From Halanaerobium saccharolyticum subsp. saccharolyticum DSM 6643 (GTDB taxonomy: Bacteria > Bacillota > Halanaerobiia > Halanaerobiales > Halanaerobiaceae), in assembly GCF_000350165.1 (NCBI RefSeq), contig NZ_CAUI01000005.1:248001-312000 (forward strand): a DNA stretch of 64,000 bases, in the 5' to 3' direction. The notes below the pieces were generated by a model. It worked only from the letters and a program-made list of their open reading frames with translations. It made no database searches and was not told where the DNA came from. The translations under genes and the position numbers were made by a program. Within the stretch, counting starts at the first letter, position 1. The number at the start of each line of letters is the position of its first letter. Positions 1 through 64,000 of the stretch are shown here, in pieces.

Positions 1-2
1 AG

Positions 3-1025
3 TTTGGCCGAGATGGAGCCATGCTCGGGATTATAACTGTAGGTCTTGTTTATGCGCTGATGTCATTAGTGATTCGACTGCTGGGCACAGAATTCTTCAG
101 AAAATTATTACCGCCAGTAGTAGTAGGACCAGTTATTATAACAATTGGACTTGGGCTTGCACCAACAGCTAAAGATATGGCTTCAGAACATTTATTAGTG
201 GCATTTGTTACTCTTGCAATTGCTGTTGGAGTCAGCGTCTTTGCTAAAGGAATTATCAAAGTAATTCCAATTTTACTCGGAATTATCGGTGGCTACACTT
301 TTGCTGCCTTTTTAGGACTTGTAGATTTCACCCCGGTGATGGAAGCCTCCTGGTTTTCTCTACCAAAATTTGCTTTACCAACAGTAAGTGGTAATTTAAG
401 AGCGATTTCACTTGTAGCTCCAATTGCCTTAGTAACAATGGTTGAGCACTTAGGTGATGTTGTTGCAATCAGTTCAACTGTAAAAAAAGACTTTATAGAA
501 GAGCCAGGTTTACATAGAACCCTACTTGGTGACGGAATTGCAACCTTAGTTGCTGGACTTTTCGGTGGACCTCCTAACACAACTTATGGTGAAAATGTAG
601 GGGTTTTAGCCTTAACCAAAGTATATAACCCAATGATTATTCAGCTGACAGCAGTAATAGTAATCTTAAGTTCTTTTATTCAAAAAGTTGGAGTTTTAAT
701 TCAGACTATCCCCACTGCAGTAATGGGCGGAATTGTTTTCTTACTCTTTGGTATGATAGCTTCAATCGGACTCAGAACTTTAGTTGAAAATGAAGTAGAT
801 CTTTCTAAAAATAGAAATTTAGTCATAGTTTCAGTAACTCTGGTAGTTGGAATTTCCAATCTGACTTTAAATTTTGCTGGACTTGAATTTGGTGGCATGG
901 GACTGGCAGCTATAGTTGGAATAATAATGAACTTAATCTTACCTGCAATGGAAAAAGAAGATAAACAAATAGAAAAAGAAGAAGAACTAAAAATAAAGTC
1001 AGAATTAAGGTATGAAGCAAACTAA
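3..1025 (+). CDS. uraA: Uracil permease, NCS2 family (5' end outside window)
   Basis: Proton-coupled uracil uptake protein of the inner membrane, supplying the pyrimidine salvage route. The reading frame is open to the left edge, so the first residues lie outside; about 340 residues are visible and the family is usually 400-430 long. The visible part is a series of hydrophobic helices. It has the two conserved glutamates of UraA-type carriers, one in MVEHLGDV and one in NTTYGENVGV, the substrate-site signature of the uracil/xanthine permease group. The C-terminus is charged and cytoplasmic. The gene is 23 bases upstream of pyrB and leads the visible pyr operon, which supports uracil over xanthine. 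An internal ATG at 21 exists but would remove the first helices, so it is unlikely to be the real start. Confidence 0.9.
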   Translation, partial: FGRDGAMLGIITVGLVYALMSLVIRLLGTEFFRKLLPPVVVGPVIITIGLGLAPTAKDMASEHLLVAFVTLAIAVGVSVFAKGIIKVIPILLGIIGGYTFAAFLGLVDFTPVMEASWFSLPKFALPTVSGNLRAISLVAPIALVTMVEHLGDVVAISSTVKKDFIEEPGLHRTLLGDGIATLVAGLFGGPPNTTYGENVGVLALTKVYNPMIIQLTAVIVILSSFIQKVGVLIQTIPTAVMGGIVFLLFGMIASIGLRTLVENEVDLSKNRNLVIVSVTLVVGISNLTLNFAGLEFGGMGLAAIVGIIMNLILPAMEKEDKQIEKEEELKIKSELRYEAN

Positions 1026-1048
1026 AAAACCAGGTAGGAGGTCAGTAA

Positions 1049-1990
1049 ATGAGTTTGAAAAGAAAAGATTTTTTAGGTCTTTATAATGCATCTAAAGAGG
1101 AAATTAATGAAATCCTGGATACTGCAGTAGCAATGAAGGATATTTTAACTAGAACAGTCAAAAAAGTTCCGACACTGCGTGGGAAAACAGTAATAAATTT
1201 ATTTTATGAGCCTTCAACAAGAACTAAGTTTTCTTTTAATCTAGCAGCAAAAAGACTGAGTGCAGATGTAATGAGTATTTCAAAATCTTCTAGCAGCATT
1301 GCTAAGGGAGAAAGCCTGCTTGATACAGCAAAAACAATGGAAGTTATGGGAGCTGATGTAGTAGTTATTAGACACAGTGCACCTGGAGCAGCTAAATTTT
1401 TGGCAAAAAACATTTCCGCAAGTGTGCTTAACGCAGGTGATGGTGCCCATGCTCACCCAACTCAGGCTCTTTTAGATATTTACAGTATTAAAGAAAGACT
1501 TGGGGAAATTGCTGGGCTTAAAGTTTTGATTGTAGGAGATATTGCTCACAGTCGAGTGGCTCGCTCAAATATCTGGGGTTTAAATAAATTAGGAGCTGAA
1601 GTTTCAGTTGCAGGCCCCCAGACTTTAATCCCCAGGGAAATAGAAAAAATGGGAGTTAAAGTTTATTCTGATTTGGATCAGGCTTTAGAAAATGTAGATG
1701 TTGTTAATATTTTAAGAATCCAAATGGAAAGACAGGAAAGTGGACTTTTTCCTTCAATTAGAGAATACAGAGAAATTTACGGAATGAATGCAGAACGCTT
1801 ACAGATGATAGGCGAAAAAGCAGTGATAATGCATCCAGGTCCAATGAACAGAGGTATAGAAATTGAAAGTTCAGTTGCAGATAGCTCACAGTCAGTAATT
1901 ACAGAACAGGTTAAAAATGGAGTGGCAATTAGAATGGCACTACTATACTTACTGGCCGGGAGGGAGATAGATAATGAAAAGCTTAATTAA
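1049..1990 (+). CDS. pyrB: Aspartate carbamoyltransferase catalytic subunit
   Basis: Joins carbamoyl phosphate and L-aspartate to give N-carbamoyl-aspartate, the committed step of UMP synthesis. The 313-residue protein has the normal length. The carbamoyl-phosphate motif STRT is at residues 56-59, the HPTQ motif at 136-139 and the aspartate-side HPGPMNRG motif at 262-269. An AGGAGG box lies just before the ATG. No regulatory pyrI gene follows, so the enzyme is probably the unregulated trimer found in Firmicutes. Its end overlaps the start of pyrC by 17 bases, indicating translational coupling. Confidence 0.96.
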   Translation: MSLKRKDFLGLYNASKEEINEILDTAVAMKDILTRTVKKVPTLRGKTVINLFYEPSTRTKFSFNLAAKRLSADVMSISKSSSSIAKGESLLDTAKTMEVMGADVVVIRHSAPGAAKFLAKNISASVLNAGDGAHAHPTQALLDIYSIKERLGEIAGLKVLIVGDIAHSRVARSNIWGLNKLGAEVSVAGPQTLIPREIEKMGVKVYSDLDQALENVDVVNILRIQMERQESGLFPSIREYREIYGMNAERLQMIGEKAVIMHPGPMNRGIEIESSVADSSQSVITEQVKNGVAIRMALLYLLAGREIDNEKLN

Positions 1991-3272
1991 AAATGGTAGA
2001 GTTTATGATTCTAAAAATGGACTTGATGGAAAATATGATATTTTAATTGAAGCTGATAAAATCATTAAAATAAAAAAAGAAATTGAAAATAAAGATTATC
2101 AAGTTATAGATGCTGAAGGTGAAATTATTATTCCTGCCTTAATTGATATGCATACTCATCTTAGAGAGCCCGGCTATGAAGAAAAAGAAACTGTTAAAAC
2201 AGGATCTGAAGCTGCGGCTGCTGGTGGTTTTTCTGCAGTAGCAGCAATGCCCAATACAAATCCAATTGCTGATAATCCTGCAGTAGTTGAACACTTAAAA
2301 CATAAAGCTGAAAAGGCAGTTGTTCGGGTTTATCCGATTGGAAGCATTACTCAAGCAAGTAAGGGAGAAGTCTTATCAGAAATTGGGACGCTGGCTAAAA
2401 ATGGAGTTAAAGCCTTATCTGATGATGGAAACCCGGTAATGAATTCTGAAATTATGAGGAGGGCAATGGAATATGCATCAGCCTTTAATTTACCGATAAT
2501 CGACCACTGTGAAGATAAAAATCTTTCTCAGGATGGAGTAATGCACGAAGGATATTATTCAACAATTTTTGGGCTTAAAGGGATTCCGGCAGCGGCTGAA
2601 GAAATAATGGTAGCAAGAGATATAGTTTTAGCAGAAATGACAGGAATTCATCTCCATATTGCTCACCTTAGTACTGAAGGTAGTCTAAATCTAGTAAAAG
2701 AAGCAAAAGCTAGAGGAGTAAATATTACTTTCGAAGTAACCCCTCATCACTTATTGTTAACTGATCAAATAGTTGGAGATTATAATCCTGATACCAAAGT
2801 TCATCCTCCCCTTCGTTCCCAAAGAGATAAAGATGTTTTAGTAAAAGCACTTCAAGCCGGTGAAATAGATGTACTGGCAACAGATCATGCTCCTCATACT
2901 TTTGAAGATAAACTGGGAGAATTTGATTATGCCGCTTTTGGGATTTCTGGTTTAGAAACTGCACTTGCACTTATATATAATAATTTTATTAAAAAAGGAA
3001 TAATTGATTGGAATGATTTACTTAGAATGTATTATTATAAGCCAGGAGAAATAATGGATATTGAATCAGAAGGATTAAAAGAAGGAGCAAGAGCAGATAT
3101 TCTTATTTTTAATCCTGAACGGGAATGGAAGGTAGACAAAAATAAATTTAAATCAAAAGGAAAAAACACTCCTTTTAATGGAAAAGAATTATGTGGTAAA
3201 AATGAAATGACTTTTGTAGGAGCTAAATTAGTTTATGATGACCGAGGAGGCAAAAATGAAATACTTTATTGA
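1974..3272 (+). CDS. pyrC: Dihydroorotase, class I
   Basis: Zinc amidohydrolase that cyclises carbamoyl-aspartate to dihydroorotate. The 432-residue length fits the Firmicutes class I enzyme. The first metal-binding pair is in DMHTHLREPG (His60, His62). Further ligand motifs follow in order: IIDHCED, HIAHLST and ATDHAPH, the last with the catalytic aspartate. The substrate-binding MPNTNP motif follows the first pair. The start codon sits inside the end of pyrB, with GGGAGGGAG as ribosome binding site. No carA or carB is next to it, so carbamoyl phosphate synthetase must be encoded elsewhere. Confidence 0.95.
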   Translation: MKSLIKNGRVYDSKNGLDGKYDILIEADKIIKIKKEIENKDYQVIDAEGEIIIPALIDMHTHLREPGYEEKETVKTGSEAAAAGGFSAVAAMPNTNPIADNPAVVEHLKHKAEKAVVRVYPIGSITQASKGEVLSEIGTLAKNGVKALSDDGNPVMNSEIMRRAMEYASAFNLPIIDHCEDKNLSQDGVMHEGYYSTIFGLKGIPAAAEEIMVARDIVLAEMTGIHLHIAHLSTEGSLNLVKEAKARGVNITFEVTPHHLLLTDQIVGDYNPDTKVHPPLRSQRDKDVLVKALQAGEIDVLATDHAPHTFEDKLGEFDYAAFGISGLETALALIYNNFIKKGIIDWNDLLRMYYYKPGEIMDIESEGLKEGARADILIFNPEREWKVDKNKFKSKGKNTPFNGKELCGKNEMTFVGAKLVYDDRGGKNEILY

Positions 3273-4164
3273 TCAGCTACAGCAGAAAATTGAGGAAAAA
3301 AATTCTAGAATCTGTGTAGGTTTAGACCCACATCTTGAGCTTTTGCCAGAAAATGTTTTGGCACCTGAGCTTTTAAATGATCTGGAATCAAACCAAAAAG
3401 AAATTGCAGCTTCAGTTTTGAAATTTAATCAGAATTTAATTGATGCAATTTCTGATATGACAGCAGTTGTAAAGCCACAGATGGCATTTTACGAAAAGCT
3501 TGGTGTTCCAGGAATGGATTGTCTCTGGCAGACAATGTCATATGCTAAAAGTAAGAAGCTGCTTATTTTATTAGATGGAAAGAGGAACGATATTGGTTCA
3601 ACTGCTAAAGCATATGCTGAATCTTATTTAGAACAGAAAAATATTGCAGCAGACTCGATTACAATTAACCCTTATTTAGGAAAAGATGGTGTATTACCCT
3701 TTTTAGAAAATAAAGAGAAAGGGGCATTTGCCTTACTTAGAACCTCAAATCCATCTGCAGTTGATCTGCAGGATCTAAAATTAGATGATGGTCGGAAAGT
3801 TTATCAAGCAGTTGGAGCTTTTCTTCAGGAAGTAGGTAGTAATTACATTGGTGAATGTGGATATTCAAATTTGGCAGCGGTAGTTGGAGCAACTTATCCA
3901 AAAGAATTAAAAGAAATCAGAGCCCAGCTTAAATCAGTGTTTTTCTTGATTCCTGGTTTTGGAGCTCAGGGTGGAGGAGCAGCAGATATAAAAGCTGGTT
4001 TTGATAAGAATGGTAGAGGAGCAGTTGTTAATTCATCGCGAGGGATTAATTTCGCCTATAGAAAAGAAGAATATAATAACTTTGGGGCAGAAAACTATGC
4101 CAAAGCAGCAAGAGCTGCAGCAGAAAAAATGAAAAATGAAATCAATGATGTTTTAAATCAGTAA
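3256..4164 (+). CDS. pyrF: Orotidine 5'-phosphate decarboxylase, type 2
   Basis: Decarboxylates OMP to UMP, the last step of the pathway. The 302-residue length and the motif LDGKRNDIGSTAKAYAE around catalytic Lys109 mark the longer type 2 family, not the ~240-residue type of Bacillus. CVGLDPH near the N-terminus is the usual first substrate motif. I chose ATG 3256 because an AGGAGG box lies 6 bases before it; a longer frame opens at 3235 without a good ribosome binding site. The chosen start still overlaps pyrC by 17 bases. Confidence 0.94.
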   Translation: MKYFIDQLQQKIEEKNSRICVGLDPHLELLPENVLAPELLNDLESNQKEIAASVLKFNQNLIDAISDMTAVVKPQMAFYEKLGVPGMDCLWQTMSYAKSKKLLILLDGKRNDIGSTAKAYAESYLEQKNIAADSITINPYLGKDGVLPFLENKEKGAFALLRTSNPSAVDLQDLKLDDGRKVYQAVGAFLQEVGSNYIGECGYSNLAAVVGATYPKELKEIRAQLKSVFFLIPGFGAQGGGAADIKAGFDKNGRGAVVNSSRGINFAYRKEEYNNFGAENYAKAARAAAEKMKNEINDVLNQ

Positions 4165-4246
4165 ATAAATTGACCGGAACTCGACGCAAAATAATCTTCT
4201 TGAAGTGGTTAATAATATAATATTTAAAGATAAAAAGGAGAATTTT

Positions 4247-5026
4247 ATGTTTAAAATAATTAAGAATAAAAAAGTGGGACCTAATATTTTTCATTTAGTT
4301 TTAAATTATGCTCAACTTCCTGAGAGTCCAGAGCCTGGACAATTTTTTAATATCAAGGTAAGTCATAGAGGTAGTGATGATCCACTTTTAAGAAGGCCAT
4401 TTAGTATTTTTGATTTTAATGCTGCTGATAAAGAAATTGAATTTGTTTATAAAGTAGTTGGAAAAGGAACAAAAATACTGTCTGAATTTGAAACTGGAAC
4501 AGAACTTGATATCTTAGGCCCACTTGGAAACCCATTTTCATTAAATGAAAATGGAGAAGATATCCATCTTATTGGTGGAGGAATGGGAATTGCACCACTT
4601 TTTTATCTGGCTAAAAAATTAAAAAAAAGAAATAAAAAAATAAATATATATATTGGTGCGGCTAATAAAGCAGAATTGAATTTTTTTGAAAATAAATTTA
4701 ATGAATTAAAGGCAAATTTATATCTTGCTTCAATGGAAGAAAAATTAACAATAAAAGGAACTGCTCTCGATTTATGGCTGGATAAATTACAGCATAATCC
4801 TGATTTTATCTACAGCTGTGGTCCGGAAAAAATGCTGACTGCAGTTGAAAAAAAAGCGCTAAAGAAAAATATTGTGGGTGAAATTTCCATAGAAAAAAGA
4901 ATGGGTTGTGGAATCGGAGTTTGTTTATCATGTAGTTGTGAAACAACTGATAAAAATCAAAAAAATAAACGGGCATGTGTAGAAGGACCAGTATTTGAAA
5001 TCGGGGAGGTGGTTCTAGGTGGATAA
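4247..5026 (+). CDS. pyrK: Dihydroorotate dehydrogenase electron transfer subunit
   Basis: FAD and [2Fe-2S] subunit that passes electrons between PyrD and NAD. The 259-residue protein has a ferredoxin-reductase-like FAD domain with RRPFSI at 49-54, an NAD-binding GGGMGIAP motif at 110-117, and a C-terminal iron-sulfur site with Cys221, Cys226, Cys229 and Cys244. ATG 4247 is preferred because AAAGGAG lies just upstream; a frame from 4205 has none. An 82-base spacer separates it from pyrF, the largest gap so far in the operon. It overlaps pyrD by 8 bases, fitting the PyrK-PyrD complex. Confidence 0.95.
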   Translation: MFKIIKNKKVGPNIFHLVLNYAQLPESPEPGQFFNIKVSHRGSDDPLLRRPFSIFDFNAADKEIEFVYKVVGKGTKILSEFETGTELDILGPLGNPFSLNENGEDIHLIGGGMGIAPLFYLAKKLKKRNKKINIYIGAANKAELNFFENKFNELKANLYLASMEEKLTIKGTALDLWLDKLQHNPDFIYSCGPEKMLTAVEKKALKKNIVGEISIEKRMGCGIGVCLSCSCETTDKNQKNKRACVEGPVFEIGEVVLGG

Positions 5027-5999
5027 AATGGCAAATAATAAAATAACAATAACAAAAATTAATTTAGAAAAAAAAGATTTAAACTTAAGGATGACAATGA
5101 AGTCAAAAAATAATGAAGACTTAAAACTAAAAAACCCTTTAGTGACTGCTTCCGGAACCTGTGGTAATGGTAAAGAATTGGCTAATTTTTTTGATATAAA
5201 TCAACTTGGAGCATTTACCACAAAAGGAATAACAGTAAAGGCACAAAACGGTAATGAAACCCCCAGAATTGCAGAAACATCTGCTGGGATAATAAATTCG
5301 ATAGGCTTAGAAAATCCAGGTGTAGATAATTTTATATCTGATATACTTCCGGAAACTAAAACTTATACACTTCCTATTTTAGCAAACATTTCTGGCTATT
5401 CTCAGCAGGACTTTATCATTTTAGCAGAAAAGCTCGAAGGCAGATCGGAACTTGCCGGAATTGAAGTCAATTTATCCTGTCCTAACATTAAAGGTGGAGG
5501 AATGATCTTTGGTACAGACCCAGAAAAAGTTTATGAAATCACAAAAAAAGTTAGAGAAATATATTCGGGCTACATAATAGTTAAATTGACTCCTAATATT
5601 ACTGATATAACAGAGACTGCTCTGGCCGCGGAAGAGGCAGGCGCAGATTCAGTGGCAATGATTAACACTTTATCAGCTATGAAAATTGATATTGACCAGC
5701 AAAAGCCGATGCTTGCAAACACTTATGGAGGTTTATCAGGGCCAGCAGTGCGACCGGTAGCAGTAAAAATGGTTTATCAGTGCTATAAGAAGCTGAATAT
5801 CCCAATTTTAGGTTTGGGGGGAGTCCGCAGCGGCAGTGATGTGATTGAATTTATACTTGCTGGAGCAACTGCAGTTGGGATTGGAACGATCAATATGATT
5901 GATCCTAAAGCAGGGCTAAGAATAATTGCTGAGATCAAAGAATATATGTTGAGACATCAGATTAAAGATTTAAATTCAATTATTGGAGCAGCTCATTAG
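5019..5999 (+). CDS. pyrD: Dihydroorotate dehydrogenase catalytic subunit, class 1B
   Basis: FMN enzyme oxidising dihydroorotate to orotate in the cytosol with PyrK, using NAD as acceptor. The 326-residue protein has the catalytic cysteine of class 1 in NLSCPN (Cys154) and FMN-binding GGV and VGIGT segments near the C-terminus. The start is GTG at 5019 after GGGGAGG, or ATG 5028. The first 25-30 residues are charged and extend beyond the usual N-terminus, so a later start cannot be excluded. An NAD-linked enzyme suits an anaerobe better than a quinone-linked one. Confidence 0.95.
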   Translation: MDKMANNKITITKINLEKKDLNLRMTMKSKNNEDLKLKNPLVTASGTCGNGKELANFFDINQLGAFTTKGITVKAQNGNETPRIAETSAGIINSIGLENPGVDNFISDILPETKTYTLPILANISGYSQQDFIILAEKLEGRSELAGIEVNLSCPNIKGGGMIFGTDPEKVYEITKKVREIYSGYIIVKLTPNITDITETALAAEEAGADSVAMINTLSAMKIDIDQQKPMLANTYGGLSGPAVRPVAVKMVYQCYKKLNIPILGLGGVRSGSDVIEFILAGATAVGIGTINMIDPKAGLRIIAEIKEYMLRHQIKDLNSIIGAAH

Positions 6000-6085
6000 C
6001 TTTTAAAAAAACTTATGTTTTAAGAAATTATATTAATCTAATAAATTTAAATTATTTTTAAAATTAAAAAACAGGAGTGAATTAA

Positions 6086-6658
6086 ATGAATAAAAAAGAG
6101 ATAAGAGAACTTTTAGTAGAAACTAATGTAATACAGGAAGGTCACTTTGTTTTAAGTTCAGGCCGCCATGCAGATATTTATATGCAGTGTGCCAAGGTTC
6201 TACAGCATCCCAAACATGCTTCAACTCTAGCAGTTGAGATTGCAAAAAAGTGGGAAGATCAGGAAATAGATGTAGTAATAGGACCAGCTCTAGGTGGAGT
6301 AGTATTATCTTATGCAGTTGCTGAAGAATTAGGTGTTCGTTCAATTTTCAGTGAACGCAAAAATGGTGAAATGAAAATCCGAAGAGGTTTTGAGTTGAAG
6401 CCGGGAGAAAAAGTATTAGTTGTTGAGGATGTTGTAACAACGGGTGGTTCTGTTAAAGAAGTACTAGCAGTTTTAGAAGAACTTGATGTAGAAATAGTAG
6501 GATTAAGTTCAATAGTTGACCGCAGTAATGGTAAAGTTGAATTCAATTATGATTTCAAAGCACTGCTGCCGGTAGATATTAAGTCTTATAAGGCAGGTAA
6601 ATGTAAATTATGTAAAGAAGGAGTAGAAATTACCCGTCCCGGTAGTAAAGAAAAGTAA
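6086..6658 (+). CDS. pyrE: Orotate phosphoribosyltransferase
   Basis: Transfers the phosphoribosyl group of PRPP to orotate, giving OMP. The 190-residue protein contains the PRPP-binding loop in LVVEDVVTTGGS (about residues 111-122) and the flexible-loop region around RKNGEMKIRRGF. A short C-terminal tail has a CKLC pair, which I recall from thermophile and clostridial OPRTases and is not needed for catalysis. It has its own AGGAG site and follows pyrD after an 86-base AT-rich gap with no obvious terminator, so it is probably the last gene of the same operon. Confidence 0.95.
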   Translation: MNKKEIRELLVETNVIQEGHFVLSSGRHADIYMQCAKVLQHPKHASTLAVEIAKKWEDQEIDVVIGPALGGVVLSYAVAEELGVRSIFSERKNGEMKIRRGFELKPGEKVLVVEDVVTTGGSVKEVLAVLEELDVEIVGLSSIVDRSNGKVEFNYDFKALLPVDIKSYKAGKCKLCKEGVEITRPGSKEK

Positions 6659-6671
6659 ATTTTAATTTCAT

Positions 6672-6700
6672 TTGCATTTTAATTCATAAATCTTTATAAT
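6672..6700 (+). promoter_or_regulatory. Promoter for the glyoxalase-like gene
   Basis: TTGCAT at 6672-6677 and TATAAT at 6695-6700 are separated by exactly 17 bases, 46 bases before the ATG of the next gene. This suggests the glyoxalase gene is transcribed separately from the pyr operon. Confidence 0.55.
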
Positions 6701-6745
6701 TATAATCAGAATTAAAATAATAATATAAAGGAGTAGTGATTATAC

Positions 6746-7129
6746 ATGCAAAATTATGATTTTGTTCACTCTTGTATTCGAGTGATGGATTTAGAAAAAT
6801 CAATCGATTTTTATCAAGATGCATTAAATTTAAAGGAAAGCAGACGTAAAGATTTTCCTGAAGCTGAATTCACTCTGGTTTATTTAACCGATCAAAATGA
6901 AGATTTTGAGTTGGAGCTAACTTATAACTATGATCGAGAGGAACCATATACAATTGGTAATGGTTACAGCCATATTGCAGTTAAAGTAGATGATTTAGAA
7001 AAATCTTATCAGCGTCACAAAGAAGCTGGTTACAAGGTCGGAGATTTAAAAAGTTTAAGTGAAAATTCTTCTGGGTATTATTTCATTACAGATCCAGACG
7101 GTTATCGAACCGAAGTTATAGCAAGATAA
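6746..7129 (+). CDS. Glyoxalase I-like VOC metalloprotein
   Basis: Member of the vicinal-oxygen-chelate superfamily, 127 residues in two beta-alpha-beta-beta-beta modules. The four metal ligands line up with those of bacterial glyoxalase I: His8, Glu57, His76 and Glu123, the last in YRTEV. Glyoxalase I isomerises the hemithioacetal of methylglyoxal and a thiol. The methylglyoxal synthase domain encoded at about 23.4 kb gives a possible source of substrate. Many anaerobic Firmicutes lack glutathione, so the true thiol is unknown. The gene has its own promoter and a strong terminator. Confidence 0.8.
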   Translation: MQNYDFVHSCIRVMDLEKSIDFYQDALNLKESRRKDFPEAEFTLVYLTDQNEDFELELTYNYDREEPYTIGNGYSHIAVKVDDLEKSYQRHKEAGYKVGDLKSLSENSSGYYFITDPDGYRTEVIAR

Positions 7130-7186
7130 AAGGGTACCGGTCACTTGTAAAAAATTGGAATTATAAACCAAAATAATAATCCTCAG

Positions 7187-7230
7187 AAAGCTCAACTTCT
7201 GGCGCAGAGCCAATAGTTGAGCTTTTGTAT
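7187..7230 (+). terminator. Rho-independent terminator
   Basis: An 11-bp stem (7187-7197 with 7215-7225) continues, after a 2-nt internal loop, into a 4-bp stem TGGC/GCCA (7200-7203 with 7209-7212). A run of T follows. It ends the glyoxalase transcript. Confidence 0.8.
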
Positions 7231-7309
7231 TTTAAGCCAAAAATTAAAGTTTACTTCTATTTGGTCTAAAAGAAATTTTACATATATTTAATAATCTATT
7301 AATACTGTC

Positions 7310-7336
7310 TTGACATATACCATTTATAATAATAAT
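7310..7336 (+). promoter_or_regulatory. Possible promoter of the PHP hydrolase gene
   Basis: A perfect TTGACA at 7310-7315 is followed 15 bases later by AATAAT. A closer TATAAT at 7325 is only 9 bases away, so the -10 assignment is uncertain. Confidence 0.35.
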
Positions 7337-7359
7337 TAAATAAGAAAGGGAGTGTTAAA

Positions 7360-8118
7360 ATGGAAAAAATAGAAATAGAAACAGACTTGCACACACATAC
7401 TGTTGCAAGTAGTCATGGCTATTCTACAATTGATGAAATGGCAAGAGGAGCGTTCAAAAAAGGTATAAAATTAATTGTATTGACAGATCATGGGCCCAAA
7501 ATGCTTGGTGGATCAGATATTTATTATTTTAGCAATTTATCTATTGTACCTGATATGTTGCATGGTGTTAGAATTATTAAAGGTGTAGAGGCTAATATAC
7601 TGGATGGTGGGAAATTAGATCTGTCAGATGAAATACTTAATTGTTTAGATTTTGTGGCAGCTGGTATTCACAGTTTGACTGGACATAATTTAAAAAATAA
7701 AGAGGATTATACAAATGCTATCATTAAAGTCATGGAAAATCCATATCTTGATATGATTACTCATCCTATACAAAAAAAATATCCAATTGATTTAGAAAAA
7801 GTTGCTAAAGCTGCAGCCGAAAATAATGTTATTTTAGAGTTGAATTCTAGTTCTTATAATCCTAAAAAAGGTTATATAAGGGGAATTAAAAAAGATTCAA
7901 TAAAACTATTAGAATTATCAAATCAGTATAAATTTAAGCTTGCTATTAATAGTGATGCTCATTTTTATAGTGAAATTGGAGATTTTTCTAACTTAGATTT
8001 TATTTTTAATAATAATAATTTTAATAGAGAACTTATAGTCAATCGCAGTATAGATAGTATAACAAGCTATCTAAAAGGAAGAAATAAAGAGATTTCTAGA
8101 CTGAAAAAAATTATTTAA
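7360..8118 (+). CDS. PHP-domain phosphatase/hydrolase, YcdX-like
   Basis: A 252-residue PHP-family metal-dependent phosphoesterase. The metal ligands appear in the usual order: His11 and His13 in DLHTHT, His19, His44 in LTDHGP, Glu77 in KGVEAN, His104 in AGIHS, a histidine in MITHP, and the Asp-x-His pair in NSDAHF. This pattern matches the trinuclear-metal YcdX group, which includes histidinol-phosphatase relatives of unclear substrate. No his genes are nearby, so I do not assign histidinol phosphatase. It is monocistronic: its own promoter candidate lies upstream and a terminator follows. Confidence 0.82.
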   Translation: MEKIEIETDLHTHTVASSHGYSTIDEMARGAFKKGIKLIVLTDHGPKMLGGSDIYYFSNLSIVPDMLHGVRIIKGVEANILDGGKLDLSDEILNCLDFVAAGIHSLTGHNLKNKEDYTNAIIKVMENPYLDMITHPIQKKYPIDLEKVAKAAAENNVILELNSSSYNPKKGYIRGIKKDSIKLLELSNQYKFKLAINSDAHFYSEIGDFSNLDFIFNNNNFNRELIVNRSIDSITSYLKGRNKEISRLKKII

Positions 8119-8228
8119 TATTTATAGTTTGTTATCTATAATCTAGATAATAATATACAGTAATTTTTAAAATATTGATTATATTGATAATTTATTAAAA
8201 TATAATAATAAAATATCTTAGGACTCCC

Positions 8229-8252
8229 GGTACCTATTAGGTACCTTTTTTT
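8229..8252 (+). terminator. Rho-independent terminator
   Basis: GGTACC at 8229-8234 and 8240-8245 flank a TATTA loop and are followed by seven T. It lies 110 bases after the PHP gene. The stretch between is AT-rich with no recognisable gene. Confidence 0.7.
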
Positions 8253-8348
8253 GTTTCAAGGCAGGTAAAGGTACCAATTACCTTGAATAATATTAAATAG
8301 AGAGAGATTTTGCTTTAACTAAAAACAAAAATTGAAAGGAAGATTTAT

Positions 8349-9119
8349 TTGTCAAAAAAGAATTCATATTTAGCCTTATTTTTTAAATCAATTCCGGTTG
8401 GACTTGCAAATACTCTGCCCGGGGTGAGCGGAGGTACACTGGCTCTGGTTTTAAATATTTATGAAACTTTAATTAATGCTATTAAGGAAATTAAAATTAA
8501 AAAGTTAACTGTAATCGGTCTGGGAGCTGTTGCTGGGGTTTTATTTGGTTCAGCGGTAATAACTGATCTTTATCAAAATCAGCCGCTGATTGTAAATTAT
8601 TTTCTTTTTGGTCTGGTAATTACTTCAGCTCATTCTACATATAAAAAAATTGGTAATTTAAGTTTTTTAAAACTTCTTGTTATGTTATTAGCCTTTGCTT
8701 TCGCCCTCTTTTTTGCCAGAGAAATCCAGTTTGGATTTATGAATGCAGAAGGTTTAATGCTCTTTTTTATTGCCGGTTTTTTTGGTAGTGTGGCAATGAT
8801 TTTGCCTGGAATTAGTGGAGGAACTCTTTTAATTTTAATGGGCGTTTATCATCCGGTTTTAAATGCAATCAATAATCTGGATCTTTTAATTTTAATTGTT
8901 TTTGGGGCTGGAGTAGCAGCTGGTTTATTAGTTTTTGCCTGGCTTTTTTCCTATCTGCTTCAGAAACATCAAAAAGAAATAATGGTTATTTTAACCGGTC
9001 TAATTCTCGGTTCTTCTGCAGCTGTTTTTCCAGCTCGCTTTAATATTGGAGGACTGGCAGCCTTTGCAGGTGGTGCTGTGATAATTATTATTCTAGAAAT
9101 TATTGGCCAGAATACTTAA
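8349..9119 (+). CDS. DUF368 membrane protein, undecaprenyl-phosphate translocase (PopT-like)
   Basis: A 256-residue polytopic membrane protein of the DUF368 family. Members have been shown to recycle undecaprenyl phosphate across the cytoplasmic membrane, a lipid carrier needed for wall and envelope glycans. The family signature occurs twice: LPGVSGGT with NIYETLINAI near residues 20-40, and LPGISGGT with GVYHPVLNAI near residues 152-175, showing an internal duplication. The start is TTG at 8349, with AAGGAAG 6-12 bases upstream; there is no ATG nearby. It stands alone, with about 100 bases to the next gene. Confidence 0.85.
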   Translation: MSKKNSYLALFFKSIPVGLANTLPGVSGGTLALVLNIYETLINAIKEIKIKKLTVIGLGAVAGVLFGSAVITDLYQNQPLIVNYFLFGLVITSAHSTYKKIGNLSFLKLLVMLLAFAFALFFAREIQFGFMNAEGLMLFFIAGFFGSVAMILPGISGGTLLILMGVYHPVLNAINNLDLLILIVFGAGVAAGLLVFAWLFSYLLQKHQKEIMVILTGLILGSSAAVFPARFNIGGLAAFAGGAVIIIILEIIGQNT

Positions 9120-9216
9120 ACTTTAGGGCTTGCTTTATATATATTTTTGTCATTTGGCTAAGAACTTAAATAAATATTGAAGCTAAATTAAAATCCAAAT
9201 TGAAAAATAATTAAGG

Positions 9217-11841
9217 ATGAAAACTATGGAACTAAAAAATAATTTAAACTTTAAATATTACAGTTATAATCAAAATTTATTTGAAGAGATAATTTCTAAA
9301 GAGCCAGAAGTCTATATCTTTGCTAATTATAATGATTTAAAAGAGGCTCTTAAACATTATCAACCTCAGCCTCTCAGTCAGCAGAGTCAGTTTTTTAGCT
9401 TAAAGGAATTTAAAGAGCGGCTTTTCAGCAGTGATCAGATTCTGTTGAAAGAGGAAAAACTTCCTCTGCTTTTATACTCTGTTCTAACAAAAGAGGAAAA
9501 AAGTAAGCTGCGTCTGGACAGCTATAAGGATATTTATAAATTTTCAGCGCGCTTTTTTGCTTATTTTAAACTGCTGCAGGATTACCAACTGACTCAGATT
9601 GAAGGCCTAGCAGACTGGCAGCAGGAGAGAGTAGAAAGACTGGAGACAATTAAAAAAAGGTATCAAAAGCGCTTAAAAGAGCTCGGCTTTGTCGATCAGC
9701 TTCTGCTCCAGGAAGAAAAAAAATTAAATCTGCAGTTTTTAAGTGAGTTTAAAAAGATTAATTTATTCAACATAATGGATTTTAATCCCTATTTTAAAGA
9801 ACTACTGCAGAAAATAGCGCATAAATTTGAAGTTAAGCTTCATCTCCAGCTTCTGGAAGATGACTTTAATCAGGAACAACTAGAAATTGAAGAGCTGACT
9901 TTGCCAGATAAAACAAATAAGATTGAGATTAAAAAATTGAATTCTAAACTAAAAAGTCTGGCTGCTCTTTTAAACGAAAAAGAAAATTCTGCAAAAGAAG
10001 TTCAGCTCCTGGATGGTGGCAGCGATATTGATGCAGCTAATATTTTAAGTGAGCAGTTAAACCTCAATCCCTACCAGAGTTTAAGTGAAACTGATTTATA
10101 TAAGCTGCTCGAATCTCTCTATCAGCTTTACCAGCAGGGAAAAGGCTCTGCTCAAATCTTAATTGAATTAAAAGAGCTTTATGATTTATCTACCCAGAGT
10201 TTATTTAAAGATTGGCTTGAACTAAAAGGGGAAGAGCTGCAGAAAATAGAAGAATTACTGCGTCAGGATTATTTTTATCTTGATTTAGAATTGATTGAGG
10301 CAGAAATTCCTGCTTTAAAACCACTTTATAATTTTCTTAAAAATTTAAGAAAAATCAAAAACATTTCAGATTTAACTAAGCTGATTACTAAAATCTCGGA
10401 TTTTGCTCTGGAAAAAGAAGTTAAAGAAACAGCAGAGAAATTTAATGACAGTCTGCTTGAGCTTAAAAGCATCGAAGAGATGGGGATAGTCACAGGCTGG
10501 CAGGATTATTATTCTGATCAGGCTGCCGGTATTTTTTCACTATTTTTAAACCACTTAAGTTTTAAAACGATTTCACTCAGCCAAAATGAAGAAGCAGCTG
10601 AATTTTTAAGTCTGGAAAATGCACCTCAAACTAAGCGGGAAAAGCTTTTGATAAATAATTTAACCCAGAAAAATTTTGCACAAAAAAATGATGGACTTTA
10701 TTTTTTAAGTGAAAAACAGCTTAAGAATAATGGACTGTTTTTACAGCACAAAAACCAACTTTTAAAAAAATATAAATTTCTGCGGCATATTTTAAATGCA
10801 GAACAGAGTATTATCTATACTGTAGATAATGAAGATCAAAATATTTCACCCGCAGTTATTTTAGAGGAGCTTTCCTTAGAATACGGCCTGAGCTATAGTC
10901 AAAGCAAAGTAAATCTTTTAAGTGAAAAGGAAATTTTAAATAATCTATTTGATTATCAGACTGAGCTTGATTTAAAAGTCAATAGTTCAGCCAATTTTAA
11001 CCAAAATATTAAGTTAGAGAAAGATGATTTCGGCAGCAGCTTTAATTTTAGCTATTATAAATATAAATATTTAAAAGACTGCTATCACCGCTTCTATTTA
11101 GAGCAGCTGGCCCGGCTTGAGACCTCTTTAGAAATCAAACCATCACTTTCTTTAATGGCACTTGGTATTTTAACCCATGAGATATTCGGTGAACTAATAA
11201 TTTATGCCAGAGAGCATAAACTTGCCCCTCTTGAGATTCCAGCAGCAAGCCGAAAAAAAAGTATTCAGAGGGCTATTGAAGACAATAAATTAAAAATTAA
11301 TCGGGATTATTTAAATTATTATCAGCAGATAATTTTTAAGAGTCTGGAAAAATCTTTTATCCACTTTGCTGAACTGCTGCAGAAATATCTACCAGAGGAT
11401 TATCAGGATATCCTGGTAGAATGGCCGGAATGGAATTATCAGCGGCAGAAATATTTTACAGTAAAACAGACTGATTTTTATCTTTCCGGCAGAATAGATC
11501 TGCTTTTATTAAAGCAGGCTGAATATTTTATTGTTGACTTTAAAACAGGCAGTGGAGACCGCAAACAGCTTGATTTTTATTCGCTGATGCTGCGCCAAAA
11601 TTATCAGGAGCAGCTTCCGCCTGAGAGCAGAAAGGCAATCTATAATATCTTTGATCAGGCTTTTGAACATTCATATAATAAATTAGAAAAAGAAGACAGG
11701 CTGGGGGCAGAGCTGCAGGAACTGACAGAACTACTTTTTGCAGCTGGAGAATATGAGCGTATCTACAAATCACGCTGTCAGCGCTGTCCCTACAGAGATA
11801 TTTGCAGAGTGGAGGTTTTAAGCAATGAAGAAGGTAATTAA
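9217..11841 (+). CDS. AddB-like PD-(D/E)XK nuclease subunit
   Basis: An 874-residue protein, predicted partner of the helicase-nuclease encoded next. The C-terminal third is a RecB-type nuclease: LTHEIFGELI, then GRIDLLLLKQAEYFIVDFKTG with the catalytic D-x(n)-D-x-K, then QLDFYSLML. Four cysteines match the AddB iron-sulfur staple: Cys622 (in KDCYHRFYL), Cys854, Cys857 and Cys863. The N-terminal part is Gln/Leu-rich and shows no Walker A motif, and the whole is shorter than the ~1160-residue AddB of Bacillus, so the helicase half looks degenerate. Together the pair would process DNA ends for recombination. It overlaps the next gene by 17 bases. No symbol is given because it is divergent. Confidence 0.8.
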   Translation: MKTMELKNNLNFKYYSYNQNLFEEIISKEPEVYIFANYNDLKEALKHYQPQPLSQQSQFFSLKEFKERLFSSDQILLKEEKLPLLLYSVLTKEEKSKLRLDSYKDIYKFSARFFAYFKLLQDYQLTQIEGLADWQQERVERLETIKKRYQKRLKELGFVDQLLLQEEKKLNLQFLSEFKKINLFNIMDFNPYFKELLQKIAHKFEVKLHLQLLEDDFNQEQLEIEELTLPDKTNKIEIKKLNSKLKSLAALLNEKENSAKEVQLLDGGSDIDAANILSEQLNLNPYQSLSETDLYKLLESLYQLYQQGKGSAQILIELKELYDLSTQSLFKDWLELKGEELQKIEELLRQDYFYLDLELIEAEIPALKPLYNFLKNLRKIKNISDLTKLITKISDFALEKEVKETAEKFNDSLLELKSIEEMGIVTGWQDYYSDQAAGIFSLFLNHLSFKTISLSQNEEAAEFLSLENAPQTKREKLLINNLTQKNFAQKNDGLYFLSEKQLKNNGLFLQHKNQLLKKYKFLRHILNAEQSIIYTVDNEDQNISPAVILEELSLEYGLSYSQSKVNLLSEKEILNNLFDYQTELDLKVNSSANFNQNIKLEKDDFGSSFNFSYYKYKYLKDCYHRFYLEQLARLETSLEIKPSLSLMALGILTHEIFGELIIYAREHKLAPLEIPAASRKKSIQRAIEDNKLKINRDYLNYYQQIIFKSLEKSFIHFAELLQKYLPEDYQDILVEWPEWNYQRQKYFTVKQTDFYLSGRIDLLLLKQAEYFIVDFKTGSGDRKQLDFYSLMLRQNYQEQLPPESRKAIYNIFDQAFEHSYNKLEKEDRLGAELQELTELLFAAGEYERIYKSRCQRCPYRDICRVEVLSNEEGN

Positions 11842-14800
11842 AGCCAGTGCCGGGACAGGTAAAACTTACAGACTGTCCTTAGAATATTTGGCTGCACTTT
11901 TAAAAGATATAGATTTTTCGGAAATTATTGTAATGACTTTTACCAAAAAAGCAACAGCAGAAATCAAAAATAGAATATTGGAGCATCTGCGGGCAATAAT
12001 TAATCAGGCCCCGGAAAAGAAAAATATCATCAGTTCACTTAAAAACATTTATCCGGAGCTTGAAGTTGAGCCGGGAAAGCTAGAAAAAATCTATCGCAAA
12101 ATGATTTTAAATGATGAGGATATAAAAATATTTACAATTGATGCTTTTACAAATCAAATTTTTAGCAGAGGGATCGCCCCCTATCTTTCTCTTTATAATT
12201 ATCAGATTATCGATGATAGTCAGAATCAGGAAATTATTGAAGAATTATTAAAGATAATTTTAAATAATGAGGAGTATTATGAGAAGCTGCAGAACTTTTT
12301 GGAGTCCAACAGTGCCCGGGATCTGGAGCCATATTTGAAATTCATAAAAGATATTGTGGATAATGCCTGGAAATTTATGCTTTTAGAATCATCAGAATTA
12401 GAGGAAAAGGAAAAACTGCCTCAGGCTGAGATTTGTGATTTATTTGAAGCCAGCTATCAGACTCTAAAAGAAGTGGCAGAACTTAGAGGAGAAGAATTTT
12501 CGTCATCCTATTTTGTTAAAGATGGCCGCCCCTTTTTTGAACAGTATCCTGAGCTTAATACTAATCAGCAAAAAAAAGATTTTCTCTATCAGAGGAGAAA
12601 TTATTTATTAAATAACAGCTACTGGAGTGGCAATAAATTAAGAGCCAAAAAAACAGCAGATTTAAAAGAAAAATTAGAGTATGAATATCAATTATTTAGA
12701 GAAAAATTGGCTGCAGCAGTCTTCAATCAGGAGGTAATTCCGGCTGAAAAAGAAATTATCAATTTTGCCAGCCTGGTTTTAGATATATACGAGCAGCTTA
12801 AATTCAAGACCGGTAAATTTACCCATTCTGATATCAGCAATTATACTTTTAAGTATTTACAGGCTGCAGAAATTGGTTTAATCAAGGAGGGCCAGGCAAG
12901 TAGTTATCTGCTTGACCTCTTAGGAGGAGAATATCAGGCTCTTTTTATTGATGAGTTCCAGGACACCAGTATTCTGCAGTGGAAAATTTTGCGGCCGCTG
13001 ATTAATAAGGCAGAGGATTTTATTGCTGTGGGAGATGAAAAACAATCTATTTACGGCTGGCGGGGTGGGGAAAAGAAACTTTTTGCCTCACTGGAAGAAA
13101 TTATTGGAGCTGAAACAGAAAGACTTGAGCGCTGTTACCGCAGTGATCAGAATATAATTGAACTTTTAAATTATTTTTTTGACCAGTCAGAAGTTGACTG
13201 GGAATATCACCCGGTTAAGGCTAATTCTAAAGATTCAGGTTTAACAGAGGTGATTTATGGAGGCAGTTCGGCTTTTTATAATACAGATACCAAAACTTTT
13301 GAGAAGTTGGGAGCAGAAAAACAGCAGGAGATAGAAGAATTAAACAGCAAAATCAAAGAGGATCTACCGGCTGAGATAGCAGCTGATATTAAAGCTAACT
13401 ATGCTGCTGATTACGGTCAGGTCAGTGTGCTGGCCCGGACTTCAAATGAATTAAATACTATTGCCAAAAGTTTGGAAAAAGAAAAAGTACCCTACATTTT
13501 AGAAAACAGGAATTCACTGCTGGATGCAGTTCTGCCGAAAGCAGTTTATGATTTCTTATATTTTGCAGCTTACAGAGATTTCTATTCACTGCTAAAGTTT
13601 CTGCGCAGTGATCTACTTAAAATTGATAATCAGAGTTTAAAACTGATTATCAATAAGAAAAAACTTTTAAAAAACTATTTTAGCTCAAATCGAAAAGTTG
13701 AGTCAGAATCGGAACTTAAATTGTTGGATTCAAACTCTGAGCAGCTGCCCGAAAATAAAATAAAGAATTTGAAAAAAACTTTCAAAAAAATAAAGAATTT
13801 GATTGATGGGGATTATCAAGAAATTGTAAATTATCTCTATCAGCAGACTGAGCTGCTTCGACTGGCAGCAGATAACAGCCTTAGTTTAAAAAATCTATAC
13901 TCATTTTTTAAAATTATAAATTCCTTTTCTTCTTTAAAAGAACTGCTTAATTATTTAGCTGCAAATAGAGATAGTGAAGAATTAAAACAGCAGAAGGTGG
14001 AAAATAAAGATGCAGTCAGTTTAATGACAATTCATCAAGCAAAGGGGCTTTCGCTGCCGGTAGAGTATTATTACTGGAATCCCGGTCGCCGAAGTGGAAC
14101 AAGTAGTGGTGGAATCAATTTTTATCTTGAATTTGATCAGAATTATGAAAAGCTGGATGATTATTTGTTTATTCAGGATCAGTATCTTTCTATTTTGGAC
14201 TGGCTGGATTATGATTTCAAGGAAAAAGCCGAAACAAAAGCAGAAATGGAGGAGCTTAATAACCTTTATGTTGCCTTAAGTCGGGCAGAAAAAGATCTGC
14301 ACTTATATGTAGAAGCACCTAGAAAAATAAAGCCTGATCAGGATTTAATGTGGGCCGGAAGCAGTTATGATTATTACGAAAAGATGCTTTTAAATGCAGT
14401 TGAAGGCAATAACCTAACTGATCTTTTAGAGGTAGAATCAGCTGGAATAACGCTGCAGGCTGAAGCGGATAGTCTAATTGGCAAGTCTAAATTGAGTTCG
14501 CTTAATAAATATTTAAAACAGAAAAAACGGCAGCCGAAAAGGAAAGAGAATGAAGAAAAATATGCATACTTTAAAAAGCAGAGCAGCAGTCTGGAAATCT
14601 CAGCCAAAAAACTAAGAGGACTAGCTCTCCACTATTATCTTGAAAACATTAAGTATAACAGTGAGCAGGAAAAAATTTCAGCCCGCAAACTGCTGAAAAG
14701 TAAATATGGAAATCTGCTGGGTCAGGAAAAGATTGAAACAGTGATAAAAAACGCGGAAGAATTTATTAATGCTAATCCAGAAATCTTTTCTAAAAAGTAT

Positions 14801-15022
14801 CAGGTATTTAATGAGTATTTATTAAAAGAAAAAAATGAAGCAGGAGAAAATTATTATCGAATAGATAGGTTACTTGTTGATAGACTAGAGAAAAAAATTA
14901 AAATAATTGACTATAAGAGTGGTAGTTATCGGAACCCGGAGCAGCTTGAAAAGTATACTCAGCTGCTGACGACTCAACTTGGTACAGAATGGGAAATTAA
15001 GGCTAGCTTTGTCGATGTTTAA
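11825..15022 (+). CDS. addA: AddA-like UvrD/Rep-family helicase-nuclease
   Basis: A 1065-residue superfamily 1A helicase with a C-terminal nuclease. Walker A is ASAGTGKT at residues 7-14 and motif Ia is VMTFTKKA. Motif II is FIDEFQDTS near 374, motif III GDEKQSIYGWRGG, motif V LMTIHQAKGLS and motif VI LYVALSRAEKDL. The nuclease core is YRIDRLL...IIDYKSG near 1015-1030. AddA-type motors unwind double-strand ends to load RecA, and the C-terminal nuclease cuts one strand. The first codons lie inside the preceding AddB-like gene, so the two are translated together. Assignment as AddA and not RecB rests on the partner having an iron-sulfur nuclease. Confidence 0.86.
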   Translation: MKKVIKASAGTGKTYRLSLEYLAALLKDIDFSEIIVMTFTKKATAEIKNRILEHLRAIINQAPEKKNIISSLKNIYPELEVEPGKLEKIYRKMILNDEDIKIFTIDAFTNQIFSRGIAPYLSLYNYQIIDDSQNQEIIEELLKIILNNEEYYEKLQNFLESNSARDLEPYLKFIKDIVDNAWKFMLLESSELEEKEKLPQAEICDLFEASYQTLKEVAELRGEEFSSSYFVKDGRPFFEQYPELNTNQQKKDFLYQRRNYLLNNSYWSGNKLRAKKTADLKEKLEYEYQLFREKLAAAVFNQEVIPAEKEIINFASLVLDIYEQLKFKTGKFTHSDISNYTFKYLQAAEIGLIKEGQASSYLLDLLGGEYQALFIDEFQDTSILQWKILRPLINKAEDFIAVGDEKQSIYGWRGGEKKLFASLEEIIGAETERLERCYRSDQNIIELLNYFFDQSEVDWEYHPVKANSKDSGLTEVIYGGSSAFYNTDTKTFEKLGAEKQQEIEELNSKIKEDLPAEIAADIKANYAADYGQVSVLARTSNELNTIAKSLEKEKVPYILENRNSLLDAVLPKAVYDFLYFAAYRDFYSLLKFLRSDLLKIDNQSLKLIINKKKLLKNYFSSNRKVESESELKLLDSNSEQLPENKIKNLKKTFKKIKNLIDGDYQEIVNYLYQQTELLRLAADNSLSLKNLYSFFKIINSFSSLKELLNYLAANRDSEELKQQKVENKDAVSLMTIHQAKGLSLPVEYYYWNPGRRSGTSSGGINFYLEFDQNYEKLDDYLFIQDQYLSILDWLDYDFKEKAETKAEMEELNNLYVALSRAEKDLHLYVEAPRKIKPDQDLMWAGSSYDYYEKMLLNAVEGNNLTDLLEVESAGITLQAEADSLIGKSKLSSLNKYLKQKKRQPKRKENEEKYAYFKKQSSSLEISAKKLRGLALHYYLENIKYNSEQEKISARKLLKSKYGNLLGQEKIETVIKNAEEFINANPEIFSKKYQVFNEYLLKEKNEAGENYYRIDRLLVDRLEKKIKIIDYKSGSYRNPEQLEKYTQLLTTQLGTEWEIKASFVDV

Positions 15023-15058
15023 ATTTGTAAATTAATTAATATACTTTTGCAATGAAAG

Positions 15059-15067
15059 TGTTATAAT
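15059..15067 (+). promoter_or_regulatory. Extended -10 promoter for gpmA
   Basis: TG at 15059-15060, one base, then TATAAT at 15062-15067. No good -35 is seen, which is normal for extended -10 promoters. It lies 67 bases before the gpmA start. Confidence 0.4.
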
Positions 15068-15133
15068 TAAAATGTGAAATAAGAATAATAATTAGAATTG
15101 GTATATATTAAAAAAATAAGAAAGGGTGGTTTG

Positions 15134-15874
15134 ATGAAAATTGTACTGGTTCGTCATGGAGAAAGCAAATGGAATTTAGCTAACAAATTTACAGGCTGGA
15201 CAGATGTCGATTTAAGTGAACAAGGGTATAAAGAAGCTGAAGAAGCGGGAGAGTTATTAAAAAAAGAAGACTTTAATTTTGACCTTGCCTATACTTCTTA
15301 TTTAAAAAGAGCTACTAAAACTTTAAATATAATTTTAGATATTATGGACTTACATTGGATTCCAGTAATTAAGTCCTGGAAATTAAATGAAAGACATTAT
15401 GGTGCTTTACAGGGTTTAAACAAAGCAGAAACTGCTGAAAAAGAAGGTGAAGAACAGGTCCATATCTGGCGAAGGAGCTTTGATACACCGCCCCCCGCTT
15501 TAGACAAAAATGATGATCGTTATCCTGGTAATGAAGAAAAATATGCAGAATTATCTGAGTCAGAACTTCCAACTTGTGAGAGTTTGAAAATGACTATCGA
15601 AAGGGTAATGCCTTACTGGGAAAATGAAATTGTTCCTCAAATGAAAAAAGGTAAAAAAATAATTGTCTCTGCACATGGAAACAGTCTCAGGGCACTGGTT
15701 AAACATCTAGACGGAATATCTGATGAAGATATTTCATCTTTAAATATTCCAACTGGAAGGCCATTAGTCTATGAGTTTGATCAAGAAATGAATGTTAAAG
15801 ATAAATATTATCTTGGTGATCAAGAAGAAATAGAAAAGGAAATGAATAAAGTTAAAAATCAGGCAAAAAAATAA
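15134..15874 (+). CDS. gpmA: 2,3-bisphosphoglycerate-dependent phosphoglycerate mutase
   Basis: Glycolytic enzyme interconverting 3- and 2-phosphoglycerate. The 246-residue protein starts [14 protein letters not shown] with the phospho-histidine in RHGES, has the ERHYGALQG motif with the catalytic glutamate, and the second histidine in [10 protein letters not shown]. These features and the length fit the cofactor-dependent dPGM family. ATG 15134 follows AAAGGGTGG and gives the standard N-terminus; an upstream frame from 15098 adds a basic 12-residue tail and lacks a good binding site. It stands alone between addA and htrA. Confidence 0.94.
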
Positions 15875-15953
15875 TTTAATCTAAATTTAATTTTTGCTTA
15901 ATTATTCTTTAATTTCTTTTTGGTATATTATAATTAAAAGGATGGTGTTAGTA

Positions 15954-17096
15954 GTGAAAAGGAAAAAATCTTTATTTCAGAAAACATTATTAGTCTTAAT
16001 TGTAATTTCTTTAATGATTTCTGCAGCACCGGCAGTATTTGCTCAAGACCAGCAGTCGCAAAATATGTATCAAACAAATCATTTTGCAGACATTGCTGAA
16101 GAAGTTGATAATGGTGTTGTAAAAGTGACCACAACTGTTAAGACCTCTGGTAATCAACAGGTGCCTGAAATGTTCAATGATCCTTATTTTAGATTCTTTT
16201 TTGGTGATCGTTTTCAGATGCCGGAACAACAGCCTCGAGAAAGACAGGGTTTTGGTTCAGGTTTTATAGTTTCTGAAGATGGTTATGTAGTAACCAATCA
16301 GCACGTAATAGAAGGAGCAGACAAGATTGAAATTTCAATAAATGGTAGAGAAGATCCAGTTGAAGCTGAAGTAGCCTGGTCAGATTTCAGTTTAGATTTA
16401 GCAATATTAAATATTGATACAGAAGAATTAGATCAGGAACTTAGTCCCCTTGAAATGGGAGATTCCAGTAAAATAAGGCCTGGGGACTGGGCAATTGCTA
16501 TCGGAAATCCATTAGGTTTTGAACACACTGTAACAGTAGGTGTAATTAGTGCTTTAGGACGACCAATTCAAATACCCACAGATGATCGTCAGGTTAGAAC
16601 CTATCAGAATTTAATTCAGCTAGATGCAGCAATTAATCCTGGTAATAGTGGTGGACCTTTACTCAATAATCAGGGTAAGGTAATTGGTATAAACACAGCA
16701 GTTTCCAGAGTTGGTCAGGGTATTGGTTTTGCAATCCCGGTTAATGAAATTAAAAGTATTGTAAACGAATTACAAAATACAGGTGAGATAACAAGACCGT
16801 GGATTGGTATTGCTTTCAGTGAAATTACAAAAGAAGTGCAGGAATACTTTGGTTTAGAAAATCGTGAAGGTGTAGTAGTAATTGAAGTTTATCAAGATAG
16901 TCCTGCTAAAAAGGCTGGTTTAAAAGCATATGATGTAATCAAAGAAGTAGATCAGAAGAAGGTAGAAAGCACATCTGATTTAAGTGAAATAATTTCCGAA
17001 AAAGAAGTTGGAGACAAGATAATGTTTAAAGTTATTCGCAATGGCAGCTCCGAAATTTTGTTTGGTCGAATTGGTGATAAGCCAAATGATCTTTAA
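15954..17096 (+). CDS. HtrA/DegP-family periplasmic serine protease
   Basis: Envelope-stress protease that degrades misfolded exported proteins. A basic N-terminus and hydrophobic stretch ending ...PAVFAQ is a cleavable or anchoring signal segment. The trypsin-like triad is seen in NQHVIEG (His), SDFSLDLAIL (Asp) and NPGNSGGPLL (Ser). One PDZ domain follows (RPWIGIAFSEI through the C-terminus), as in DegS/HtrA of Firmicutes. GTG 15954 is chosen because AAAAGGATGG precedes it at the right distance; the frame opens earlier at 15894 without a suitable site. The downstream two-component genes, after a terminator, may respond to the same envelope stress. Confidence 0.9.
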   Translation: MKRKKSLFQKTLLVLIVISLMISAAPAVFAQDQQSQNMYQTNHFADIAEEVDNGVVKVTTTVKTSGNQQVPEMFNDPYFRFFFGDRFQMPEQQPRERQGFGSGFIVSEDGYVVTNQHVIEGADKIEISINGREDPVEAEVAWSDFSLDLAILNIDTEELDQELSPLEMGDSSKIRPGDWAIAIGNPLGFEHTVTVGVISALGRPIQIPTDDRQVRTYQNLIQLDAAINPGNSGGPLLNNQGKVIGINTAVSRVGQGIGFAIPVNEIKSIVNELQNTGEITRPWIGIAFSEITKEVQEYFGLENREGVVVIEVYQDSPAKKAGLKAYDVIKEVDQKKVESTSDLSEIISEKEVGDKIMFKVIRNGSSEILFGRIGDKPNDL

Positions 17097-17120
17097 ATTA
17101 TAAAAAATAATAGTAAATTG

Positions 17121-17143
17121 CCGGGCTTTAAAAGCCCGGTTTT
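17121..17143 (+). terminator. Rho-independent terminator
   Basis: GC-rich stem CCGGGCTTT (17121-17129) pairs with AAAGCCCGG (17131-17139), followed by TTTT. It separates the htrA transcript from the two-component genes. Confidence 0.85.
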
Positions 17144-17192
17144 ACTGTTTAATTTTAAGTAAATAATTGATATACTAAGAGGGGTGAGTAAA

Positions 17193-17882
17193 TTGGACAA
17201 AAAAATACTATTGATAGAAGATGACTCTCAAATTGCAAGATTTGTAGAATTAGAGCTGGAACATGAAGGTTATCAGGTTAAAAAATTTGATAATGGATAT
17301 GATGGGATAAATATTTTAAAAGAAAAAGAATTTGATTTATTATTATTAGATATTATGCTTCCAGGTCAAAATGGAATTGAAGTCTGCAAAAGAATAAGAG
17401 AATTTTCAGATATTCCAATTATTATGCTGACAGCGAAATCTGAATTGGAAGATAAAGTTCAGGGTTTAGATATGGGTGCTGATGATTATTTGACTAAACC
17501 TTTTGAAATAGAAGAATTATTGGCAAGGATTAGAGCGCACTTACGTAGAGACGAAGGTAATGTTGAATCAGATAATGTATTAAAAACTGCTGATGTTGAA
17601 GTTAATCTTGATGCTCATATTGTAAAACGGGCTGGAGAAGAAATTGAATTAACAAAAAAAGAATATGATCTTTTAGTGTATTTAATCAAAAATGAAGGTA
17701 TAGTTGTAAGCAGGGATAAGCTTTTAAATAATGTCTGGGGCTATGATTATACTGGAGAAACCAATATTGTGGATGTGTATATACGTTATCTTCGAAGTAA
17801 AATTGATGACCCCTATGAACAAAAATTAATACATACAGTTCGGGGTGTTGGCTATGTACTGAGGTCAGATAAAAATGTTTGA
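17193..17882 (+). CDS. OmpR/PhoB-family response regulator
   Basis: DNA-binding response regulator. The receiver domain (about 1-120) has the acidic pocket in IEDD, the phospho-acceptor Asp53 in LLLLDIMLPGQNG, and Thr/Lys in MLTAK and LTKPF. The winged-helix effector (about 130-228) has VEVNLDAHIV, LTKKEYDLLVYL and the recognition-helix region NIVDVYIRYLRSKI, then IHTVRGVGYVLR. TTG 17193 is preferred because it gives AGAGGGG proper spacing; GTG 17184 overlaps that box. It overlaps the kinase gene by 8 bases, so the two are a cognate pair. Confidence 0.92.
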   Translation: MDKKILLIEDDSQIARFVELELEHEGYQVKKFDNGYDGINILKEKEFDLLLLDIMLPGQNGIEVCKRIREFSDIPIIMLTAKSELEDKVQGLDMGADDYLTKPFEIEELLARIRAHLRRDEGNVESDNVLKTADVEVNLDAHIVKRAGEEIELTKKEYDLLVYLIKNEGIVVSRDKLLNNVWGYDYTGETNIVDVYIRYLRSKIDDPYEQKLIHTVRGVGYVLRSDKNV

Positions 17883-19263
17883 TTTTTTTAATAAAAAAAG
17901 TAAAATTTCTTGGAAAATAACTATACTTTATGCTTTTATGTTTATGATGCTCTTATTTTTAGTTAATTTATCCATTTATTTTTTTCTATCTAGTTTTATA
18001 GATGATAACATACAAAAAAGTATAAACAATACAACTGAGTTAGTATTATCTCAATTTTCCGGTATAGGAGATCCAGTTAATTTTTTTGAAACAGATATTT
18101 TACAGCAGATAAGTCGTAGTGAAGAAAATATCTTTTTCAGAGTTTTAGATAAAGATGGTAAGGTCAATGCTCAATCTAAATATCTTGAGGATATGAACAT
18201 TCCAATTAGTGCTGAAATAGAAGAATTTAGATCTGGAAGTAAAATAATGGCTGTAAAGACAATTCCGGTTAATAAATTTGTCTTTTCTCGTGGTTATTTA
18301 CAGGTGGTTAGAGATATTACCTTTGAAAAGAATTTTCTTGATTTTCTAATTATAGTTTTAACAATTGCTGCCGGGATTGGAGCTCTAATTTCAGTCTTTT
18401 TAGGTTACTTTACTACTAAAAAAATGCTTTCCCCAATTAATAAAGTTACTGAAACCGCAAGAGAAATTAGTTCTAGTGATTTAGGACGCAGATTAGAAGT
18501 AAGTGGCCCTGATGATGAGCTAAAAAAATTAGCATTAACTTTTAATTCAATGTTAGATAGATTAGAAAAATCTTTTAAAAGTCAAAAACAGTTTGTATCT
18601 GATGCTTCTCATGAGTTGAGAACTCCGATTTCTGTTATTAAAGGTTATGTTGATCTGCTTGATCGGTGGGGTAAAGAAAAAGAAGATGTGCGAGATGAAG
18701 CTATTGATGCCATTAAAAAAGAAACTGAAAACATGAAACAATTAATGGAAAATTTACTTCTTTTAGCTCGGGGTGATGACAGTGAGTTAAAAAAAGAAGA
18801 AGAATTATTTAATTTTAATAATTTAATTAAAAAAATAGTAAAAGAATTTAAATTGATGGAAGCAGACATTAATTTAAGCTTTGAAGAGAATACTAAAATT
18901 AAATTTTATGGTGATAAAAATTTATTTAGACAGCTTTTTAGAATTTTCTTAGATAATGCCGTTAAATTCACTTCACAAAAAGGCGAGATCAAGATAAAGC
19001 TGGATAAAATGAATAGCGAAAAATTTTATTTTTCTATAGAAGATGATGGTCCAGGAATTTCTAAAGAAGATCTACCCTTTATATTTGATCGTTTTTATCA
19101 AGCTGATAAATCCAGAACAAGAAAAAATAAAAAGGGATCTGGACTTGGTTTAGCTATTGCTAAACAAATTATTGAAAGTTATGATGGGAAAATTAATATA
19201 GAAAGTGAAGAAGCAGAAGGAACAAAATTCATTATCGTTTTACCAATAAAAGAAAATAAATAA
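17875..19263 (+). CDS. Membrane sensor histidine kinase (HAMP, HisKA, HATPase)
   Basis: A 462-residue sensor kinase. A transmembrane helix near residues 12-40, an extracytoplasmic sensor of about 120 residues, and a second helix near 155-180 are followed by a HAMP linker (KKMLSPINKVTETAREI). The phospho-accepting His246 lies in SDASHELRTPISV. The ATPase domain shows the N box LDNAVKFT, the G1 box DDGPGIS, the F box FDRFYQ and the G2 box GSGLGLAIAKQI. Signal unknown; being next to htrA suggests envelope conditions, which is inference. Confidence 0.92.
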   Translation: MFDFFNKKSKISWKITILYAFMFMMLLFLVNLSIYFFLSSFIDDNIQKSINNTTELVLSQFSGIGDPVNFFETDILQQISRSEENIFFRVLDKDGKVNAQSKYLEDMNIPISAEIEEFRSGSKIMAVKTIPVNKFVFSRGYLQVVRDITFEKNFLDFLIIVLTIAAGIGALISVFLGYFTTKKMLSPINKVTETAREISSSDLGRRLEVSGPDDELKKLALTFNSMLDRLEKSFKSQKQFVSDASHELRTPISVIKGYVDLLDRWGKEKEDVRDEAIDAIKKETENMKQLMENLLLLARGDDSELKKEEELFNFNNLIKKIVKEFKLMEADINLSFEENTKIKFYGDKNLFRQLFRIFLDNAVKFTSQKGEIKIKLDKMNSEKFYFSIEDDGPGISKEDLPFIFDRFYQADKSRTRKNKKGSGLGLAIAKQIIESYDGKINIESEEAEGTKFIIVLPIKENK

Positions 19264-19313
19264 TTAAAAAATATATAGAAATTAGAATAGATTTAAATGG
19301 GAGATGATTTATT

Positions 19314-21956
19314 TTGTCAAATAAAGAAAACAAGGAGAAGAAAACACTTTTTTTACTCGATGGACACAGTTTAACTCACCGTGCATTCTATGCTTTACCA
19401 TTATTAACTAATGATGATGGAGAATATACAAATGCAGTTTTTGGTTTTATACGGATGCTTTTCAGTCTTAATGATGAGTGGAATCCAGACCGAATGATTA
19501 TAACTTTTGATAAAAAAGCGCCTACTTTTAGACATGAAGAGTATGAAGACTATAAAGGTAATCGAAAAAAAATGCCCGAGGAACTGGTACCACAAATACC
19601 TCTTTTGCAGCAGACAATAGAAAAACTAAAGATTCCAATGATGGCTAAAGAAGGCTATGAAGCCGATGATTTATTAGGAACTCTTTCTAAAGAAGCTGAA
19701 GAAGATGGTTATAAAGTTTATATAGTTACTGGTGATAGGGATGCACTGCAGTTAGTTTCGGAAAATGTGAATGTTTTATACACTCGGAAGGGTATATCTG
19801 ATTTAGTAAAATTTGATTTAGATAAAGTGATGGAAAAATATGAGCTAACTCCAGAAAAATTAATAGACAGAAAAGGATTAATGGGAGATAGTTCTGATAA
19901 TATACCAGGAGTACCAGGTATTGGTAAAAAAACAGCTTTAAAATTATTAAAAGAATTTGGAACCATGGAAGAAATTTTAGCTAATATCGATAAAGTTTCT
20001 GGCAAAAAACGCAAAGAGAATTTACACAAATATGCAGATCAGGCAAGAATGAGCTATCGGTTGGGTAAAATTAAAAGAGATGTCCCTATTGATATTAATT
20101 TTGATAAATGTCGCCTGGATCTTTATGATGATCAGGAAGCTGCAGAACAATTTGAAAAACTTGGCTTTACATCGCTTCTTGATCGTTTTGATTTTAAAGA
20201 AGAAGCTAACTTTGAAGATCTTGAAATAGAAGAATTAAAAGAAAGTGACTTAAAAGATTTTAAAGAAAAAATTATAAAAGCTGGTAAAATAGCTGTAGCC
20301 TTAAAATTAGAAAAAGGAAATAAAGCAATTTCAGGTAAAATTGAAGAATTTATATTTTCGATAGAAAATGAAGACAAAATATATTTATATTATCCAGAAG
20401 ATAAGATTAATTTAGAGATTAAAGAAATTTTAGAATCAGAAAGAATAGAAAAAATAATGCTGAATGCTAAAGAAGTTTCACTTTCTTTATTGAATCATCA
20501 GATTGAAATTTTAAATATAAGTTTTGAGCCGCTGTTAGCATATTATTTGCTTCAGCCTTCATCTTCACTTCCAGAAGTAGAAGAGGTTTTTAGTCATAAG
20601 TTGACTATTTCTTTTGATCAGCTTGAGACAGAAAAGAAGGAAGCAGTAAAAATTTCTAAGCTCTTCGAATTGAAAGAAAAGCTGCTGCCTGAACTTGAAA
20701 AAAATAATTTATTAAAATTATATCAGGAAATTGAGCTGCCTTTAATTAAAGTTTTAGCCAGAATGGAATATAATGGGGTAAAAGTTGATAAAAAATGGCT
20801 TAATTCTTTGTCTGAGCGACTTGGTAAAAGATTAGATATTATAGTTGATAAAGCTCACGAACTTGCAGGAGAAGAATTCAATTTAAACTCCCCCAAGCAG
20901 CTCGGAGAGATTTTATTTGAAAAATTGGGACTGCCGGTGATTAAAAGAACTAAAACAGGTTATTCTACTAATGCCAGTGTTTTAGAAAAATTAGAAGGCA
21001 AACATGAAATTATTCCTTTAATTTCAGAATATAGAGAGCTTGCCAAGTTAAAATCAACCTATATTGACTCTTTACCACCATTAATCAATGAAGAAACTGG
21101 TAAAATTCATACTTCTTTTAACCAAATGGTAACTGCTACCGGAAGATTGAGCAGCACTGACCCTAATCTGCAGAATATACCGATTAGAACAGAAGAGGGA
21201 CGTGAAATTCGTAAAGCTTTTATCCCTTCTAGGGAAGAGATGATTTTACTTGCTGTTGATTATTCCCAAATTGAGCTGAGAGTTTTTGCTCACCTTAGTG
21301 GTGATGAAAAATTAAAAGAGGCATTTAATAGTGGAGCTGATATTCACACAGAAACCGCGGCAGAGGTTTTTGAGGTTGCGCCAGAAGAAGTATCACCAAA
21401 CTTGCGACGTCATGCTAAGGTGATTAATTTTGGTATTGCTTATGGGATGAGTGCTTATGGTTTGAGTCAGGATTTAGATATTCCAGTTGAAGAAGCTCAA
21501 GAATATATTGATAAATATTTTGAACGTTTCTCAGGAGTAAAAGAATATATGGACCAGACTATTACCAAAGTTAAAGAATGTGGATACGCAGAAACTATGT
21601 TTGGCCGTCGCCGTTATATACCAGAAATTAACAGCAGTAATTATCATCGTCGATCTTTTGCAGAAAGAACAGCTGTTAATACACCAATTCAGGGAACTGC
21701 TGCAGATATAATGAAAAAATCAATGCTAGATGTCTATGATGCTTTAAAAGAAGCGGATTTTGATTTGAATATTTTACTGCAGGTTCATGATGAACTAGTA
21801 TTTGAAGTTAATAAAAATCAGCTGGATCAAGCAGCAAAACTAATTAAAGAAAAAATGGAAAATACTACAAAATTAGATGTACCACTCTTAGTTGACCTAC
21901 AGATTGGAGAAAATTGGCGAGATAAAGAAGATTATGAGGTGAATTATAATGCCTGA
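19314..21956 (+). CDS. polA: DNA polymerase I
   Basis: Repair and Okazaki-fragment polymerase, 880 residues. The N-terminal 5'-3' exonuclease (about 1-295) shows the metal residues in LLDGHS, EADDLLG and GDSSDNIPGVPGIGKKTA. The middle domain (about 300-470) lacks the acidic DxE pattern of a working 3'-5' exonuclease, as in other Bacillus-type enzymes, so proofreading is probably absent. The polymerase domain shows motif A VDYSQIELRVF near 648, motif B RRHAKVINFGIAYGMS and motif C QVHDELVFEV. The start is TTG 19314 after GGGAGATGA. It overlaps mutM by 8 bases, forming a repair unit. Confidence 0.95.
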   Translation: MSNKENKEKKTLFLLDGHSLTHRAFYALPLLTNDDGEYTNAVFGFIRMLFSLNDEWNPDRMIITFDKKAPTFRHEEYEDYKGNRKKMPEELVPQIPLLQQTIEKLKIPMMAKEGYEADDLLGTLSKEAEEDGYKVYIVTGDRDALQLVSENVNVLYTRKGISDLVKFDLDKVMEKYELTPEKLIDRKGLMGDSSDNIPGVPGIGKKTALKLLKEFGTMEEILANIDKVSGKKRKENLHKYADQARMSYRLGKIKRDVPIDINFDKCRLDLYDDQEAAEQFEKLGFTSLLDRFDFKEEANFEDLEIEELKESDLKDFKEKIIKAGKIAVALKLEKGNKAISGKIEEFIFSIENEDKIYLYYPEDKINLEIKEILESERIEKIMLNAKEVSLSLLNHQIEILNISFEPLLAYYLLQPSSSLPEVEEVFSHKLTISFDQLETEKKEAVKISKLFELKEKLLPELEKNNLLKLYQEIELPLIKVLARMEYNGVKVDKKWLNSLSERLGKRLDIIVDKAHELAGEEFNLNSPKQLGEILFEKLGLPVIKRTKTGYSTNASVLEKLEGKHEIIPLISEYRELAKLKSTYIDSLPPLINEETGKIHTSFNQMVTATGRLSSTDPNLQNIPIRTEEGREIRKAFIPSREEMILLAVDYSQIELRVFAHLSGDEKLKEAFNSGADIHTETAAEVFEVAPEEVSPNLRRHAKVINFGIAYGMSAYGLSQDLDIPVEEAQEYIDKYFERFSGVKEYMDQTITKVKECGYAETMFGRRRYIPEINSSNYHRRSFAERTAVNTPIQGTAADIMKKSMLDVYDALKEADFDLNILLQVHDELVFEVNKNQLDQAAKLIKEKMENTTKLDVPLLVDLQIGENWRDKEDYEVNYNA

Positions 21957-22779
21957 GCTGCCAGAGGTGGAAACTGTAATTAAAGGTTTGCGGCCTTTAG
22001 TTACAGATAAAGTAGTTACAGGAGTTGAGATTAGAGAAAAAAATATGATTGCATATCCTAAAAATGATATTGAAACTTTTAAAAATTCTTTAATTGGCTC
22101 TAAAATAGAAGCGATTAATCGACGTGGAAAATATATAATTATTGAATTAGACACAGATAAAAATATGGTTATTCATCTTAGAATGACTGGAAAACTTTTG
22201 GTAAAAGAAGTTAAAGAATTTAGAGATAAACATACCCATGTTATTTTTAGTCTTAATGATGGGCAGGAAATAAGATTTAATAATATCCGTAAATTTGGCC
22301 GGGTTTATTTAATTGATAAAAAACATCCTGAACAAGCTGGCGGTCTTGCTGAACTAGGTCCTGAGCCATTGAGCGATAACTTAACTGTAGAAGACTTTAA
22401 AAAACTTTTTGATAATAGAAGAGCTTTAATGAAATCTTTACTGTTAAATCAACATTTTATTGCTGGTATTGGTAATATTTATGCAGACGAAATACTTTTT
22501 AGGGCCGGTGTCAAACCAGATAGGACGGCCGATACTTTAAGTGAAGCAGAAAAAGAAGAGATTTATCATCAGATGCGGGAAATTCTCAAAAAAGGAATTA
22601 TTTATGGAGGCACAAGCTTTAGCGATTATGTCAATGCTTTTGGAGAAAAGGGTTCATTTCAGGAAGAACTTAGAGTTCATCAGCGTCAGGGAGAAAAATG
22701 TTACACTTGTGGAAAAGAAATTGAAAAAATAAAAGTTAGTGGTCGCTCAACTTACTTTTGTCCTCAATGCCAAAAATAA
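21949..22779 (+). CDS. mutM: Formamidopyrimidine-DNA glycosylase
   Basis: Base-excision glycosylase/AP lyase removing 8-oxoguanine and ring-opened purines. The 276-residue protein begins MPELPEVE, supplying the catalytic proline after Met removal and Glu3. The helix-two-turn-helix appears as NQHFIAGIGNIYADEILF. The C-terminal zinc finger has four cysteines in CYTCGKEI and CPQC. The start codon lies in the last codons of polA, so resynthesis and damage removal are co-expressed. It is followed after 21 bases by the coaE-mgsA fusion. Confidence 0.95.
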   Translation: MPELPEVETVIKGLRPLVTDKVVTGVEIREKNMIAYPKNDIETFKNSLIGSKIEAINRRGKYIIIELDTDKNMVIHLRMTGKLLVKEVKEFRDKHTHVIFSLNDGQEIRFNNIRKFGRVYLIDKKHPEQAGGLAELGPEPLSDNLTVEDFKKLFDNRRALMKSLLLNQHFIAGIGNIYADEILFRAGVKPDRTADTLSEAEKEEIYHQMREILKKGIIYGGTSFSDYVNAFGEKGSFQEELRVHQRQGEKCYTCGKEIEKIKVSGRSTYFCPQCQK

Positions 22780-22800
22780 AGTAAGAAAGTGGGGGGTAAT

Positions 22801-23781
22801 ATGATCATTGGTTTGACAGGAGGAATAGCAACTGGGAAATCGACAGCTGCAGAATACTTAAAGAAAAAAGGCGCAAAAATTATTGATGCAGACCAAATTT
22901 CTCATAAAATTACTCAAAAAGGCGAAAAAGGTTGGAAACGGGTAATTGATGAATTTGGAAAAGATATTTTAAAAGAAGATGGAGAATTTGATAGAGAAAA
23001 GTTGGGAGAAATAGTTTTTTCTGATGCAGCAAAAAGAAAAAAGCTAGAAACTCTTCTTCATCCATTAATTATTTATGAAATGAAAGAGGAAGCTCATAAG
23101 TATTTAGAAAACAATCAAGTTGTAGTCTTTATGGCACCACTTTTATATGAAACTGGATTAAATCGATTTTGTGATCAGGTTTGGGTTATCTCTGCTTCTA
23201 AAAAAACCCAGATTAAAAGATTAAAGAAAAGAAATAATCTTGACCAAGAAGCTGCATTAAAAAGAATTAATTCTCAATTATCAATTGAAGAGAAAAAAAA
23301 GAAAGCAGATGTAGTAATAGAAAACAATTCCACAATAGAGGAATTAAAAGAGAAGTTAGAGATAAAATGGAATAAAGTGTTGAAAGGAGAAGATGATACA
23401 TTGATTAGAATTGCTTTAATAGCTCATGATGAAAAAAAAGAAGATATGATAAACTTTGCAAAAAAGCATCGGGAAGCACTTGCAAATATGCGGTTGATAG
23501 CAACTGGTACAACAGGGCAAAGATTAATTGATGAAACCGGTCTTGATGTTGAAAGAATGGCCTCTGGACCAATTGGTGGGGATCAAATGATTGGAGCTGA
23601 AATTGCTAAAAATCGCTTAGACGGAGTCATTTTTTTAAGAGATCCTTTAACTGCTCAACCACACGAACCAGATGTAAGTGCTCTACTAAGATTATGTGAT
23701 GTGCATGAGATTCCTCTAGCAACAAATTTGGCAACTGCCGAAATGATTATCCACTCCTTAGCAGCAAAAAATAGAGCTTGA
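22801..23781 (+). CDS. Fusion: dephospho-CoA kinase + methylglyoxal synthase
   Basis: One uninterrupted 326-codon frame carries two enzymes. Residues 1-195 are CoaE: Walker [13 protein letters not shown] (4-15), [11 protein letters not shown], the LHP motif ([10 protein letters not shown]), and lid arginines in KKRNN. It would phosphorylate dephospho-CoA. A short charged linker follows. Residues about 203-326 are methylglyoxal synthase, with every active-site residue of the E. coli enzyme: His209 (IAHD), ATGTTG, Asp261 (GGDQ), Asp281 (RDPL), His288 and Asp291 (PHEPD). It converts dihydroxyacetone phosphate to methylglyoxal. The synthase half lacks the usual C-terminal extension. ATG 22801 follows a GGGGGG box. 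A sequencing frameshift joining two genes is possible, but the linker codons read smoothly. Confidence 0.9.
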
Positions 23782-23800
23782 TTGAGGAGGATAAATAAAT

Positions 23801-24409
23801 TTGGCTAAAGAATATCTAACTAAAATTGTTATCTTCATTATTTTATCGATTTTGCTCTTTGTTTTTATAAATAACGACTTTGATTTATGGACAATCAGAA
23901 GGAATTTTGAACAAATAAAATACCAAACTGAAATTGAGAAGTATGCTAAAGAATTTGCTATTGAAAAAGAATTATTGGCAGCCTTAATTTATGTAGAAAG
24001 TAGATTTAATAATCATTCAAAATCTTCGAAGGGCGCAGTTGGTTTAATGCAATTAATGCCCTCTACAGCAATTTGGATAGCAGAAGAACTGGGTTATAAT
24101 AATTTTAAATTAGAAGATTTAAATAATCCAGAAGTGAACATTAAGTTTGGAAGTTGGTATTTTGCTTATTTATATCAAAAATTTGATAAAAATTTAATTC
24201 AAACTATTGCAGCCTATAATGCTGGAGAAAGAAATGTAAGAGTTTGGATTAATGAGGGTTGGGAAGGAAATATCAATAAAGAGTTACCATTTAAAGAGAC
24301 TGATAACTTTGTTAGAAGAGTAATCTCAACTAAGAATTTTTATAAAGAGAATAACCTTGAAATTTACGGTTTATCAAATTTAAACTTGGTATTATTTAAC
24401 TTATCATAA
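23801..24409 (+). CDS. Membrane-anchored lytic transglycosylase, Slt family
   Basis: Peptidoglycan-cleaving enzyme forming 1,6-anhydromuramyl ends. An N-terminal hydrophobic helix (about 8-25) is a signal anchor. The SLT domain has the catalytic Glu66 in LIYVESRFN, then GAVGLMQLMPSTA, NPEVNIKFGSWYF, and AAYNAGERNVRVW, the full set of family motifs. 202 residues is normal for the small single-domain type. The start is TTG 23801; AGGAGG lies 10-16 bases before it. It follows the coaE-mgsA gene by 19 bases and probably ends that operon. Confidence 0.88.
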   Translation: MAKEYLTKIVIFIILSILLFVFINNDFDLWTIRRNFEQIKYQTEIEKYAKEFAIEKELLAALIYVESRFNNHSKSSKGAVGLMQLMPSTAIWIAEELGYNNFKLEDLNNPEVNIKFGSWYFAYLYQKFDKNLIQTIAAYNAGERNVRVWINEGWEGNINKELPFKETDNFVRRVISTKNFYKENNLEIYGLSNLNLVLFNLS

Positions 24410-24471
24410 TAAAATAATGATTTATAATGGTTTTATTTATCTTAAATCATAGTATATATCTCAGGCTAAAC

Positions 24472-24500
24472 TTGATTTTTCTATTGAATAATTATATAAT
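24472..24500 (+). promoter_or_regulatory. Promoter of the oligopeptide ABC operon
   Basis: TTGATT at 24472-24477 and TATAAT at 24495-24500 with a 17-base spacer. The transcript would have a leader of about 150 bases containing a 7-bp hairpin (24527-24533 with 24549-24555) and a second, unused Shine-Dalgarno box at 24574-24584. Confidence 0.55.
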
Positions 24501-24658
24501 TTAAGTTAGTGAAAATTTAATTTTTAAAGAATCTTATCAATAAATTTGGATTCTTAATCTAAATTCATATTTTAAAGGAGGAGGGATAAAATACAAGTTG
24601 ATTAGAGATTAGGGAGTAATTTTTTTATTTAAACAATTATTAGGAGGGAATTTCGAGT

Positions 24659-26470
24659 ATGAAAAAAACATTAATAATTACCTTAACTTTATTTTTATTG
24701 ATAACAATGTCCTCTATAATAGGAGCTCAGGAAGTAAAAAACCCTGATACTTTTGTAGAAGTTAATATGGGGACAATAGATAGTCTTGATCCTCATTTTC
24801 AGTATGATACAGCAAGTGCAGAGATTGTAAATAATGTATATGAAAATTTAATTAAATTTGATGAGGGTGATATTACAAAATTCATGCCACATTTGGCAAC
24901 TGAAGTACCAACTGTGGAAAATGGTTTAATTAGAGATGATAATACTACTTATGAATTTCCACTTAGAGATGATGTAGTATTTCATAACGGTAATAAATTA
25001 ACTCCAGAAGATGTTAAATATAGTTTCTTAAGAGCATTAATTCAAGATCGAGATGGTGGACCAGTTTGGATGATTTATGAACCACTTTTCCAAATGGGTT
25101 CTTTATCTGATGTTATTACTGAGGTTTTAGGGGAAGAAAAAGCTGCTAAGGATTTAACTGCAGAAGAATCAGCTGAAGTTTATGCATATCTGGAAAAAGC
25201 TATTGAAGTTGATGGAAACAGTGTTATTTTCCACCTTCCAAAACCTTTCCCACCATTTTTAAGTATTATTACTCAGGGTAATGGTCTTGGTGCAATTGTT
25301 GATAAAGAATGGACAATTGAGCAGGGAGACTGGGATGGTCAACCAGAAACAATTGCTGAATATACTAACCCAACTAAAGAAGAAGATCCTTTATTTGAGA
25401 AAATGAACGGAACTGGCCCTTATGAATTTGTAGAATGGGTTAATGGAGAAGAAGTAGTATTGAATAGAAATGATGATTACTGGCGTGAACCTGCAGCTGT
25501 TAAAAAAGTAATTATTAAGATGATTGATGAGTGGTCAACTCGTAAATTAATGCTTCAGCGTGGAGATGCTGATATTGTCTATGTAGATAAGCAGTATATG
25601 AGTCAGGTAGAGAATATGGATGGTGTTGAAGTAATTACAGGTTTGCCAAACATCTATATGGGTGCTGGTTTAATGAATTATAATATTGTAACTGAAGGTA
25701 ACCCTGATGTTCACAGTGGTAAACTTGATGGTAATGGTGTTCCTTCTAACTTCTTTAGTGATATTGATGTTAGAAAAGGATTTCTTTACTCTATGAATTA
25801 TGAAGCATTTATTAATGATGTATTAGATGGTGATGGACAGCAGGGTAGAGGCCCAATTCCAGAACCACTTTTAGGTTATGATGAAGATTCTACTACTTAT
25901 GAATTGAACTTAGATAAAGCAGAAGAGCATTTCAAAAAGGCATTTGACGGAGAATTATGGGAAAAAGGTTTTGAGATAACAATTCTTTATAATTCTGGTA
26001 ACGATGTTCGTAAGAGTGCTACTGATATGCTTAAATATTATGTAGAAAGAATCAATCCTAAATTTAAAATTAATGTACGTGGAATTCAGTGGGCATCATA
26101 TCTGGATAAACTAATTGCCGAAAAGTTTACTTTAGGTTTCATTGCTTGGGGTGCTGATTATGCAGATCCACATAACTTTGCAGTTCCATTTGTGAGCAGC
26201 ACAGGAACTTATGGTGGATTTAAAGGAGAGGATTATGCAGAATTTGCAAAAGAAAATATCGATCCTTTAATTGAAGAAGCAATTTCCTTAACAGATCCAG
26301 AAGCACGTGCAGAAATCTATCGTGAAATTCAGAGAATATCTTATGAAAATGGAACTGATTTCTATCTTTATCAGCCAACAGCTCAGGTAGTTATGAGAGA
26401 TTGGGTAGAAGGTTGGTATTATGATCCAATTAGAGATCCAGGTCAATATTTCTATTCATTAGATAAGTAG
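24659..26470 (+). CDS. Peptide ABC transporter substrate-binding protein
   Basis: Family 5 extracellular solute-binding protein (OppA/DppA type), 603 residues. It has a signal peptide (hydrophobic core then SSIIGAQE) with no lipobox cysteine, so it is predicted to be a free periplasmic protein and not a lipoprotein. Family features include MGTIDSLDPHFQYDTAS near the mature N-terminus, LRDDVVFHNGNKLTPEDVKYS, NGTGPYEFVEW and the late WGADYADPHNF segment. It opens a five-gene ABC operon with two permeases and two ATPases. The ligand (dipeptide, oligopeptide or an oligosaccharide) cannot be told from sequence alone. Confidence 0.88.
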   Translation: MKKTLIITLTLFLLITMSSIIGAQEVKNPDTFVEVNMGTIDSLDPHFQYDTASAEIVNNVYENLIKFDEGDITKFMPHLATEVPTVENGLIRDDNTTYEFPLRDDVVFHNGNKLTPEDVKYSFLRALIQDRDGGPVWMIYEPLFQMGSLSDVITEVLGEEKAAKDLTAEESAEVYAYLEKAIEVDGNSVIFHLPKPFPPFLSIITQGNGLGAIVDKEWTIEQGDWDGQPETIAEYTNPTKEEDPLFEKMNGTGPYEFVEWVNGEEVVLNRNDDYWREPAAVKKVIIKMIDEWSTRKLMLQRGDADIVYVDKQYMSQVENMDGVEVITGLPNIYMGAGLMNYNIVTEGNPDVHSGKLDGNGVPSNFFSDIDVRKGFLYSMNYEAFINDVLDGDGQQGRGPIPEPLLGYDEDSTTYELNLDKAEEHFKKAFDGELWEKGFEITILYNSGNDVRKSATDMLKYYVERINPKFKINVRGIQWASYLDKLIAEKFTLGFIAWGADYADPHNFAVPFVSSTGTYGGFKGEDYAEFAKENIDPLIEEAISLTDPEARAEIYREIQRISYENGTDFYLYQPTAQVVMRDWVEGWYYDPIRDPGQYFYSLDK

Positions 26471-26574
26471 AATACATTTAGTAAAAATATTTTCATTAAA
26501 TATCTGGGGGGATATTTGCCCCCAGATATATTATTGTTTAGATAATTAAAAGTTGGAAAGGATGAATATAGAGG

Positions 26575-27609
26575 ATGATATCTTACATTACAAGACGCTT
26601 ACTTATTTTACCTATAATCCTCTTTGGAGTAAGTATGTTAATTTTTTCTATGATTATGATGTTAGGACCTTATCAAAGACTAAGTACCTATATTAATGAT
26701 CCAGCCCAATTAAAGGGGGCTGAAGATATTGATCAACTGGTAGCTAAATATGGACTAGATGACCCCTGGTATGAACAATATGGCCGCTGGATTGGGGGAG
26801 TTTTAAAGGGTGATTTTGGTTGGTCAGAATCGGCAGGTGCACCTGTGACAAAAGCAATAGCTGATAGATTTCCTGCTACTTTAGAACTGGCATTATTATC
26901 TTTATTTCCAGTTATATTTGGTGGTATAATTCTCGGGGTGCTTTCGGCAGTTCATCATAATAAAATATTAGATCATACAATAAGAATTTTTGCAGTTATC
27001 GGATGGTCATTTCCATCTTTTGTTTTCGGTTTAGTGGTATTAATGATTTTCTATGGGGTTTTAGGTTGGCTGCCACCAGGAAGATTATCAAACTGGGCAA
27101 CAGAAATAGTTAGATCTGCAGATTTTATTAGTTATACTGGTATGCATATTCTTGATGGAATTTTAAATTTAAATTTTTCTATTGTGTTAGATGCTATTAG
27201 ACATTTAATAGCTCCTGTAATTACTATTTCAATTCTATGGTGGGCTTTTATATTAAGAATAACACGTTCTAATATGTTAGAAACATTAAGAAAAGATTAT
27301 ATTCGTACTGCTAGAGCTAAAGGACTTGCAGATAACATTGTAGTTTATAAGCATGCTGTTCGTAATGCTTTAATTCCTGTAGTTACAGTTGCAGGTCAAA
27401 TGGTGCTTGGATTAGCAGGTGGACTGGTTATAGTCGAAAGTATTTTTAATATAAGAGGATTAGGACAATTTATGGCAAATGCAGCACAGCAGCTTGATTA
27501 TCCAGGTGTATTAGGAGGAGCTTTATACTTTGGATTTCTTTTAATTTTAATTAATTTATTTGTGGATGTATCATATGCTGTAATTGACCCAAGAATTAGA
27601 TTGGAGTGA
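26575..27609 (+). CDS. Peptide ABC transporter permease (DppB-like)
   Basis: First membrane subunit, 344 residues, with MISYITRRLLILPIILFGVSM as the N-terminal helix typical of DppB/OppB. The cytoplasmic coupling motif is in YIRTARAKGLADNIVVYKHAVRNALIPVV. It docks the ATPase subunits encoded downstream. A periplasmic stretch with GDFGWSES is normal for the family. It is separated from the binding-protein gene by about 100 bases. That gap contains a CCCC-rich short inverted repeat (TATCTGGGGG, 26501-26510, with CCCCCAGATA, 26519-26528) that may tune expression. Confidence 0.9.
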   Translation: MISYITRRLLILPIILFGVSMLIFSMIMMLGPYQRLSTYINDPAQLKGAEDIDQLVAKYGLDDPWYEQYGRWIGGVLKGDFGWSESAGAPVTKAIADRFPATLELALLSLFPVIFGGIILGVLSAVHHNKILDHTIRIFAVIGWSFPSFVFGLVVLMIFYGVLGWLPPGRLSNWATEIVRSADFISYTGMHILDGILNLNFSIVLDAIRHLIAPVITISILWWAFILRITRSNMLETLRKDYIRTARAKGLADNIVVYKHAVRNALIPVVTVAGQMVLGLAGGLVIVESIFNIRGLGQFMANAAQQLDYPGVLGGALYFGFLLILINLFVDVSYAVIDPRIRLE

Positions 27610-27616
27610 TGGTTTA

Positions 27617-28492
27617 GTGGAATGGCAAGAAGTTGTTAAACGTTTGTTACAGAATAAAATATCATTACTTGGTATTTTAATAATTGCATTTTTTATTATA
27701 GTTGCAGTTTTTGCACCCTGGATTGCACCACCTACAGATCCAGATGATCCTTATTTGATTCCAAGAGCTGGTTGGTCAATTGAACCTCAGCCACCAAGTG
27801 AAGAATATATATTTGGGACTACTGAGGGGCAATATGATATTTTTTATGGTATTGTTTGGGGAACAAGAACTGCTTTTACAATTGGTTTGGTAGTTGTAGG
27901 AATTAGTACATCGATTGGTATAATTTTAGGAACGCTAGCCGCTTATTATGGTGGTTGGATTGATGAAATATTAATGAGAATTACAGATGTTTTTATGTCA
28001 ATCCCTTTCATAATAGCAACTATCGTTTTAGTGACAATTTTAGGTCAGGGACTTACTAATGTTATGATAGCATTAATTACTTTTAGTTGGATGAGTACAG
28101 CTAGATTAATGAGATCCCAGGTTTTATCGGTTAAAGAAGATGAATTTGTACAAGCTGCACTGGCTTTAGGTGCAAATGATTTTAGAATTATTTTCAGACA
28201 TATAATTTTGAATACTATTTTCCCGGTTGTAATTCAGGCTTCTATGAGAATGGGTTCAATGGTTATAACCGCTTCTACTCTTAGTTTTCTTGGGGTAGGT
28301 ACACCTGAAGGTTATGCTGATTGGGGGCAGATGATTTCCTTTGCTCGTAATTGGATTTTAGGTGTTGAGGGTAATCCTTTAAATTACTGGTATACACTTA
28401 TAATTCCTGGTATTGCAATTACATTATTTTGTTTATCCTGGAATTTAATTGGTGATGCTTTCCGTGATATATTAGATCCAAAACTTAATTAG
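27617..28492 (+). CDS. Peptide ABC transporter permease (DppC-like)
   Basis: Second membrane subunit, 291 residues from GTG 27617, with the DppC N-terminal domain (LLQNKISLLGILIIAFF, then PPTDPDDPYLIPR) and the coupling motif in EDEFVQAALALGANDFRIIFRHIILN. I chose GTG 27617 because TTGGAGTGA sits 8 bases before it. The open frame continues up to a TTG at 27584, which would overlap the previous gene by 26 bases. Together with the preceding permease it forms the heterodimeric channel. Confidence 0.89.
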   Translation: MEWQEVVKRLLQNKISLLGILIIAFFIIVAVFAPWIAPPTDPDDPYLIPRAGWSIEPQPPSEEYIFGTTEGQYDIFYGIVWGTRTAFTIGLVVVGISTSIGIILGTLAAYYGGWIDEILMRITDVFMSIPFIIATIVLVTILGQGLTNVMIALITFSWMSTARLMRSQVLSVKEDEFVQAALALGANDFRIIFRHIILNTIFPVVIQASMRMGSMVITASTLSFLGVGTPEGYADWGQMISFARNWILGVEGNPLNYWYTLIIPGIAITLFCLSWNLIGDAFRDILDPKLN

Positions 28493-28534
28493 TTAATGTT
28501 AATTTTCTAGACGTTAAAAAGGTAGGTGAATTTC

Positions 28535-29566
28535 TTGAGTAAAGAAGCTTTAGTAGAAGTTAAAAACTTAAAAACATATTTTTATACTGAAGAAGGCGTA
28601 GTTAAAGCGGTAGATGGAGTAGATTACGAAATTTATCCTGGTGAAACTTTAGGTATTGTTGGGGAATCTGGTTGTGGTAAAAGTGTTACTTCACTTTCTA
28701 TCATGAGGTTAATTGAGTCTCCTCCTGGAAAAATTGTAGCTGGAGAAATTAATTTCCAAGGTGAAGATTTAATTAAAATTCCTGAAAAAGAAATGCGCAA
28801 AATCCGTGGTAATGATATTTCCATGATATTTCAGGAGCCAATGACATCTTTAAATCCAGTTTATACTGTTGGAGATCAAATCATTGAAGCAATTATGCTG
28901 CATAAAGGTGTAGATAGAAAAGAAGCCAGAAAACAAGCTATTGATATGCTGACGAAAGTAGGTATTCCTCTTCCAGAACAGAGAGTGGACGAATATCCCC
29001 ATCAATTATCTGGTGGTATGAGACAGCGTGTTATGATAGCGATGGCTTTAAGTTGTGATCCAAAATTATTAATTGCAGATGAGCCAACAACAGCTCTTGA
29101 TGTGACAATCCAGGCTCAGATTTTAGAATTAATGAATTCATTAAAAGAAAGTTATGGAATGTCAATTATGATGATTACTCACGATTTAGGAGTAATTGCA
29201 GAGGTGTCTGATAGAGTAGCCGTAATGTATGCAGGTAAGGTAGTAGAATATACTGATGTTAATACATTATTTGATGATCCTAAACATCCATATACCTGGG
29301 GATTAATGAATTCAATTCCTAAATTAGATAAGGATGTAGATCGATTGGAAGCTATTCCGGGTAGTGTACCTTCTCCACTAAACTTTCCTGAAGGATGTAA
29401 ATTCAACACTCGTTGTCCTTTAGCAGAAGGGAAATGTTATGATGAAGAACCTCCTTTAGAGGATGCAGCAGATGGTCATATGGTTCGCTGCTGGAGATAT
29501 GAAGATTTAGAAGAGATTAAAAAGCGTGGAGAAAGAATTTATGAGGATCGAGGTGTTCAAAAATAA
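28535..29566 (+). CDS. Peptide ABC transporter ATP-binding protein (DppD-like)
   Basis: First ATPase, 343 residues. Walker [10 protein letters not shown]-loop [10 protein letters not shown], signature LSGGMRQR, Walker [13 protein letters not shown] and switch histidine in THDLG are all intact. The C-terminal oligopeptide-transporter extension contains cysteines in [14 protein letters not shown] and MVRCW. These match the family cysteines reported to bind an iron-sulfur cluster in some DppD proteins. TTG 28535 is chosen from AGGTAGGTGA; GTG 28526 is the alternative. Confidence 0.9.
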
Positions 29567-30540
29567 TGGCTGAAAATTTACTAGAAGTTAAAAATCTAAA
29601 AAAATATTTCCCAGTTAAAGCTGGAATATTTAAAAAGACTGTTGCACATGTAAAAGCTGTTGATGATATTTCTTTTGCAGTAAAAGAAGGAGAAACACTC
29701 GGTCTAGTAGGAGAATCAGGTTGTGGTAAATCAACAACAGGTAGAACCATTCTACGACTTTTAGAAGCAACTGCTGGAGAAGTTATATTTGAAGGAAAAA
29801 GTGTAATGGATCTTGATAAAAAACAAATGCGTGCAATAAGACGTGATATGCAGATTATTTTTCAGGACCCATACGCATCACTTAATCCACGAATGACAGT
29901 AGCTGATATTGTTGGTGAACCACTTGATATTCATAAGTTAGCTAAAAACAAAAAAGAGCGCAATGAAAAAGTAAGAGAAATACTCGAAAATGTTGGACTT
30001 GGTGCTGAATATATGCATCGTTACCCGCATGAATTTAGTGGTGGACAGCGTCAGCGTATAGGTGTAGCTAGGGCTTTAGCAGTAGATCCTAAGTTGATTA
30101 TTGCAGATGAGCCAGTTTCTGCTCTTGATGTTTCAGTTCAGGCTCAGGTTGTAAACTTACTTCAGGATTTACAGAAGGAATTTGGTTTAACCTATTTATT
30201 TATTGCACATGATTTAAGTGTAGTTAAGCATATAAGTGATCGAGTTGCAGTTATGTATTTGGGTAAAATAGTTGAATTGACAGATAAAAAGGAATTGTTT
30301 AAGAATCCTATGCATCCTTACACTCAATCATTATTATCTGCAATTCCAGAAGCAGATCCAAAGAAGAAAAAAGACAGGATTATTTTAGAAGGAGATGTTC
30401 CTTCACCGGTAGATCCACCTTCTGGCTGTAGATTCCATCCCCGTTGTCCAAAAGCCTTTGAACCCTGTTCTGTTAAAGAACCAGAGTTTAAAGAATATGG
30501 TGATGGACATTTTGCTGCCTGTCACTTGTTAGATTTATAA
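29566..30540 (+). CDS. Peptide ABC transporter ATP-binding protein (DppF-like)
   Basis: Second ATPase, 324 residues. Walker [11 protein letters not shown]-loop [10 protein letters not shown], signature FSGGQRQR, Walker [13 protein letters not shown], and [13 protein letters not shown] are present. The C-terminal extension [15 protein letters not shown]...HFAACH repeats the cysteine pattern of its partner. Its ATG overlaps the stop of the previous gene (TAATG), giving tight coupling and equal amounts of the two ATPases. A strong terminator follows, ending the five-gene operon. Confidence 0.91.
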
Positions 30541-30562
30541 ACAAATAGTGATATTTCATTAT

Positions 30563-30604
30563 ATCCCTGTACTGGTTTTTAAAATCCAGACAGGGATTTT
30601 CTTA
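30563..30604 (+). terminator. Rho-independent terminator
   Basis: Stem ATCCCTGT plus CTGG (30563-30575, with one bulged A) pairs with CCAG plus ACAGGGAT (30586-30597), followed by a T-rich run. It ends the peptide ABC operon before the extra binding-protein gene. Confidence 0.8.
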
Positions 30605-30669
30605 TTTTTAACGAATAATATTATTAAGCAGCTATTTTTTAAATAAGTTATTCAATTTGGAGGAAAAAA

Positions 30670-32259
30670 ATGAAAAAAATAAAAATAATTATTTTAGTTT
30701 TATTAATTATAATAACTGGGGTATATACTGTAAATGCTGAAAATTATGGTGGTGATTTAAAAGTTAAAATAAATAAAAGACCTTTAAATTTAAATCCAAT
30801 TTATTCATTTAACCAGACCGAAAAAATAATTAATAGCCAAATTTTTGACAAATTATTAGTTTTAAATAATAAAGGAGAAATAGTTAATAATTTAAGTAAA
30901 TCATGGGAAATTAATGAAAATTCGACTGTTTTTAGCTTTATTTTAAAAAAAGATGTATATTTTCATCCATATAAAAGGGATGGAAAAGAGATACCATTAG
31001 AGCAGAGAAAAGTTACTGCTGAGGATTGGAAATGGTCTTTTGAATATTTAGCTAATCCGGAAAATAAATCACCAAATGCAGAGATTTTTAATAAAGTACT
31101 TGGATATGATGATTATCGTCAGCAAAAGGAAAAAGAAATAACTGGCATTAGAGTAATTGATGATTATCAATTAGAAATAGAATTAAAAAAGCCATATGCT
31201 CCCTTTATTTATAATTTAGTTAAGGAAGCAGCAGTAGTAATACCAAAACAAGCAGTTTTGAATACAGATCAAAACTTTGCTTTAGCACCTGTAGGAACTG
31301 GTGCATTTAAATTAAAAGAATTTTTAAATAATAAAATTGTTTTAACTGAAAATAAAAATTACTGGAAAAATAATTATCAAAAAGAAAAATTACCATATTT
31401 AAAAAAAATTGATTTTTATTTTAATGAATCAAATGATTTAAATAGTAATTATCAAGATTTTGATTTATATCAACTTGAAGAAGATCAATTTACTGATTAT
31501 CAACATCAAAAAAACATAAAAAATAATTATAGTTTTAAAAAAATTGTAGATAATAATATTTATTTTGCTGCTTTTAATTATAAAAATAATTTTGACCTTA
31601 ATCCAAATTTTAAAGAGAGAAATGAAAAAATTAAGTCTATTTTAAATAAAAATGAGTTTATTCAAAACTTAAATTTAAATAATTTTAGTTATTTAAAAAA
31701 CGGAAGCAATGATCTTAAAATATTAAACAAAATAAATTATCAAAACCAGCAGTTATCAAAACAAGAATTAAATATTAATAAAAAATATTTACTGGAAATT
31801 GCTATTAATAATTCTAAATTAAATAATAAAATTAGCCAATTAATAAAAAAAGAATTAAAATCTAATTATATTGACTTGGATATAAATGAGTATAATTGGA
31901 CTAAATATTTAAATATTTTAAAAGATGATTTAAACGGGCAACTTTTTATAATGACATATAATTATAACAATAAATTTAATTTTATTACTGACAACTTTTA
32001 TTCTGAGTCTGAAAATAATTATTTTAATTATGAAAATAGAAGACTAGATAATTTAATTGATTATATCAAACTAACAAAAAATGAAAATAAACAAGATAAA
32101 GCTTATGAGATAATTGAAGAAATTTTGCTAAATGATAATCCTTTTATTTTTATATTGCAGAGTCAAGACAACTATTTAATTACTAATCAATTGTTAAATC
32201 AAGATATTTTTGAAAATATATATACTCGCAATAATTTTGAATTATTATATTTTAAATAA
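30670..32259 (+). CDS. Divergent family 5 substrate-binding protein
   Basis: A 529-residue exported binding protein, distantly related to the 24.7-kb protein. It has a signal peptide (hydrophobic core, then TVNAEN) without lipobox cysteine. Family features are weaker but visible: LNLNPIYSFNQTEKIINSQIFDKLL, SKSWEINENSTVFSFILKKDVYFH, VTAEDWKWSFEYLANP and PVGTGAFKLKEF. From about residue 240 it is extremely rich in Asn, Lys, Ile and Tyr, and the DNA is unusually AT-rich even for this genome. It has its own GGAGG site and terminator. It may feed the upstream permeases with another ligand or be a sensor; neither is shown. Confidence 0.75.
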   Translation: MKKIKIIILVLLIIITGVYTVNAENYGGDLKVKINKRPLNLNPIYSFNQTEKIINSQIFDKLLVLNNKGEIVNNLSKSWEINENSTVFSFILKKDVYFHPYKRDGKEIPLEQRKVTAEDWKWSFEYLANPENKSPNAEIFNKVLGYDDYRQQKEKEITGIRVIDDYQLEIELKKPYAPFIYNLVKEAAVVIPKQAVLNTDQNFALAPVGTGAFKLKEFLNNKIVLTENKNYWKNNYQKEKLPYLKKIDFYFNESNDLNSNYQDFDLYQLEEDQFTDYQHQKNIKNNYSFKKIVDNNIYFAAFNYKNNFDLNPNFKERNEKIKSILNKNEFIQNLNLNNFSYLKNGSNDLKILNKINYQNQQLSKQELNINKKYLLEIAINNSKLNNKISQLIKKELKSNYIDLDINEYNWTKYLNILKDDLNGQLFIMTYNYNNKFNFITDNFYSESENNYFNYENRRLDNLIDYIKLTKNENKQDKAYEIIEEILLNDNPFIFILQSQDNYLITNQLLNQDIFENIYTRNNFELLYFK

Positions 32260-32281
32260 ATATATTAATAAAAATTCAATC

Positions 32282-32318
32282 AAACCTTGAAAACCATTTC
32301 ATTGTTTCAAGGTTTTTT
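32282..32318 (+). terminator. Rho-independent terminator
   Basis: AAACCTTGAAA (32282-32292) pairs perfectly with TTTCAAGGTTT (32305-32315), followed by T residues. It isolates the divergent binding-protein gene from the LacI gene. The rest of the 285-base gap is very AT-rich with no gene seen. Confidence 0.82.
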
Positions 32319-32509
32319 CATAACTTAAATTAACAGAAAAATAACAAAATTTAAAATTTAAAGAATTTATCTTATTTTATTACATATTTTTCTTTAAAAT
32401 AAATATATTTATAATAAAAAGGCTTATAATTACCTAAAAATGATAAATTATCAAAAAAATTTGATTTTTTTGCAGGAGTTATTTATTTGCTGTTGAATAT
32501 ATTAAATAG

Positions 32510-32523
32510 TGAAATGGATTTCA
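32510..32523 (+). promoter_or_regulatory. Candidate LacI-family operator
   Basis: Perfect palindrome TGAAAT-GG-ATTTCA, 21 bases before the start of the LacI gene. Its size and outline resemble LacI-family operators, though the centre is GG and not the usual CG. Autoregulation is inferred. Confidence 0.4.
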
Positions 32524-32544
32524 TAAAATTTAGGAGAGAAAATT

Positions 32545-33594
32545 ATGGATGTAACTATGAAAGATGTAGCAAAATTAGCAGGAGTTTCATTAAGCACAGT
32601 CTCACGCGTTTTAAATGATAGTTCACTAGTTAGAGAAGAAACAGCTAGAAAAGTTGAAAAGGCTGTGGAAAAGTTGGATTATCAGATTAATGATTCTGCT
32701 CGAATATTGAGAACAAATACCAGTAATTTAATTGGGGTTATTGGGGCTGGTATGGAAAGACCTTTTTTAGCCAACCTGCTTAAAGGAATTGAAGCAGAGG
32801 CTAGAGAGCGTGGTTTTGCTCTGATTTATGGTGATTCTGATGGTGAGTTTGAAAAAGAACAAAATTATTTAAATATTATGAAACAGAAAAAAATTGATGG
32901 TATTATTTTAATTACTACTAATTATTATAATGATTTACTTTCAATAGTTAAAAATTATAACATTCCAGTTGTTTTTGCTTCAGGTTATATAAGTGATCCA
33001 GAAATCAGCTGTGTTACAGTAGATAATGTTGCTGCAGCATATGACATGGTAGAATTTTTATGTCAGTCTGGGCATAAAAATATGGCTTTTATTAAAGGGC
33101 CTGATCTCGATATGCTTGCCAGTCAAGAAAGATTAAGAGGAGTTAAGCTTGCTTTAAGATTAAGTGATATAGAATATGATTCTAAGAGGTTTATTGAAGG
33201 AGATTTCACTTTTGAAAGTGGTTATTCAGCAGCAAAAAAAATTATTAATAAATTTCCGGATGTAACAGCAATTTTTGCTTTTAATGATGAAATGGCAGTG
33301 GGAACCATAAGATTTTTAAAAGAACAAGGAATTAAAGTGCCAGAGGATATTTCTGTCGTTGGTTTTGATGGTATTGATTTAGGTAATTATACCGATCCCG
33401 CTTTAACAACTATCAAACAATCTGGATATCATCTAGGTTTAAAAAGTATAGAGATGCTAAACCAAATTATAAATGAAGGAAAAATTGAAGACAATAAAGT
33501 TTTTATTCCACATAAACTTGTGGTTAGAGAAAGCACAAATAAATTAAATGAACTGACTACTAAGCAGGAGGTGATAACAAAAAATAGGGGGTAG
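32545..33594 (+). CDS. LacI-family transcriptional regulator
   Basis: A 349-residue repressor. The N-terminal helix-turn-helix is MKDVAKLAGVSLSTVSRVLND, with the hinge helix near NDSARILRTNTSN. A periplasmic-binding-protein-like sugar domain follows (SNLIGVIGAG, AAYDMVEFLCQSGHKNMAFIKGP, AIFAFNDEMAVG, VVGFDGIDLGNYTDPALTTI). The operon context says it controls the sugar ABC transporter and GH65 phosphorylase directly downstream. The effector would be the imported disaccharide or its phosphorolysis product. Confidence 0.9.
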   Translation: MDVTMKDVAKLAGVSLSTVSRVLNDSSLVREETARKVEKAVEKLDYQINDSARILRTNTSNLIGVIGAGMERPFLANLLKGIEAEARERGFALIYGDSDGEFEKEQNYLNIMKQKKIDGIILITTNYYNDLLSIVKNYNIPVVFASGYISDPEISCVTVDNVAAAYDMVEFLCQSGHKNMAFIKGPDLDMLASQERLRGVKLALRLSDIEYDSKRFIEGDFTFESGYSAAKKIINKFPDVTAIFAFNDEMAVGTIRFLKEQGIKVPEDISVVGFDGIDLGNYTDPALTTIKQSGYHLGLKSIEMLNQIINEGKIEDNKVFIPHKLVVRESTNKLNELTTKQEVITKNRG

Positions 33595-33659
33595 TTAAGA
33601 TATATTCTTAACACATTTATTTTAATTTAATTGACAAATTTAGAGGAGGAGAATTATTA

Positions 33660-34967
33660 ATGAGAAAAAATTTATTTTTAGTTTTAGCTTTAGTTTTTGT
33701 TATTGCATTTAGTGGTATTGCTTTTGCTGATAGTCATGGAGAAGAAATTTCTTTAACTGTTGCTGGTGGTGCAGTTGGGCAGGAGAAAGAACTGACTATT
33801 AAAGCTGCAGAAATGTATATGGAAAGAAATCCTAATGTAACAGTTGAAGTTTTAGAAACTCCTGACTTAGCTAATGACAGATTAGGTTTATACTTACAGT
33901 TTTTAGAAGCTGAAAGTCCTGAAGTAGATGTATATCAAATTGATGTAATCTGGCCTGGTGATTTAGCAGAACACTTTGTTGATTTTTATGATTATGGTGC
34001 AGAAGAAGTTGTTGATAAGCATTTCCAGGCAATTATTGATAATAACACAACAACTGATGGTCGTTTAGTAGCGATGCCTTGGTTTACAGATGCAGGTCTT
34101 TTATATTATAGAACAGATCTTTTAGAAAAATATGACCGAGAAGTTCCAGAAACCTGGGATGAATTAGAAGAAACTGCTCAATATATTATGGAAGAAGAAA
34201 GAGCTGCAGGTAATGAAGATTTTTATGGTTATGTATGGCAGGGAGACGCTTATGAAGGTTTAACTTGTGACGCTCTAGAATGGACATATTCTAATGGCGG
34301 TGGACAGATAGTAAGTCCTGATCAGAAAATAACAATTAATAATGATAAAGCAATTGAGATTATTAATCAAGCAGCTGGTTGGGTAGGAACTATTTCTCCA
34401 ACTGGTGTAACAGGTATGGGCGAAGAAGATGCTCGTTCAATGTGGGAAGCTGGTAATGCATTATTTATGCGTAATTGGCCTTATGCTTATGCTTTAGGAA
34501 ATCAAGAAGGTAAGCCGACTGCTGGTAACTTTGGTGTGTCACCTTTACCTGCTGGAGATAGCGGCAAATCAGCAGCAACATTAGGAGGCTGGAACTTAGG
34601 AGTAAGTAAGTACAGTAATCACCCTGAAGAAGCAGCTAAATTAGCTATGTTCTTAGCTGGAGAAGAAGTTCAGAAGATGCGTGCTGTAGAAGGTTCTTTC
34701 AATCCTACAATTAAATCATTGTATGAAGATGAAGACGTACTAGAAGCAGTTCCTTTCTTTGGTAGTCTTTACGATGTGTTTACAAATGCTGTTGCTCGTC
34801 CTTCTACTGCAACTGCTCCACAGTATAATCAGGTATCAGAATTATTCTTCCAGGCTGTACATTCAGTATTAACTGGTGAAAGTGATGCTCAAACAGCTAT
34901 TGAGTATTTAGAATTAGATTTAGAAGATACTACAGGATTTGAAACTGGTGAGCCAGTTCAACCATAA
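33660..34967 (+). CDS. Sugar ABC transporter substrate-binding protein (ThuE/trehalose-maltose type)
   Basis: Family 1 solute-binding protein, 435 residues. The signal peptide ends SGIAFADSH with no lipobox cysteine, giving a free periplasmic protein. Features of the trehalose/maltose-binding subgroup include LTVAGGAVGQEKELTIKAAEMY, VDVYQIDVIWPGDLAEHF, MPWFTDAGLLYYRTDLLEKY and GGWNLGVSKYSNHPEEAAKLAMFL. The surface is markedly acidic, with DEED- and EEE-rich stretches, consistent with high salt. Upstream is AGGAGGAG. A strong hairpin follows and probably lets this protein be made in excess over the permeases. Confidence 0.88.
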   Translation: MRKNLFLVLALVFVIAFSGIAFADSHGEEISLTVAGGAVGQEKELTIKAAEMYMERNPNVTVEVLETPDLANDRLGLYLQFLEAESPEVDVYQIDVIWPGDLAEHFVDFYDYGAEEVVDKHFQAIIDNNTTTDGRLVAMPWFTDAGLLYYRTDLLEKYDREVPETWDELEETAQYIMEEERAAGNEDFYGYVWQGDAYEGLTCDALEWTYSNGGGQIVSPDQKITINNDKAIEIINQAAGWVGTISPTGVTGMGEEDARSMWEAGNALFMRNWPYAYALGNQEGKPTAGNFGVSPLPAGDSGKSAATLGGWNLGVSKYSNHPEEAAKLAMFLAGEEVQKMRAVEGSFNPTIKSLYEDEDVLEAVPFFGSLYDVFTNAVARPSTATAPQYNQVSELFFQAVHSVLTGESDAQTAIEYLELDLEDTTGFETGEPVQP

Positions 34968-34993
34968 GTAAAATTATTTAAAATTGTTAATAA

Positions 34994-35023
34994 TCTGGAG
35001 AGGTTTTAACCTCTCCAGATTTT
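34994..35023 (+). terminator. Intra-operon attenuator/terminator hairpin
   Basis: TCTGGAGAGGTT (34994-35005) pairs perfectly with AACCTCTCCAGA (35008-35019), followed by TTTT. It lies between the binding-protein gene and the first permease, where partial termination commonly lowers permease expression. Confidence 0.8.
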
Positions 35024-35043
35024 ATAAAAAAGGGGGGGACTTA

Positions 35044-36114
35044 ATGGCAAATAGCAATTCATCAAATCTGGCAAAAGAAGAACAAAAATTAGCGCTTAAA
35101 TTGTTAATACCAGCATTTTTAATTTTAATTATAATTGCTTTATATCCTCTGGGGCAGGTTTTTTATACAAGTTTTACTGATAAAGAATTTGCTTCAACTA
35201 AAGAAACTAGTTTTGTTGGTTTAGATAATTATAAAGCATTGCTATCAGTTACTGTTAAAGAATTAGAACCTATAATTGATGAAGGAACAGGTGAACAAGC
35301 AGTTGACGATGAAAGTGGAGAAAAATTATTTCAAAGACCAATAAGAGTTTTACCAAGAGATCCTTATTTATATCGACCATCATTTGAGTTTAGTGTTTTT
35401 GGAAATAAGTATGTGGTTGGTGCTCGAACTCCAGATTTTATTAGATCTGTCTGGAATACTTTAATTTTCACACTATTTTCAGTGTTTTTTGAGACATTGC
35501 TTGGCTTAATAGTTGCCTTGGTAGTTAATAGTGAATTTAAAGGTAGAGGAGCTATGAGGGCAGTAATGTTGGTTCCTTGGGCTGTAATTACAGTTGTTTC
35601 TGCAAGAATGTGGGAATGGATGTTTGAACCAACAAGGGCAGGTTTATTTAATATGTTAGGTGATAGATTTGGTTTGATTGACGGTAGTTATTCCTTTTTA
35701 AGTAATAATGCTTTACAGCTTCCAGCAATTATAGCAGTTGATGTATGGAAAACTACTCCTTTTATGGCTTTATTAATTCTTGCTGGTTTACAGCTGATTC
35801 CAAATGAATTATATGAAGCAGCAGAAATGGATGGGGCTAGTAAATTTAGACAGTTTTTTAATATTACCTTACCATTATTGAAACCATCACTAGCGGTAGC
35901 TTTAATTTTTAGAACCTTAGATGCTTTGAGAGTTTTTGATGTGTTTCAGGTAATGCTGTCACAGAAAAGATATTCAATGGCAAGTTTTAATTACTTTCAA
36001 TTGATTTCAGCCAGACAAATGGGAATGGCATCAGCAATTGGAGTTATAATCTTTATCATTATCTTTGGTTTTGCTATTCTTTATATGAAATCCTTAGGAG
36101 TTGATACAGAATGA
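35044..36114 (+). CDS. Sugar ABC transporter permease (MalF-like)
   Basis: First membrane subunit of the sugar importer, 356 residues. The helix LALKLLIPAFLILIIIALYPLG starts the channel. The coupling motif is in NELYEAAEMDGASKFRQFFNITLPLLKP. Between the first two helices there is an acidic loop of about 90 residues (including IDEGTGEQAVDDESGEKLF), longer than in most short MalF-type permeases. ATG 35044 is chosen because GGGGGGG precedes it; the frame extends to 34984 through the hairpin. It overlaps the second permease gene by 4 bases. Confidence 0.89.
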   Translation: MANSNSSNLAKEEQKLALKLLIPAFLILIIIALYPLGQVFYTSFTDKEFASTKETSFVGLDNYKALLSVTVKELEPIIDEGTGEQAVDDESGEKLFQRPIRVLPRDPYLYRPSFEFSVFGNKYVVGARTPDFIRSVWNTLIFTLFSVFFETLLGLIVALVVNSEFKGRGAMRAVMLVPWAVITVVSARMWEWMFEPTRAGLFNMLGDRFGLIDGSYSFLSNNALQLPAIIAVDVWKTTPFMALLILAGLQLIPNELYEAAEMDGASKFRQFFNITLPLLKPSLAVALIFRTLDALRVFDVFQVMLSQKRYSMASFNYFQLISARQMGMASAIGVIIFIIIFGFAILYMKSLGVDTE

Positions 36115-36977
36115 CAAGAGATCAGAAAAAAACACTTAAAAAAGTCTTATTCTATCTTGTGCTGGCAGTAATTATTGTTTATTTATTATTTCCATTTTAC
36201 TGGGCTATATCCTCATCTCTAAAATCAGAGGCCCAGTTAAGTATGACTCCAGCAACCTTGATTCCTAGAGACCCAGATACTGGTGAGATATCCTTTTTTA
36301 CTAGAAACTATAGAGCTATATTTTCTAATGGAGGTTTTGTTAGAGGTCTAATTAACAGTACAATAGTAGCAACTTCAACTACTATCTTAGCTCTTTTAAC
36401 GGGATCATTTGCAGCTTTTGCCTTAGGTAAGTTAAGATTCAAAGGTAAAGCACCAGCGCTTTATACAATTTTAGCAATGACTATGTTTCCTCAGGTTACA
36501 GTATTATCAGGGCTATATGCAGTAATAAATGCTTTAAATTTAAGTGCTAGAGTAAGTATGATATTTACATATCTATTATTTACTCTACCATTTACAACCT
36601 GGGTTTTGACTTCTTTCTTTAGAGACTTACCTGATGAAATTATGCAGTCAGCACAGGTGGATGGTGCAACACCTTTTCAGACTTTCCATATGATCTTGCT
36701 GCCGCTTACTGCACCTGCTTTGGTTACAACAGGTTTATTGTCATTTATTCAGGCCTGGAATGAGTATCTCTTTGCCTTAACATTTACATCTATTGATCCA
36801 AGTGCAAGAACTGTACCGGTAGCTATTCAATTTTTCTCGGGAGAATTTGCCCGGCAGGAACCATTTGGAGAAATTATGGCAGCAGCAGTTATGGTTACAG
36901 TTCCAATTGTAGTTTTAGTATTAATTTTCCAAAGAAGAATTGTAGCTGGCTTAACAGCTGGAGCAGTAAAAGGCTAA
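36111..36977 (+). CDS. Sugar ABC transporter permease (MalG-like)
   Basis: Second membrane subunit, 288 residues, starting inside the stop of the MalF-like gene. The N-terminal helix VLFYLVLAVIIVYLLFPFYWA is followed by the channel domain with the coupling motif LPDEIMQSAQVDGATPFQTFHMILLPLTAPALV. No ATPase gene follows, so the transporter must share a general MsmX-type ATPase encoded elsewhere, as is common for this family in Firmicutes. Confidence 0.89.
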   Translation: MTRDQKKTLKKVLFYLVLAVIIVYLLFPFYWAISSSLKSEAQLSMTPATLIPRDPDTGEISFFTRNYRAIFSNGGFVRGLINSTIVATSTTILALLTGSFAAFALGKLRFKGKAPALYTILAMTMFPQVTVLSGLYAVINALNLSARVSMIFTYLLFTLPFTTWVLTSFFRDLPDEIMQSAQVDGATPFQTFHMILLPLTAPALVTTGLLSFIQAWNEYLFALTFTSIDPSARTVPVAIQFFSGEFARQEPFGEIMAAAVMVTVPIVVLVLIFQRRIVAGLTAGAVKG

Positions 36978-37060
36978 ATACAATAAACTAAGAAGAGATA
37001 GATATTAGTCTTAGTTTGATCTAAATTGAATATTAAACTGATTAGAAATTAGATAAAATC

Positions 37061-37104
37061 AGGCCATCAGATTATAAGATATTATTTTTTGATGGCCTAA
37101 TTTC
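37061..37104 (+). terminator. Hairpin, probable terminator or attenuator
   Basis: AGGCCATCA (37061-37069) pairs with TGATGGCCT (37090-37098) across a 20-base AT-rich loop, followed by a T-rich stretch. It lies between the permease and GH65 genes. Confidence 0.6.
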
Positions 37105-37192
37105 TTTGTCTATTTAAATAACATTTTTTAAATTTATTTAAATAATGATATTTCACAATATCATTAAGTATATTATAAGAGGAGGCATAAAA

Positions 37193-39496
37193 TTGAATCA
37201 TGAGGATTTTTTTAAAATAAAAGATGATTGGAATCTTCAAATTGAAAGTTTAGATGAAGAACAGCTAGTTCATTATGGCAGCAACTTATTGTGTGGTAAT
37301 GGTTATTTAGGCTACAGAGGAACTCTAGAAGAATGGGGAAAAGAACAATATCAGGCCTGTGTAATAACAGACACCTATGATATGGCAGATGGAAAATGGA
37401 GAGAGCTTTCTAATTCTCCTAACGCTTTGACTACAGAAGTAATGGTTGCTGGAGAAAATATTGGAGATTTTCCAGGACAGAACAAAATGACTACTGAATT
37501 AGATTTTAATTATAAATATGGTGTTTTTAAGAGAATATCAGAATCAAAAAATAATAATATTGAAATATTCTCAGAAAGATTTGCTTCTTATGATAATTTG
37601 CATTTGATCGCAAATAATTATCAGCTAAAAAATATTGAAAATGATGAGGTAGAATTGAAGCTTGGAATTAATGGTGACATCTGGGATTTAAATGGTACTC
37701 ATCTTGAAAACTTTAGAGGAGAATATAATTCTAATAAAAATATTCTATATTTAAAAGCTGAGACTGGAGAAAGCAAGATAACTCTAGTAACTGCTTTATC
37801 ATTTAGATTCAAAAAAGGGAAAATTAAAAACGTTAAGGTAGAAAATGAGAAAAAGTCTATTTATTTATTGATTAATGTTGAAGCTGAATCTGATAAGATA
37901 GATTTAGATAGAAATATGATTGTTTATTCCAGCAACGATGTAGATGCGCCATTAAAAGCTGCCTTAATTGATGCTGATGAAGCCTTGGAATTAGGTTATC
38001 AAAAATTAAAAGAAAAAAATCAGACAATTTGGGATAAAAAATGGGAACTTATGGATATTAAAATTAAAGGTAATATTTTAGATCAGCTGGCAGTAAGATT
38101 TAATCTGTATCATAATATTATTGCTGCACCTGCTCATAGTGATCGTTTACCAATTGGTGCTCGGGGGTTATCCTGCCAGGCATATCAAGGGTCAGCTTTT
38201 TGGGATCAGGAAATATTTAACTTACCTATGTTTTTATATACTGAAACTGAAACTGCAAAAAATATTTTAAAATACCGCTATCACACTTTAAATGGTGCCC
38301 GCAAAAAGGCTAAAGACTTAGGCTACGATGGCGCATTTTATGCCTGGATATCTGGTAAAAGTGGCAAAGAATTATGCCCATCATTTTTCTTTAAAGATGT
38401 AATCAGCGGTCGTAAAATTAGAAACCACTTTAATGACTGGCAGATACATGTTTCTCCTGATATTAGTTATACAATCTGGAAGTATTATCTGGCAACTAAA
38501 GATATTGATTTTGTTGTTGATTATGGTAGTGAGATATTGTTTGAAGTAGCTAGATTTTTACATTCTCGAGTTCACTATAATCAATATAAAGACAAATATG
38601 AAATCATTAGGCTTTTAGGTCCAGATGAGTATCATGAAAATGTAGATAATAATGCATTTACTAATTATCAAACACAATTTGCATTAAAAAAAGCCCTGTA
38701 TTTTTATTATAAAATGGAAAATGAATATCCTGAAAAGTTGCTTGATTTAAAAAATAAAATTGATCTTACTGAATCCGAAGTTACAGCCTGGCAGCAAATT
38801 TCTGAAAAAATATATTTACCCCAGCCAGATGAGAACAGGTTAATCGAACAGTTTGATGGATATTTTGATCTAGAAGATACTAATGCTGAAGTATTAAAGG
38901 AGAGGCTAATTGATAAAGAAGAATATTGGGGTTGGCCAAATGGAGTAGCTGTTTTTACTCAAGTAATTAAACAGGCTGATGTAATCCAGTTATTTACCTT
39001 ACATGACATTTTTTCTGAAGATGTATTAGCAGCAAACTATGATTATTATGAACCGAGAACTCAACATGGTTCTTCTTTGAGTCCATCTCAGTATGCAGTT
39101 ATTGCTGCTAGATTAGGAAGAGCCGAAGAAGCTTATGATTATTTTAAAAAGTCAGCTTTTATTGATTTGATGAGTACAAATAAAGCGGTCAGTGGTGGCA
39201 CATTTATTGGTGGAGTTCATACTGCAGCAGCTGGGGGAATCTGGCAGTTAATAATTAATGGTTTTGCCGGAATGAAAATCGATAGAAAAGGTCTTTCCTT
39301 TAAACCGGTCCTCTGCCAGGAATGGGAAGAAATTGAATTTAAGCTTAATTATCAGGCTAAAAAATTTAATGTGACATTAGATCAAAATATGTTTAAATTA
39401 AAAGCAGCAGCTGGAAATGATGAAGCACTGGAATTTAGTATTTTCGAAAAAGAATATACTGTAGATGCTGCTGAAGAAATTAAGATAGAATTGTAA
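37193..39496 (+). CDS. Glycoside hydrolase family 65 disaccharide phosphorylase
   Basis: Cytosolic inverting phosphorylase cleaving an alpha-linked glucose disaccharide with phosphate to beta-glucose 1-phosphate and glucose. The 767-residue length and three-part organisation fit GH65: N-terminal beta-sandwich, (alpha/alpha)6 barrel, C-terminal sheet. The general acid is predicted at Glu479 in LLGPDEYHENVDNNAFTNY. The QGSAFWDQEIFNLPMF and EPRTQHGSSLSPS segments, with phosphate-site residues, are typical. Whether the substrate is trehalose, kojibiose, maltose or nigerose cannot be fixed here. TTG 37193 is chosen from GAGGAGG; a frame from 37145 lacks a site. No beta-phosphoglucomutase gene is in the cluster. 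Confidence 0.87.
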   Translation: MNHEDFFKIKDDWNLQIESLDEEQLVHYGSNLLCGNGYLGYRGTLEEWGKEQYQACVITDTYDMADGKWRELSNSPNALTTEVMVAGENIGDFPGQNKMTTELDFNYKYGVFKRISESKNNNIEIFSERFASYDNLHLIANNYQLKNIENDEVELKLGINGDIWDLNGTHLENFRGEYNSNKNILYLKAETGESKITLVTALSFRFKKGKIKNVKVENEKKSIYLLINVEAESDKIDLDRNMIVYSSNDVDAPLKAALIDADEALELGYQKLKEKNQTIWDKKWELMDIKIKGNILDQLAVRFNLYHNIIAAPAHSDRLPIGARGLSCQAYQGSAFWDQEIFNLPMFLYTETETAKNILKYRYHTLNGARKKAKDLGYDGAFYAWISGKSGKELCPSFFFKDVISGRKIRNHFNDWQIHVSPDISYTIWKYYLATKDIDFVVDYGSEILFEVARFLHSRVHYNQYKDKYEIIRLLGPDEYHENVDNNAFTNYQTQFALKKALYFYYKMENEYPEKLLDLKNKIDLTESEVTAWQQISEKIYLPQPDENRLIEQFDGYFDLEDTNAEVLKERLIDKEEYWGWPNGVAVFTQVIKQADVIQLFTLHDIFSEDVLAANYDYYEPRTQHGSSLSPSQYAVIAARLGRAEEAYDYFKKSAFIDLMSTNKAVSGGTFIGGVHTAAAGGIWQLIINGFAGMKIDRKGLSFKPVLCQEWEEIEFKLNYQAKKFNVTLDQNMFKLKAAAGNDEALEFSIFEKEYTVDAAEEIKIEL

Positions 39497-39545
39497 ATAA
39501 TTAATGGTTTTATCATTCATTATTTTTAATAAAGTTTTAAGCATT

Positions 39546-39580
39546 AAAAAGGCTCCCTTTTAAACAGGGAGCCTTTAATA
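39546..39580. terminator. Bidirectional terminator between convergent genes
   Basis: AAAGGCTCCCT (39548-39558) pairs with AGGGAGCCTTT (39566-39576), with A runs on one side and T on the other. It can stop both the GH65 transcript and the minus-strand ABC operon. Confidence 0.85.
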
Positions 39581-39593
39581 TCTCATTACTATA

Positions 39594-40391
39594 TTAAACT
39601 GATAGTAACATCCGATCATTATTGAATTTACCACCATGCTTAATTTCGAACATTTTAAGAAGTTTTTCTATAGTAAGTTCTTTCTTTTCTTCTGCTTTGA
39701 TATCATAAATAATGTTACCACCATCCATCATAATTAAGCGATTACCCATTTTAATTGCATCTTCCATATTATGTGTAATCATTAAAGTGGTTATATTATT
39801 TTCATTAACTAATTCGGCAGTTAAATTCTTAATTTTAATGGCTGTAGCAGGATCTAAAGCAGCGGTGTGTTCATCTAAAAGTAATAGACGAGGATTAGCT
39901 ACTGTAGCCATTAAGAGAGTTAGAGCCTGTCTCTGTCCACCAGATAAAAGTTTAACCTTAGTGGTCAAACGTTTTTCTAAACCTAAATCAATTTTTTCTA
40001 AATGTTTTCGCATAATTTCTCTTTTGTGTTTGCTTAAGCCCCATTTAAGAGAAAGATTATTAGATTTAGAAATTGCTAATGACAGGTTTTCTTCTATTGT
40101 CATTTCTGGAGAAGTCCCAGCTAACGGATTTTGAAATACTCTACCAATTTTTTGAGCACATTTATACTCGGATTTTTTTGTTATATTTTCATTATCTAAA
40201 ATTATACTTCCATTTTCAACTGGAAAAACTCCAGCTATGGAATTTAAAAGAGTAGATTTACCTGCGCCATTACTACCTACTATTGTAATAAAATCTCCCT
40301 CATTAACAGTTAAATCAATTTTGTCAATTGCTACATTCTCGTTAGGAGTACCCTTGTAAAAAATTTTTTCTAAATTTTTGACTTTCAGCAT
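39594..40391 (-). CDS. ABC transporter ATP-binding protein (TrpZ/ABC.X4 type)
   Basis: ATPase of a three-gene importer, 265 residues. Walker A is GSNGAGKS, the Q-loop VFQNPLAGTSPEMTIEENLSLA, the signature LSGGQRQALTLLMA, Walker B LLLLDEHTAALD with an unusual His after the Glu, and the switch histidine is in MITHNMEDAI. The DEHTAALD variant is characteristic of this transporter group. It is last in the minus-strand operon, 7 bases after the permease gene. The family is called TrpXYZ in some Gram-positive bacteria, where amino-acid ligands have been proposed; the substrate here is not known. Confidence 0.88.
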   Translation of the reverse strand: MLKVKNLEKIFYKGTPNENVAIDKIDLTVNEGDFITIVGSNGAGKSTLLNSIAGVFPVENGSIILDNENITKKSEYKCAQKIGRVFQNPLAGTSPEMTIEENLSLAISKSNNLSLKWGLSKHKREIMRKHLEKIDLGLEKRLTTKVKLLSGGQRQALTLLMATVANPRLLLLDEHTAALDPATAIKIKNLTAELVNENNITTLMITHNMEDAIKMGNRLIMMDGGNIIYDIKAEEKKELTIEKLLKMFEIKHGGKFNNDRMLLSV

Positions 40392-40398
40392 TTGTTTA

Positions 40399-41265
40399 TC
40401 ACCTCAATGCTTTTTTTATTCTTGGAGTGGATAAGAAAATTATAACTAGGATAGCGGTTAGTAATTTCAAGTCAGAAGCTGCAAGACCTAAATTAAGTGC
40501 AATAGAAATACTAAAACGATAAAGAATTGAACCAACAATAACACCAATAGTTGCAATCATTATTGATCTTTCTCCTATTACAACTTCTCCAATTATTACT
40601 GAAGCCAAACCTGCTACAATAGTACCAACTCCCATGTTAACATCTGCAAATCCCTGATATTGTCCTACAAGTGCTCCTGATAAGGCTACAAGTGCATTAG
40701 AGATAATTAAACCCAACATTTTCATTGAATTAGTACTGATTCCCATACTTCTTATCATTTGAGGATTATCGCCAGTGGCTCTGAGAGCAAATCCGATTTG
40801 AGTATTCAAAAAAGCATCAAGCACTAATTTAACAGCAATAATAACTAAGATTAATAATAACAAATTATTCCAAGGATAAGGAACTCCAAGATCTCTAATA
40901 AAAGAAAAAATAGTCCCTTTACCAATTAAAGGAATATTTGGTCTTCCCATAACTCTTAAATTAATAGAATAAAGGGAAGTCATTGTTAAAATTCCTGATA
41001 AAAGTGGAGCAATTTTTAATTTAGTATTTAAAAAACCTGTAATTGCTCCTGCCATTCCACCTGCAGCTATTGCTGCAGCTAATGTTACAAAAGGGTTTAC
41101 TCCAGCAACTAATAATCTTGCTGAAACCGCAGCACCTAAAGGCAAACTGCCATCTACTGTCAAATCGGCAAAATCAAGAATTCTAAAAGATATAAATACA
41201 CCTAGTGCCATAATACCAAAGGCAAGGCCTTGTTCTAATGACGTAATTGCAAAACTTAGATTCAT
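40399..41265 (-). CDS. ABC transporter permease (TrpY/ABC.X4 type)
   Basis: Single membrane subunit, 288 residues, of the branched-chain-amino-acid-permease superfamily. Hydrophobic helices are interrupted by the sequence FRILDFADLTVDGSLPLGAA near the N-terminus, diagnostic of the ABC.X4 permeases, and the late segment GVGTIVAGLASVIIGEVVIGERS. The ATG at 41265 is preferred because GAGGTG lies just upstream; the frame extends 4 codons further. It probably acts as a homodimer with the ATPase encoded downstream. Confidence 0.87.
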   Translation of the reverse strand: MNLSFAITSLEQGLAFGIMALGVFISFRILDFADLTVDGSLPLGAAVSARLLVAGVNPFVTLAAAIAAGGMAGAITGFLNTKLKIAPLLSGILTMTSLYSINLRVMGRPNIPLIGKGTIFSFIRDLGVPYPWNNLLLLILVIIAVKLVLDAFLNTQIGFALRATGDNPQMIRSMGISTNSMKMLGLIISNALVALSGALVGQYQGFADVNMGVGTIVAGLASVIIGEVVIGERSIMIATIGVIVGSILYRFSISIALNLGLAASDLKLLTAILVIIFLSTPRIKKALR

Positions 41266-41327
41266 AACACACCTCACACCATTTCTAAACTAAATATTTT
41301 ATTGAATTGTTAAGAGTTTAAAAAATT

Positions 41328-42308
41328 CTACTCTTGAGTTATTTGGTCATAAATAACATTGGCTCTCTCTGAAACAGCTGCTGGTATTTCTAGTCCTAAG
41401 GTTTCAGCCGCTTTTGTATTAAGATATAGTTTTAATTCATCTGAAGATTCAACTGGCATTTCTGCTGTAGCAGCACCATTTAAAATTTTTGCTGCCATTT
41501 TACCTGTTTGAATACCCAGCAGTTTATAATCAATTCCTAGGGTAGCGATTGCGCCCTGTCTTACCTGACCATTTTCTGAAGCGAATACAGGTATATTATT
41601 TTCATTAGTAATATTTAAGACAGATGGTAAAGCAGAGACTATTATATTATCTGTTGGTACATAAATTGCATCTACATCTCCAATTAAAGCAGAAGCTGCA
41701 AGACTTACTTCACTACTATTGCTGACTGTAGCTTCATGTAATTTTATACCCATAGCTTCTGTAGTTTCTTTTACAATGTCTACCTGAACAACGGAATTAA
41801 CTTCACCTGGATTATAAAGAACACCTAAATCAGTTATTCCAGGAATAAATTCTTTAATTAATTCAATTTGCTGAGCAACAGGATTCATATCTGTAGTCCC
41901 TGTTAAATTTCCTCCTGGACTTTCCATACTGTTAACAATACCAGCTTCTACAGGATCAGTAACGGCTGTAAATAAGACCGGAGTATTTTTAATTACATTT
42001 GCAGCAGCCTGAGCATTAGGTGTTGCAATTGCCAGTATTAAATCAAGATTATTACTTTTAAACTGCTGTGCAATAGACTGAGCTGTTGCAAAATCTGCCT
42101 GTGCATTTTGCTCAATAAACTTAACATTATCTTCAGTAAATCCTTCTTCAGCTAAGCCCTGAATAAAACCTTCCCTTGCTGAGTCTAAAGCGGGATGTTC
42201 AACAAATTGGGAAATGCCAATTCTGTATTCTTGAGCACCAACTGTAAGAGTAGTAATTAAGACCAACATCAAAGTTAAAACAAATAAAATTGAAATATTA
42301 TTTTTCAT
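41328..42308 (-). CDS. ABC transporter substrate-binding protein (TrpX/ABC.X4 type)
   Basis: Periplasmic binding protein of 326 residues. The signal peptide ends TTLTVGAQEY without lipobox cysteine. The domain has the typical pattern YRIGISQFVEHPALDSAREGFIQGL, AIATPNAQAAANV, PVLFTAVTDPVEAGIV, PGGNLTGTTDM and GAIATLGIDYKLLGIQTGKMAAKIL. It is the first gene of the minus-strand transporter operon. Its ribosome binding site AAAGGGGAA can be masked by a local hairpin in the leader, and a Rho-independent terminator lies just upstream, so expression looks controlled both at termination and translation. Confidence 0.88.
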   Translation of the reverse strand: MKNNISILFVLTLMLVLITTLTVGAQEYRIGISQFVEHPALDSAREGFIQGLAEEGFTEDNVKFIEQNAQADFATAQSIAQQFKSNNLDLILAIATPNAQAAANVIKNTPVLFTAVTDPVEAGIVNSMESPGGNLTGTTDMNPVAQQIELIKEFIPGITDLGVLYNPGEVNSVVQVDIVKETTEAMGIKLHEATVSNSSEVSLAASALIGDVDAIYVPTDNIIVSALPSVLNITNENNIPVFASENGQVRQGAIATLGIDYKLLGIQTGKMAAKILNGAATAEMPVESSDELKLYLNTKAAETLGLEIPAAVSERANVIYDQITQE

Positions 42309-42486
42309 TTTTTTATTCCCCTTTCTAACTGGTAGTGGGGATAATAAAAAAACACTCCTGGTGGAGTGTTAAAATGCTTTTTGCTATTTTGTTTAAAATT
42401 AGGTATAAAAACCCCTTGTTTAAACAAAAGCTAAAGCTCCCTACAAATTTCTCCTACCGTATTACCGTGCTACCAGTTATTTGATT
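42309..42486 (-). promoter_or_regulatory. Structured 5' leader RNA of the TrpXYZ-type operon (candidate HutP target)
   Basis: Transcript from the minus-strand promoter at 42493-42522 would carry about 178 bases before the first ATG. Read 5' to 3' it has: AACTGGTAG at its very 5' end (42470-42478); GGTAGGAG (42451-42458); five NAG triplets within about 27 bases (42430-42456); an AT-rich middle; a terminator hairpin (42351-42370); and a segment whose CCCC can pair with the GGGG of the ribosome binding site. GGTAGGAG can pair with CTCCACC of the terminator arm, as an antiterminator would. I see no T-box sequence (GGGTGGNACCGCG) or other riboswitch consensus I know. Confidence 0.6.
42344..42370 (-). 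terminator. Leader terminator upstream of the ABC operon
   Basis: On the minus strand AACACTCC, loop ACCA, GGAGTGTT, then a run of T. The 8-bp stem has 4 GC pairs. It ends 36 bases before the first ATG, so unless prevented it would block the transporter operon. Confidence 0.8.
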
Positions 42487-42492
42487 TTCTTT

Positions 42493-42522
42493 ATTATACT
42501 ATTATGCTTATACATTTGTCAA
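42493..42522 (-). promoter_or_regulatory. Promoter of the leader/ABC operon
   Basis: On the minus strand a perfect TTGACA (42517-42522) and a perfect TATAAT (42493-42498) with an 18-base spacer. The transporter therefore has its own strong promoter, separate from hutP. Confidence 0.75.
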
Positions 42523-42580
42523 CTTTATTTAGAAATGAAAAAGTAATAAAATAAAGTTTCTTTAATATTTTAAATTATCT

Positions 42581-42997
42581 TTATTTGTCCAGTAAAGATC
42601 TATGGCTTAAACCTACGGTTACCTCATTTAAATTAAACATGCCAACACCAAAAAAGACAGCTACAACTATATGTTCACCACTTCGAGCGACACCAATCTT
42701 CCCTCCTACATTTAAGCCCATAGTTCTGGGCATAATCTGTGCTAGAGCATCATGTGCTGCACCTGCAACTGCACCCTGGGCAACATGAGAATTATCAATA
42801 ATATTTTCTCTTTTAGCAGCAATAACTGCTCTTTCGATAATTTCCGGCACTGATTTATTGAATTCGCCCCCGAAATCAACAGCAGCAGTATTTATATCAT
42901 CGGCTGAAAATTCTTTTTTTAATACTTTTTCTTCACTTCTAGTAGAAATAGACATTTTTATAGCTGCTTTAGCAGTTTCAAGACTGTTATGTTCCAT
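42581..42997 (-). CDS. HutP-family RNA-binding regulator
   Basis: A 138-residue protein of the HutP family. In Bacillus subtilis, HutP binds hut leader RNA at UAG triplets in the presence of histidine and Mg2+ and prevents termination. Visible family features are NSHVAQGAVAGAAHDALAQIMPRT and GLNVGGKIGVARSGEHIVVAVFFGVGMFNLNEVTVGLSHR, the core containing the conserved glycine-rich strand and the histidine-contacting region. No hut genes are in the window. The next gene downstream on the same strand is a transporter with a terminator-type leader, making that leader the likely target. Start at ATG 42997 after AGGAGG. Confidence 0.85.
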   Translation of the reverse strand: MEHNSLETAKAAIKMSISTRSEEKVLKKEFSADDINTAAVDFGGEFNKSVPEIIERAVIAAKRENIIDNSHVAQGAVAGAAHDALAQIMPRTMGLNVGGKIGVARSGEHIVVAVFFGVGMFNLNEVTVGLSHRSLLDK

Positions 42998-43029
42998 AAT
43001 TTATCCTCCTATTGTGTTATTCTAATTTT

Positions 43030-43058
43030 ATTATAGCAGACATTTTTATTAAAGTGAA
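43030..43058 (-). promoter_or_regulatory. Promoter of the hutP-like gene
   Basis: On the minus strand TTCACT (43053-43058) and TATAAT (43030-43035) are 17 bases apart, about 30 bases before the start codon. The hutP-like gene thus has its own promoter with a short leader. Confidence 0.55.
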
Positions 43059-43148
43059 ATTTTGTATTTGAAGAATTGAAATTTTATTTGCAAAGCTTAT
43101 TATACAATGACAGTTCAATTTATCATTGAAATTTAAGCATTTATTTAA

Positions 43149-43177
43149 TTGCATAATTAAGTAATATATTTTATAAT
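43149..43177 (+). promoter_or_regulatory. Promoter of the MntP-like gene
   Basis: TTGCAT at 43149-43154 and TATAAT at 43172-43177 with a 17-base spacer. The leader is about 60 bases. I found no yybP-ykoY manganese riboswitch pattern in it. Confidence 0.5.
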
Positions 43178-43244
43178 ATATAGTGCCATATATCCTTTAA
43201 GTAATTTACCTTTGTAAGATAATTAAAATTTGGAGGGGTTTAAA

Positions 43245-43790
43245 ATAAATATTTTATTAGTAGCTTTTGCTTTAGGCTTGGATGCTGCTGGAGTTACAAT
43301 GGCAATTGGTTGTGGCAAACCAACAAATTTAATAGAAAAATTAAAAGTTGTTTTTTCATTTGGTTTTTTTCAATTTTTATTTGCATTAATTGGTGGTTTT
43401 AGCGGTAATTATATTGACCAATATTTCTTTACAATATCTAATTATTTTAGTGGAATAGTTATTTTCATACTCGGAATCTTTTTAATTAGAGAGGGTTATA
43501 AGAATGAAGAAGAGTGTATATATAGAAAACTAAATTTATGGACAATTGTAGTCTTAGGAATAAGTGTAAGTATTGATGCTCTTGGAGCTGGATTTTCTCT
43601 TCTTTTTAATCTTAAACATTTAATAATTTTCCAGGATTCTTTAATTATAGGTTTAGTAGCTTCCATTATGACAATTTTTTCTTTCATGATAGTTAATTAT
43701 ATCAAACATATTGCTTTAGTAGAAAAATATGCTGATTATATTGGAGGATTAATCTTGCTAATTATTGGCTTAAATATTTTTGTTTCTTAA
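43245..43790 (+). CDS. MntP-like cation efflux protein (start codon unusual)
   Basis: Small polytopic membrane protein of the MntP (YebN/YtaF) group, which exports Mn2+. It has six predicted helices and the two repeated family motifs, FALGLDAAGVTMAIGCG and GISVSIDALGAGFSLLF, with the conserved aspartates. Family proteins normally start M-N at this place. Here a perfect GGAGGGG box (43232-43238) is followed 6 bases later by ATA-AAT-ATT, so the expected ATG is ATA. The only in-frame canonical start upstream is TTG 43230, which overlaps the box itself. Either ATA or a following ATT is used, or translation is poor. Confidence 0.75.
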   Translation: MNILLVAFALGLDAAGVTMAIGCGKPTNLIEKLKVVFSFGFFQFLFALIGGFSGNYIDQYFFTISNYFSGIVIFILGIFLIREGYKNEEECIYRKLNLWTIVVLGISVSIDALGAGFSLLFNLKHLIIFQDSLIIGLVASIMTIFSFMIVNYIKHIALVEKYADYIGGLILLIIGLNIFVS

Positions 43791-43820
43791 TTTTAATTAT
43801 TATTTAAATAATTTTTTTAA

Positions 43821-43862
43821 AAAAGCGGTGCCTTTTTATTTTGATTAAGGCACCGCTTTTGT
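43821..43862. terminator. Bidirectional terminator between convergent genes
   Basis: AAAAGCGGTGCCTT (43821-43834) pairs perfectly with AAGGCACCGCTTTT (43847-43860). It serves the mntP-like gene and the minus-strand methyltransferase gene. Confidence 0.88.
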
Positions 43863-43869
43863 TTGAAAA

Positions 43870-45036
43870 TTATTCTTTTTTTAATAAGCTAATTACTTCA
43901 AGGTGTTTTGTATGTGGAAACATATCAATTGCTTTAAATTTTTGCAGTGTATAATTGTGAAGTTCCAGTTCTTTTAAATCACGAGCTAAACTTTTTGGAT
44001 TACAGGAAATATATAATATTTCTTTTGAATTTGCTGCAGCTATTTTTTCAAGAGCTTTTGGATTAATACCCGGTCGGGGTGGATCAATAATAATTAAATC
44101 AGCTTTTTGATCTATATTATCGATTTCTTTTAGCACATCACCGGCAATAAATTTAGCATTTTTAACTCCATTTAGTTTAGCATTTTCTTTTGCATGCTCA
44201 ACTGCATCAGAGTCGATTTCTATTCCATAAATTTTAGCGGCATCTGCTGCAATACTCTGAGAAATTGTTCCTGCCCCACAATAAAGGTCAAATACCACTT
44301 TACCATTAGCACTCTCAATATATTTTTCAGCTTCAGAGTATAATAACTCTGCCCCTTTAGTATTAGTTTGAAAAAAGGAAAGAGAATCAATTTTAAATTG
44401 ATTATTTAAGAGCTTATCATAAAAATAATTCCTGCCGTGATAAACTATCATTTCATCACAGCTTACCTGATCTGAAAAATCATCATTAATTGTTTGAATA
44501 AATCCTACCAGTTCTCCGTTTAGGTTTAAATTATTTAATTTTTTAACCAAAGGATTAAAATCGTGATCCACTTGACTTGTTGTAATTAAATTAGCAACAA
44601 CTTCGCCAGTGTTTATACCTTTGCGAACAACTAAATTTCTTAAAAATCCCTCTCTTAATTTTATATGATATTTTTTGAAATTATTTTCGCGGCAGTATTC
44701 TAAAATAGTACTCAAAATATCTCTGAAATCCTGGTCTACCAGCAAACAATTGTCTACAGTAATTACATCAAATCGTCTTCCCCTAGGATGCATTCCTAAT
44801 TGAAGTTCTCCACCTTTTTTTAAATCTCCAAAACTAAATTCCATATTATTTCGATATTCATATATTTCAGGGCTTGCTAAAATATTTTCGAAATTTTCAA
44901 TATCAATTTCTTTTTCTTTAAAAAGATCAAGCAGCATCTTTTTTTTGTTTTCTAGTTGTTCTTCATAAGGAATATCCTGAATAGAACAGCCACCACAGCG
45001 GTCATAATGAACACAAATATCTTTCGTTTTTTGCAA
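43870..45036 (-). CDS. RNA (uracil-5-)-methyltransferase, RlmD/RlmC-type
   Basis: SAM-dependent enzyme making m5U in 23S rRNA or tRNA. The N-terminus carries an iron-sulfur binding pattern CVHYDRCGGC (Cys8, Cys14, Cys17), with a further cysteine in VDNCLLVD. The methyltransferase domain shows DLYCGAGTIS, IIDPPRPGIN and the catalytic Cys345 in YISCNPKSLARDL. At 388 residues it lacks the N-terminal TRAM domain that precedes the cluster in many relatives. It lies 31 bases downstream of a sodium symporter gene and is probably co-transcribed with it. Target position in RNA cannot be told from sequence. Confidence 0.87.
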   Translation of the reverse strand: MQKTKDICVHYDRCGGCSIQDIPYEEQLENKKKMLLDLFKEKEIDIENFENILASPEIYEYRNNMEFSFGDLKKGGELQLGMHPRGRRFDVITVDNCLLVDQDFRDILSTILEYCRENNFKKYHIKLREGFLRNLVVRKGINTGEVVANLITTSQVDHDFNPLVKKLNNLNLNGELVGFIQTINDDFSDQVSCDEMIVYHGRNYFYDKLLNNQFKIDSLSFFQTNTKGAELLYSEAEKYIESANGKVVFDLYCGAGTISQSIAADAAKIYGIEIDSDAVEHAKENAKLNGVKNAKFIAGDVLKEIDNIDQKADLIIIDPPRPGINPKALEKIAAANSKEILYISCNPKSLARDLKELELHNYTLQKFKAIDMFPHTKHLEVISLLKKE

Positions 45037-45067
45037 ATTTGAACCTCCTATAAATTATGAAAATCAA

Positions 45068-46396
45068 TTATGAAATTGTTTGATAAATGTTAAAGAGCAT
45101 AATAAATAAAACAGCTGCTGGTACTATATATTTTAAAAGTAAAGAATAAATACTACCAATGTGAAAACTACTGTTTTTATTTGCTTCTTCGATAGAGTTT
45201 TTACTACCCCAAATGTGGCCTACAAAAATTGATGTCAAAATTCCACCCGTTGGTAAGAAAATAGAGTTAGTAAACCAATCATAGGTATCAAGTACGTCCA
45301 TTCCTAAAAAGTTAAAGTTAGAAAAAGAGCTGTATCCTAATAATGGTGGTATTCCAACAAAAAAGATTAGACACCCCATTAGATAGGAAGCTTTTTTTCT
45401 ATTCCAATTGTATTCATCAACTAAAAATGCAACTACAACTTCTAGCATAGAAATTGAAGAAGTTAAAGCTGCTATTGTAAGTAGTAGGAAAAAGATTAGA
45501 GAAAAAAATGAGCCAAACGGCATTTGTGTAAAAACAGCTGGTAAAGTAATAAATGTTAATCCTGGTCCTGAAGCTGGATCAAGCCCAAAAGCAAAAACTG
45601 CTGGGAAAATAGCAAATCCTGCTAATAAAGCTACTAATGTGTCAAAAACCAAAACAAAGGCCGCGCTCTCGTTGATACTTTCTTTTTCACTTAGATAACT
45701 ACCATAAGTAATCATTACTCCCATTCCTAAACTTAAAGTGAAAAAAGCCTGAGAAATAGCATCAGTAAATGTCTGAAAAGTAATTGCAGAAAAATCTGGT
45801 TTCAAATAAAAACTTAATCCTGCTGCAGCACCATCTAAAGTTACAGAACGAATGATAAGTAAAAATATTATTCCAAATAAAATAGGCATTAAAATCTTAA
45901 CTAACTTTTGAATTCCATTAACAACTCCAGCTCCTATAACAGCAATTGTTAAAAACATAAAAATACCATGCCAGATAATTGGTTCAGTGAAACTACTGAT
46001 ATGAGCTGAAAAAATTTGCGGAAAATTACTTTCAGCAGTAAAGTTCAATGATTTAAAGATATAAGACATCCCCCAACCAGCAACCACAGAATAGTAACTT
46101 AAAATAACAAAACCTGATAAAACACCTAAGGCACCAACAATAGGCCAGGGAGTATTAGAAGCCATTTTTTTAAAGGCTCCGATTGGATTTTTTTCTGTTT
46201 TTCTTCCTAAAGTCATTTCAGAAACTAAAATTGGATAACCTATAAATAGTATAGCGGCTAGATAAATTAAAATAAAAATTGCGCCTCCATTTGTACCAGT
46301 AACATAAGGGAAACGCCAAATATTGCCTAAGCCAATAGCAGATCCGGCAGCGGCAAGTATAAATCCGAGTTTAGAAGTCCAATTTTCTCTTTCCAT
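45068..46396 (-). CDS. Sodium:neurotransmitter symporter (SNF) family transporter
   Basis: Na+-coupled amino-acid-type symporter of the LeuT fold, 442 residues. The N-terminal sodium/substrate segment SKLGFILAAAGSAIGLGNIWRFPYVTGTNGGA is intact. The later unwound helix region appears as FFTLSLGMGVMITYGSYL, followed by helices to about the eleventh. Bacterial SNF proteins of this length often have 11 helices. Charged residues between helices are few. It has its own promoter (46442-46470). Sodium-driven uptake fits a saline habitat. Substrate unknown. Confidence 0.88.
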   Translation of the reverse strand: MERENWTSKLGFILAAAGSAIGLGNIWRFPYVTGTNGGAIFILIYLAAILFIGYPILVSEMTLGRKTEKNPIGAFKKMASNTPWPIVGALGVLSGFVILSYYSVVAGWGMSYIFKSLNFTAESNFPQIFSAHISSFTEPIIWHGIFMFLTIAVIGAGVVNGIQKLVKILMPILFGIIFLLIIRSVTLDGAAAGLSFYLKPDFSAITFQTFTDAISQAFFTLSLGMGVMITYGSYLSEKESINESAAFVLVFDTLVALLAGFAIFPAVFAFGLDPASGPGLTFITLPAVFTQMPFGSFFSLIFFLLLTIAALTSSISMLEVVVAFLVDEYNWNRKKASYLMGCLIFFVGIPPLLGYSSFSNFNFLGMDVLDTYDWFTNSIFLPTGGILTSIFVGHIWGSKNSIEEANKNSSFHIGSIYSLLLKYIVPAAVLFIMLFNIYQTIS

Positions 46397-46441
46397 AAAT
46401 AATCCTCCTCATTATTTAATTTTTTTATATTTACTTTATTT

Positions 46442-46470
46442 ATTTTATCACATTAAACTGTTGTCATCAA
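46442..46470 (-). promoter_or_regulatory. Promoter of the minus-strand SNF gene
   Basis: On the minus strand TTGATG (46465-46470) and TAAAAT (46442-46447) with a 17-base spacer, about 45 bases before the start codon. Confidence 0.45.
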
Positions 46471-46618
46471 TCGCTATATTTTAAAAGCTTTTAAGCCCTA
46501 GATTATGAATAATAATATATTTTTAAATTTATAGTTAAAATATTTTTTAGTCAAATATACGAAGTTAAATACATTTATTTAATTTTTATCATAAAAGCTG
46601 GAAATTGTTGAATTTATT

Positions 46619-46627
46619 TGTTATAAT
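46619..46627 (+). promoter_or_regulatory. Possible extended -10 promoter of the plus-strand SNF gene
   Basis: TG (46619-46620), one base, TATAAT (46622-46627). The resulting leader would be about 195 bases and contain the inverted repeats described for this spacer. Confidence 0.35.
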
Positions 46628-46828
46628 ACATTCAACCTGATTAGATTAGTTGAGAATAGTATATAATCCTACATTATTAGGAGTAAAAAATTATTTAGCA
46701 GTAGATTTGGGATTATAGTATTTAGCTGAGTTTTTGTGGTATTTTAAGTATTTTATTTTTAGATTAGCTGAGCCAGAAATATCAGGTAAAAATAAAATGA
46801 GTAGAAAGAAGAGAAGGAGGAAAGTGAA

Positions 46829-48304
46829 ATGGAAGAGAATCGTGATCAATGGGGAAGTAGACTTGGATTTATTTTAGCAACAATTGGTTCAGCTGTAGGA
46901 CTTGGTAATATCTGGCGTTTTTCTTATCAGGCATATGAAAATGGTGGTGGAGCATTTTTATTTCCGTACATATTTGCTCTTATAACTGCTGGTATACCTC
47001 TGTTATTGCTTGAAATGGGGTTTGGATTTTTTACCAGAAATTCTGCTCCTAGTTCTTTTAGAAAGGTAAAAGAAAAGTTTGAATGGGTTGGCTGGTGGTC
47101 AGTATTAGTTGCCTTTACAGTAACGGTCTATTATATTGTTATTATTGCCTGGAGTTTATTATTTGTTTTTGAATCATTTTCTTTAGGTTGGACTGCTGAT
47201 CCTGAAGGATTTTTCTTTGGAGAATTTTTAGGATTTAGCGGCAGTGCTTTTACTCTCGGGGGAATTCAGTGGAAAATTTTCTTTGCTTTATTAGCTGTTT
47301 GGATAATTAACTATGTGATTATTGCTGGTGGAGTAGAAAAAGGAATTGAAAAGGCCAGCAAAATATTTATGCCGCTTTTAGCATTAATGGTTTTAATAAT
47401 AGTTTTAAGAGGGGTAACATTACCAGGTGCAATGGAGGGTGTCAAGGCCTTTGTAACACCAGATTTTTCTAAGATATTAGATTTTAATATCTGGGTTGGA
47501 GCATATGGGCAGATATTCTTTACCTTAAGTCTTGGTTTTGGAATTATGATTGCTTATTCTAGTTATTTACCTAAAAAATCGGATGTTGTAAAGAATGGTA
47601 TAATTGCCGGTTTAGCAAACAGTATATTTAGTATAGTGGTTGGTTTTGGTGTTTTTGGGGTTTTAGGATATATGGCTCAGCAGCAGGGAGTAGAAATAGC
47701 TGATGTTGCAACTTCGGGTATTGGACTTGCTTTTATTGCTTTTCCAAAGGCTATTAACTTACTACCAGGATTACCGCAATTATTTGGGTTTGCATTTTTC
47801 TTCTCCCTTACAATTGCAGGTCTGTCATCCAGTATATCACTAATTGAATCTGTTGTATCTTCTTTGATTGATAACTTTAGTTTAAGCCGCAAGAAAGCTG
47901 TTACTTTAGTGTCAATTGTAGGTTTCATACTTGGGGTACCAATGGTTACTCAAGGTGGACTTGCTATTTTAGATATTGTTGATCACTTTGTTAACATTTT
48001 TGGTTTATTACTTGTTGGTTTAATAGAAATGTTAATTTTAAGTTATGCTTTTGATTTAGATAAGATTAAAGATAATATGAATGCAAGTTCTGATCTACAT
48101 GTTGGTAATGGTTGGAAAGCAATGATTAAATTCATTGCACCTGTATTTATAGGTATCGGATTTGTTCAGAGTACAATTTCTGAATTATCAACAGCTTATG
48201 GTGGATATCCTGTCAGTGAACTGATGGCTTTTGGTTGGTTTGTAGTAGCTTTATTAGTTATAGCTGCAGTTACAATTGCAAATAATAGTAAAAAAAGAAT
48301 ATAA
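46829..48304 (+). CDS. Sodium:neurotransmitter symporter (SNF) family transporter
   Basis: A second LeuT-fold symporter, 491 residues, only distantly related to its divergent neighbour. The N-terminus GSRLGFILATIGSAVGLGNIWRFSYQAYENGGGAFLFPY is intact. The middle has FFTLSLGFGIMIAYSSYL and the end has an extra helix pair, making 12 predicted helices. A strong AAGGAGG site precedes the ATG. Having two paralogues back to back suggests different substrates or conditions. Substrate unknown. Confidence 0.88.
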   Translation: MEENRDQWGSRLGFILATIGSAVGLGNIWRFSYQAYENGGGAFLFPYIFALITAGIPLLLLEMGFGFFTRNSAPSSFRKVKEKFEWVGWWSVLVAFTVTVYYIVIIAWSLLFVFESFSLGWTADPEGFFFGEFLGFSGSAFTLGGIQWKIFFALLAVWIINYVIIAGGVEKGIEKASKIFMPLLALMVLIIVLRGVTLPGAMEGVKAFVTPDFSKILDFNIWVGAYGQIFFTLSLGFGIMIAYSSYLPKKSDVVKNGIIAGLANSIFSIVVGFGVFGVLGYMAQQQGVEIADVATSGIGLAFIAFPKAINLLPGLPQLFGFAFFFSLTIAGLSSSISLIESVVSSLIDNFSLSRKKAVTLVSIVGFILGVPMVTQGGLAILDIVDHFVNIFGLLLVGLIEMLILSYAFDLDKIKDNMNASSDLHVGNGWKAMIKFIAPVFIGIGFVQSTISELSTAYGGYPVSELMAFGWFVVALLVIAAVTIANNSKKRI

Positions 48305-48330
48305 TTTATTTTAAAATGAATAATTATTTT

Positions 48331-48367
48331 AAAAAGCCTCTGGTATATATATATCAGGGGTTTTTGA
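48331..48367 (+). terminator. Rho-independent terminator
   Basis: CCTCTG and CAGGGG enclose an alternating TA loop and are followed by TTTTT. The T run overlaps the -35 region of the next promoter. Confidence 0.7.
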
Positions 48368-48393
48368 CATTTTCAATTAACAAATTATATAAT
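48364..48393 (+). promoter_or_regulatory. Promoter of the nitroreductase gene
   Basis: Perfect TTGACA (48364-48369) and TATAAT (48388-48393) with an 18-base spacer, starting within the preceding terminator T run. Confidence 0.65.
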
Positions 48394-48417
48394 ATCAACT
48401 AAAGGAGAGGATATATT

Positions 48418-48918
48418 ATGGACGAAATTTTTGAAAGAAGAAGTATCAGAAAATACAAAAAGAAGAAAGTTGAAGAAGAAAAAATAGAAAAATTATTAAA
48501 AGCAGCTACAGCCGCACCTTCAGCTGGTAATGAACAGCCATGGCATTTTATTGTGATCAGAGATCGAGATAAACTTAATCATTTAGCTGAAGTTCATCCT
48601 TATGCTAAAATGTTAAAAGAGGCGTCACTTGCAATAGCAGTTTGTGCAGATTTAGATAAACAGCGACATGAGGGATTTTGGGTACAGGATTGTGCAGCAG
48701 CAACCCAAAATATATTATTAGAAGCTGTTTCATTAGATCTTGGAGCAGTTTGGATTGGTGCATATCCGAATCAAGAACGAGAAAAAGTTGTAAGTGAAGC
48801 TTTAGAAGTACCTAAAAATATAAAAACTGTTTCTTTAATTTCTATTGGTTATCCTGATGAAGAAAAAGGAAAGACTGATAGATTAAGTGATGAGATAGTT
48901 CATTATGATCAATGGTAG
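48418..48918 (+). CDS. Nitroreductase-family FMN protein
   Basis: A 166-residue flavin oxidoreductase. The FMN-binding N-terminus RRSIRKYKKKKVEEEKI and the PSAGNEQPWHFIVI motif are typical, as are DCAAATQNILLEAVSLDLGAVWIG and the late SLISIGYP. It reduces nitro or quinone compounds or acts in flavin turnover; the natural substrate is unknown. It sits 18 bases before a PHP-domain gene and the two are probably co-transcribed. Confidence 0.88.
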   Translation: MDEIFERRSIRKYKKKKVEEEKIEKLLKAATAAPSAGNEQPWHFIVIRDRDKLNHLAEVHPYAKMLKEASLAIAVCADLDKQRHEGFWVQDCAAATQNILLEAVSLDLGAVWIGAYPNQEREKVVSEALEVPKNIKTVSLISIGYPDEEKGKTDRLSDEIVHYDQW

Positions 48919-48936
48919 AAATTAGAGGTGTTTTTT

Positions 48937-49632
48937 TTGAATAGATATAAAATTGAGCTGCATGCTCATAGTTCAGAAAGCAGCCGCTGTGGCTCTGTTG
49001 AAGCAGCTGAATTAGTTGAAAAATATATAAATGCGGGATATAGTGCTTTAGTTCTGACAGATCATTATTATGCTCGTTTTTTTGATAAATTTTCTGATTT
49101 AAGCTGGGAAAAGAAGCTTGAAAAGTATTTAGAGGGATATAAAAATGCTAAAGAAGCTGCAGGTGATTCAGAATTTAAAGTTTTTTTGGGTATTGAAATT
49201 AAATTTAGTAATGATCCAAATGAATATTTGATTTATGGTCTGAATGAAGAATTTTTATTGAAATATCCAAATTTACATCATCTTAATTTAGAAAAATTTA
49301 AAAACTTAGCTGAGACAGATGAAGCGGAGATACTAATTTTTCAAGCACATCCTTATCGTCAGGGAATGGCTCCTGCTGACATAAGATTAATTGATGGACT
49401 TGAAGTTTATAATGGAAATCCTCGGCATAATTCAAATAATGATAAAGCTTTAAATTATGCCAAAAAAAATAATTTAAAAATGATTTCTGGATCCGATTTT
49501 CATGAATATGAAGATCTTGCAAGGGGTGGAATTGTTTCTAAAGAACTACCACTTAAAATAAATGAGTTATGTAATTTATTGAAAACTGGGAATTACAATT
49601 TAATCAAAGCCGGAAAATTAAATTTAAAATAG
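48937..49632 (+). CDS. PHP-domain metal-dependent phosphoesterase
   Basis: A 231-residue PHP protein. The ligand motifs are ELHAHSSESSRCG, LTDHYY, FLGIEIKF, FQAHPYRQ and SGSDFHE, in the usual order. It is only weakly like the PHP protein at 7.4 kb. No polymerase or his gene is fused or adjacent, so the substrate is unknown. TTG 48937 is chosen because AGAGGTG precedes it; GTG 48928 overlaps that box. Confidence 0.8.
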   Translation: MNRYKIELHAHSSESSRCGSVEAAELVEKYINAGYSALVLTDHYYARFFDKFSDLSWEKKLEKYLEGYKNAKEAAGDSEFKVFLGIEIKFSNDPNEYLIYGLNEEFLLKYPNLHHLNLEKFKNLAETDEAEILIFQAHPYRQGMAPADIRLIDGLEVYNGNPRHNSNNDKALNYAKKNNLKMISGSDFHEYEDLARGGIVSKELPLKINELCNLLKTGNYNLIKAGKLNLK

Positions 49633-49674
49633 TATATCATTTAATTTAGTTAATTTCAGTTTAATATAATTATA

Positions 49675-49712
49675 AAAGGGAGGCGGCTTATAAAAAGTTG
49701 TCTCCCTTTAAA
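49675..49712. terminator. Bidirectional terminator between convergent genes
   Basis: AAAGGGAG (49675-49682) pairs with CTCCCTTT (49702-49709), extended by a G-U and a C-G pair, flanked by A and T runs. It ends both the PHP gene and the Rnf-like operon. Confidence 0.8.
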
Positions 49713-49716
49713 ATCT

Positions 49717-50268
49717 TTAGAGAAAGTTAAAACCAGACATTATAGCGGTTAAAAAAGCTAAAACTAGAAATAAAGTGTATTCTTTTTTAAATATTTTTTT
49801 ATTTTCTTTTAAATCTAATTGTTCTTTTATAGCAGCAACAATAATGAAAATCAAATAAAAGCCTGCTAATAAGGCGGTTATAATTATTAAATCTTGATAA
49901 TTATAAGATACTTTTTCTATTAAATTAAACTGAAGAGCGAGCAGTCCAGCAAGAGCAATGATTTCTCTTTTTAAACCAGAAATCCATTCTCCCTGGAGTA
50001 GACCATAACTTTTTATAATTTTTATTGCAATTAAAGAATTTAAAAAATAAACTGCTGGAAAAACATAATTAATTGAACTTAGATAATAAGAAAAAATCCA
50101 GGCAGAAATGGCAGCAAATCCCATGGCACCAGTAATAACTTTTCCATCTTTAAAAGCAGTCCTTAGTTTTGGTGTTTCTACTACTATGAGCAGAACCGCG
50201 GTAAAAGAAATTAAAACTAAATTATTTTTTAAAAGCTGATCTAAAAAAACAAATATCATTTCACTCAT
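49717..50268 (-). CDS. RnfA-like integral membrane subunit (divergent)
   Basis: A 183-residue protein with six predicted helices, last gene of the Rnf-like cluster. It resembles RnfA in size, helix layout, the N-terminal LLKNNLVLISFTAVLLIVVETPKL segment and the closing FLVLAFLTAIMSGFNFL. The conserved core found in typical RnfA is poorly kept. RnfA and RnfE form an inverted pair that binds a membrane [2Fe-2S] cluster through cysteines in the membrane. I see no cysteine at all in this protein, so the cluster site is probably lost. It overlaps the RnfE-like gene by one base. Confidence 0.65.
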   Translation of the reverse strand: MSEMIFVFLDQLLKNNLVLISFTAVLLIVVETPKLRTAFKDGKVITGAMGFAAISAWIFSYYLSSINYVFPAVYFLNSLIAIKIIKSYGLLQGEWISGLKREIIALAGLLALQFNLIEKVSYNYQDLIIITALLAGFYLIFIIVAAIKEQLDLKENKKIFKKEYTLFLVLAFLTAIMSGFNFL

Positions 50269-50864
50269 TATTTTGCCTCACTTTCAAGATTATCTGCTGT
50301 TTCTTTTACTAGGGTCGCTTTTAGATTTAATTTTTTAGTTAGGATTTCATAAATAAAAGCTGCTATTGCAAGGGTTAAAAAAGCACCAGCTGCATTGTTA
50401 GCTATAGAAAGTGGTGGATTATTAAAAATCTGATAGTTTAGTAAGCTTCCCTGACCTAATAACTCTCTTAAAATTGAAACTGCCAGCATTAGATCCAAAA
50501 ATAAAGTATGGTTAAGTACGAATTGAGTTAGTCTTTTATTTTTTAAATCTGCATAAACTAGAGGAGTCACTCCAATGAGAATGAAATAATAATTAAAGTA
50601 TTGAGATTGAGCTCCCAAAATTTGGGGCAGCAGCACAGAAAGAAAATAAGAAATTCCAAAGCCTAAACCCCACAGGATTATTTGGCCTTCTTTTTGATCA
50701 AAAAAACTTTCGTTTATTAAATAAATGAATTTAACAATTAGAGCTATAAAACTTAAAGATAGAGCAAAAATGAGGGCAAATAAAACTCCATTTGCTGTGC
50801 CAGCAAGCAGTGGTAATAAAGCTAAAAGACTTATTTTATTAACCAGTGTTAGATTATCATTCAT
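50268..50864 (-). CDS. RnfE-like integral membrane subunit (divergent)
   Basis: A 198-residue membrane protein. The best family match is LRELLGQGSLLNYQIFNNPP, equivalent to the IREILGxGTLF motif of RnfE. N-terminal NKISLLALLPLLAGTANGVLFAL corresponds to the first RnfE helices. It also lacks cysteines, unlike standard RnfE. The C-terminal tail is charged. It lies 41 bases after rnfD and overlaps the RnfA-like gene, as expected for an obligate pair. Confidence 0.65.
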   Translation of the reverse strand: MNDNLTLVNKISLLALLPLLAGTANGVLFALIFALSLSFIALIVKFIYLINESFFDQKEGQIILWGLGFGISYFLSVLLPQILGAQSQYFNYYFILIGVTPLVYADLKNKRLTQFVLNHTLFLDLMLAVSILRELLGQGSLLNYQIFNNPPLSIANNAAGAFLTLAIAAFIYEILTKKLNLKATLVKETADNLESEAK

Positions 50865-50905
50865 TTATTAATTCTCCTTTCTTATTATTTGCTATTAGAT
50901 CTTAT

Positions 50906-51910
50906 TTAGCCAATTAACAAAGTGAAATAGCTAAATATAATTATTAAAAATGCTGCAGAGACTGCAGAAGCAATAATTTTATAATTTTTTTTGCGAATTT
51001 GATACTGTCCGAAGTGGAATCCTTCAAACAAATGGTCAAAAAGATAAGCAAGGCCATTCATTGTTAGAATTGCAAAGGTTACACCACCACTATAAATCGA
51101 AAAATAGCGAATTAAAACAGTTAAGACTCCACAACCTGCTCCATAAGCTAATCTAGCCTCTTTAGCACTAGGAGAACTTACCATATCGGTTGCCATGAAA
51201 AAAGCACCTAAAATAACAGCGCCTGCAAAAATACTGAGCAGCGGATTAACACCTAATAGCCAAGAAGTAATTATTACACCTATTATAAATGAACCTGGGA
51301 TTCTCCAGCTAATGTAGCCTTTATAATAAAGAAAAGCTGCACCAATTAGTAATGCTAAAGCTGAAGTTTCTCCTATAGCTCCAGGTATATTCCCAACAAA
51401 TAAATTCCAGAGTCCACTGATACCATTTTGACTTAAATATGTATAAGAAGAGTCTGAAGCTCTCTGAGCCAGGGGAGTTGCACCAGCAACTGCATCAAAA
51501 GGAGCAGGCCATTTTGCAAAATATTCGGCAAAAGAAAGCCTAATTATTGCTCTACCGGCCAGGGCGGGATTAAAAACGTTATTCCCCAGACCACCAAAAA
51601 GTTGTTTTGCAATTATAATTGCAAAAAATGCTCCAACTAAAGGCAGCCAGAATGGAGAATTAGCAGGAATGCTCATCCCTAACAGCATGCCGGTAACAAA
51701 GGCGCTACCATCTCCAGGAAATTTTTTAGTAAAGGGATATTCTAAAATAACTGAAAATATTGCTGTAGAAAAAATTAAATAAAGAGCATAAGTTCCAAAA
51801 AATATTGATGCAGCTGCTGCAGCCGGAATTAAAGCTAAAGCAACATTCCACATTGTCTTTTCTATTGAATCATCTGTTCCGATGTGTGGACCAGAAAGTT
51901 CTAAATTCAT
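50906..51910 (-). CDS. RnfD-like electron transport subunit
   Basis: A 334-residue polytopic subunit of an Rnf-type complex, which couples electron transfer to ion pumping. It keeps the flavinylation site: the threonine in DAVAGATPLAQR corresponds to the SGAT threonine that binds FMN covalently in RnfD. Other family segments are FGGLGNNVFNPALAGRAI, FFMATDMVSSPSAKEARLAYGAGCG and YQIRKKNYK at the end. The N-terminal SGPHIGTDDSIEKTMWNVALALIP is standard. It is 14 bases downstream of the rnfC-like gene. The ApbE flavin transferase needed is not encoded in the window. Confidence 0.85.
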   Translation of the reverse strand: MNLELSGPHIGTDDSIEKTMWNVALALIPAAAAASIFFGTYALYLIFSTAIFSVILEYPFTKKFPGDGSAFVTGMLLGMSIPANSPFWLPLVGAFFAIIIAKQLFGGLGNNVFNPALAGRAIIRLSFAEYFAKWPAPFDAVAGATPLAQRASDSSYTYLSQNGISGLWNLFVGNIPGAIGETSALALLIGAAFLYYKGYISWRIPGSFIIGVIITSWLLGVNPLLSIFAGAVILGAFFMATDMVSSPSAKEARLAYGAGCGVLTVLIRYFSIYSGGVTFAILTMNGLAYLFDHLFEGFHFGQYQIRKKNYKIIASAVSAAFLIIIFSYFTLLIG

Positions 51911-51924
51911 TTACAGCACCTCCA

Positions 51925-53250
51925 TTAATTATTTGCCTGTCTTAAGCGGGCTTTGCCTTCTCGTAACCATCTTAAAAGCGGTCTGCTGGCTGGACAAACG
52001 TAAGCACAGCTTCCACACTCAATACAACTAGCTAAACTTAAAGCCTCGGCTTCTTCTAGATAATCATTATTTATAAAGTCTGTTATTCTATTAGGAGAAA
52101 TATATACCGGACAGGCATCAACACATTTAGCACAGCGAATACAGACTCTACTTTCATACTCTTTATATTCTGCTTGAGATAAAATAATTATTCCAAAACC
52201 TGTTTTAGTGATAGGAATGTCTGTACTTTCAGCTCTAAATCCTGTCATTGTTCCTCCTATTAGTAAAACACTTTCTTGAGATACTATACCATCACAATAA
52301 TCTAAAAGATTTTTGATTGGCGTTCCAAGTGGAACAATTAAATTTTTAGGATTTCTAATACCTCGTCCACTAACTGAAACAACTCTGTCCACTACTGGTT
52401 GATCTTCATCTACAGCTTCAGCTACAGCAACTGCAGTTTGAGCATTATTAACCACAACTCCAACTTCCATCGGTAATCCACCTTCGGGAATTTCACGGTT
52501 TAAACAAGCTTCAATGAGCTTTTTTTCTGCTCCATGTGGATATAAAGAATCAACTATTTCAAAATCTAGCTCAGGCCAGTTTTTAGCTTCAGCTTTTAAA
52601 CTTTTGATTGCATTTTTTTTATTATCTTCACAGGCAATAAAACCATTTTCAGCTCCAACTGCTTTTTTGATTAACTCCAAACCTCTATAAACTTTAGCAG
52701 TTTTTTCCTGCAGTGTCCGATCATCAACAGCCACATATGGTTCAGATTCTGATCCATTAATAATCACTGTATCAATAGGTTTCTCTTTCGGAGGTGATAA
52801 TTTAATGTGAGTTGGGAAACCGGCGCCCCCCATTCCAATAATACCTGAATTTTTTATAATTTCTTTAATTTCTTCAGCCGTTTTATTTTTTTTAGATTTC
52901 AAATTAAAACTAACTCTATTAAATGCAGCTTTTTTGTCTCTCTGGATAATAATTGCTTTAGATTTTCCTCCGCGGGAATCAGAAATATCTTTGATATCAA
53001 TAATTTCGCCTGATAAACTGGCATGGAGGCTGGCAGATACTCCAGGATTTGCTTTAATTATTAGTTGTCCTCTTTTAACATAATCACCTTTTTCAACAAG
53101 GATTTCTCCTGGTTTACCAATATGTTGTTTAACTGGCAGATAAACAATATCAGGTAAAGGTAATTCTTCAATTTTTAAATTAGTATTTAGTTCTTTATTA
53201 TCCGGGAGATTAATACCGCCAATAGAAAATCTTTTAATATTTTTGGACAT
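51925..53250 (-). CDS. RnfC-like electron transport subunit
   Basis: A 441-residue peripheral subunit predicted to exchange electrons with NADH. The N-terminus FSIGGINLPDNKELN and a biotinyl-like domain (VEKGDYVKRGQLI) are followed by the FMN/NADH domain with GMGGAGFPTHIKL, NGSESEPY and GGTMTGFRAES. Two [4Fe-4S] motifs close the protein: CIRCAKCVDACP and CIECGSCAYVCPASRP. It heads the rnf-like genes and lies 54 bases after mnmH on the same strand, so one transcript may cover both. Confidence 0.88.
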   Translation of the reverse strand: MSKNIKRFSIGGINLPDNKELNTNLKIEELPLPDIVYLPVKQHIGKPGEILVEKGDYVKRGQLIIKANPGVSASLHASLSGEIIDIKDISDSRGGKSKAIIIQRDKKAAFNRVSFNLKSKKNKTAEEIKEIIKNSGIIGMGGAGFPTHIKLSPPKEKPIDTVIINGSESEPYVAVDDRTLQEKTAKVYRGLELIKKAVGAENGFIACEDNKKNAIKSLKAEAKNWPELDFEIVDSLYPHGAEKKLIEACLNREIPEGGLPMEVGVVVNNAQTAVAVAEAVDEDQPVVDRVVSVSGRGIRNPKNLIVPLGTPIKNLLDYCDGIVSQESVLLIGGTMTGFRAESTDIPITKTGFGIIILSQAEYKEYESRVCIRCAKCVDACPVYISPNRITDFINNDYLEEAEALSLASCIECGSCAYVCPASRPLLRWLREGKARLRQANN

Positions 53251-53304
53251 TTAATCAGCTCCAATCTTTAAATGTTTAGCTACCTAAACAAATTCACAAT
53301 TTTT

Positions 53305-54372
53305 TTATAAATGATAGAGATTCAAAATTTTTTTAGCAGCATTTTCAATATTGTCCGCATTGATTTCCGCTTTGTAATTATTAATTTTATTCTGTGAATG
53401 TTCATACATTGGATCATAATATTCTTCTAATAATATTCTGGTTAATTCTTTAAATTTACCTTTTTTTGCTAATTCTAAAAGCTTAAAGTAAGATTTTTTT
53501 CCTGCTTTTTTAATAATATATTTTTTTATTGCAGTTAATGACTCTAAAACTCTTTCTATAAATTTTTCCTGATCACTTTCTATATCTTTTATATATTCGA
53601 GATAAATATTGTCTACCCTTTTTTCCATTGAAGCAGTTATTAATAAGTCTCCTCCAGCTTTCATTTCTTTGTTGAAAAAATCTGGAATAACTGAATGACC
53701 AACTCTTCTACTTTCAGCTTCTACAAAAATAATTCCATTTTGCCTATCTTTTTTCTTCAATTCTTCCCAAAGAAGAGAATCAAAATATTTTTGGTTATAA
53801 GGTTGGTCAAGGCCAATACTGCCAAAAGCCGACCCCCTATGATTTGCAATTCCTTCTAAATCAATGATATTTGCTCCCATTTTTTCCATTTCTTTTAAAA
53901 TGTATGTTTTTCCGACACCTGTGTTGCCGTGTAAAACTGAGATTCTACCTTTAAAATCATAATTCTCAAGTTTATCCATTACATAGTGTCGATAGCCCTT
54001 ATAGCCATCTTCTAATCTATAAACTTCAATTCCAGCTAAATCTGAAAATTCGGCCAAACTTTTGCTTCTTAAACCACCTCGAGAACAAAAAATAATTAAA
54101 TTATCATATTTTTTATTAAGCTGATTAATTTTTTTAATTAAATTTGGAATTTTTGGTGAAACCAACTCAACCCCTTTTAATTTTGCTTTTTTTGAGTTTT
54201 GATTTTTATAAATTGTACCAATGATTTTTCTTTCATTATGATCTAAAAGTTCTATATTAACAGCTCCGGGAATAGTTGCTTCATTATATTCTTCTTTAGT
54301 TCTTGCGTCAATATAAATACTATTTTTAATGTTTAAACTATCTTGATAAGTAATTAGTCTTTCTTTTCGCAT
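53305..54372 (-). CDS. mnmH: tRNA 2-selenouridine synthase
   Basis: Replaces sulfur by selenium (via a geranylated intermediate) at the wobble 2-thiouridine of tRNAs for Lys, Glu and Gln. The 355-residue protein has an N-terminal rhodanese domain with the active Cys96 in IIFCSRGGLRS and IDARTKEEYNEATIPGAVNI. A P-loop domain follows with GNTGVGKT at 149-156 and LEGIANHRGSAFG. Presence of mnmH implies that the organism makes selenophosphate. The upstream spacer holds a 15-bp tandem repeat that may be an operator. Confidence 0.9.
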   Translation of the reverse strand: MRKERLITYQDSLNIKNSIYIDARTKEEYNEATIPGAVNIELLDHNERKIIGTIYKNQNSKKAKLKGVELVSPKIPNLIKKINQLNKKYDNLIIFCSRGGLRSKSLAEFSDLAGIEVYRLEDGYKGYRHYVMDKLENYDFKGRISVLHGNTGVGKTYILKEMEKMGANIIDLEGIANHRGSAFGSIGLDQPYNQKYFDSLLWEELKKKDRQNGIIFVEAESRRVGHSVIPDFFNKEMKAGGDLLITASMEKRVDNIYLEYIKDIESDQEKFIERVLESLTAIKKYIIKKAGKKSYFKLLELAKKGKFKELTRILLEEYYDPMYEHSQNKINNYKAEINADNIENAAKKILNLYHL

Positions 54373-54432
54373 TTATTTACACCCTTTTATAAAATATTTT
54401 CAATTAGTATATTTTAAATTATAATTATTTTC

Positions 54433-54462
54433 TTAGTTCAATAACTATTAGTTCAATAACTA
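54433..54462 (+). repeat. Perfect tandem repeat 2 x 15 bp, candidate operator
   Basis: TTAGTTCAATAACTA occurs twice without gap in the divergent mnmH/mrp spacer. Its core CAATAACTAT recurs as the palindrome CAATA-AC-TATTG beside the marR promoter at 58636. This suggests one regulator binds both places. The rest of the 264-base spacer holds the mrp promoter and no gene. Confidence 0.6.
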
Positions 54463-54555
54463 TGATATAAATTTAACTTAAATAATATTTTATCCTAAAT
54501 AAGCTGAAAATGAAAATATATAGGCAAAAAAAATTTTTATTGGCGATTTGAGTAC

Positions 54556-54584
54556 TTGAATTGAAAATAAAAAAGTGTTATAGT
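54556..54584 (+). promoter_or_regulatory. Promoter of the mrp operon
   Basis: TTGAAT (54556-54561) and TATAGT (54579-54584) with a 17-base spacer, 53 bases before the ATG of mrp. Confidence 0.5.
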
Positions 54585-54636
54585 TAATACAGTTAAATGA
54601 ACAAATGACCATAATATATAATGAGGTGATTACTTA

Positions 54637-55479
54637 ATGTATGAAGTAAAAGATAAGAAAGTTGTCTTAGAACACGGGTCGATAAATAAAGGTATTATTG
54701 CTGTGGCTAGTGGTAAAGGTGGAGTCGGTAAATCTACAGTTACTGTCAATCTGGCAACTGCTCTCGCTGAATTAGGATATAAAGTTGGTATAATAGATGC
54801 TGATGTAAGAGGTTTTAGTGTGCCCAGAATTTTGGGAGTCAAAGATAAACCTAAGGCGGTTAGTGAAAATGAAATTATTCCTCCAGAAGTTAAAGGGATA
54901 AAGACTATTTCGATGGGTTCTTTTGTGGGAGAAAATGAACCAGTAATTTGGAGAGCCCCACTGCTTGGAGGAGCTTTAGAGCAATTTTTCAAAGATGTTC
55001 GCTGGGGAGAATTAGATTATATGCTTCTCGATTTACCGCCTGGAACAGGAGATATGCCACTAAATATAATGCAAAAAGTACCACATTCTGAAATTTTAGT
55101 TGTAACTACTCCACAAATTACGGCAACAAAAGTAGCTGGCCGGATTGGAGCCATGGCTGAAAAAATGGATCTGCAAGTTTTAGGTGTAATTGAAAACATG
55201 GCTTATTATCAGTGTACAGAATGCGGAAATAAAGATTATATTTTTGGTGAAAATGGAGGAGAAACATTAGCAGATTTTATGGGAACCGAGCTTTTAGGAC
55301 AGCTGCCTTTAATTTCTGAAGTTCGCCGCCGTAGTGATACTGGTAAACCAATTGTTTTTGATGAACCTGAAGCTGAAATATCTAAGGAATTCATCAAAAT
55401 TGCAAAACGTCTTGCTGAAAGAGAAGGCGGCTTTGACGAAAAAATTGAACCATTAAAATTAAATATGAATGCAAAATAG
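54637..55479 (+). CDS. Mrp/NBP35-family iron-sulfur carrier ATPase
   Basis: A 280-residue P-loop ATPase of the Mrp group, which assembles and hands over [4Fe-4S] clusters. The deviant Walker A is ASGKGGVGKST (about 24-34), followed by GIIDADVRGFSVPRIL, LDLPPGTGD and TTPQITATKVAGR. The cluster-binding CxxC is CTEC near residue 190, in YYQCTECGNKDYIFG. It opens a row of related genes that resembles the ORP cluster of Desulfovibrio and other anaerobes. A 12-bp hairpin follows the gene. Confidence 0.9.
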   Translation: MYEVKDKKVVLEHGSINKGIIAVASGKGGVGKSTVTVNLATALAELGYKVGIIDADVRGFSVPRILGVKDKPKAVSENEIIPPEVKGIKTISMGSFVGENEPVIWRAPLLGGALEQFFKDVRWGELDYMLLDLPPGTGDMPLNIMQKVPHSEILVVTTPQITATKVAGRIGAMAEKMDLQVLGVIENMAYYQCTECGNKDYIFGENGGETLADFMGTELLGQLPLISEVRRRSDTGKPIVFDEPEAEISKEFIKIAKRLAEREGGFDEKIEPLKLNMNAK

Positions 55480-55488
55480 TAAAGTTGA

Positions 55489-55520
55489 TTTATACCGGTT
55501 TTTACAAGAACCGGTATAAA
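55489..55520 (+). other. Intercistronic stem-loop
   Basis: TTTATACCGGTT (55489-55500) and AACCGGTATAAA (55509-55520) form a perfect 12-bp stem with an 8-base loop. No T run follows, so it looks like an mRNA processing or stability element between mrp and the NifX-like gene, not a terminator. Confidence 0.7.
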
Positions 55521-55549
55521 TAGACAATCAAAAAATGGGGGTTAAAAAA

Positions 55550-55909
55550 ATGAAATTAATTATTCCTGCAGTTGGAGCTAGCAACTTTGAGACAGAGATT
55601 CATGAAAACTTTGGTCGAGCAAATTATTTTGCTGTAATAAATTGTGAGAACAATCAAATTAAATTTGTTAACAATACAGCAGCTAATAAAAGTAGTGGTG
55701 CTGGAGTAGGTGCTGCTCAGTTATGTGCCGATCAAAATGCAGATGCAGTTGCTGCCTATCATTTTGGTCCCAAAGCATATGAGGCATTAAAAGCAGCCGG
55801 AATTGAACTTCTAGATTTAAAAGAACAAAAATTAATTAAAGAAGCTTTTAATGATTACCAGGCAGGCAATTTAACTGAGGCTGAAGCTGGCCCTGGAGGA
55901 CATTTTTAA
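55550..55909 (+). CDS. NifX/NifB-C-terminal-like cofactor protein (ORP-like)
   Basis: A 119-residue protein of the dinitrogenase iron-molybdenum cofactor family (NifX, NafY, orange protein). The fold signature is GASNFETEIHENFGRANYFAVIN, then AHFGPKA-like YHFGPKAYEAL. No nif genes are nearby, so it is not for nitrogenase here. The best known relatives in this context are orange proteins, which bind a Mo-Cu-sulfide cluster. ATG 55550 follows GGGGG at the right distance; the frame also opens at 55535. Confidence 0.83.
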   Translation: MKLIIPAVGASNFETEIHENFGRANYFAVINCENNQIKFVNNTAANKSSGAGVGAAQLCADQNADAVAAYHFGPKAYEALKAAGIELLDLKEQKLIKEAFNDYQAGNLTEAEAGPGGHF

Positions 55910-55910
55910 G

Positions 55911-56789
55911 GTGAACCAGGAAATTTCACTTTCAATTTTAAGTGGAAAGGGTGGAACCGGGAAAACTACTTTAGCAGTTAATTTAGCACTTGCCCTGGAT
56001 AATGTCCAGCTGCTTGATGCAGATGTTGAAGAACCGAATGATTATCTTTTCGTATCTCCTGAAATTGGAGAAAAAGAAAAGGAGTCTGTTATGCGGTTAA
56101 TTCCAGAAGTTAATGATGAAAAATGTACAGCCTGCCGAAAATGTGTTAACTTTTGTGAATACAACGCTCTGGCCATGATGCTTGATAAAGTCTTAATCTT
56201 TGAAGAAGTGTGTCACAGCTGTGGTGGTTGTAAAATTGTCTGTCCAGAAAATGCAATTACTGAAAAAGAAAAAGAGTTAGGTAAACTATATCATGATAGT
56301 TTAGATAATCTTGATTTTTGGCAGGGAGAATTAAATCCAGGTGAAGAAAAAGCAGTACCTGTAATTGAAAAATTAAAAACAAAAATTGATCATGATAAAA
56401 AAGTAATTATTGATTCACCGCCTGGAACTACCTGCCCGACTATAGAAGCAATTATTGACACTGATTTTACAATAGTAGTGACTGAGCCTTCTACTTTTGG
56501 CCTGCATGATCTTAAAATGGTAGTTGAAATGTTAAATAATTTAAATCAAGCTTTTGCAGTTATAATTAATAGATCAGAATCAGATGCTGATTATTTAATT
56601 GAAGATTACTGTCAAGAAAATGGAATAAATATTTTATTGAAAATTCCTTTTTCCAGAAAAATTGCAGAACTTTATTCTAATGGAAAGCCCTTTGTTTATG
56701 AGCTTGAAGGATGGGAAGAAAAATTTAAAAACCTATACAGAGATATTATAGAGGAGGCCTTTAACAATGAAAGAAATAACAGTAATTAG
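55911..56789 (+). CDS. MinD/ParA-type ATPase with inserted ferredoxin domain
   Basis: A 292-residue ATPase with Walker A LSGKGGTGKTT (10-20), Walker A' LLDADVEEPN and IIDSPPGTTCP. A two-cluster ferredoxin domain is inserted at residues about 70-115: Cys72, 75, 78, 82 and Cys101, 104, 107, 111. Such proteins accompany orange-protein loci in anaerobes, in pairs. GTG 55911 is the start; GGAGG lies 11 bases upstream, slightly long. It overlaps its sister gene by 23 bases, so the two probably form a complex. Confidence 0.86.
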   Translation: MNQEISLSILSGKGGTGKTTLAVNLALALDNVQLLDADVEEPNDYLFVSPEIGEKEKESVMRLIPEVNDEKCTACRKCVNFCEYNALAMMLDKVLIFEEVCHSCGGCKIVCPENAITEKEKELGKLYHDSLDNLDFWQGELNPGEEKAVPVIEKLKTKIDHDKKVIIDSPPGTTCPTIEAIIDTDFTIVVTEPSTFGLHDLKMVVEMLNNLNQAFAVIINRSESDADYLIEDYCQENGINILLKIPFSRKIAELYSNGKPFVYELEGWEEKFKNLYRDIIEEAFNNERNNSN

Positions 56790-57633
56790 TGGTAAAGGTG
56801 GAACCGGAAAAACAACTTTTACAGCTAACCTGGCCTCTTTATTAGATAATTTAGTATTAGGTGATTGTGATGTTGATGCACCTAATTTACATCTTTTATT
56901 AAATCCAGTTAATAAAAGTAAAGAAACATATAGGGGAGCAAAATTAGCGATCAAAAATCAAAATCGCTGTATTGACTGTGGTAAATGTTATGATTACTGC
57001 CGTTATAAAGCCATAACTGCTGATGATTTTCAGGTTAATAATTTAAAATGTGAGGGTTGTGGAGTTTGTGTAGAAGTTTGCCCAACAAAAGCCCTTAAAC
57101 TAGAATCTATTGAGACAGGAAGCCTTTATCAGGCAGAAAGTAAATTTGGAGATATGATTCATGCGCGTCTGATTCCAGGTGCTGATACCTCTGGTAAATT
57201 AGTAAGTGAGGTCAAGAAAAAGGCTTCAGAAATTGCCAAAAGAAAAAATAAAGATTGGATTTTAATTGACGGATCACCAGGTATTGGTTGTCCAGTTATT
57301 GCTTCTTTAAGTGGTTCAGATATGGCAATTTTAGTTACAGAACCCACACTGTCTGGTTTTTCAGATTTAAAGCGGGTAATTGAAGTTGTAAAACATTTTA
57401 AAATTCCAGCTGGACTTGTAATTAATAAATATGATTTAAATGAAGAAATTAGCGAAAAAATAAAGTCATATTGTCAGAAAGAAGATATTGAACTTTTGAC
57501 TAAGATTCCATATAGTAGAATAATTGTGGAATCATTAAAAAAAGGAGAACTCTTTGTTGATAATGATCAAGACTTAAGAAAAAGAATGCTTAAAGTAAAA
57601 GCAAATTTGACTAAGATAATGGAGGTAGAATAA
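56767..57633 (+). CDS. MinD/ParA-type ATPase with inserted ferredoxin domain (paralogue)
   Basis: The second of the pair, 288 residues. Walker A is ISGKGGTGKTT (7-17), then LGDCDVDAPNLH and LIDGSPGIGCPV. The inserted ferredoxin domain has Cys68, 71, 74, 78 and Cys95, 98, 101, 105. Order and spacing match the preceding gene, so they came from a tandem duplication. They may use ATP to move a metal cluster or to drive low-potential electron transfer to the NifX-like proteins. That role is inferred from the Desulfovibrio ORP complex. Confidence 0.86.
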   Translation: MKEITVISGKGGTGKTTFTANLASLLDNLVLGDCDVDAPNLHLLLNPVNKSKETYRGAKLAIKNQNRCIDCGKCYDYCRYKAITADDFQVNNLKCEGCGVCVEVCPTKALKLESIETGSLYQAESKFGDMIHARLIPGADTSGKLVSEVKKKASEIAKRKNKDWILIDGSPGIGCPVIASLSGSDMAILVTEPTLSGFSDLKRVIEVVKHFKIPAGLVINKYDLNEEISEKIKSYCQKEDIELLTKIPYSRIIVESLKKGELFVDNDQDLRKRMLKVKANLTKIMEVE

Positions 57634-57634
57634 T

Positions 57635-57982
57635 ATGAAAAAGATAGCTGTACCTGTTCAAGGAAACAATGTTTCTGCTCATTTTGGTCATGCACCTCAT
57701 TTCAAGATTTTTAGTGTAGAAAATAATAGTATTAACAAAGAAGAAGTTTTGGAAAATCCAGGTCACCAGCCTGGTTTATTACCCAAATTATTAAATGAAG
57801 CTGGTGCTGATGTAATTATTGCTTCCGGAATGGGACAAAAAGCAATTACACTTTTTAAAAACAATGAGATTCAAGTTGTTTGTGGAGCTTCAGGAGAAGC
57901 AAAAACTGCTGTTGAAAATTATTTAAGAGATCAATTAGATACTTCTGAGAATGCCTGTTCACATGAAGATCACTCTCATTAA
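57635..57982 (+). CDS. NifX-family cofactor protein (ORP-like), His-rich tail
   Basis: A 115-residue NifX-family protein, starting AVPVQGNNVSAHFGHAPHFKIF, with VIIASGMGQKAITLF in the second half. Unlike the first NifX-like protein it ends in a metal-binding tail, CSHEDHSH. The start codon is one base after the stop of the ATPase gene. The tail could bind zinc, copper or another soft metal while the cluster is loaded. It ends the co-transcribed set; a hairpin follows. Confidence 0.83.
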   Translation: MKKIAVPVQGNNVSAHFGHAPHFKIFSVENNSINKEEVLENPGHQPGLLPKLLNEAGADVIIASGMGQKAITLFKNNEIQVVCGASGEAKTAVENYLRDQLDTSENACSHEDHSH

Positions 57983-58017
57983 AAAGGATTATGTTTTAGA
58001 TAAAGAAGAAATAAGTG

Positions 58018-58060
58018 CCAGGTGCAGATAAACTGTACCTGGAATACAATAATTTTTTTA
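58018..58060 (+). terminator. Rho-independent terminator
   Basis: CCAGGTGCAG (58018-58027), loop ATAAA, CTGTACCTGG (58033-58042), with one G-U pair, then AT-rich sequence and a T run at 58053-58059. It ends the mrp-NifX operon. Confidence 0.65.
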
Positions 58061-58068
58061 TTTAATTC

Positions 58069-58097
58069 TTGACATATGCTCAAAATAGAGTTATAAT
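58069..58097 (+). promoter_or_regulatory. Consensus promoter of the DUF5320 gene
   Basis: Perfect TTGACA (58069-58074), exactly 17 bases, perfect TATAAT (58092-58097). This is the strongest promoter match in the window, so some repression is expected. Confidence 0.8.
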
Positions 58098-58123
58098 ATA
58101 AATGGAAGATAAAGAGCATATGT
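58072..58123 (+). promoter_or_regulatory. Twin operator around the DUF5320 promoter
   Basis: ACATATGCTC (58072-58081) and its exact inverse GAGCATATGT (58114-58123) bracket the -10 box and start point. Each half is itself nearly palindromic around CATATG, with GA and TC arms. The arrangement fits a dimeric metal or redox repressor blocking the promoter at both sides. Confidence 0.6.
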
Positions 58124-58157
58124 TCATTAATAAAAAATTATTAAGGAGTGATTAATT

Positions 58158-58541
58158 ATGCCTAGAGGAGATAGAAGAGGTCCAGATGGTGCAGGTCCAA
58201 TGACAGGAAGAGCTTTAGGATATTGTGCTGGTAATGATCAGCCGGGATTTACTGCTAATGCTGCTCCCCAGGGAGTCGGTAGAGGTCCTAGAAATGGAAC
58301 TGGTCGTGGTCCAGGCTTTGGACGTGGCTTTGGCAGAGGACGTAGAATGGGTCATGGCCGATCTTTTTTAGCAGCTCGCGGTAGAGGCGCTTATTATGCT
58401 CCCGCTGCCGCAGATGAAGAAAATTTTGATGATCAAGAAAGTAAAGAAAGAGAAGTAACAAGGCTAGAAAATTTAGCTAATACTCTTGCCAGTGAATTAG
58501 AGATTATAAAGAAACAAATCAATGAACTAAAAAATGAATAA
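58158..58541 (+). CDS. DUF5320-type Gly/Arg-rich protein
   Basis: A 127-residue protein of unknown function. The N-terminus MPRGDRRGPDGAGPMTGRALGYC is the DUF5320 signature. The middle is Gly-Arg repeats (GRGPGFGRGFGRGRRMGHGR). The C-terminal 45 residues form a predicted coiled coil (EVTRLENLANTLASELEIIKKQINELK). Such proteins recur beside ORP/NifX gene sets in anaerobes. It contains a single cysteine. It has its own very strong, apparently regulated promoter and its own terminator. Confidence 0.8.
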   Translation: MPRGDRRGPDGAGPMTGRALGYCAGNDQPGFTANAAPQGVGRGPRNGTGRGPGFGRGFGRGRRMGHGRSFLAARGRGAYYAPAAADEENFDDQESKEREVTRLENLANTLASELEIIKKQINELKNE

Positions 58542-58564
58542 AATTTATAATTAATATAAATCTT

Positions 58565-58592
58565 AGGGCTTCCTTTTGGGAGCTCTTTTTTG
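58565..58592 (+). terminator. Rho-independent terminator
   Basis: AGGGCTTCC (58565-58573), loop TTTT, GGGAGCTCT (58578-58586) with two G-U pairs, then a T run. It ends the DUF5320 gene. Confidence 0.75.
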
Positions 58593-58604
58593 TTTGTGAT
58601 TTTC

Positions 58605-58633
58605 TTGTTTTTAGAGTCGAATTATTATATAAT
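58605..58633 (+). promoter_or_regulatory. Promoter of the marR gene
   Basis: TTGTTT (58605-58610) and TATAAT (58628-58633) with a 17-base spacer. The palindrome at 58636-58647 lies directly downstream at the start of transcription. Confidence 0.55.
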
Positions 58634-58635
58634 AT

Positions 58636-58647
58636 CAATAACTATTG
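58636..58647 (+). promoter_or_regulatory. Candidate MarR operator
   Basis: Palindrome CAATA-AC-TATTG next to the -10 box of marR, sharing its core with the 15-bp tandem repeat at 54433-54462. Position suggests autorepression. Confidence 0.5.
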
Positions 58648-58687
58648 GAATAATTTTTAAAACTAACTAACAGGTGAGGTTATTGAA

Positions 58688-59119
58688 ATGGGAAATAAAA
58701 TAAATAATAAAATAGAGGAAAAAATAAGAAATATATCAAAATATTTAAATGAATATACTAAAGATCATCTTAAATGTTATAATTTAACATTAGGTAGATT
58801 TCATGTTTTAAGAGTTATTTTGGAATCAGAGCCTGTAAGTATGGGCTATATACATGAAGAACTACATATGGCAAATAGTACAGTAACAGTAATTGTTGAT
58901 TATCTAAATGAAGCTGGACTTGTAAAAAGAAGAAGAGATCTTGATGATAGAAGAGTTGTACTTCTAGAAATTACTGATGATGGTAATAAAATAATGAAAG
59001 ATTTACTTAAACAACGACAAGATTTTATGAAAAAAGCATTAAATGATATGGAAAATTCAGCTGAAGAATTAGCTCATCTCTTAGAAAAATTATTAGATAA
59101 AATTGAAGTAATCTATTAA
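58688..59119 (+). CDS. MarR-family transcriptional regulator
   Basis: A 143-residue winged-helix regulator. The DNA-binding part is SMGYIHEELHMANSTVTVIVDYLNEAGLVKRRRDLDDRRVVLLEIT, with the wing DLDDRR. Long N- and C-terminal helices for dimerisation flank it. It is placed right after the mrp/NifX/DUF5320 set and shares an operator-like word with the mrp upstream region, so it likely controls this set. No cysteine is placed for thiol sensing except Cys in HLKCYNL near residue 30. Confidence 0.88.
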   Translation: MGNKINNKIEEKIRNISKYLNEYTKDHLKCYNLTLGRFHVLRVILESEPVSMGYIHEELHMANSTVTVIVDYLNEAGLVKRRRDLDDRRVVLLEITDDGNKIMKDLLKQRQDFMKKALNDMENSAEELAHLLEKLLDKIEVIY

Positions 59120-59147
59120 AACTAGGGATGATAATGGGGTGATGATT

Positions 59148-60788
59148 TTGAAAAGAAGACTTTTGGTTTTTTTAATACTTATATTTATAATTTTTATATT
59201 TAATATAAATGCAATTGCTCAAAATGATTTAGCAATGTCTATCAGAAATCATTTGATTGTGATAGAGGAATATGAAGGCTATTTTCCTGAAGATGAAAAT
59301 GTTCGTTTTTATCAAGAATTAATTGAATTTTATGATCAGAGACATTATCGTTCGATTTGGTTTGAAGGTGAAGAATTCAAAAGAGATCCAGAACCGTTAT
59401 TAAAAGAGATAAAAAATAGTTATTTTGAGGGATTAAATCCTTCAGATTATCATTTAGGTTTAATTGAGACCTGTATTGATGAAAGCACTTTGTTTTCAGC
59501 AGATTGTCTTAATAAAAGAGCAGTATTGGATATTTTATTAACTAATGCCTATTTAAGTCTTGCTTCTGATTATTTAAATGGAAAAATAGATGCTGAAATT
59601 ATAATTGATGATTATAATTATGAAGCAGAAAGTTTAGGATCTCAAAAGTTATTAAGTCATTTGACTGATAAAGAAATTAATATGCGTCGGGTTATAAAGT
59701 CTCAACTACCTAAAACAGAAAACTATAAAGAATTAAAAAAACAATTAGCCTTTTATAGAGATTCAGGACAAATAGAATCCTGGCCCCAAATAGAAACAGG
59801 AGAAATTTTGGCTATTGAAGCTCGTGGAAATAGAGTTGCTCAATTAGTTGAAAATTTAAGTGCAAAAAACTATCTAAATGCAAATAATTTAGAAGCAAAA
59901 AATTATTTTAGTCAAGAAGTAAAAAGAGCGGTTAGAAGATTTCAGCTTGATCATGGACTTAAAAGTGATGGAATAGTTGGTAAAAAAACAATTAAGGCTT
60001 TAAATATTACTCTTGATCATAGAATAAAACAATTAATTATTAATATGGAAAGATGGCGTTGGCTGCCAGAAAACCTGGGAAGTCGTTTTATTTATGTTAA
60101 TATTGCAGATTATAATCTTAAATTATATGAAGATGATCAAGTAATTATGGAAATGAAAACAATTGTTGGTAAGGAACAGCGAAGCACACCTGTTTTTAGT
60201 GATACTATAAAATATCTTGTAATAAATCCCTACTGGTATGTTCCTAAATCAATAGCTGTTAAAGATAAACTTCCTCTAATTAAAGAAGATTATAACTATC
60301 TTGAAGAAAATAATTACTCTTTATTTAAATATACAGGTAATAATAAATTAGAAAAAATTGATCCTGCAAAAGTTGATTGGTCAGAAATTGATAAGGATAA
60401 TTTCAATTATCTTTTAAGGCAAAACCCAGGAGATCAGAATGCATTAGGTAGAGTAAAATTTATGTTCCCTAACAAATTCAGTATATATTTACATGATACA
60501 CCAGGCCGTTATTTATTTTCAGAAAATGAAAGGGGTTTTAGTTCTGGTTGTATTCGAATAGAAAAGCCAATTGATCTAGCAGAGTATTTACTAGATGATC
60601 AAGAAAAATGGAATCGAGAAAAAATCAAAAAAGAAATGACAAAAGATAAGGAAAAAATAGTTTATTTAAATGATCCGATTAAAATTTATCTGCAGTATAA
60701 TACTGCCTGGGTAGATTCTTTAAATAATCTAAATTTTAGAGAAGATATATATAGTCGTGACCAAAAAATAATGGAAGAATATTTTTAA
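59148..60788 (+). CDS. L,D-transpeptidase, YcbB-like, with peptidoglycan-binding domain
   Basis: A 546-residue exported enzyme that makes 3-3 cross-links in peptidoglycan. A hydrophobic signal segment (RRLLVFLILIFIIFIFNINAIAQ) is followed by a long N-terminal domain (about 30-230) and a PG_binding_1 domain (VKRAVRRFQLDHGLKSDGIVG, about 265-290). The YkuD catalytic domain ends with the motif HDTPGRYLFSENERGFSSGCIRI, catalytic Cys468. The layout matches the large YcbB/LdtD enzymes of diderm bacteria, not the small Bacillus YkuD. TTG 59148 is preferred from the GGGGTGAT box; ATG 59142 is possible. Confidence 0.88.
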   Translation: MKRRLLVFLILIFIIFIFNINAIAQNDLAMSIRNHLIVIEEYEGYFPEDENVRFYQELIEFYDQRHYRSIWFEGEEFKRDPEPLLKEIKNSYFEGLNPSDYHLGLIETCIDESTLFSADCLNKRAVLDILLTNAYLSLASDYLNGKIDAEIIIDDYNYEAESLGSQKLLSHLTDKEINMRRVIKSQLPKTENYKELKKQLAFYRDSGQIESWPQIETGEILAIEARGNRVAQLVENLSAKNYLNANNLEAKNYFSQEVKRAVRRFQLDHGLKSDGIVGKKTIKALNITLDHRIKQLIINMERWRWLPENLGSRFIYVNIADYNLKLYEDDQVIMEMKTIVGKEQRSTPVFSDTIKYLVINPYWYVPKSIAVKDKLPLIKEDYNYLEENNYSLFKYTGNNKLEKIDPAKVDWSEIDKDNFNYLLRQNPGDQNALGRVKFMFPNKFSIYLHDTPGRYLFSENERGFSSGCIRIEKPIDLAEYLLDDQEKWNREKIKKEMTKDKEKIVYLNDPIKIYLQYNTAWVDSLNNLNFREDIYSRDQKIMEEYF

Positions 60789-60840
60789 AATGAATTTATG
60801 GTTTTAAAATTAATAATTTAAAGGAGTAAAAAAATAATTG

Positions 60841-61797
60841 ATGAAAAAAATATTTGTTTTTTCAATACTTGTAGTTCTAATTTTAATAAGTAGTTTTTCA
60901 CTTAATGCAGCAGCTTTTTCTGCAGAACATGCTAATTTTTCTATAGTGTATGATGATTTTAAGATTCCCTTAACGACTTTTAGTATTTTTGTTATGCCAG
61001 GGGAAGGTATAAAAATTTCTATAGCAGAAGAAGATAGAGATAAACAATATGTAATAGAATTAAATGGTAAGAGTTTTGAAAATGAAAGGTCTTTCAAATG
61101 GCAGGCACCAGCTAAAAGTGGATATTATCCAGTAAAAATAAAAGAAAAAAACAAAAATGGTTCTGGCTCAGAAATAAAATTAAATGTTTTTGTTCTTCAT
61201 CCGGCTCATAAAATGAATGGTCAGTATTTGGATGGTTTTAAAATTGGATCTTATCCGAATATTCCAGCCGATAAAAAAACATATTACTCGAAGCCAACTG
61301 GATTCTTAAAAATTGAAAAGTCACTTTTGGATCTTAATTTAACTCCTCATTTCAAGATGAATCAATTTGTTACAAACCAAAGCAATAAATTTCCCCAATA
61401 TATAGTGCTGCAGGAATCATTGCTTTTGAAATTAGAATATTTTTTAGAAGAAGTAAATAAGTCTGGTTATAAGGCAGATACTTTTGGCATTGTAAGTATT
61501 TATCGAAGTCCTTATTTCAATAAGAAATTAGGGAATAATACTGATTTTAGTCGTCATTTATTTGGAGATGCAGCAGATATTTACATTGATAACAGTGGGA
61601 ATCAATGGATGGATGATTTAAATAGGGATGGAAAATCAACCATTAAAGACTCTAATATACTTTTTGATTTAGCAGTTAAGTTTGATCAAAAAGAAGAATT
61701 TGCTCAGCTTCAGGGTGGAGTTTGTAGTTATAAAGGAAATGGTGTTCGAGGACCTTTTTTACATATTGACAGTAGAGGTTTTCATGTTAGCTGGTAA
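60841..61797 (+). CDS. Exported M15-type peptidase (D,D/L,D-carboxypeptidase-like)
   Basis: A 318-residue exported protein with a cleavable signal peptide (FVFSILVVLILISSFSLNAAAF). The N-terminal half is an all-beta domain of unknown role. The C-terminal half fits zinc peptidase M15: IYRSPYFNKKLG, SRHLFGDAADIYID carrying the first His and Asp ligands, and GPFLHIDSRG carrying the last His. It would trim the peptide stems of peptidoglycan. The gene lies 52 bases after the L,D-transpeptidase, giving a wall-remodelling pair. ATG 60841 has AAAGGAG upstream. Confidence 0.78.
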   Translation: MKKIFVFSILVVLILISSFSLNAAAFSAEHANFSIVYDDFKIPLTTFSIFVMPGEGIKISIAEEDRDKQYVIELNGKSFENERSFKWQAPAKSGYYPVKIKEKNKNGSGSEIKLNVFVLHPAHKMNGQYLDGFKIGSYPNIPADKKTYYSKPTGFLKIEKSLLDLNLTPHFKMNQFVTNQSNKFPQYIVLQESLLLKLEYFLEEVNKSGYKADTFGIVSIYRSPYFNKKLGNNTDFSRHLFGDAADIYIDNSGNQWMDDLNRDGKSTIKDSNILFDLAVKFDQKEEFAQLQGGVCSYKGNGVRGPFLHIDSRGFHVSW

Positions 61798-61864
61798 GTA
61801 TTAATGGAATAAAATTTGAGTAAATTAAGCAAAAAAGGATTGCAAATTATAGGAGGTAATTTAA

Positions 61865-63364
61865 TTGTTATTAGGAGATATAATATCTAAAACAGCAAAT
61901 GAAAAAAAAGAAAAAACAGCAGCCGTACTTAATGATAGGGAGATTACATTTAATCAATTAGAAAAAGAAAGTAATCAACTTGCACATGGATTAAAAGATT
62001 TAGGAATTAAACCTTCTGATATGGTAAGTATTATGCTTTCAAATAGCATAGAATTTTTGATTTCTTACGTAGGTGTTATTAAATCTGGAGCTACGATGGT
62101 GCCGTTAAATATAAGTTTTAAAGTTCCAGCGGTAGAATATATTTTAAATAATTCAGAAGCAAAAATAATTATAACATCTAAAAAGTTCTTACCTTTAATC
62201 CAAAAATGTGATTTAGATTATCTAGAAAATATTATTTTGGTAGATGGAGAAAAATCTGATGATTATCTACTTTTATCAGAATTCAAATCTCAAAAAACAA
62301 ATTTACCTAAACTGGAAAATATAGATGAGGAGTTTACAGCAGCTTGTCTTTATACATCTGGCACTACAGGTCAGCCAAAAGGAGCAATGCTTACCCATCA
62401 TAATTTGATTTTTGATACTCAAAAATCAATTGAGCATCTCAAAGTAGATGATCGTGATCGTTATATTTGTGTACTGCCAATGTTTCATGCTTTTGCAGAA
62501 ACTGTCTGTATGTTGATGCCTTTATTTCTAGGGGCAGAGATTGTAATTATAGATAAATTTTTACCAGAGACAGTACTAAAAACTATCCAAGAAAAAAATA
62601 TAACATTTTTTGCTGGTGTGCCAACAATGTATTCTGCTTTATTAAATGTTAAAAATAAAGATGGATATGACTTATCACATTTAAATCTTTGTATCTCTGG
62701 GGGAGCAGCCATGCCTCAGCAAACTATGGAAGATTTCGAAAAAACATTTAATGTTAAAATTTTAGAAGGAAATGGTCCTACAGAAACTTCACCGGTAGCT
62801 TATGTGAATCCTGTTGATGGGGAAAGAAAAAGTGGATCAGTTGGACTTCCAATTCCAGAAACTGAAGTTAAAATAGTAGATGAAAATGATAATGAAATGC
62901 CAATAGGAGAAATTGGTGAGATTACAGTTAAGGGAGATCATGTAATGAAAGGTTACTATAAAATGCCAGATGCTACTGAAAAAGCATTAAGAGGTGGTTG
63001 GCTGCATACTGGTGATTTAGGTAAGATGGATCAAGATGGTTATGTTTATATAGTTGATCGAAAAAAAGATATGATCAATGTAGGGGGAATGAATGTTTAT
63101 CCCCGTGAAATTGAAGAACAGTTATATAAGCATCCTAAAATTAGAGAAGCGGCAGTTGTGGCAACTAAAGATGAACTGCGTGGTGAAATTCCAAAAGCAA
63201 TAATTGTTTTAAAAGATGGCGAAAGTGCTTCTGAAAGAGAAATTCAAAAATACTGTATGCAGTATTTTGCTAATTATAAAGTACCAAAACTTGTAGACTT
63301 TTTAGATGAATTACCTAAAAATGCTACCGGTAAAATAGACAAAAAATCTTTAAGCGATGTATAA
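61865..63364 (+). CDS. Acyl-CoA synthetase (AMP-forming)
   Basis: A 499-residue ANL-superfamily ligase activating a fatty or aromatic carboxylic acid through acyl-AMP to acyl-CoA. Motifs in order: phosphate loop YTSGTTGQPKGAM (about 164-176), MFHAFAETVCM, GNGPTETSPVA, the hinge HTGDLG and YIVDRKKDMINVGG, and the C-terminal catalytic lysine in KNATGKIDKKSL. Length and HAFAE region fit long-chain fatty-acid ligases. The start is TTG 61865 after AGGAGG. Substrate not determined; the neighbour genes give no hint. Confidence 0.86.
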   Translation: MLLGDIISKTANEKKEKTAAVLNDREITFNQLEKESNQLAHGLKDLGIKPSDMVSIMLSNSIEFLISYVGVIKSGATMVPLNISFKVPAVEYILNNSEAKIIITSKKFLPLIQKCDLDYLENIILVDGEKSDDYLLLSEFKSQKTNLPKLENIDEEFTAACLYTSGTTGQPKGAMLTHHNLIFDTQKSIEHLKVDDRDRYICVLPMFHAFAETVCMLMPLFLGAEIVIIDKFLPETVLKTIQEKNITFFAGVPTMYSALLNVKNKDGYDLSHLNLCISGGAAMPQQTMEDFEKTFNVKILEGNGPTETSPVAYVNPVDGERKSGSVGLPIPETEVKIVDENDNEMPIGEIGEITVKGDHVMKGYYKMPDATEKALRGGWLHTGDLGKMDQDGYVYIVDRKKDMINVGGMNVYPREIEEQLYKHPKIREAAVVATKDELRGEIPKAIIVLKDGESASEREIQKYCMQYFANYKVPKLVDFLDELPKNATGKIDKKSLSDV

Positions 63365-63408
63365 TTAATATTAGATTTTAAAATAGCTTTAAAGCGGAGG
63401 TGGGAATT

Positions 63409-64000
63409 ATGGAAATTAATTTTGAAGAACTTCGCGATGAAATGGTTGAAGAGCAGTTAATTAAAAGAGGTATCGATGATGATTTAGTTTTAAACGCCTT
63501 TAGAAAAGTAAAAAGAGAGAAATTTGTTCCAGACAAAAATAAAAAATATGCCTATGAAGACGGAGCACAGCTTATTTCTGCTGGGCAAACTATCAGCCAA
63601 CCTTATATTGTTGCTGTAATGATTGAAGCTTTAGAGATCAAAGAATCTGATAAAGTTCTAGAAATTGGTACCGGTTCAGGTTATGCCGCAGCTTTATTAG
63701 CAGAAATAGCAGCTGAAGTATATACTATTGAGCGTATTGAAGAACTAGCTCTTAAAGCTAGAAAAGTATTAAGTGATTTAGACTATCGAAATGTCAAAGT
63801 TAAATTAGGAGACGGTAGTTTAGGCTGGGAAGAAAATGCTCCTTATGATTCGATTTTAGTTTCAGCTGCAGCGCCTTATGTTCCAGAGAAGTTAATTGAG
63901 CAGCTGTCTAAGGGTGGTAAAATTGTAATTCCTGTTGGCGAACGTAATGAAGTTCAGCAATTAAAACGACTGACTAAAAAATCCAAGGGGAAATTGAAAG
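63409..64000 (+). CDS. pcm: Protein-L-isoaspartate O-methyltransferase (3' end outside window)
   Basis: Repair methyltransferase acting on L-isoaspartyl residues of aged proteins. The frame is open from ATG 63409, after GCGGAGG, to the right edge, 197 residues visible. Motifs: ISAGQTISQPYIVAVMIEAL (substrate region), VLEIGTGSGYAAALLAE (SAM motif I), YTIERIEELA, VKLGDGSLGW and KGGKIVIPVGER (motif III). These match bacterial PIMTs of about 210-220 residues, so only the last residues are missing. Confidence 0.93.
   Translation, partial: MEINFEELRDEMVEEQLIKRGIDDDLVLNAFRKVKREKFVPDKNKKYAYEDGAQLISAGQTISQPYIVAVMIEALEIKESDKVLEIGTGSGYAAALLAEIAAEVYTIERIEELALKARKVLSDLDYRNVKVKLGDGSLGWEENAPYDSILVSAAAPYVPEKLIEQLSKGGKIVIPVGERNEVQQLKRLTKKSKGKLK

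Follow-up and report, generated by a model that had tools for sequence, protein, structure and literature searches.

The coupling of electron flow to Na+ in Rnf is debated, and the [2Fe-2S] cluster of RnfA and RnfE is held to be its gate. In canonical Rnf (RnfABCDGE) electrons take a U-shaped path from ferredoxin via RnfB, the A/E cluster, RnfG, RnfD and RnfC to NAD+ (PMC12174285, PMC11889175). The Na+-NQR was proposed to have originated from a duplicated rnf operon minus rnfB (PMC4014512); it still has the [2Fe-2S] cluster in the membrane, but it acquired NqrF, and its RnfC became NqrA, which is free of cofactors. In the NQR/RNF-like systems (Meheust et al. 2021, Huang et al. 2024; PMC8238504, PMC11334425) RnfD/NqrB carries a fused NAD domain of the NqrF type (PF00175), the membrane flavinylation site is lost and A/E are missing. 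Rnf clusters with a multi-flavinylated RnfG carry several FMN_bind domains on an Rnf core (PMC8238504, fig. 6) and were proposed to bifurcate electrons (PMC8238504). A description of an Rnf with cysteine-free A/E, of an Rnf without RnfB or of any Rnf in Halanaerobiales was not found in the open-licence papers searched.

The window analysed here comprises 64,000 nucleotides of Halanaerobium saccharolyticum subsp. saccharolyticum DSM 6643. The host is a salt-loving anaerobe; a similar stripping of Rnf is seen in other bacteria. The cluster at 49717-53250 shares with Rnf the domain make-up of RnfC and RnfD, the order C-D-(G)-E-A and two proteins homologous to RnfE and RnfA, here termed E' and A'. 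It differs by the absence of RnfB, RnfG and the [2Fe-2S] ligands, by replaced Na+-path residues and by the coexistence of a complete Rnf. With NQR/RNF-like systems it would have in common a one-way path from NAD(P)H to an extracytoplasmic flavin via the NqrB/RnfD membrane domain, but it has RnfC as NADH module and keeps both Thr145 of RnfD and a cluster-free A/E pair. The extracytoplasmic FMN_bind subunit of those systems is not in the window cluster, whereas it is present in relatives with a fused RnfD. These relatives resemble multi-flavinylated Rnf in bearing several FMN_bind domains; in contrast, their family has neither B nor the A/E cluster, it is RnfD that bears their FMN chain, and the window lost the chain. 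Compared with Na+-NQR, the retention of the RnfC motifs and the loss of the A/E ligands amount to a mirror-image reduction. The locus lacks defining features of Rnf and is best called an Rnf-derived variant. We favor the view, with a probability of roughly 0.55, that it encodes a second Rnf-derived complex, a 'half-Rnf', which would pass electrons one way from cytoplasmic NADH via RnfC and RnfD to the outside and would not pump Na+.

Genes and proteins of the locus

Four ORFs follow each other on the minus strand in the transcription order C-D-E-A, consecutive as the initial annotation had it: an rnfC-like gene (51925..53250, 441 aa), an rnfD-like gene (50906..51910, 334 aa) and the genes of E' (50268..50864, 198 aa) and A' (49717..50268, 183 aa). 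Neither rnfG nor rnfB was found at 49717-53250 among the ORFs or with family models. The cluster does start beside mnmH (53305..54372, minus strand), which reads in the direction of rnfC, lies 54 bp upstream of it and also adjoins the orthologous locus of genome G015. mnmH is probably co-transcribed with the rnfC operon, while a functional link to the rnf genes is not evident. A strong hairpin 3' of A' (49675..49709, not assigned to a strand) has a folding energy of -21.7 kcal/mol with a z-score of -6.3 on the plus strand and of -11.2 kcal/mol with a z-score of -2.3 on the minus strand. It closes the cluster and is a probable bidirectional terminator common to A' and a convergent PHP-domain gene, which makes the terminator postulated in the initial annotation plausible. 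An operon partner that hints at an electron acceptor was not seen at the window locus.

RnfC and RnfD are well preserved. RnfC matches TIGR01945 with an E-value of 6.4e-140 and consists of an NADH/FMN domain (Complex1_51K), an SLBB domain and the two [4Fe-4S] motifs CIRCAKCVDACP and CIECGSCAYVCP, in which all eight cluster cysteines are kept, in accord with the initial annotation. RnfD matches TIGR01946 (E 3.2e-74). Its NQR2_RnfD_RnfE domain (PF03116) contains the flavinylation motif AGATPL with Thr145, i.e. the threonine noticed earlier is indeed there and a putative site for covalent FMN is present. A Pfam domain search did not find PF00175 in RnfD, and NqrF was not found at the locus.

The two small membrane proteins contain not a single cysteine, as had been observed, and hence none for a membrane [2Fe-2S] cluster. 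Both remain under the family cut-offs of Pfam and NCBIfam; E' had no Pfam match at all and A' scored 18.7 bits against PF02508, below the cut-off of 23.8. This may be the reason why no description of the system was found in the papers searched, as the standard family models miss the A/E proteins of the window. We compared alignments of the window proteins and their relatives from the order with alignments of canonical RnfE and RnfA by hhalign. E-values were 1.8e-11 for E' against RnfE and 2.3e-12 for A' against RnfA, the cross-pair E' against RnfA reaching only 0.089. Profiles of A' and E' searched against the PDB exclusively retrieved RnfA/NqrE (best 8e-13) and RnfE/NqrD (best 7e-11), respectively. 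The AlphaFold models were of low confidence. That of A' (pLDDT 71) had a Foldseek E-value of about 1 to RnfA and matched three RnfA chains with VIA Z-scores of 9.6, 8.5 and 7.8; for that of E' (pLDDT 62) the ten best Foldseek matches were all NqrD/RnfE. Weak as they are, the predicted models agree with a relationship to RnfA and RnfE. Profile comparisons, PDB profile matches and the Foldseek matches of E' thus rejected the possibility of unrelated membrane proteins. Judged from their sequence profiles E' and A' are true, divergent relatives of RnfE and RnfA, as initially proposed.

A family with fused and truncated RnfD

The family was surveyed with an E' profile in 38 genomes of the order Halanaerobiales and 21 other genomes of the class. 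Scores were sharply bimodal: 13 loci in 12 genomes exceeded 200 bits, while every canonical RnfE stayed below 53 bits. The E' family was absent from all 21 genomes of the class outside the order. A profile of A' run over the genome contigs yielded seven loci, all from Halanaerobiales; a contig scan with E' alone as query found no relatives. Among the named carriers are Halanaerobium saccharolyticum MSL 17.2 and WC1, Halanaerobium sp. 5-U2 and Halanaerobiaceae MAGs. Wherever the neighbourhood was complete the order was C-D-E'-A' with no B, and the relatives also have no [2Fe-2S] cysteines. In G009, G024, G025 and G030 Mrp/Mnh antiporter genes are located downstream. Rather than being confined to one genome, the reduced set is conserved within Halanaerobiales and has a sister group in a further lineage, and the window locus belongs, by its sequences, to a conserved and apparently unnamed Rnf-derived family.

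In all family members with RnfD in view, excepting the window and its orthologue G015:C4, RnfD is a fusion protein in which the NQR2 domain is followed by a membrane helix like that of RnfG and then by 3-9 FMN_bind domains. The absence of G claimed in the initial annotation is correct in that the window has no rnfG; the relatives, on the other hand, keep the function of G as FMN_bind domains fused to RnfD. Window RnfD ends in a C-terminal helix of ~30 residues, the counterpart of the RnfG-like anchor in the fused proteins of the relatives. The helix, GQYQIRKKNYKIIASAVSAAFLIIIFSYFTLLIG, is kept by RnfD of the window and of G015:C4, and both proteins then stop; canonical RnfD ends before this position. 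An FMN_bind domain was found neither in window RnfD nor elsewhere in the window locus. Because the helix is kept, and in view of a tree of C and D, we regard window RnfD as a truncated form of a fused ancestor. Its lineage lost the flavin chain just after the anchor helix, which makes this a secondary truncation.

The loss of a soluble flavin chain would also fit a reductase of quinone or another membrane acceptor, in which RnfD, being NqrB-like, feeds a lipid-soluble acceptor and needs no periplasmic domain. Its homologue NqrB does take part in quinone reduction by Nqr (PMC4014512). Yet, the relatives clearly retained an outward flavin route, and we consider a quinone reductase improbable.

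The genome of 2.87 Mb (G000; 23 contigs, listed as 100% complete) also encodes a complete canonical Rnf. Its rnfCDGEAB operon lies on the contig of the window, about 305 kb from the window locus (G000:C5, 604.5-609.6 kb), and has the cluster cysteines in A and E. A broken Rnf as the only one of the cell is thereby rejected, and the earlier interpretation is to be corrected in this respect; because a complete Rnf is encoded elsewhere, the window locus is a second, paralogous system. The only RnfB of the genome belongs to the canonical operon and the only FMN_bind protein is canonical RnfG. G and B are absent from the locus as claimed, and the genome has a single copy of each in the canonical operon. 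Two further matches to PF04060 are hydrogenase-like proteins by sequence. A search with the FMN part of a relative, run without a positive control, had no match in the genome. We concluded from these searches that RnfG, RnfB or an FMN chain for the window complex are not hidden elsewhere. One ApbE is encoded on another contig.

With RnfG as the one FMN_bind protein of the genome and the fused copy of window RnfD lost, the C-D-E'-A' complex might use canonical RnfG in trans as a periplasmic flavin carrier, with electrons going from NADH via D and RnfG to an outside acceptor or to the canonical complex. Such sharing of a partner would not be ancestral, as G015, G016 and G019 have a fused copy alongside canonical Rnf, and the site of the RnfG stalk may be occupied by the anchor helix that window RnfD has kept. 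We regard it as unlikely.

Loss of RnfB, cluster cysteines and Na+-path residues

Loss of RnfB and of the cysteines was surveyed in 105 loci, i.e. the RnfD loci of the order and a set from a wider sample of the phylum, each A/E pair being scored with purpose-built profiles. Four ligand cysteines occurred together with RnfB in 81 loci and without RnfB in three. The cysteines were lost in 21 loci, none of which had RnfB; some of these lie close to the end of a contig, where the sequence that could be inspected extends at least about 1.6 kb downstream of A. All four ligand cysteines were present in 84/84 canonical loci. Of the three loci with four cysteines and no B, two are copies of a single second cluster in Halanaerobium, and the third is a long-branch cluster with NuoE/F-like genes. 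Fisher's test for cysteine loss against RnfB loss gave p = 3e-19, which is descriptive only as the loci are related. In particular, the relatedness of the 21 cysteine-less loci means that the counts overstate independence; they correspond to 2 to 3 independent contrasts, none in the opposite direction.

The cysteine-less loci are of four kinds. Apart from the window family there are C-D(FMN)-E-A loci in another family, f64 (G099, G171, G201), which are sister to the window family with a support of 92, and D-G-E-A-C loci in four Halanaerobiales genomes. The fourth kind is one C-D-G-E-A locus in G143 that kept cysteine at 2/4 ligand columns. The C+D tree needs three changes, two of which are forced by starred branches. 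A single origin of all cysteine-less loci was rejected by the AU test (p = 0.0016), a value that may be affected by long branches and by the naming of the group after the loci had been seen. The cysteines were probably lost on more than one occasion.

Positions reported for Na+ handling by Rnf of A. woodii are E88, T110, T111 and N112 in RnfA and R67 and E115 in RnfE (PMC11889175). Canonical loci conserve the proposed positions (83-84/84), whereas the window family has not retained them; its alignment is gapped around RnfA T110-C113, but no cysteine is found anywhere in window A'.

Selection was assessed by dN/dS between the window and G015:C4 of H. saccharolyticum MSL 17.2. Values were 0.12 for C, 0.09 for D, 0.26 for E' and 0.16 for A' at a near-saturating dS of about 1, compared with 0.08, 0.07, 0.096 and 0.027 for canonical C, D, E and A. 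The values of the four genes reject chance or a pseudogene and indicate that the complex is under purifying selection and maintained, A' and E' apparently under looser constraint as expected of a scaffold. A decaying relic or non-redox remnant, with electron export gone after loss of the FMN chain, would likewise be in line with that loss and with E' and A' evolving faster than their canonical counterparts. However, four intact ORFs persist in two species at this dS with dN/dS of 0.09-0.26, the cluster cysteines of RnfC and the flavin threonine of RnfD are all kept, and the order of the locus is conserved. Thus a relic is quite unlikely.

A possible route for electrons

The half-Rnf would operate as follows. 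RnfC would oxidize NADH by means of FMN and then two [4Fe-4S] clusters. RnfD would carry the electrons across the membrane by riboflavin and then covalent FMN on Thr145, where they would exit. The other half, which in Rnf leads from ferredoxin and RnfB to the A/E [2Fe-2S] cluster and pumps Na+, would have been dismantled with the loss of RnfB, the four cysteines and the Na+ residues. A' and E' would persist as a membrane scaffold for RnfD that takes no part in redox chemistry. In the relatives the FMN_bind chain fused to RnfD would take electrons onward, while in the window the acceptor would meet the RnfD flavin directly. We propose the path from NADH via RnfC and RnfD to the outside because the locus has only the RnfC-RnfD limb, and a direct encounter of acceptor and RnfD flavin because the FMN chain is cut off. 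Two points count against the half-Rnf: no FMN_bind domain is present here, or free elsewhere in the genome, to define the exit from RnfD, and fast transfer by RnfD is expected to require RnfG. Gene content, homology, the missing residues and their joint loss with RnfB, the anatomy of the truncation and purifying selection are observed; assembly of the complex, occupancy of its cofactors, the direction of electrons, absent pumping and the identity of the acceptor are what we infer. Nevertheless, the early suggestion that electrons enter from NADH through RnfC and leave to a different acceptor remains the best interpretation, with the motifs intact and RnfB absent.

A broader generalization is more tentative and in our estimate falls somewhat short of even odds. 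Half-Rnf exporters may have evolved recurrently. In each case A/E would have lost the [2Fe-2S] ligands and the Na+ residues together with the loss of RnfB, yet would persist as a scaffold devoid of redox function, and RnfC-RnfD would export electrons of NADH. The window would be an extreme case, as it has no flavin wire and relies on the flavins of RnfD only.

Natural complexes without the cluster, the Na+-path residues and RnfB that still have RnfC, RnfD and the A/E scaffold dissect Rnf as an experimenter would. With the half-Rnf it can be tested if C and D function by themselves and which role A/E have without the cluster. It points to an overlooked route of electron export in fermenting halophiles.

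Cysteine-less D-G-E-A-C clusters

Four Halanaerobiales genomes carry Rnf-type clusters in the order D-G-E-A-C (comparison loci L135, L165, L166 and L167), without the A/E cysteines and without RnfB. In the tree of RnfC and RnfD these clusters stood apart from the window family, i.e. the Rnf-derived C-D-E'-A' loci with cysteine-free RnfE and RnfA relatives.

Genes adjoining Rnf-type sets

In four Halanaerobiales genomes (L030, L031, L032, L033) Mrp/Mnh Na+/H+ antiporter genes lie immediately 3' of the C-D-E'-A' set without cysteines, and by eye they also appear next downstream of canonical rnfCDGEAB in two genomes of a different family, f20 (L121, L136). At L034-L037 (genomes G026, G027, G029 and G023) the genes 3' of E'-A' were assigned by eye as putative MobA, TatC, ExbB, ExbD and TonB-like. 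In the window, 54637-57633, divergent from mnmH, reads by eye as coding for a NifX-like protein and three ATPases, one of the Mrp/ApbC type and two of the MinD type with inserted ferredoxin domains.

RnfD/NqrB joined to a molybdopterin oxidoreductase

At L109:6305-13926 (G024:C1:210000-224000) a 1142-aa protein combines, according to Pfam, an RnfD/NqrB domain and a formate-dehydrogenase-like molybdopterin oxidoreductase in one chain. It is followed by NuoE/NuoF-like genes, by Fe-S genes and by a gene for a membrane protein that contains three FMN_bind domains. Such a fusion protein is also encoded at L115 (G030:C18), and the system is possibly another RnfD-based electron exporter.

RnfB-less clusters with retained cysteines

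The Rnf cluster of L137:2-10191 (G381:C9), on a very long branch, has the four A/E cysteines and no RnfB; adjoining cysteine-rich NuoE/NuoF-like genes are perhaps another electron-entry module. A second Halanaerobium cluster, rnfCDGEA, at L113:4524-8566 (G010:C32) and L153 (G019:C28), likewise lacks rnfB and retains all four A/E cysteines; the longest RnfD reading frame of L113 is short (267 aa). The L113 and L153 clusters could represent an early step in the reduction seen in the cysteine-less loci.
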